Part shown: positions 1-25,694 of the stretch, in pieces
Layout: every line of letters starts with the position of its first letter
Position numbering within the stretch: position 1 is the stretch's first letter
Made by a program: the position numbers and the translations under genes
Virus record (IMG/VR): IMGVR_UViG_3300006332_000090
Coordinates: 1 to 25,694 of that record
Source: a virus
Length of the DNA: 25,694 nucleotides
Reading direction: 5' to 3' (one strand)
Notes under the pieces: generated by a model
Told to the model about the DNA's origin: nothing
The model's input: the letters and a program-made list of their open reading frames with translations, nothing else
The model's database searches: none

Positions 1-2
1 AT

Positions 3-2381
3 GTTGTATATGGTAGTACATCTGGTGCTAATGCTGAGATTGGATCTGTCGTAGCAAACGAAGGTAAGATCTACAAACTTTATACTCATTATCCAACAGT
101 TGCTGGTCAAACTGCTGGTGCTTATGATCAATTCAAGATGGGTGAGCAAGTGGCAGTACAAGGTGCTCCATCTAACACAGGTTTTATGTTACAGTCGGCA
201 ACACCTGATTCTGAGACTGGTGCATCTATCGTTAAGTTACATACAATTGCTGGTACTATCGCTGATGGAGATGTAATTGAAGGTGCTGATAGTGGTGCAG
301 AGCATACAGTCGGTGTTCCATCTGACAGATTCTTAATCAACGTTAAATCTGGTGCATTCGCTTCTGGTGATTGGTTCTTCAGTAAGGTGGGTTCTATTGA
401 AGGTTACATGGACAACTATGTAAGTAAGCAAGGAAACCTAACTGGTAATGAAGGTGGTAGAATCACTATTGATGTTGAAACCTTAGAAGGACAATGGGAT
501 CCTGGTGATGTTATCTATGGTAGTATTACAGATTACATATTAGAAATTAAGGGTATTACTGGAACACAAATTCAACTTAACCAGTGGTTACATGGTACAA
601 GAACACTAGAATTGGATCTAGGTGTAGCAATCATTGACACTGGTGTTTCAGACACATTCAACGTTGGTGATGAAGTAAAACTCCTACAAGGTACTGTGCA
701 GAAGAATCCAGGATTCACTGCTATCGTTACCAAGTATGTTAACGATCCTGATAATGGAATTCACAAACTCTGGATTGCTAACTTGAATGATGTTGGTGTT
801 GGTGCTCCTTTAACAGATCTAACTGCTGGTGGTAATAACATTGGTAAGATTGAAATAGGATCTAATTTCCCAACAATATATGCTGGTGTTTCTTCATACA
901 CTGAGACTACTTATACATCTTACGCACAGGTAGTTGCAATAGAGCAGCAAGGTATTACAGGTACAATCTGGGTACAATCTGCTAATGGCACATTTGTTGA
1001 CAACATGTCACTTAAGTCTGACTTCAATTGGGGTGCAGGTGTTTCTTCCGCTAGAGTCCTTGAAGGTAGAGTTGATCGTTACTTCCGTGGATTTGATGGC
1101 ACTCAATCAACATTTGACTTAACCATTTCAAATGGTCAGGCATATTTCCCAGATCCTGCTGGACACCTACTTACATTTGTAAATGGTATCCTACAACCTC
1201 CAGGTGGTAATAATTCTTATGTTGCATTCTCTGACAAGATACAATTCTCTGAACCACCTGAAATTGGATCTGAGTTTATTGGATACTATGTTGGTAAGTT
1301 ACGTCAGTTAGATGATATCTCCTTCGAGTTTGACTCATTGAGATCTTCATTCAACCTTAAGCGTGGTGGATTATTCTACTCCTTAACACTAACTGAAGGT
1401 GTTTCTTCTAACACTATACGTCCTGAGAATAATATTATTGTTTCTCTTAACGGTGTTATACAGGAACCAGGAGTTGCATATGAGATCGTTGGTTCACGTA
1501 TTATCTTCGCTGAAGTTCCTCGTGCGGGTGCGACCTTCGTTGGTTTCTCATACATTGGATCTGACGCAGACGTTATTGCAGCAACCGTTGTCCCACCAAT
1601 TGAAGCTGGTGATAGATTAGCAATTGAAGGTGAAGAATTTAATCGTGAAGTTGCTCTAATTGAGTCTTCTAACTCCTTGATTACATTTGAATACACTGGA
1701 TCTGTTAAGGGTAGAAATGCTGCTGCTATCGCTGCAATAACCTCTGGTCAGATTACTGGTGCTACACTAACTAATCCTGGCGATGGTTACACTTCACGTC
1801 CTAACGTGGATGTTATTTCTTCTTCTGGATTTGATTCACGCATTAAAGCATTGATGGGTATTACACGCATAGATGTTAAGACATCTGGTGTTGGTTACTC
1901 AGCTCCTTCCGTTGCAATTGATAACGTAGTCCCAGATGATTTCGTACCACCTACAGGTGGTCCTATTAACGGTGGATTTGACGTTCTCGCAGGCGAAGGT
2001 CCATCTGGTGAAGAAGGTGGTGGAGGAGGAATTACTCCAGGCACAATCGCAATTACTCTAGATCCAGTTAACGTAACTGTTAACCAAGGTCAGACTGCTG
2101 CATTCACAGTTGTTTCTACTGTAACTAACGGTCAGACAATGAATTATCAGTGGCAGAAGAAGGAGTATGGCACACAAACTTGGAGCAACATCATTGGTGC
2201 TAACCAAGCAACATACAACACAAACAATGCTGCACAGGCAGACGATGGTGACGAATACAGAGTCGCAATCACTGCTGCTGGTGCAACTCCAGTTTACTCA
2301 CTATCCGCTATCCTTAGCGTCCAGACAGGTGCTACTGTAATCAGTAACTTCACACCTAATCTGATCTTTGACGACATCTAA
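3..2381 (+). CDS. Large modular virion structural protein, 5' end outside window, C-terminal Ig-like domain
   Basis: The reading frame is open from the first bases and has no start in the window, so only the last 792 residues are visible. The visible part is a string of beta-modules. An SGA-type hairpin (GSTSGANAEIG) lies at the very beginning and another (VIEGADSGAEHTV) follows. Two tandem copies of a module containing F/L-V-N-G-I/V-L/I-Q-x-P-G, then an xIxF strand and GxxFxGxxYxG, lie at about visible residues 359-520. Two GxGY repeats lie at about 580-643. A Gly-rich linker at about 670 leads into an Ig-like domain (VTVNQGQTAAF, YQWQKK, DEYRVAI) at about 678-780. A virion surface or baseplate role is inferred from this architecture and from its place upstream of gp8. 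In T4 that place belongs to gp6/gp7, but I see no residue-level similarity to either, so a gp7 assignment would rest on position only. The TAA stop lies inside a late-promoter-like octamer. Confidence 0.8.
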   Translation, partial: VVYGSTSGANAEIGSVVANEGKIYKLYTHYPTVAGQTAGAYDQFKMGEQVAVQGAPSNTGFMLQSATPDSETGASIVKLHTIAGTIADGDVIEGADSGAEHTVGVPSDRFLINVKSGAFASGDWFFSKVGSIEGYMDNYVSKQGNLTGNEGGRITIDVETLEGQWDPGDVIYGSITDYILEIKGITGTQIQLNQWLHGTRTLELDLGVAIIDTGVSDTFNVGDEVKLLQGTVQKNPGFTAIVTKYVNDPDNGIHKLWIANLNDVGVGAPLTDLTAGGNNIGKIEIGSNFPTIYAGVSSYTETTYTSYAQVVAIEQQGITGTIWVQSANGTFVDNMSLKSDFNWGAGVSSARVLEGRVDRYFRGFDGTQSTFDLTISNGQAYFPDPAGHLLTFVNGILQPPGGNNSYVAFSDKIQFSEPPEIGSEFIGYYVGKLRQLDDISFEFDSLRSSFNLKRGGLFYSLTLTEGVSSNTIRPENNIIVSLNGVIQEPGVAYEIVGSRIIFAEVPRAGATFVGFSYIGSDADVIAATVVPPIEAGDRLAIEGEEFNREVALIESSNSLITFEYTGSVKGRNAAAIAAITSGQITGATLTNPGDGYTSRPNVDVISSSGFDSRIKALMGITRIDVKTSGVGYSAPSVAIDNVVPDDFVPPTGGPINGGFDVLAGEGPSGEEGGGGGITPGTIAITLDPVNVTVNQGQTAAFTVVSTVTNGQTMNYQWQKKEYGTQTWSNIIGANQATYNTNNAAQADDGDEYRVAITAAGATPVYSLSAILSVQTGATVISNFTPNLIFDDI

Positions 2382-2384
2382 ATA
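2377..2384 (+). promoter_or_regulatory. Weak late-promoter-like octamer overlapping a stop codon
   Basis: TCTAAATA differs at one position from the T4 late promoter TATAAATA and from the cyanophage form NATAAATA. The upstream gene's TAA stop occupies positions 3-5 of the octamer. It lies only 11 bases before the next ATG, which leaves almost no room for a leader, so it may be fortuitous or may serve a gene further downstream. The same octamer also occurs inside a gene at 8961-8968. Confidence 0.25.
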
Positions 2385-2395
2385 AAAGTAAAACA

Positions 2396-3988
2396 ATGGC
2401 AGCAACTGCTTCCTACGATAACGCAACCAAGATAATCACAGTAGCATCGGATGCCCTCCCTGCTCCTGTGATTCCTGGTGCGTTCCCTAATGACAATAAC
2501 CCTAATACAATACAAGAGAAGGATTGGGATCATGATTTCTTATACCGTGGAGGCACATTTGGAATTACTCGCACATTTGATAATAATGGATATACGCATG
2601 ATGGATTTGTTAGAAGAGCAACAATCTCAACAAACGATTTAACTCTTTTTACTGGTCCAAACCCTGATATTGATGTCAATGATGAGATAATGGTTGTTTT
2701 TAGTGATGGATTAAAGCAAAAATTCATCTTTAGAAGCACAACATTTACTTCAATTGATGGTGAATGTTGGTTATCTACCGATACTACACTAGATTTCATC
2801 GTAGCAGACCAAGCAACTACTCCTGTTAGTGGTACAATGGAGTATTTTGACCAAAGAAATGGAAGAGGTGACACTCCTTTAGGTCAAATTGGCATTGCTG
2901 GTAATGGAGTTGCTATTTTTAACCCTTCTGCTGGTGCTGGACTCAATCCTCCATCAGGTTTTAGTTGGGTTGCTGCTGGAGATCTCACTTTTGTCAACTC
3001 TGGAGAGGATAATTGTGGTGGTCACCCAGAACAATCAGGTCAATATCACTATCATGACCCACATTTCCTAGATTGTTGGAGAGCAGGGTCATCTATGGCA
3101 TCATATAATGATTATTATGGTGGTACTCAGTATAATGGAGACAATATTCGTCACCCAGACGGTCATTCTAAGATAATTGGTATAGCATTTGATGGATTTC
3201 CCATCTATGGACCTTATGGTTATGCTACACCATTCAATAATTTGAGTGGTACTAGGACAATGAGGACTGGTTATGCTGTAAGAGACACAGAAATAGCAGG
3301 AAGACCTGATTATGGTAATACAAGTGATAATCCTCCAGCTGGTACTCTTATGGAGGACTATGAATATGTCGAAGGGACTGGTGATTTAGACCTTCATAAC
3401 GGTAGATTCACCATTACACCTGAATATCAGGACGGTACATATGCATATTTCCTAACAGTAGATGAAACTAACACCGATATCACTAAGTTTCCATTCATTG
3501 TTGGACTAAAAACTAGAGAAACTATTGACACCACGTTCACCGTTGAGGCTCCTCCTGCTGGTGGTGGAGATGGTGGAGGTGGTGGAGTGGTACCAACCCT
3601 AACATTTACCTTGCAACCACAAAATGCAACGGTTAATGCTGGTCAGACTGCTACATTCACAATTCAGAAACAGGTATTACCAGAAGACGGACCTGTTGCA
3701 TATCAATGGTATAGATCCACTGATGGTGGATTCGCATTTGCTGCTATAACTGGTGCAACAACTGACACATATTCAGTTACTGCACTTTCATACATGACTG
3801 GTTACAAATTCCGTTGTAGGATTGCTGGACCTGTAGGTGCACCACAAGCTGCAAGTAACTCACCACTAGATTCTAATGCAGTAACATTGACTGTTGCGGG
3901 TGCTGGAGATGGTGGAAGCACTGATAATAGATTCGATAGTACCTCATCTACTATGGACTCTACACTACAAACATTTGATGGCACCTAA
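2396..3988 (+). CDS. Virion protein with YHYH domain and C-terminal Ig-like domain
   Basis: This is a 530-residue protein. Residues about 150-380 match the YHYH domain family: NGVAIFNP, then DNCGGHP, then GQYHYHDPH (Y217, H218, Y219, H220, H223), then GHSKIIGIAFDGFPIYGPYGY from G256, and finally NGRFTITPEYQDGTYAYFLTVD. YHYH proteins are mostly secreted bacterial or environmental proteins of unsettled function; the clustered His and Tyr suggest metal binding, but that is inference. A Gly-rich linker near residue 390 leads to an Ig-like domain at about 400-502 (ATVNAGQTATF, YQWYRS, YKFRCRIAG) and a short Ser/Thr/Asp tail. The N-terminal 150 residues are not recognised. There is no signal peptide, as expected for a virion component assembled in the cytoplasm. 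The gene lies 14 bp after the previous one and has no clear Shine-Dalgarno sequence. The neighbouring fibre-like genes suggest it is displayed on the tail or baseplate. Confidence 0.85.
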   Translation: MAATASYDNATKIITVASDALPAPVIPGAFPNDNNPNTIQEKDWDHDFLYRGGTFGITRTFDNNGYTHDGFVRRATISTNDLTLFTGPNPDIDVNDEIMVVFSDGLKQKFIFRSTTFTSIDGECWLSTDTTLDFIVADQATTPVSGTMEYFDQRNGRGDTPLGQIGIAGNGVAIFNPSAGAGLNPPSGFSWVAAGDLTFVNSGEDNCGGHPEQSGQYHYHDPHFLDCWRAGSSMASYNDYYGGTQYNGDNIRHPDGHSKIIGIAFDGFPIYGPYGYATPFNNLSGTRTMRTGYAVRDTEIAGRPDYGNTSDNPPAGTLMEDYEYVEGTGDLDLHNGRFTITPEYQDGTYAYFLTVDETNTDITKFPFIVGLKTRETIDTTFTVEAPPAGGGDGGGGGVVPTLTFTLQPQNATVNAGQTATFTIQKQVLPEDGPVAYQWYRSTDGGFAFAAITGATTDTYSVTALSYMTGYKFRCRIAGPVGAPQAASNSPLDSNAVTLTVAGAGDGGSTDNRFDSTSSTMDSTLQTFDGT

Positions 3989-3991
3989 ATA
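3984..3991 (+). promoter_or_regulatory. Weak late-promoter-like octamer overlapping a stop codon
   Basis: CCTAAATA differs at one position from NATAAATA. The upstream TAA stop again occupies positions 3-5. The next ATG is 20 bases downstream, which would allow a short leader if transcription starts a few bases past the element. No -35 element is expected for T4-type late promoters. Similarity to the consensus is the only evidence. Confidence 0.35.
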
Positions 3992-4011
3992 ACACTGTAA
4001 AGACTACTATC

Positions 4012-5493
4012 ATGGCAAAGCAAACCCTAGCAATTGGATCGTCGGCAAACGATGGGACTGGAGACAGTCTAAGAGATGGTGCTATTAAATTGAATAGCGT
4101 CATTGATGAGTTGTATACTAATCTCGGTAACGATACCAATTTACAAATCAACGTTGGCACTCCAGCTCAGGATCAACTACTTAAGTGGAATGGTGCTCAG
4201 TTTGCTGAGGGGTCATTTAATAAGTTTACAGAAGATGTAGACGTTGGTGGTCATAAAATCATATCAGCAAACAATGGTGATATAGCAATCCAAGCAAATG
4301 GCAGTGGAGATATTCATCTCTGGGCTGGTGGCACAGGATCTGCTTTAACATATATTGATGGTGCTGATGGTAAACTAAAATATAGTAATCACTTCCCTAC
4401 AACTGGTGATCTCCCCGATGCTGTTACTCATCATGGTATGTTTGCATATGTATCTGGTGATGGAGCAGCTAGATATGCTACTAGTAGTGGTTGGAAGAAG
4501 ATTATAGGTGAGGATCACAGTCTTGGTGATCTTGGCGACGTAGATATGACAGTAGGAGGAGGTCCTAGTGATGGTCAAGTTATTAAGTGGAATGCTGGCA
4601 ACAGTGCATGGGAGCCTGCAAATGATGATTCTTCGGGTGGAGGAGGTGGTGGCACCACTCAAAATCTATTTGAAGGATTCACTGCTGACACTGGCAGTAC
4701 TACTGCTAGTGCTGCTACTGATGTCCTTACAGTTGCGGGAGGCACTGAAATCTCGACTGCAATCGTCGGAGACACCCTCACAATAAACATGACAGGGGCA
4801 TTGGGTGATGCAAACCAAAATGCCTACGGAGTAATAGGAAGTGACTCAGGAAACAAAACCGCAAGCAGTACGACTGCTACTATTAACCTCATTGGTGGGA
4901 CTGGTATTAGTACTGCTGTTAATGGAGATAATCTCACAATTACAAATGACTCTCCTAATGTAGAGCAAGTAACGTATAGGACAGTAACTGGAGACAGTGG
5001 TACTACAACTGCTGCCCTCGCAACATCCTCTCTTAGTGTCGCTGGTGGCCAGGGTGTAACAACTGCTGTAACTTCAAACACAGTAACGGTTAACGCAGAT
5101 GTATACATTTCTAACACTGCACAAGAAAATAACAATCTTATTCATAATGGTACTTCTTGGGATGCCACAGTATCACCTACAGTAGGATTTAATTTCACTG
5201 GACCTAACAATAGTGTTTACAGAGTAGCAGGTGGTGGTGTCGATCCTTCTACAGATAACCCAACAATATATGTCTATAGAGGATTTACATACAGGTTGAA
5301 TAATACTACAACAGCAGCACACCCTCTTGCTCTCAGACAGACAGCAGGTGGTACAGCAGTGACTGAAGGAGTAACAGGAGACCAAGAATCAGTCCAGTAT
5401 TGGACAGTCCCAATGGATCTAGCAGCTGGTACAACTTATGTTTACCAGTGCACAATGCATCCAGCAATGAAAGGTGATCTGGTAGTAGTATGA
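4012..5493 (+). CDS. Fibre-like virion protein with C-terminal cupredoxin-like (type-1 copper) domain
   Basis: This is a 493-residue protein. The N-terminus (SSANDGTGDSLRDGAIKLN) has the ANDGTGD-type start common in marine phage fibre proteins. Next comes a domain containing QVIKWNAGNSAWEP and a poly-Gly linker at about 210. Three repeats of about 40-50 residues follow at about 224-360, each with a SGxxTA motif and then GGxGIxTAVxxDxLTI. The last hundred residues resemble a cupredoxin: a GFTYRLNN strand, AAHPLAL (H437), and the terminal YQCTMHPAMKGDLVVV (C480, H483, M486). From memory, the Cys-x2-His-x2-Met spacing and the following strand match amicyanin. C480 is the only cysteine in the protein, which favours a ligand over a disulphide role. 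Electron transfer is not shown; the fold might serve only as an adhesive or stability domain. The stop overlaps the next start by four bases (ATGA), so the two genes are probably translationally coupled. Confidence 0.85.
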   Translation: MAKQTLAIGSSANDGTGDSLRDGAIKLNSVIDELYTNLGNDTNLQINVGTPAQDQLLKWNGAQFAEGSFNKFTEDVDVGGHKIISANNGDIAIQANGSGDIHLWAGGTGSALTYIDGADGKLKYSNHFPTTGDLPDAVTHHGMFAYVSGDGAARYATSSGWKKIIGEDHSLGDLGDVDMTVGGGPSDGQVIKWNAGNSAWEPANDDSSGGGGGGTTQNLFEGFTADTGSTTASAATDVLTVAGGTEISTAIVGDTLTINMTGALGDANQNAYGVIGSDSGNKTASSTTATINLIGGTGISTAVNGDNLTITNDSPNVEQVTYRTVTGDSGTTTAALATSSLSVAGGQGVTTAVTSNTVTVNADVYISNTAQENNNLIHNGTSWDATVSPTVGFNFTGPNNSVYRVAGGGVDPSTDNPTIYVYRGFTYRLNNTTTAAHPLALRQTAGGTAVTEGVTGDQESVQYWTVPMDLAAGTTYVYQCTMHPAMKGDLVVV

Positions 5494-7370
5494 CAAGAAC
5501 AGTCCCAGGTAGCGGTGCTCAGATTATCCCAATATTCAATAGTATATTTGGGGTGAGGGATGTTTATGTACAAGCAAAAGGAAGTGGATATGATCCCAAT
5601 GATCCACCAAGACTAAGAGTTGAGAATTGTGGTACTCCTATAAGAGACGCAGTATTAAGAGCAGTCATTGAAGGTGACTTAGGTGAATTGACTGCTGTAG
5701 AAGTATTAGACCCAGGTGAAGGATATGATCCATTACGTCTTAAGATAGAAGATGATGGTTCTGATGGATCTGCAGCTGGTAAGGTCTTCCTTAAAGATGA
5801 TGGTGGTATAGATTTCATCCAGATGACCACACCTGGTGATACTTATTTTGATGCCACTGCACAGATACTTGGAGGTGGTGGATCTGGATCTGAGTTAGTT
5901 CCAGTAACAGGTTTGATAACTTCTCTTGCTATACAGGAACAAGGTAGAAACTACACAGAGGAAGACGTAAATATCATCATTAGCGGTGGTGGTGGCCAAG
6001 GTGCTACTGGTGTTGCTAATGTTAATCAGTTTGGTGAAGTTTCAAAGATTACTTTAACTAATGAAGGTGAATTCTTTGAGACACCTCCTCTTATACAAAT
6101 TATTAAAGGTGGTGGATCAGGTGCTACTGCTGAAGCATTCATTAATCTTGGTAAGATTACTAGTATAGATCTATTGACAGGTGGAGGTGGATATACCACT
6201 CCTCCAGAGATTATCTTTACTAGAGATACTAACCTAATTAGAGAAGCAAGAAATAGGCAGTCTCTAAACTCTACTGTATATGATATAACTGGACTAACAT
6301 CTAATGTTACGTCTAGTACTGGTACAATAACTGTGCAGACTACTGATCCTTATCCAGGTTCAGGTAAGTTATTGATAGGTAGAGAGATTGTAAGATATAC
6401 AGGTAAGACTGCTGTATCACTTGGTGATGATTATGACTCATTTACTGGTGTTGACAGAGGTGTTAACTTCCGTTTTGACCAGAAAGTTATCTTAGATAAC
6501 CTACAGGATGATCCAAATACAGGACTAACTGCATATAATTTCCAAGTAACTGACAAGGTTAGAAGGGTTATTGAATCATCTAATAACCGAGTTGCTATAG
6601 TATATGACTGGGATCCTGTGCAAAGAGCACTATATTTAACCTTTGAGGTTGATGAACTAGCGTTTATTGATGGTGGTAGATCCAATGAAAAGTCTAAAAT
6701 TATAGCATTTGTTGGTGGTACTGCTGGAGCATCAGGTACTGGTATTGCTCCTCACACATTAATAGAGTTTGAAGGTAATGATATCGTTGCATTTACTACT
6801 CCTCTAAGTCTTATTCTTAATAGAAAGTTTGAAGATGATGATGAATTAGACGGTGTGGGTGATGGAATTATCGACTTAGTTAACACTGGTACTGAGTTTG
6901 AAAACCAGATTAACTTAGATGGTGGCATTGCCTCGTCTAAATATGGTATAGAGGAGACACTTGGTGGACAGAATACTACTCTATTCCAAGCAGGTGATCA
7001 GATATATGATGGTAATCCACAGTCTCTAGTTGCAACTATTCAGTCTGCTGGTGCTTTAGGTGATGGAGATACTCATACATCTACTGCTACTCTAATCGTT
7101 GAATATATTAATAGTAATACATTCACATCATCCGAGCAAGTGCAAGGTCAAACTTCAAGTATGACTGCTCATTCTACTGGTATCACCGCAGGTCCTGTGA
7201 TAGGTACTAATGAAGGTTTGCACACATTAACCATAAAAGATCTTGTTTCTCCAAACGGTACAACTTACCTTTGGACTGTGGGTGAAACATTACAAGGGAA
7301 CACCTCTGGTGCGACTGCTAAGATATTCTCTGTTGAATATACTGGTGCTGTCAGAAATGAGGATGAATAA
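5490..7370 (+). CDS. Virion structural protein of GxGY beta-repeats
   Basis: This is a 626-residue protein. Residues about 20-250 hold successive repeats of the form G-x-I-x-x-I-x-L/V-x-x-x-G-x-G/F-Y/F-x-x-P-P-x-I, such as VQAKGSGYDPNDPP, VEVLDPGEGYDPL and IDLLTGGGGYTTPPEIIF. They are separated by Gly-rich turns (GGGGQGATG, GGGSGATAEA). Around 285-335 is a module with KLLIGREIVRYTG and VDRGVNFRF, related in pattern to one in the 2454-residue protein downstream (YLKIDDEIIQYS then GRG). The protein ends with an SGA-type hairpin (VGETLQGNTSGATAKIF). I recognise no enzyme motif. Its start overlaps the preceding stop, and AAGGTGA at 5471-5477 may serve as a distant ribosome-binding site. A baseplate or fibre role is inferred from composition and from its place next to gp8. 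Confidence 0.8.
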   Translation: MTRTVPGSGAQIIPIFNSIFGVRDVYVQAKGSGYDPNDPPRLRVENCGTPIRDAVLRAVIEGDLGELTAVEVLDPGEGYDPLRLKIEDDGSDGSAAGKVFLKDDGGIDFIQMTTPGDTYFDATAQILGGGGSGSELVPVTGLITSLAIQEQGRNYTEEDVNIIISGGGGQGATGVANVNQFGEVSKITLTNEGEFFETPPLIQIIKGGGSGATAEAFINLGKITSIDLLTGGGGYTTPPEIIFTRDTNLIREARNRQSLNSTVYDITGLTSNVTSSTGTITVQTTDPYPGSGKLLIGREIVRYTGKTAVSLGDDYDSFTGVDRGVNFRFDQKVILDNLQDDPNTGLTAYNFQVTDKVRRVIESSNNRVAIVYDWDPVQRALYLTFEVDELAFIDGGRSNEKSKIIAFVGGTAGASGTGIAPHTLIEFEGNDIVAFTTPLSLILNRKFEDDDELDGVGDGIIDLVNTGTEFENQINLDGGIASSKYGIEETLGGQNTTLFQAGDQIYDGNPQSLVATIQSAGALGDGDTHTSTATLIVEYINSNTFTSSEQVQGQTSSMTAHSTGITAGPVIGTNEGLHTLTIKDLVSPNGTTYLWTVGETLQGNTSGATAKIFSVEYTGAVRNEDE

Positions 7371-7374
7371 CCCC

Positions 7375-7382
7375 TATAAATA
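7375..7382 (+). promoter_or_regulatory. Late promoter, exact TATAAATA
   Basis: TATAAATA is the exact T4 late promoter -10 element and fits the cyanophage NATAAATA form. It lies in a 33-bp gap, 21 bases before the ATG of the gp8-like gene. Possible Shine-Dalgarno bases AGAAGG follow at 7386-7391. It would drive gp8 and the genes downstream late in infection with the phage sigma and clamp system. Transcription has not been shown. Confidence 0.7.
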
Positions 7383-7403
7383 TAAAGAAGGCAATCGTTA
7401 ACA

Positions 7404-8939
7404 ATGGCGTTACTTACCGACCAATTTAGAATCTTTACTGCCGAAAGGTTTAGGAAAGCACTTGAAGGACCAGATCCTACGCAGTCTGACCTGTTGGCAG
7501 GTAGTGCTAGAGATCGTCTTTATGTGTTCATAGGCAGACCCCAACCTTGGGATAATGAGAATGCACCTCCAGACCCAGTAGATTCATTCCAAGAATTTGC
7601 GGATGACTATTCGGACATGATCTCCTTGAAGAGAGTGTTAGCAAATGACACTATTCAGGTTATCAGGCGTACCGACTGGATTCCCCCAGAGCAAACAACT
7701 GGTGGATTGGGTTATGTTTATGATATGTATCGCCATGATTACTCCTCGACTAAAACTGCATCATCGGGTGCGACTAAACTTTACGACGCTGACTTCTACG
7801 TTGTTAACTCGTCCTATCAAACCTATAAGTGCATTTACAACGGGACATCTCCTTCTGATCCTAACGGTAAACCTTCTACTGTTGAGCCCACTGGGACATC
7901 AACATCTATCATCACGACTGCTGATGGCTACCGTTGGAAGTATATGTATACGATCCCTGTTGGTCAAGTCTTAAAATTCTTCTCCAACGAGTATATGCCT
8001 GTGCTTGAGGATACTGCTGTTGTAGCAGATGCTATTGGTGGAGAGATTGATACTATTATCATTGGATCATCTGGTAGTGGTTATAATAATGGTACATATG
8101 AAAACGTCCCTATTAAAGGAGACGGTGTAGGTGGTAGAGTCTCACTTGTTGTAGATGGTGGTAGAATTGCTTCTGCTACTGTGACATCTGGTGGATCTGG
8201 ATACACCTTTGGTAAAGTAATTATTGATGAAGTCAACGGTATTGGTGCTGGAACAGGTACTGGTGGTAGCGTTGAAGTTGTAATACCTCCATCGATGGGA
8301 CATGGTGCATCACCAGCAACTGAGTTGGGTGGTTTCCGTGTGATGATCAACACAAAGTTCACCTACGATGAAGGATCTGGTGACTTCCCAACTGATAACG
8401 ACTACCGTCGTATTGGTTTGGTAATTAATCCTAACAAGTTTGGTACTCAAGAGTTAACCTCAGATTTAACATTGAGTGCAACAAAAGCGTCTATCTTTGC
8501 ACCTACGTTTACTGGTAACTTCCAAACAGATGAGATTATCACACAATCTCGTACTGTAGGTGGACAGCAGGTAACAGCAAGAGGACGTGTCATATCATGG
8601 AATAGTACTACTAAGGTACTTAAATATTATCAGAATAGAGTTGATGGTATCTTCCCTGAATTTACTGGTAACCTAATCGAGTTTGAAGGTGGTAACCCCA
8701 TAGTAGGTGCAACCTCTGGTGCATCTGCTGACCCAGATATTAACTTCCCAATTGTTTCAGGATCCTCCACGAGGGTTATAAACAACGCAGAATATGATCT
8801 AGGTATGGCGTTCACTAATGGTTATGCAAAAGCAGAAGTAGATCCTAACTCAGGTGACGTTATCTACATAGATAACAGAGGAGCAATCACTCGTGCTGGT
8901 GACCAGATAGAGGATATCAAAATCGTAATCGAGTTCTAA
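7404..8939 (+). CDS. gp8: Baseplate wedge protein, T4 gp8-like, with insertions
   Basis: T4 gp8 is a baseplate wedge component that dimerises and contacts gp6, gp7 and gp10. This 511-residue protein matches T4 gp8 (334 residues, compared from memory) in order along its length. FIGRPQPWDNENAPPDPVDS at 42-61 matches FGRSEPW...PYPTDS. DMISLKRVLANDTIQVIRRTDW at 71-92 aligns with the T4 stretch ending in PRRDW. YKCI at 141 matches YRCL. ADGYRWKYMYTIP at 173-185 matches GDGYVWEYLFEIP. RRIGLVINPN at 335-344 matches RQISIITNP. The end, VIYIDNRGAITRAGDQIEDI, matches MIYMENRPPI...DQTEEI. The extra length lies mainly in two stretches: about 212-300, with two GxGY repeats, and about 370-455, with an SGA-type hairpin (VGATSGASADP). 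Both modules also occur in neighbouring proteins. The start follows a consensus late promoter. Confidence 0.9.
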   Translation: MALLTDQFRIFTAERFRKALEGPDPTQSDLLAGSARDRLYVFIGRPQPWDNENAPPDPVDSFQEFADDYSDMISLKRVLANDTIQVIRRTDWIPPEQTTGGLGYVYDMYRHDYSSTKTASSGATKLYDADFYVVNSSYQTYKCIYNGTSPSDPNGKPSTVEPTGTSTSIITTADGYRWKYMYTIPVGQVLKFFSNEYMPVLEDTAVVADAIGGEIDTIIIGSSGSGYNNGTYENVPIKGDGVGGRVSLVVDGGRIASATVTSGGSGYTFGKVIIDEVNGIGAGTGTGGSVEVVIPPSMGHGASPATELGGFRVMINTKFTYDEGSGDFPTDNDYRRIGLVINPNKFGTQELTSDLTLSATKASIFAPTFTGNFQTDEIITQSRTVGGQQVTARGRVISWNSTTKVLKYYQNRVDGIFPEFTGNLIEFEGGNPIVGATSGASADPDINFPIVSGSSTRVINNAEYDLGMAFTNGYAKAEVDPNSGDVIYIDNRGAITRAGDQIEDIKIVIEF

Positions 8940-8943
8940 TTCA

Positions 8944-11900
8944 ATGCCACAGAATACTAATCTAAATATTAGTCCTTATTTTGACGATTTCGATAAGGAT
9001 AAAAACTTTTACAGAGTCCTATTCCGACCAGGATATCCGATTCAAGCAAGAGAACTCACGACTATGCAGTCGATTCTCCAGAATCAGATGGAGTCGATTG
9101 GACAGCACTTCTTTAGAGAAGGTGCTATGGTTATACCTGGTCAGGTTGGTTATGACCTACAGGTTCAAGCAGTCGTAGTCCAACAGTCTTTCTTAGGAGT
9201 AGATGTTGAGACATATCGTACCCAGATAACAGGACAAATTATCGAGGGTATTACAACAGGTATTAAAGCAAAAGTATTATATTCAATCCCCTCTACGGAG
9301 TCTACGAAGGGATATATTACATTGTACGTTAAGTATGTTGAGTCAGGTGATACTGTAAGTGGCACTGGTATCAAGACTTTTCAACCCAACGAGCAACTAT
9401 TGGCCGAAAATGAAATCACCTTCGGTACAACATTGATTGAGGTTGGATCTCCCTTCGCTCAATTACTTCCAACAGATGCAACAGCAGTTGCTTCTACTGC
9501 ATATATTAATGCAGGTGTATACTTTATCCGAGGACATTTCGTTGATATTCCATCATCATATCTCATCCTTGACCAATACTCTAACAATCCCTCATATAGA
9601 GTTGGATTGGAAGTATCAGAGTCAATTGTTACGCCAGAAGATGATCCGTCTCTTAATGACAACGCAGCTGGCACATCGAACTATTCTGCTCCAGGTGGTC
9701 ACAGATTTAGAATTAAAACTTCTCTCACTAAGAAGCCTATCGCAGACGAGACAGATAAAAACTTCATTGAATTACTGCGTATTAACAACTCAAAGGTTGA
9801 ACAGTTTGTTACTCACACAGCATATTCAGAACTTGAAAGATCTCTCGCAAGAAGAACCTTTGAAGAAAGTGGAGACTATGTAATTGACACCTTTACTGTT
9901 AAAGCAAGAGAGACTCTTGATGACGGATTTAATAATGGTGTTTATAGAGTAGGAGAAACAACACAGTCAGGTAATTTAGCATCAGATGATCTATTAACAT
10001 ATGAGATTAGCCCAGGTAGAGCATATGTTAAGGGTTATAGGACTGAGTTTTTAGTACCACAATATGTGGATGCTCCTAAACCAAGAGACTTTGCATCGGT
10101 AAATAACGCCATCTTAGCATTCCGTCTAGGACAGATGGTAAAAGTTTATGATGTATATGGATGGCCCGAGCTAACTGGTGAGGGTGTATCACAAGCATAT
10201 CAAACACTTGAGTTGTACGATGAGTGGACTTTAAATACCACTAATACTGTTACTGGTAGAAAGATTGGTAGAGCACGTACTGTCCAACTTCAGGAATCTT
10301 CTGTAACAGGAGTATGGGAACTATGGATAATGGATCCCACTATGTTTACTGCCATCAACTTTGCAGCTGGTAATAACTCTGTAGCAGTCGGTGATGTGCT
10401 AGTAGGAAGGACTTCTAGGGCAAGAGGATACGTTGGTGACGAAGGATCTGCACCAGGTTCAACAGACTGTATGCTTGAGCAAGTCTCAGGTGCCTTCATA
10501 AATGGCGAGGTTATCGAGCGTGATGGCCGAGTTGTTGGTACTCTAGAAGCAGCTCACACATATAACCTAACTGATACTAGAAAGTGTCTTGGTAGACAAA
10601 ACTCTGCTGGATCAGGTACTGTAGTATTTGGTTGTAACTGGATGCTCAATGATGTAAGAGTTATTGAAGGTGCAACTGTTACTATCGACAGTGCTGGTAA
10701 TGGTAGAATCGAAGGATTTAGAACTAAGTTTGCAGAAGACCTACGTCCAGGTGAAGTTATAACATCAACCAACACCTCTGATGAGGGTGAAAATACTCTT
10801 AGAATTATGAGAGTAGACCCTGGTGCTATTAATACTACAGCACAAAATGCTGCATCAGGTCAGTCATCATACATCTTTGATTACTTACAACAGCATGCAC
10901 TAGTAGAGACAGGACTTAAGAAAGGTAGTGGAAATGCCGACGGTGAGGTAAACACACTGGCTAGAATGCGTCCTTTCATATTCCAGAAGGATTATCAGAA
11001 TGGTGAATTATCAATTGACTGTCCTCGCACATCAATGAAGGCAATCTCTGATGAGTCATTCTTTGTATACAGGACATTTAATAATAAGACTGTTGTTTCT
11101 GGTGGTGTTACTGTTTCATTACCTGAATCAGAGCAGTTTGCAACACTAGATGACGAAAACTATATCTTAACTATCATTGCTGAATCAGGATCTGCATGGT
11201 CTGTTGGTGATAACCTTAACATTGATGCACTCAATGAATTAGGTACATTAACAGTTACCTTTGGTGCTGACAGACAGTCAGTTACTATTGATGGTCTAGC
11301 AAATGTTAACACAGTTAAGTTAACAGCATTGATATCTAAGAATATTGTATCGAAGAAGATTAAGACTGCTGCTAAGATGAGATGTCTTAATGTCCTTCGC
11401 ACAAGAATTAATAATGACCAACCAAAATACGGTCTTGCCTATGGTAACTTGTATGGCACACGTATTGAGGATGAAGAGATCTCATTTGCATTGAATGATG
11501 TATACAATATACATGCTGTATATGAGTCTGAGAATGATAATGACGCTACTCCACCATACATTGTATTAACAGAATCAACCTTCTTTGATAACGGATCTGT
11601 TGTTATTGGTAGGACTTCTGGAGCACGTGGTAGGGTAATTCAATTCATTAACTCAACATTGAGATTGTATGTTGTGCAATTGAATGAGATCCCATTTGCT
11701 GCTGGTGAGACTATTGATGGCCAAGATGACGATGGGTTACCATTGAGTGCTATCATTGACGATGCAGAAGGATCTGTAACTAGAGGTAGTAAGGTTGTAA
11801 CTACTCAGTATACATTAGAAGCAGGGCAGAAAGCACACTTCTATGACGTATCTAAGATCACAAGATACCCACAGTATACACCTCCAATTCGTAAACTGTT

Positions 11901-14900
11901 AATCATATTTGACTACTTCGTACATGAATCATCTGGAGATTACTTCTCATCACAGTCATATACTGGTATTAACTATTCAGAAATTCCAACCTATAAACTA
12001 GATGGATCTATTAACTTCCTAAGAGACCAAGTTGATTTCCGTCCAGGTGTAGGTGAGTTAGCATCTAGAGATGGTACAGTATCTAATCCATTCTTAGTAG
12101 AATGTGCTTCACTAGACTTTGGTGCAAGACAATTTGATACCTCTGGTGGTGCAGGTGGATCTACTATCTTCGACATACCGAAGGTTAATACAGAGATCCG
12201 TATGGACTACTCATACTATCTCCCTCGTGCAGATAAACTATATCTAACACATGATAATCAACTTAAGATGGTGAGAGGTGTATCTTCTGAGGATCTACCA
12301 CCACCAGACGGTATAGACAATGCTATGTTATTAGCACAGATTGAATACCGTCCTTATGTGTATGATGTAGAAAGAGATATTCTTATTAACCCTGAGATTA
12401 TCCGTCGTTATACTATGAAGGATATTGGTGACCTTGAGCAACGTCTTGAGCATGTAGAATATTACACATCACTATCTCTATTAGAGACACAGGCAGAAAA
12501 TACTAAGACATATGATGACAACGGATTTGACCGTCTTAAGAATGGTTACGTTGTTGATGACTTTACTGATCATAACGTTGGTGACGTACTTAACGTTGAC
12601 TATAAGTGCTCTCTTGACTTCCAGAATGGATTCCTAAGACCTTCTCACTATACAACTAACGTACCTCTAGCATTAAATGAATCAGAGTCTACTAATATAG
12701 TCAGGACTACTGGTAATATGGCACTCCTACCTTGGGATGACCATGCAATTATTACACAACCATATGCTTCTAGGACAGAGAATGTAAACCCATTCAACGT
12801 CTTTACATTCATTGGACGTGTTGATTTAACTCCTGCATCTGATGACTGGATTGATACTAAGCGTATGCCAGCAAGGGTGGAAAACGTAGAAGGTGACTTC
12901 TCTGCTGTATCAAGAGATATGCAGGTTGATGGAGATGGATTTGCTCCTATTCAGTGGGGATCTTGGAAGACTAACTGGACTGGTAGGACACTAAAATCTA
13001 CTTCTCAATTTAGAAATAGATCTGGATCTTTCAGTGCAGGTGGTCGTAGACTAGGTAGATTGGGTCATGGACAGGGAAGACAACCACTATTCGTACATGA
13101 AAGAAGGACTTGGAGGGTTGTTAATAACCAAGCAAGACAAGGTATTAGGACTAAAGTTGTACCCAAGATTGATAAGAAATCTTTAGGTGACTTTACTCTA
13201 TCACAAACAGCGATTCCTTGGATTAGATCTCGTAACGTAGGATTTAATGTTGAAAGAATGAAGCCTCGTACAAGAGTTTATGCATTCTTCGATGGTGTTA
13301 ACGTAACTACTTACATCACACCTAAGGTTGTTGAGATCGTTAAGTCATCTACTGCTGATCCTAACACTAATGAAACTCCTTTTGTTGTTGGTGAGACTGT
13401 AGTTGGTAGTATTTCAGGATGTCGTTTGAAGGTTGCTCCTGCAAATGATGGATATGCAACCGACCCATATGGCACTGGTACTGCTACTTTAGCAGAGTCA
13501 TATGCATCTCAAACTCCATACATTAACATCGATGTTACTTCATTAGCAGAGACAGTTAACCCTAACTTCTATGGAAATGTTAACGTCGGTGAGGTATTAA
13601 TAGGCCAGACTTCTGGTGCACGTGCTGTAGTTAAAGACCGTCGTCTATTAACAGACAATATTGGTAGTCTAAGAGGTACATTCTTTATTCCTAACCCAGG
13701 TAATGATTCCAACCCACGTTGGGCAACTGGATCTAGGACATTTAGATTTACTACATCAAGTACTAATGCTAAGGGTAGTGGTGCTGTAGACTCATCTGCT
13801 GAAACTATCTACACTGCTGCTGGTCAGTTGAAGACAGTTAGAGAAACTATTCTTGCTGTAAGAAATGCTGAGTTAGTTAAAGATACTGTTTCAGATACTA
13901 GACAAGTTATTACTACTAGGACTGAGACTAGACAGATTGGTTGGTATGACCCTCTTGCTCAATCATTCATATGTGATGAGGAAGGTGGTGTATTCCTAAC
14001 TGGTGTTGATATATTCTTCAAGACTAAGGATGCTAACATTCCTATCTCTATGCAGATAAGGACAATGGAAAATGGTTATCCTACTAAGGATATTCTTCCA
14101 TTCTCTGATGTAACTATTAACCCATCAGCTGTTGAATTATCTGACAACGCTGCTATCCCATCAAGATTTACATTCAGATCTCCTGTATACATTAAGCAAT
14201 CTATTGAATACTGTTTCGTGTTACTGTCTGACTCTAATGAGTATACAGTATGGATATCACGAATGGGTGATATAGATGTCACAGGAACAAGGACTATATC
14301 TGAGCAACCCTATGCAGGTGTGTTATTCAAATCACAAAACGCATCTACATGGACAGCAGACCAGTATGAGGACATGAAGTTTACTGTCTATCGTGCTAAC
14401 TTTACTAGCATGACTGGTACTGCAATGATGAATAACGCTGAGTTAGGACGTGGTAATGGTGGTACCAAAAATCTCATAGAGAATCCAATACTAACACTGA
14501 AACCGACACAACAACTAACTTTGCCCAGTGGTAATAACTACAACTTTACTATCGGTGCGAGAATAGTTCAGCAACCATCTGGTGCTTCAGCAACTATTAA
14601 AGAGTTTGATGCTGTATCAGATCCTGAGAAGATTACAATCACTGATATAGATGGTACGTTTGCCGCAGGTTTTTTAGATGCTAATAACGATCCATTCCAA
14701 GGAATAAGATCATCTCAGTCAGTTGTAGTCTTTGAATTATCAGCAATATACAATGGTGTATTCGCTGAAGGTGATGCATTAAGTGGATCAACTTCATCAG
14801 CAAATGCTACAGTTACAGCATACTATGCTGTTGGTGCTACACTCCCTGGTGGAGGTACAGCATCTGCTATCACAGTCTATGCAAATTATGTTTCTAAACA

Positions 14901-16308
14901 GTTTGACTTAAGTGATACTATATCAGAAGCTGGAGGCACAAGTGCTACTCTAACGAGTGCCACATATAGTGGTGACTCATATGTAGCATACCCAACTGCT
15001 TCACCATCATTCCCTGCGGATGATAAAGAAGTATTGGTATACCACAGAAACCACGGTATGCATCAAAGGACTAACAACGTAGAGGTATCAGGTATTATAT
15101 CTGAAGTACCAGATACAACACTAACAACTACTCTTGCTGCTGGTGCTACTACTATTCAGTTATCTGATGCAAGTCAATTCCACTCACTCATTGGTGGTGC
15201 TGCAATTAGTAACTTAAATCCAGGATATCTTAAGATCGACGATGAAATTATACAATATTCTGCCATTGCATCTGATGGTAAATCTATCTCAGTTGCAACA
15301 AGTGGACGTGGTGCTAGTAGCACTGCTGACGTTGAGCATGGATCTGGATCTATAGTCCAATGTTATAACTTAGACGGTATTCCTCTCATAGAGTTGAATA
15401 AAGTCCATACTTCAATATCATGTCCTTGGTTAGATACCTATATGTTACACATAGATCATGTGGCAACTAATGGTATTCGTGGTGGAGGTACAGATGTTTG
15501 GGCATCTCAGAACGTCCAGTTTGAATCTCTAACACCTACTGTCTCAACGATGGTATTACCAGAGACAAGTATTACTGCTCGTGTTAATACTACTACTGCT
15601 ACATCAATAGGTAATGGATCAACTGTTGTTGACCAGAACTCATTCATTAACAGTGGTCAATATCTTGATGTTGTATTGAATCAACTCAATCAATTCGAGC
15701 AACCTCAAATGGTTTGCTCTAAGATAAATGAGCAAAACAAATTAGACGGTAATAAGTCCTTTAACATGGCACTCGTCTTAACTACAGAAAAAGAGACTCT
15801 ATCTCCATGTATTGACTTAGATAGACTCTCGTTGATTACTACCTCAAATAGAGTCAACTACTGGCCTGGTGGTCCTGAACCATACGGTCAGCAGAATAAT
15901 ATAGATACGACACAAGATGTATCTACATTACCTCAAGGTGATCAGAATGATGCTGTTTATATAACACGTCTCGCTCGCCTCGGTTCTGAGGCTAGATCTC
16001 TGAAGATAGATTTCCAGACTACTAGACATCCTTCTACAGAGATTAGATTATACTATAAGGCATTTAAGACTGGAGACAACACAGATCCTGCTACTATTGG
16101 TTGGACTTATGTTGGCGATCCATTACAAAGTGCCAATGCTGTTGATTATGATACCACTCCAACAGATGAATATCTTTGGAAGGACTATCCTTATGAAGTC
16201 CGTGGGTTAAGTTTTAATGCTTTCCAGATTAAGATCGTTATGCGATCCAAGAATCAGGCACGAGTTCCTTTAATCGCAGATCTACGTGCTATAGCGTTAG
16301 CTACATAG
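8944..16308 (+). CDS. Giant DUF4815-like virion protein (baseplate/tail-fibre adhesin)
   Basis: This is a 2454-residue protein starting 4 bp after gp8. The N-terminus (ISPYFDDFDKDKNFYRVLF, PIQARELTTMQSILQNQ, GQHFFREGAMVIPG) resembles the DUF4815 family found in large structural proteins of T4-like marine phages; I name it by pattern, not by search. SGA-type hairpins recur near residues 482 (VGDVLVGRTSRARGYV), 884, 1483, 1548, 1870, 1943 and more weakly 1988. At 1669-1675 is DPLAQSF, which begins a domain with GGVFLTGVDIFFKTKD and IRTMENGYPTKDI, a signature I associate with phage baseplate/fibre proteins. Near 2100 is a YLKIDDEIIQYS...GRG module. The last hundred residues form a further, apparently globular domain. 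It holds the place of T4 gp9/gp10 but is several times longer than T4 gp10. A structural link between wedge and host-contacting fibres is inferred. No catalytic motif is seen. Confidence 0.88.
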   Translation: MPQNTNLNISPYFDDFDKDKNFYRVLFRPGYPIQARELTTMQSILQNQMESIGQHFFREGAMVIPGQVGYDLQVQAVVVQQSFLGVDVETYRTQITGQIIEGITTGIKAKVLYSIPSTESTKGYITLYVKYVESGDTVSGTGIKTFQPNEQLLAENEITFGTTLIEVGSPFAQLLPTDATAVASTAYINAGVYFIRGHFVDIPSSYLILDQYSNNPSYRVGLEVSESIVTPEDDPSLNDNAAGTSNYSAPGGHRFRIKTSLTKKPIADETDKNFIELLRINNSKVEQFVTHTAYSELERSLARRTFEESGDYVIDTFTVKARETLDDGFNNGVYRVGETTQSGNLASDDLLTYEISPGRAYVKGYRTEFLVPQYVDAPKPRDFASVNNAILAFRLGQMVKVYDVYGWPELTGEGVSQAYQTLELYDEWTLNTTNTVTGRKIGRARTVQLQESSVTGVWELWIMDPTMFTAINFAAGNNSVAVGDVLVGRTSRARGYVGDEGSAPGSTDCMLEQVSGAFINGEVIERDGRVVGTLEAAHTYNLTDTRKCLGRQNSAGSGTVVFGCNWMLNDVRVIEGATVTIDSAGNGRIEGFRTKFAEDLRPGEVITSTNTSDEGENTLRIMRVDPGAINTTAQNAASGQSSYIFDYLQQHALVETGLKKGSGNADGEVNTLARMRPFIFQKDYQNGELSIDCPRTSMKAISDESFFVYRTFNNKTVVSGGVTVSLPESEQFATLDDENYILTIIAESGSAWSVGDNLNIDALNELGTLTVTFGADRQSVTIDGLANVNTVKLTALISKNIVSKKIKTAAKMRCLNVLRTRINNDQPKYGLAYGNLYGTRIEDEEISFALNDVYNIHAVYESENDNDATPPYIVLTESTFFDNGSVVIGRTSGARGRVIQFINSTLRLYVVQLNEIPFAAGETIDGQDDDGLPLSAIIDDAEGSVTRGSKVVTTQYTLEAGQKAHFYDVSKITRYPQYTPPIRKLLIIFDYFVHESSGDYFSSQSYTGINYSEIPTYKLDGSINFLRDQVDFRPGVGELASRDGTVSNPFLVECASLDFGARQFDTSGGAGGSTIFDIPKVNTEIRMDYSYYLPRADKLYLTHDNQLKMVRGVSSEDLPPPDGIDNAMLLAQIEYRPYVYDVERDILINPEIIRRYTMKDIGDLEQRLEHVEYYTSLSLLETQAENTKTYDDNGFDRLKNGYVVDDFTDHNVGDVLNVDYKCSLDFQNGFLRPSHYTTNVPLALNESESTNIVRTTGNMALLPWDDHAIITQPYASRTENVNPFNVFTFIGRVDLTPASDDWIDTKRMPARVENVEGDFSAVSRDMQVDGDGFAPIQWGSWKTNWTGRTLKSTSQFRNRSGSFSAGGRRLGRLGHGQGRQPLFVHERRTWRVVNNQARQGIRTKVVPKIDKKSLGDFTLSQTAIPWIRSRNVGFNVERMKPRTRVYAFFDGVNVTTYITPKVVEIVKSSTADPNTNETPFVVGETVVGSISGCRLKVAPANDGYATDPYGTGTATLAESYASQTPYINIDVTSLAETVNPNFYGNVNVGEVLIGQTSGARAVVKDRRLLTDNIGSLRGTFFIPNPGNDSNPRWATGSRTFRFTTSSTNAKGSGAVDSSAETIYTAAGQLKTVRETILAVRNAELVKDTVSDTRQVITTRTETRQIGWYDPLAQSFICDEEGGVFLTGVDIFFKTKDANIPISMQIRTMENGYPTKDILPFSDVTINPSAVELSDNAAIPSRFTFRSPVYIKQSIEYCFVLLSDSNEYTVWISRMGDIDVTGTRTISEQPYAGVLFKSQNASTWTADQYEDMKFTVYRANFTSMTGTAMMNNAELGRGNGGTKNLIENPILTLKPTQQLTLPSGNNYNFTIGARIVQQPSGASATIKEFDAVSDPEKITITDIDGTFAAGFLDANNDPFQGIRSSQSVVVFELSAIYNGVFAEGDALSGSTSSANATVTAYYAVGATLPGGGTASAITVYANYVSKQFDLSDTISEAGGTSATLTSATYSGDSYVAYPTASPSFPADDKEVLVYHRNHGMHQRTNNVEVSGIISEVPDTTLTTTLAAGATTIQLSDASQFHSLIGGAAISNLNPGYLKIDDEIIQYSAIASDGKSISVATSGRGASSTADVEHGSGSIVQCYNLDGIPLIELNKVHTSISCPWLDTYMLHIDHVATNGIRGGGTDVWASQNVQFESLTPTVSTMVLPETSITARVNTTTATSIGNGSTVVDQNSFINSGQYLDVVLNQLNQFEQPQMVCSKINEQNKLDGNKSFNMALVLTTEKETLSPCIDLDRLSLITTSNRVNYWPGGPEPYGQQNNIDTTQDVSTLPQGDQNDAVYITRLARLGSEARSLKIDFQTTRHPSTEIRLYYKAFKTGDNTDPATIGWTYVGDPLQSANAVDYDTTPTDEYLWKDYPYEVRGLSFNAFQIKIVMRSKNQARVPLIADLRAIALAT

Positions 16309-16367
16309 AGTATTGATCCCAACCCTTACATGGTTGAGTATAATTAATTATTATTCTTTTGTCAAGT
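16309..16367 (+). other. Longest intergenic gap, AT-rich, with small inverted repeat
   Basis: This 59-bp gap is the longest in the window. It contains an inverted repeat CAACC/GGTTG (16320-16324 and 16332-16336) with a 7-base loop, then TATAAT at 16339-16344 and an AT-rich run ending in TTCTTTT. The five-pair stem is too weak and too far from the T-run for a convincing terminator. TATAAT has no good -35 partner at 16-18 bp. There is no NATAAATA element. It could be a processing site or weak attenuator; nothing here can be assigned firmly. Confidence 0.2.
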
Positions 16368-16637
16368 ATGCAAGAACCCGAAGATCATATCCAGGTTTTC
16401 AAACCTGACCTAATCCCAGTTGACAACAGGGATGGATGGTATCGAGATCCTGCATCTAATGCAGTTGTGAATTGTAACAAATCACAATATGATCAATATA
16501 TGGCATCATATAACAAACGTGAAAAAAAGGAGAAGCAATTCACCTCTTTACAAACCGACGTTGATGCATTAAAATCAGATATAAGTGACATGAAAAACAT
16601 GCTTTTAAAATTTTTGGAGAAAAACAATGCCAGTTGA
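16368..16637 (+). CDS. Small protein with charged coiled-coil C-terminus
   Basis: This 89-residue protein starts at ATG 16368; an in-frame TTG at 16359 would add three residues. No Shine-Dalgarno sequence is visible for either start. The N-terminal half (VFKPDLIPVDNRDGWYRDP, AVVNCNKSQYDQYMASY) looks compact and aromatic. From about residue 45 the protein is highly charged and shows heptad-like spacing (FTSLQTDVDALKSDISDMKNMLLKFLEKN), which suggests a coiled coil. I do not recognise a family. Its place between the two giant genes, and its overlap with the next small gene, suggest a small accessory virion component or an assembly chaperone for one of the neighbouring giant proteins; that is inference. 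Confidence 0.7.
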   Translation: MQEPEDHIQVFKPDLIPVDNRDGWYRDPASNAVVNCNKSQYDQYMASYNKREKKEKQFTSLQTDVDALKSDISDMKNMLLKFLEKNNAS

Positions 16638-16845
16638 TGTGACAGAAACAAAAACCCCAGGTGAACTTACAGCAGAATTTAAACAACGTTATTCAGATCT
16701 TATTAACGAGAATCAGTCTCTTGCTAAAAAGATTAAAGATAATGAGCAGACTGCTCTCAAATTACTCGGTGCCATTGAGACACTAGAGTATCTTAATCCT
16801 CCAGTTGAAGAGGAAAAAGTTGAAGAGGCACCTGCGGACGCATAA
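16627..16845 (+). CDS. Small helical acidic-tailed protein
   Basis: This 72-residue protein starts inside the end of the previous gene (11-base overlap). It has a good ribosome-binding site, GGAG at 16616-16619, seven bases before the ATG. Residues about 10-55 are predicted helical (GELTAEFKQRYSDLINENQ, then KKIKDNEQTALKLLGAIETL). The C-terminus is acidic and Pro/Ala-rich (PPVEEEKVEEAPADA), suggesting a disordered tail. The family is not recognised. The overlap couples its translation to the preceding coiled-coil gene, so the pair probably act together, perhaps in assembly of the long fibre encoded next. The TAA stop is part of a late-promoter element. Confidence 0.72.
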   Translation: MPVDVTETKTPGELTAEFKQRYSDLINENQSLAKKIKDNEQTALKLLGAIETLEYLNPPVEEEKVEEAPADA

Positions 16846-16848
16846 ATA
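16841..16848 (+). promoter_or_regulatory. Late promoter CATAAATA overlapping a stop codon
   Basis: CATAAATA fits the cyanophage late consensus NATAAATA exactly and T4 TATAAATA at seven of eight bases. It includes the upstream TAA stop at positions 3-5. The fibre gene's ATG is 39 bases downstream, with GAAGGA (16869-16874) as a possible though distant Shine-Dalgarno sequence. This is well placed to express the 2441-residue fibre and then gp13 and gp14. Confidence 0.6.
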
Positions 16849-16887
16849 AACCAGTAAGACTGTGCTCTGAAGGATCCCTTTAAGTAA

Positions 16888-19800
16888 ATGGCAAATAGAC
16901 TACAACTAAGACGTGATGGTGCACAGCAGTGGGCTAACGTCAATCCAATCTTAGCTCAAGGTGAGTTGGGTATCGAAATAGATACCTCCCGACTGAAAGT
17001 AGGAGATGGTGTGACCGCTTGGAACTCTCTTAAATATGAGAGACCAATCGAAACTGAATCTAATACTGCAAACACCCTAGTTAAGAGAGATGCCGACGGT
17101 AACTTTGAAGCAGGTGCCATTACTGCATCACTTGTTGGTAACTCTGCTACTGCAACTAGATTAGCAAACGCTCGAAATATTGCTCTTGGTGGTGATATGT
17201 CGGGTAGTGGTACGTTCGATGGATCCTCGAACCTAACTATCACTGCTGAGTTGAACTATGTTCCAACTCTTCCTCATTATGATTCCAATGACCTAGGTGC
17301 AACAGGTTCATACAGTCAGGTAACAATTGACTCTCGTGGTCGTATTGTTGATGCTGATAATCCAACAACCTTGGCTGCATATGGAATTGCTGACGCACAA
17401 CCATTAGACAGTGATCTAACTGCGTTGGCAAACATGACTACCTTTGGTATTCTGTCTAGACAGTCAGAAGGTACCATTGTTAGTAGAAGTATTACTGGTG
17501 GATCTAACCGTATTATTGTACAAAATGGTACTGGTCAGACTAACAATCCATTCATTGACCTCGCTGATACAACAGTTGTTGTCGGTACTTACAACCCTGT
17601 AGGTAACGCAGACACACCTCTTTTATCTGCAACGACAGGTGATGAGACAGTCAACACTACAAACTTTACAGTAGATAGATATGGTCGTCTGACATATGCT
17701 CAGACCTCTGCTATTGCTACTGCAAAGCAAGGTAGTCTTGATCCAGTATTTGATAATGCTGCTACTTATAGCAGATACGACAAAGTTAAAAACTCAACGG
17801 ATAAACTTTATGAAGCAATTGCCGACGTATCGGCTGGTGGCGGGGAGCCTTCTCATACAGATACATCTGACACTAATGGGTGGAGATATCTTGGTACTGC
17901 ATTAGCACCTCAAAAGGGTGTTGCATCTTTTGACCAAGAAGACTTTGATGTAACTCTATGGGATAATGGTAATGCTATAGAAGGTGGTTTTGTTAGTATC
18001 GCACAGAGAGGTGTAGATAATCTTCAACTACAAAACAACCGTGTCTCTTTTGCAGATGGTAACACAAAAGAAGACTTTGAATTAGACCAGGAGTTGACTG
18101 CTACTACTGGTTATAGAGGTTTCAATTATTTAAACTATGTTAAAGTCAACGATACTTCAGGCAATCTTCTCTTCGGTGCTAATAACACTGGTGATGGTGG
18201 TGCTGGTGAAGTTGATATTAATGTAAAAACATTATTCAGTGATCCAGATTTCATACTTGATGGTGATGTAACTCAGGATATTGAGAAGACTGGTGAAGGT
18301 AGTTTCTGGATAAAGAATACACAAGACTCAGATTCTAATCAAAACCTTAACATCCAGATGACCAATGCTGGTACTGGTGAAGCAAGGATTGCGATTTCTG
18401 CTGATGACGGTATTACACTTCATGCTACTGATGCCACAGGTGGTTATCAGCATGGTCGTGTATGTTTTGAAAACTTCCATAGTAAGCAAAACGTATTAGC
18501 ATGTGACCCTGTAGGTAACTTCATACTTGACCCTAATGATACTAATGATTCATCTTCAGGTGTTGTTGAAATTTGGGGTGACCTTTTAGTACAAGGTACA
18601 ACTACTACAGTTAACAGTACCACATTGACTGTAGATGATCCAATTATTACATTAGGTGGAGATACTGCACCACAAGCAGCTGATTCACTTGATCGTGGTG
18701 TAGAATTTAGATATTATCAAAGTAGTTCTGCAAGAGTAGGATTCTTTGGTTGGGACTCAAGTTATGCAAACTCTAATATATGGTCAGGCACTGGCGGCTA
18801 TCGCTTTCTCGTCGATGCCACAAACTCGGCTGAAATCTTCTCTGGAACTGATGCTCCTGTCATTGCTGGTAACCTCGCTCTCACAACAAACACAGGATCT
18901 ACCTCGACCACTACGGGGACTCTGGTAGTTACGGGTGGTTTTGGACTTAGTGAGAATGCACATATAGGTGGTGAAGTCACCATTGCAGGTCAGACAGAAA
19001 TAAATGATACTGTATTAATTAAGTCTGATAACGAAGACTTTAAGATTCAGACTGCTGCTGGTGTAGATAAGTTTACTGTAGATACTGACACAGGTAACAC
19101 AGTTATAGAAGGTACAGTTGATATTCAGTTAGAAACTGAGATCACAGATAACCTTATTATTAAAGCAGACAATAAGAAATTTGATATTCAAACTGCTGCT
19201 GGTGTCAGTGTATTTGATGTAGATTCTGACAACGGTAATACACATACAGATGGTACTCTTGACGTAGATGCTGGAGTAACATTTAATAGCACATTAGATG
19301 TTGATGGTAAGACAACTCTTAATGATGAGTTGGATGTTGATTTAGATGCAGTATTCCATGATGATATAACTCTTGATACCAATGGTAAATTCTTTACTAT
19401 TACCAATGGATCAACACAGACATTTAAAGTTACAAGTGCATCTGGTAATACAGATATTGAAGGCACATTAAATAACCTTGGTCTAGCAACATTTGAGACT
19501 ACTACTAACATAGCAGTTGATACTACTGCTGATGATGCTATCACCAAGACTGGAGAAGGTGCAGTAGATATAGACGGTGGTCTTAACGTAGATGTAGACG
19601 CACGTGTTGGTGGAGATTTATATGTTTCTGATCGTATTGTAGTTAAGGATGCTGGCACTGCTCGCACACGTCCTTCTCTACTTAATAACTTAGATGTATT
19701 GTATCGCACCTACTTAGGTGGTGGTGCAGCACATAATGCAGACTTCGCTAACGATGCTGATGCTCAGTTAAGAGTTGCAGGTGGTGTAGGTATTGTCCAA

Positions 19801-22800
19801 GATTTACATGTAGGAGATGACTTCTATATTGGTAAGGTTGGCACTAACGATAACGTAGAATTCTCTGTCTTAGGTGAATCAGGATTCACAACTATAGGAC
19901 GTGCAGGACAAGGTAATGCTACTGATGGTGCTATCATAGTCCACGGTAATGCAACATTCAATCGTGAAGTTAATATTACTGGGGCACTAACAACTATTGG
20001 TGATGCTAATACTGATGTATTAACAGTCAATGCAGTATCACAATTTACTGATGATGTCACAGTTGACGGAAGTTTAACAGTCAACACCAACGCATTAATC
20101 GAAGGTAACCTCACAGTTAATGGTACTACAACCACAGTTAACAGCACTGTAGTTACTATAGATGACACTGTATTTACTCTTGGCGGGGACACTGCACCTG
20201 GTCAGTCAGATGCTAAAGATCGTGGTATTGAATTTAGATACTATGATAACTCTGCTAAGATTGGATTCTTTGGTTGGGATACTTCTGCTTCAAGATATGC
20301 TTTATATCATGCTGCAACTAATAACTCTGAAGCATTCTCTGGCACAAGATCAGGTTTAGATGCTGGTAGTTTAGCACTGTTTGATACTACCAATGCTTCT
20401 AACTCAGGTACAGGTACCTTAACAGTTGGTGGTGGTGCTGGTATTGGATTAAGTCTATTTGTCGGAGAGAATTTAGACGTATCTGGTAATGCTGTTGTAG
20501 ATGGTAATGTAGACATCGTAGGTGATGTAGACATAACCGATGACTTTAGAATTAATAGTAATAAGTTTGTTGTTACTGCTAACACAGGTAATACAGAAGT
20601 CGCTGGTACTCTTACAGTTGATGGCAACACAACTATTGGTAACGCAGCTGGTGACTCTCACTCTGTAACTGGTGTTGTCCAGTTTAACCAAGCGATTACT
20701 TCCACAGATATTACTGCTGATAATATTCAGATCGGTGTATCTGGTGCAACAGAAATTGATACAACCTCTGGAAATCTAGTATTAGATTCAGCAGGTGGCA
20801 CCGTTAATGTAACAGATGATTTAGATGTTGATAATAATCTTAATGTCGATGGGAATACCAAGGTTGATGGTACCCTTACCGTTGATGGTAATACTAGTAT
20901 CGGTAATGCTTCTGGCGATAGTCATAGTGTTACAGGCACAGTTCAATTCAACCAAGCAATCACTTCCACAGATATCACAGCTGATGCTGTTACTATCGGT
21001 GTGGACTCTGATTCTGAAATTAGCACAACTACTGGAAACAACCTTATCCTCGACTCCGCAACTGGAGAGACTCAAGTCGATGATAATCTCACAGTCACTG
21101 GTACCTTAGATGTAAATGGTAACACCACTATTGGTAATGCTAATACTGATGCACATGCATTTGTAGGTACAGTCCAGTTTAATCAGGCAGTTACATCTAC
21201 TGACATCACTGCTGATAACATTCAGATTGGTGTATCAGGTGCTTCTGAAGTTGATACTTCCTCTGGTAACTTAACTCTTGACTCTGCTACTGGTGAGACA
21301 GTTGTAGATGATAACCTTACTATCAATGGTACTCTTGACGTAGATAACTTAACCACTATTACAGATGGTTTAACAGTTAAGGCAGATAACAAGTTAGTTG
21401 TTATTCAGAATGCTGCTGGTCTAACTAAGTTTGAAGTTGATACTGATAACGGTAACACAGATATACAAGGCACTGTAAACATAGAGGGTGCTACAACTAT
21501 TGATGATACTCTTAATGTTACTCAAGCAGCTGACTTTGATTCTACAGTTAATGTAGATGGTAACCTTACCACTAGAGCATCATTTAATTTACAGGCAGAT
21601 AACGAAGAATTTAAAATCCAGACTAATGCTGGAGTAGATAAGTTTGTAATAGACTCAGACAATGGTAACACGGATATTCAAGGAACACTGGATGTTAATG
21701 GAGCTACTAATGTTACTAACACTGTTGGTATCACTGGTGTTACCTCCGTTACTAATGCTACTAATCCTGCTAACCTAATTGACACTGCTGCGTTTAACGT
21801 AACAGGTGGTGCAATAATTGCTAAGGATGTCTTCTTCGGTGAAGACTTCTATATGGGTCCAAACAATGCTCCTACGATTTCTATCGTTGGTGCATCTGGT
21901 AACACTCTCATTGGAGGAACACTGGGAGTAACAGGTACAACAACTCTAACGACTGCTGATGTTAACACACTTAACCTTACGTCTAATGCTAATATCACTG
22001 GATCTATTATCGTTAACACTAGCAAGTTTATTGTTGCTGGTGCTACTGGTAATACCACAATAGATGGCACCTTAGATGTCGCTGGTACTACTGTCATTGA
22101 TGACACTCTTAATGTCACACAGAATGTAGACTTTGATTCTGATCTTAATGTAGATGGTAATCAGCAACTAGATGGCACACTTACTGTTAACTCTACTTCA
22201 CTATTAAAAGACAGTGTTGTATTGCGTGGTGGATCTAAGACACTTAAGTTACAGAATGGATCTAGCACTGACAAGATTACATTGCATTCCACATCTGGTA
22301 ATGCAGAGATTACTGGTACCTCAACTCTTGGTACTCTTGACGTAACAAACAACACCACCATAGGTGGCACACTTGGTGTAACAGGACAGATCACTGGTGA
22401 TGTAACTGGTGACCTAACAGGTAATGCTGATACTGCATCTCTAATTGACGTTACTGAGACAGCATCTTCTAACCTAACTTACTATCCTACTTTCGTTTCT
22501 ACCACATCTGGTAACACTGAAATTAGGACAGACTCACAGAATTTACAATACAACCCATTTGAAAACAGACTTACTGTTACTAACTTCAAGTCAACAACTG
22601 ACTTCGAGATTCAAGGTAACTTGAATATCACTGGTAACATTACATTCTTCCAGTCACAGGTTGGTAGTATTGCAAACCACACTACTGATGCATTAGCAGA
22701 AGGTAGTACAAATCTTTATTATACTGAAGAGCGTGTAGACGATAGAGTCGCCAATTTAATTAATGGTGGCACAGGTATTACTGCTACCTATGACGACGCA

Positions 22801-24213
22801 GGTAACATGTTAACCTTGAGTGCAACTCAGTCAGATCTAAATACTGACAATTTCACTGAAGGATCTACCAACCTCTTCACCACTGCAGCTAGAACGAGAA
22901 CTCACTTCACGTATGGTAACGGTGTTGAGTTATCGGGTGGTGGAGAACTTTCTGTTACTCAGGCAGACATTGACACTGACAACGTAACTGAAGGATCTAC
23001 TAATCTCTTCACAACTGCTGCAAGGACTCGTGGACATATCTCTGTATCTGGATCACTAGCATACAATGCTTCCACTGGTGTTATTTCTTACACCACTCCT
23101 ACAACTATCGCATCTCTATCTAACCATGATACAGATGACGTTGCTGAAGGGTCTAATCTATACTATACAGATGAGAGAGTTGATGACAGAATCAATGCTC
23201 TAATCATTGCTGGTACTGGTGTTACTAAGGTATATGATGACGGTGCTAATACATATACATTATCAGTCACACAAGCAGATGTTAATTCTGACAACATAAC
23301 TGAGGGATCAACAAATCTCTTTACAACTGCTGCTAGGACACGCACCCACTTTACATATGGCACAGGTATTTCACATTCGAGTGGAACACTTTCTGTTACT
23401 CAGTCTGATATCGACACCGATAACGTCACAGAGGGATCCACAAATCTATTTACAACTGCTGCTCGCACTAGAGGGCATATAGGTGTATCTGGATCACTAG
23501 CGTACAATAGTAGCACTGGTGTTATTTCATACACAACACCTGATACTGATGGTGTTTCTGAAGGATCATCTAACCTCTACTACACAGATGCTAGGGCAGA
23601 TGCTAGAATCGCAGCTGCTGACACTGGAGATCTTAGTGAGGGTAGTAACCTTTACTGGACTACTGCTCGTGGTGATGCTCGTATTGCATTACAAGTTGGT
23701 GCAAACCTTGACCTATCAAGTAAGTCAACAACTAACCTATCTGAAGGCACAAATCTTTACTATACAGATGCTAGGGCAGACGCAAGAATTGCTGCTGCTG
23801 ATACAGATGACCTATCTGAAGGATCAACTAACCTTTACTTCACTAATGCTAGAGCAGACGCAAGAATTGCAGCTGCTGACACTGGTGATCTAACAGAAGG
23901 ATCTAACCTTTACTATACTAATGCTCGTGCTGATGCTCGTGTTGTTGCAGGTATCACTGGAAAACTTGATGCTTCTGCTGTTAGTACCTTCGGTGGAACT
24001 TTAATTGATGACGCAGACGCTGCTGCTGCAAGATCAACTCTTGGTCTTGGATCTGCTGCTCAATCTGCTACAGGTGACTTCGCTACTGCTGCACAAGGTG
24101 CAACTGCTGACTCTGCATTACAGGCAGAGACAATTACATTAGCAACTCTTAAAACTACTGTCGCAAACTCTGCTGACTTTGCTGCATTCAAGTTAGCAAT
24201 CGCTGCTCTATAA
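16888..24213 (+). CDS. Giant repetitive tail fibre protein with Mtd-like N-terminus
   Basis: This is a 2441-residue protein. Residues 1-55 (LQLRRDGAQQWANVNPILAQ, GELGIEIDTSRLKVGDGVTAW) match the N-terminal domain of phage tropism-determinant/fibre proteins (Mtd_N type), probably the virion attachment end. A segment with YGIADAQPLDSDLTALA, typical of phage tail fibres, lies at about 165-180. At 290-340, YSRYDKVKNSTDKLYEAI...GWRYLG resembles small carbohydrate-binding modules. Two related blocks (TTTVNST, then TLGGDTAP, then FRYY, then GFFGWD) begin at residues 570 and 1079. Most of residues 690-1900 are repeats built on GNTxIxGTLxVxG and ADNxxFxIQTAAGVxxF, probably a beta-structured shaft. From about 1930 to 2353 come EGSTNLFTTAARTR and EGSNLYYTDARADARI repeats. 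The last 85 residues (ARSTLGLGSAAQSATGDF) follow phage fibre tip style. No S74 chaperone is seen. It lies directly before gp13, where T4 has gene 12 and wac. Host recognition is inferred. Confidence 0.9.
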   Translation: MANRLQLRRDGAQQWANVNPILAQGELGIEIDTSRLKVGDGVTAWNSLKYERPIETESNTANTLVKRDADGNFEAGAITASLVGNSATATRLANARNIALGGDMSGSGTFDGSSNLTITAELNYVPTLPHYDSNDLGATGSYSQVTIDSRGRIVDADNPTTLAAYGIADAQPLDSDLTALANMTTFGILSRQSEGTIVSRSITGGSNRIIVQNGTGQTNNPFIDLADTTVVVGTYNPVGNADTPLLSATTGDETVNTTNFTVDRYGRLTYAQTSAIATAKQGSLDPVFDNAATYSRYDKVKNSTDKLYEAIADVSAGGGEPSHTDTSDTNGWRYLGTALAPQKGVASFDQEDFDVTLWDNGNAIEGGFVSIAQRGVDNLQLQNNRVSFADGNTKEDFELDQELTATTGYRGFNYLNYVKVNDTSGNLLFGANNTGDGGAGEVDINVKTLFSDPDFILDGDVTQDIEKTGEGSFWIKNTQDSDSNQNLNIQMTNAGTGEARIAISADDGITLHATDATGGYQHGRVCFENFHSKQNVLACDPVGNFILDPNDTNDSSSGVVEIWGDLLVQGTTTTVNSTTLTVDDPIITLGGDTAPQAADSLDRGVEFRYYQSSSARVGFFGWDSSYANSNIWSGTGGYRFLVDATNSAEIFSGTDAPVIAGNLALTTNTGSTSTTTGTLVVTGGFGLSENAHIGGEVTIAGQTEINDTVLIKSDNEDFKIQTAAGVDKFTVDTDTGNTVIEGTVDIQLETEITDNLIIKADNKKFDIQTAAGVSVFDVDSDNGNTHTDGTLDVDAGVTFNSTLDVDGKTTLNDELDVDLDAVFHDDITLDTNGKFFTITNGSTQTFKVTSASGNTDIEGTLNNLGLATFETTTNIAVDTTADDAITKTGEGAVDIDGGLNVDVDARVGGDLYVSDRIVVKDAGTARTRPSLLNNLDVLYRTYLGGGAAHNADFANDADAQLRVAGGVGIVQDLHVGDDFYIGKVGTNDNVEFSVLGESGFTTIGRAGQGNATDGAIIVHGNATFNREVNITGALTTIGDANTDVLTVNAVSQFTDDVTVDGSLTVNTNALIEGNLTVNGTTTTVNSTVVTIDDTVFTLGGDTAPGQSDAKDRGIEFRYYDNSAKIGFFGWDTSASRYALYHAATNNSEAFSGTRSGLDAGSLALFDTTNASNSGTGTLTVGGGAGIGLSLFVGENLDVSGNAVVDGNVDIVGDVDITDDFRINSNKFVVTANTGNTEVAGTLTVDGNTTIGNAAGDSHSVTGVVQFNQAITSTDITADNIQIGVSGATEIDTTSGNLVLDSAGGTVNVTDDLDVDNNLNVDGNTKVDGTLTVDGNTSIGNASGDSHSVTGTVQFNQAITSTDITADAVTIGVDSDSEISTTTGNNLILDSATGETQVDDNLTVTGTLDVNGNTTIGNANTDAHAFVGTVQFNQAVTSTDITADNIQIGVSGASEVDTSSGNLTLDSATGETVVDDNLTINGTLDVDNLTTITDGLTVKADNKLVVIQNAAGLTKFEVDTDNGNTDIQGTVNIEGATTIDDTLNVTQAADFDSTVNVDGNLTTRASFNLQADNEEFKIQTNAGVDKFVIDSDNGNTDIQGTLDVNGATNVTNTVGITGVTSVTNATNPANLIDTAAFNVTGGAIIAKDVFFGEDFYMGPNNAPTISIVGASGNTLIGGTLGVTGTTTLTTADVNTLNLTSNANITGSIIVNTSKFIVAGATGNTTIDGTLDVAGTTVIDDTLNVTQNVDFDSDLNVDGNQQLDGTLTVNSTSLLKDSVVLRGGSKTLKLQNGSSTDKITLHSTSGNAEITGTSTLGTLDVTNNTTIGGTLGVTGQITGDVTGDLTGNADTASLIDVTETASSNLTYYPTFVSTTSGNTEIRTDSQNLQYNPFENRLTVTNFKSTTDFEIQGNLNITGNITFFQSQVGSIANHTTDALAEGSTNLYYTEERVDDRVANLINGGTGITATYDDAGNMLTLSATQSDLNTDNFTEGSTNLFTTAARTRTHFTYGNGVELSGGGELSVTQADIDTDNVTEGSTNLFTTAARTRGHISVSGSLAYNASTGVISYTTPTTIASLSNHDTDDVAEGSNLYYTDERVDDRINALIIAGTGVTKVYDDGANTYTLSVTQADVNSDNITEGSTNLFTTAARTRTHFTYGTGISHSSGTLSVTQSDIDTDNVTEGSTNLFTTAARTRGHIGVSGSLAYNSSTGVISYTTPDTDGVSEGSSNLYYTDARADARIAAADTGDLSEGSNLYWTTARGDARIALQVGANLDLSSKSTTNLSEGTNLYYTDARADARIAAADTDDLSEGSTNLYFTNARADARIAAADTGDLTEGSNLYYTNARADARVVAGITGKLDASAVSTFGGTLIDDADAAAARSTLGLGSAAQSATGDFATAAQGATADSALQAETITLATLKTTVANSADFAAFKLAIAAL
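18595..18855 (+). repeat. Fibre module copy A (GGDTAP...GFFGWD)
   Basis: This in-frame block of about 85 residues starts at fibre residue 570 (GTTTTVNST, LTVDDPIITLGGDTAP, LDRGVEFRYY, VGFFGWD, NSAEIFSGT). A diverged second copy starts at 20122. It looks like a globular or knob domain inserted in the shaft. The right-hand limit is approximate. Confidence 0.7.
20122..20370 (+). repeat. Fibre module copy B (GGDTAP...GFFGWD)
   Basis: This second copy of the block at 18595 starts at fibre residue 1079 (GTTTTVNST, VTIDDTVFTLGGDTAP, KDRGIEFRYY, IGFFGWD, NNSEAFSGT). The two copies are 509 residues apart, with shaft repeats between them, which suggests an old duplication of a large knob-plus-shaft segment. 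The right-hand limit is approximate. Confidence 0.7.
20605..21327 (+). repeat. Three tandem fibre-shaft repeats (QFNQAITSTDITAD)
   Basis: Three consecutive in-frame copies lie at 20605-20868, 20869-21099 and 21100-21327. Each starts GTLxVxGNTxIGNA and contains VQFNQAITSTDITAD (QFNQAVTSTDITAD in copy 3) followed by an I/L-D-S-A-x-G turn. Copies 2 and 3 are about 77 residues; copy 1 has a C-terminal extension to 88. High similarity suggests fairly recent expansion relative to other shaft repeats. Confidence 0.8.
22675..23541 (+). repeat. 149-codon tandem duplication near fibre C-terminus
   Basis: Unit 1 (22675-23121) and unit 2 (23122-23541, slightly shorter) share the order SNH/ANH-xTD, EGSxNLYYTxERVDDR, TGxTxxYDD, TEGSTNLFTTAARTRTHFTY, TDNVTEGSTNLFTTAARTRG, SGSLAYNxSTGVISYTTP. 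Some stretches are also close at the DNA level, such as the region encoding SGSLAYN. The exact offset is 447 bases. Confidence 0.85.
23542..23946 (+). repeat. Short EGSNLYYTDARADARI repeats
   Basis: Five in-frame copies of about 20-35 residues each contain xEGSxNLYYTDARADARI or a close variant (one reads EGSNLYWTTARGDARI, another EGSTNLYFTNARADARI). They are probably derived from the first part of the 149-codon unit just upstream. They end at the fibre's C-terminal tip region. Confidence 0.85.
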
Positions 24214-24218
24214 GTTAA

Positions 24219-25025
24219 ATGGCAACACCAACATCCAAATCTGAATTAAAAGAATATGCTTTACGCAGGTTAGGTAAACCTGTACTAGAGATCAACGTCT
24301 CTGATGATCAATGCGATGACGCTATTGATTATACATTGCAGAAGTTTCAACAGTTCCATTATGATGGTGCTGAGAGAGTCTACCTAAAGCATAAGATAAC
24401 TCAGGCGGATCTTGATAGGGCAAAGGATACTAATGATACTACAACTACTTCAACAGCTGGAAATTCTACGTGGACTGAATCAAATACTTATATAGAAATA
24501 CCACAGCATATACTTTCTATTGAAGGAATATTCTCCTTCACTGATAAGGGCACAGCAAACATATTTGATATTAGATATCAGATGCGTTTGAATGACTTGT
24601 ATGATTTTACATCTACACAGTTCTACCATTACTATATGATTCAGCAACACTTAGGTACAATTGATTTCCTATTAGAAGGAATTAAACCTACTCGTTATGT
24701 TGCTACTCAGGATAAATTATATCTTGATATGGATTGGCAAGCAGATGTATTATTAGATCAGTATTTTGTTATTAAATGTTGGAGAGCATTGGATCCTACT
24801 ACATGGACAGAGATATATGACAACATGTGGGTCAAAGATTATGTTTCTGCTAAGATTAAGAAGCAGTGGGGTGCTAACATGACTAAATTCCAAAACGTCC
24901 AGATGCCAGGTGGTGTCACGTTAAATGGGGAGATGATATACAATGATGCAGTCCAAGAGTTGAAAGATTTGGATGAGCAACTTAGACAACAGTGGGAAAC
25001 TCCACCATTAGACATGATAGGATAA
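24219..25025 (+). CDS. gp13: Neck protein, T4 gp13-like (head completion)
   Basis: In T4, gp13 and gp14 form the neck that completes the DNA-filled head and lets the tail join. This 268-residue protein (T4 gp13 is about 309) has the characteristic start SKSELKEYALRRLGKPVLEI, then DDQCDDAIDYTLQKFQQFHYDG and LDEQLRQQWETPPLDMIG at the C-terminus, as in cyanophage gp13 proteins known to me. The middle (DIRYQMRLNDLYDF, YYMIQQHLGTIDFLL) is rich in aromatic residues. It begins 5 bp after the fibre stop without a clear Shine-Dalgarno sequence and is followed one base later by the gp14-like gene, keeping the T4 order 13-14. Confidence 0.88.
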   Translation: MATPTSKSELKEYALRRLGKPVLEINVSDDQCDDAIDYTLQKFQQFHYDGAERVYLKHKITQADLDRAKDTNDTTTTSTAGNSTWTESNTYIEIPQHILSIEGIFSFTDKGTANIFDIRYQMRLNDLYDFTSTQFYHYYMIQQHLGTIDFLLEGIKPTRYVATQDKLYLDMDWQADVLLDQYFVIKCWRALDPTTWTEIYDNMWVKDYVSAKIKKQWGANMTKFQNVQMPGGVTLNGEMIYNDAVQELKDLDEQLRQQWETPPLDMIG

Positions 25026-25026
25026 C

Positions 25027-25694
25027 ATGGCTACTAACCCTTACTTTACACAAGGCACTACAGGTGAGCAAGACATGCATGAAAGTCTTGTCATTGAGCA
25101 GATTAAGATGTACGGTAAGAATGTCTATTATATCCCAAGGACTTTAGTTAAAACTGATAGTGTATTCGGTGAGGATACAATGTCGAAGTTTGAGGGAGCA
25201 TTTGAGATAGAAGCATACATTGAAGACAACACAGGATTCCGAGGAGACGGTGATATGTTCTCCAAATTCGGAGTCCAAATTGCTGATCAGGCAACGTTTG
25301 TTATCTCAAGAACAAGATTCACTACTGCGGTAGATGATAACGCAACCTTAATAGTGGAGGGCAGACCAAATGAAGGCGATCTCGTATACTTCCCGATGGC
25401 AAATAAGATCTTTGAGATCCAGTTTGTCGAGTATGAAGTACCATTTTTCACGTTGGGTAAACAATATACTTGGGGACTACGATGTGAACTCTTCCAGTAC
25501 AGCGACGAAGATATCGACACAGGAATCACAGAAGTTGATGCAGTGGAGGTCAATTATGCCAATGCAATAAGTGTTAACGTTGCAGATGGTGGTAGTGGAG
25601 ACTTCGTTGCCGAGGAGATTGTAACAGGTGGTAACTCTAATGTCACTGCTACTGTTAAGTCTTGGAATAGTGCTACACGTCAGTTAGTTGTATA
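25027..25694 (+). CDS. gp14: Neck protein, T4 gp14-like, truncated by window end
   Basis: The first 222 codons are visible and there is no stop before the window edge. The start (MATNPYFTQGTTGEQDMHES, LVIEQIKMYGKNVYYIPRTL) and GLRCELFQYSDEDIDTGI are typical of T4-like gp14 neck proteins; T4 gp14 is 256 residues. The ATG lies one base after the gp13 stop, with AGGA at 25019-25022 as a close ribosome-binding site. Near the visible end there is an SGA-like hairpin (EEIVTGGNSNVTATVKSW), a module shared with several upstream genes. With gp13 it should form the head-to-tail connector. Confidence 0.88.
   Translation, partial: MATNPYFTQGTTGEQDMHESLVIEQIKMYGKNVYYIPRTLVKTDSVFGEDTMSKFEGAFEIEAYIEDNTGFRGDGDMFSKFGVQIADQATFVISRTRFTTAVDDNATLIVEGRPNEGDLVYFPMANKIFEIQFVEYEVPFFTLGKQYTWGLRCELFQYSDEDIDTGITEVDAVEVNYANAISVNVADGGSGDFVAEEIVTGGNSNVTATVKSWNSATRQLVV

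Follow-up and report, generated by a model that had tools for sequence, protein, structure and literature searches.

A predicted cupredoxin domain with a complete type-1 copper ligand set in the gp9-like baseplate protein of marine cyanophages

The locus considered here raises the question of why a structural protein of a virus particle should end in a domain that carries what looks like a complete set of copper ligands. The window, by which is meant the whole stretch of DNA that was analysed, is a 25.7-kb virus record (25,694 nucleotides) that comes from the baseplate module of a marine, T4-like cyanophage; its closest isolate is P-TIM40, with 77% identity and 26% of the first 25,000 bases covered. 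In the original prediction, made from the sequence alone, a full type-1 ligand set was proposed on a virion protein, and this proposal is now supported by the predicted fold, by structure searches, by alignment with amicyanin and by the invariance of the ligands. The best explanation as a whole, and a likely one given the model and the sequence comparisons, is that the C-terminal ~118 residues of the gp9-like protein fold into a cupredoxin domain whose type-1 copper site is intact and would presumably bind a metal ion.

The gp9-like protein and its baseplate operon

The 493-residue protein encoded on the plus strand at positions 4012..5493 is a gp9-like baseplate wedge or tail-fibre-connector protein, as indicated by its matches to the Pfam family T4_gp9_10_N (37 bits, cut-off 25) and to PHROG 677 (E 8.7e-132, in three stretches), a family named 'baseplate wedge tail fiber protein connector'. 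The Pfam match defines a T4 gp9/gp10-like N-terminal domain at residues 3-73 (4018..4230, plus strand), and the similarity of the protein to T4 structures is weak, with E values of 2.4e-4 to 3.5e-4 for gp10 and 0.0024 for gp9. The cupredoxin domain alone also matches PHROG 677 (E 1.9e-38, profile positions 290-409 of 412), and the window protein covers both ends of the profile of this cyanophage gp9 family, cupredoxin domain included, but the family is named for its baseplate role and the copper domain is absent from its name. What had been predicted to be a fibre-like protein is thus not a generic fibre: T4_gp9_10_N and PHROG 677 assign it to the baseplate. Many of the ~300 matched cyanophage records are annotated 'baseplate wedge tail fiber connector', and the annotation of S-ShM2 (L158:2097-3339) splits gp9 into two overlapping genes that share the name 'connector', the second of which contains the cupredoxin domain.

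The gene assigned by sequence as gp8-like (7404..8939, plus strand; Pfam Phage-Gp8, PHROG 438), downstream of gp9, confirms the baseplate operon, and the presence of the gp9/10 N-terminal domain in a baseplate operon with gp8 is the likeness of this protein to T4 gp9. Directly upstream of gp9 lies a 530-residue YHYH-domain virion protein (2396..3988, plus strand; Pfam YHYH E 4.6e-35; PHROG 25852, virion structural protein), which is a possible second metal site. This protein and the other upstream virion protein (3-2381) have weak Ig-like matches near their C-termini, and PHROGs 613, 3995, 4069 and 27200 are common to both.

An orthologue of the window protein occurs in virus particles. S-SZBM1_206, which is the protein at L149 carrying this domain, is a 498-residue virion protein identified by mass spectrometry with 24.9% coverage and nine peptides, which may lie inside or outside the cupredoxin domain (Rong et al. 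2022, PMC9146016). In the same paper S-SZBM1_206 is described as a baseplate wedge protein, and 'tail fiber connector' is the name of S-SZBM1_203; S-SZBM1 is stated to have no long tail fibres, and S-WAM1, P-RSM6 and P-TIM40 are reported to be without them (PMC9146016). These four phages are among the closest isolates of the window by domain, P-TIM40 also by DNA, and this reported lack of long tail fibres is a difference from T4 gp9; the domain, at least in these isolates, is therefore more than a socket for a long fibre.

Predicted fold and copper ligand set of the C-terminal domain

The domain comprises residues 376-493 (5137..5490, plus strand), as defined by the AF2 model, the Foldseek and VIA-align comparisons and the match to TIGR02657. 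Its predicted location at the end of the ORF stands, and its start is refined from position 5110 to residue 376-390, at about nucleotide 5137. The AF2 model of the last 118 residues, calculated from a 27-sequence alignment, has a mean pLDDT of 94.7 and a pTM of 0.85 and is all beta except for one short helical turn; its last strand, at domain residues 112-117, is the terminal strand (DLVVV) that had been anticipated. In the Foldseek search of the PDB with this model, rusticyanin is the top match (E 1.1e-5), and laccases, amicyanins, copper nitrite reductases and plastocyanins are also among the matches listed, for which TM-scores by query length of 0.42-0.56 indicate moderate similarity. Cupredoxin-fold names are found for 48 of the 50 Foldseek matches listed (the titles of 3cvd and 3cvb name none). 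With VIA-align 2, the comparison with the cupredoxin region of 2dv6_A, a copper nitrite reductase, gives a Z of 9.7 and an rmsd of 2.4 over 93 residues; a Z of 8 is reached by 22 chains, and 49 of the 50 matches listed have the cupredoxin fold by name or general knowledge, the exception being 3nji. The model thus has the Greek-key β-sandwich of the cupredoxins, predicted with confidence, and includes among its structural neighbours the amicyanins and plastocyanins to which it had been likened.

The four ligands are found at the predicted residues when the codons are read in the window DNA (all on the plus strand): H437 (CAC, 5320..5322), which is followed by P438, C480 (TGC, 5449..5451), H483 (CAT, 5458..5460) and the axial M486 (ATG, 5467..5469). 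As had been noted, C480 is the only cysteine of the 493-residue protein. The best PDB sequence relatives of the single domain are amicyanins, with an E value of only 0.017, and in this alignment the four residues pair one-to-one with the type-1 ligands of amicyanin, which bears out the amicyanin-type Cys-x2-His-x2-Met arrangement; the loop reads CTMHPAM in the window protein and CTPHPFM in the best-matching amicyanin chain. Two domain alignments were used in the comparisons: A1, of 27 rows, which excludes L067 (whose domain is cut) as well as near-identical loci, and the wider A2, of 26 rows, which reaches down to 31% identity to the window and excludes L142, L143, L144 and L146. The A2 profile matches amicyanin in the PDB with an E value of 6.9e-4.

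Searches against cupredoxin family profiles do find amicyanin and Copper-bind families, but all scores are under the curated cut-offs. The NCBIfam amicyanin model TIGR02657 matches the domain with an E value of 2.9e-5 and 24.4 bits (cut-off 110.2), and Pfam PF00127 (Copper-bind) matches the window protein with 13.1 bits (cut-off 21.2); weak PF00127 matches are seen for 25 of the 27 A1 rows at E 1 (best 0.0045) and for nine of the 26 A2 rows at E 0.1 (best 0.0048). A profile comparison with eight Copper-bind domains gives a probability of 95.9 over 27 columns, which include the Cys-His-Met loop and exclude the first His. Nine A2 rows, the window's own not among them, also match the plant-named family PF25489 (At5g54830-like domain; best E 2.5e-4), which may be related.

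Taken together, the predicted fold and the alignment would put the four ligands in their canonical places, and by sequence the His...Cys-x(n)-His-x(n)-Met pattern of a type-1 site is present in the canonical loops. The domain shares with the amicyanin and plastocyanin-azurin families (PF00127, TIGR02657) the cupredoxin fold and the H...C-x2-H-x2-M ligands in the same loops, but it is part of a 493-residue virion protein and scores below the family cut-offs, its homologues also have C-x4-H-x2-M and C-x2-H-x3-M loops, and its first ligand His is followed by Pro. In plastocyanin-type sites this position is an Asn, and in laccase-type sites it is the Pro of a His-Pro pair. Pro is found there in all 26 A2 rows, including P438 of the window, in place of the His-Asn of the plastocyanin/amicyanin type, so that this is not a standard plastocyanin-type site; since laccase-type sites share the His-Pro pair, the redox potential of the site may well be unusual.

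The identity of the metal has to be considered as well. The site could be real and yet be a purely structural staple that holds another metal (Zn, Cu(I) or Ni): both Zn and Ni can occupy cupredoxin sites in vitro, and in the cytoplasm zinc is more readily available. The chemistry of a Cys-His-His-Met set favours copper, however, and a staple of another metal is regarded as a minority possibility.

Conservation and distribution of the domain

All four ligands are invariant in the 27 rows of A1 and in the 26 rows of A2. Because the other search patterns partly contained the ligand Cys, the count of ligand retention was made on loci gathered with the N-terminal 120 residues only; these are the best 80 of 135 relatives, and therefore fairly close ones, having N-termini that are 73-100% identical (the domain-based set of relatives is the best 80 of 295). 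Seven of the 80 loci are cut by contig ends, five of them having ORFs that stop before the domain and two being cut within it, and the 73 complete gp9 proteins, which represent 58 distinct sequences, all have the full ligand set. The free loss of ligands that would speak against a copper site is therefore not seen among these gp9 homologues. Pooling the 51 distinct domains of these 73 proteins with the 26 A2 rows gives 77 domain sequences, which form 21 clusters at 70% identity; across these clusters 12 of the 118 columns show no variation, the four ligand columns included; if columns could be treated as random, which is not the case, the chance of this would be 6.5e-5. His and Met residues at other positions do vary in the 77 sequences. 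The loop spacings are (2,2), (4,2) and (2,3) in 62, 14 and one of the 77, with C, H and M kept in all, and the ligand codons differ synonymously (CAC/CAT and TGC/TGT) across 52 distinct DNAs. As the invariance persists through three spacings and through synonymous codon variation, it indicates selection on the ligand residues themselves.

This bears on the suggestion, also made in the original prediction, that the domain is a stable adhesive β-sandwich that simply kept its ligands by descent and holds no metal. The fold itself tolerates an empty site, because five related copies in other cyanophage virion proteins (L262, L266, L267, the first copy of L298 and the second copy of L297) persist without Cys-His-Met. 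However, such a metal-free relic is hard to reconcile with the retention of the set in 73/73 complete gp9 proteins and 26/26 diverse A2 rows in which other His and Met residues vary, and with the observation that 60 of the 73 proteins contain no Cys besides the ligand, and it is now considered very unlikely. As judged from the sequences, loss of the ligands is tolerated in other virion proteins and is seen in none of the gp9 proteins examined.

Further diverged copies of the domain in cyanophage virion proteins retain the Cys-His-Met motif, and P-SSM2 and S-SCSM1 also have copies in proteins that bear the name proximal tail fibre. The diverged virion copy of P-RSM6 (L263) has C-x2-H-x2-Q, a possible change of the axial Met to Gln; in stellacyanin, Gln is the axial ligand. 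In gp9 variants of 641-645 residues (L025:2420-4354, L027, L030 and L031) there is a second, diverged cupredoxin-like module in the middle of the protein, which carries HPLMFST and YYWCHHHTG.

With tblastn, 298 phage records match the domain at E 1e-3 and 300 at 0.1, duplicate and near-identical entries included; of these 300 records, 298 carry the name Synechococcus phage, Prochlorococcus phage or cyanophage, and the other two that of marine virus. A profile search of whole records finds the domain in all 18 isolates searched, and in each of them the strong copy keeps the ligand set; these isolates had been picked by a C-terminal (16) or N-terminal (2) match, and L162 was left out (18 of 19 records). 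Among ten further records picked by name, strong copies are present in Syn9, P-SSM2 and P-SSM4 and only weak matches in S-TIM5, P-HM2 and S-RSM4, the latter being, for P-HM2, in ORFs of 1837 and 4458 aa. The records of T4, KVP40, HTVC008M and cyanophage S-PM2 have no match to the domain profile (A2 in the case of T4, which is a further difference from T4 gp9) at E 0.1. Because these four are unmatched and S-TIM5, P-HM2 and S-RSM4 are matched weakly, virions of this type do not depend on the domain.

The scan of genomes for the domain gave five loci (L142-L146), and no cellular source was found among them. L143 (NZ_RMVE01000006.1, 188,235 bases), in the assembly of Nonlabens xiamenensis 1Q3, is 99% identical over the 10,354 bases compared to P-TIM40 (188,632 bases) and may be a contaminant or have been carried over from a culture of cyanobacteria. 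The other four (L142, L144, L145 and L146) are cyanophage-type gp9 genes in three metagenome-assembled genomes named Euryarchaeota and Flavobacteriales and are probably misbinned phage contigs. That the stand-alone plastocyanin-like gene L300 shares a contig with the phage gp9 gene L144 was considered and ruled out, since the contig involved is 10,140 bases long and is not the 73-kb one.

Possible roles of a putative metal site in the baseplate

In the finished particle each site would hold one metal ion, most likely copper. In T4, gp9 forms trimers at the rim of the baseplate, six trimers per particle, and if the cyanophage protein is arranged likewise, which is among the least certain steps, its trimers would display the cupredoxin domain outward. 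The cyanobacterial cytoplasm offers little free copper, because of which the metal would probably be loaded after assembly, in the lysate or in seawater; given assembly in a copper-poor host cytoplasm, loading is uncertain. The metal may then lock or tune a module that contacts the host envelope, a contact suggested by the position of the domain; this is a tentative proposal, held at somewhat less than even confidence, and a metal-locked host-contact module is nevertheless the likeliest role, with a redox function and copper piracy as possibilities.

In a redox function, a working blue copper centre would pass electrons at the host envelope, or serve as a trigger that senses the redox state of the host, or act jointly with the neighbouring YHYH metal domain. 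The full type-1 ligand set is under selection, and YHYH has been predicted to be a metal-binding domain, as a metal-dependent hydrolase (PMC7824862). In the four other cyanophages scanned (L157, L150, L158 and L163), the protein downstream of gp9 matches YHYH (PF14240) in two stretches, and in L157:3367-6354 a cupredoxin-like module at residues 315-455 lies between the two YHYH parts (~174-303 and 464-517, by homology to the YHYH protein of the window). However, this inserted module has diverged and its ligands are not kept in all copies, no electron donor or acceptor is known, and the His-Pro variation would change the character of the site. The model of the window's own YHYH domain is of low confidence (pLDDT 31.2). 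Adsorption of S-PM2 is light-dependent, and yet S-PM2 has no match to the domain. Adsorption of P-HM2 is likewise described as reduced in the dark (PMC7112961); no link between the domain and light-dependent adsorption is claimed, as P-HM2 has no strong copy and S-PM2 none. On balance a redox role is thought unlikely.

It is also conceivable that copper held by the virion is recognised by copper-uptake receptors of the host, by analogy with the iron Ferrojan horse that has been proposed. A precedent is provided by the HxH iron sites in the tail fibres of T4 (gp37, solved) and of a marine phage (alterophage R22Y, predicted) (PMC11705849), and the proteins that contain the present domain belong to the tails and baseplates of marine phages. 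Both are metal sites of phage tails, but the HxH sites hold octahedral iron in HxH motifs of fibre trimers (PMC11705849), whereas the window has a single-chain cupredoxin site. A type-1 site, moreover, buries its metal, Prochlorococcus is sensitive to copper, and we know of no cyanophage copper receptor. Such a Trojan horse function is, like electron transfer, considered improbable.

Compared with these alternatives, the metal-locked contact module is retained as the preferred role. More generally, the domain is conserved, and probably metal-loaded, in the baseplates of marine cyanomyoviruses, copper being the presumed metal. The cupredoxin fold and the gp9 family are each known already, and it is their combination in the cyanophage baseplate that was found undescribed: the full-text literature searched, in which few subscription papers are included, gave no report of a cupredoxin or copper-binding domain in baseplate or tail-fibre proteins of cyanophages or other phages. 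The one paper that did match, PMC9605863, concerns Borgs, none of the 15 papers listed out of 5,072 in a broader search contains the word cupredoxin, and 'copper' in PMC7029224, PMC3037559 and PMC9602691 refers only to an electron-microscopy grid.

Because two predicted metal domains are adjacent or fused there, a further reading can be formulated in which the baseplates are redox-active metalloprotein assemblies, with the blue copper of gp9 and the adjacent or fused YHYH domain acting on the host envelope at infection. This is a distinctly long shot, but if it were true the particle, given six gp9 trimers as in T4, would carry 18 blue copper sites, and a blue copper centre would be used by the virus particle itself. 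If metal is bound by the domain, whatever its role, the virions of abundant ocean phages would be metal ligands, which would bear on the attachment of these phages to their hosts and on the trace-metal chemistry of the sea.
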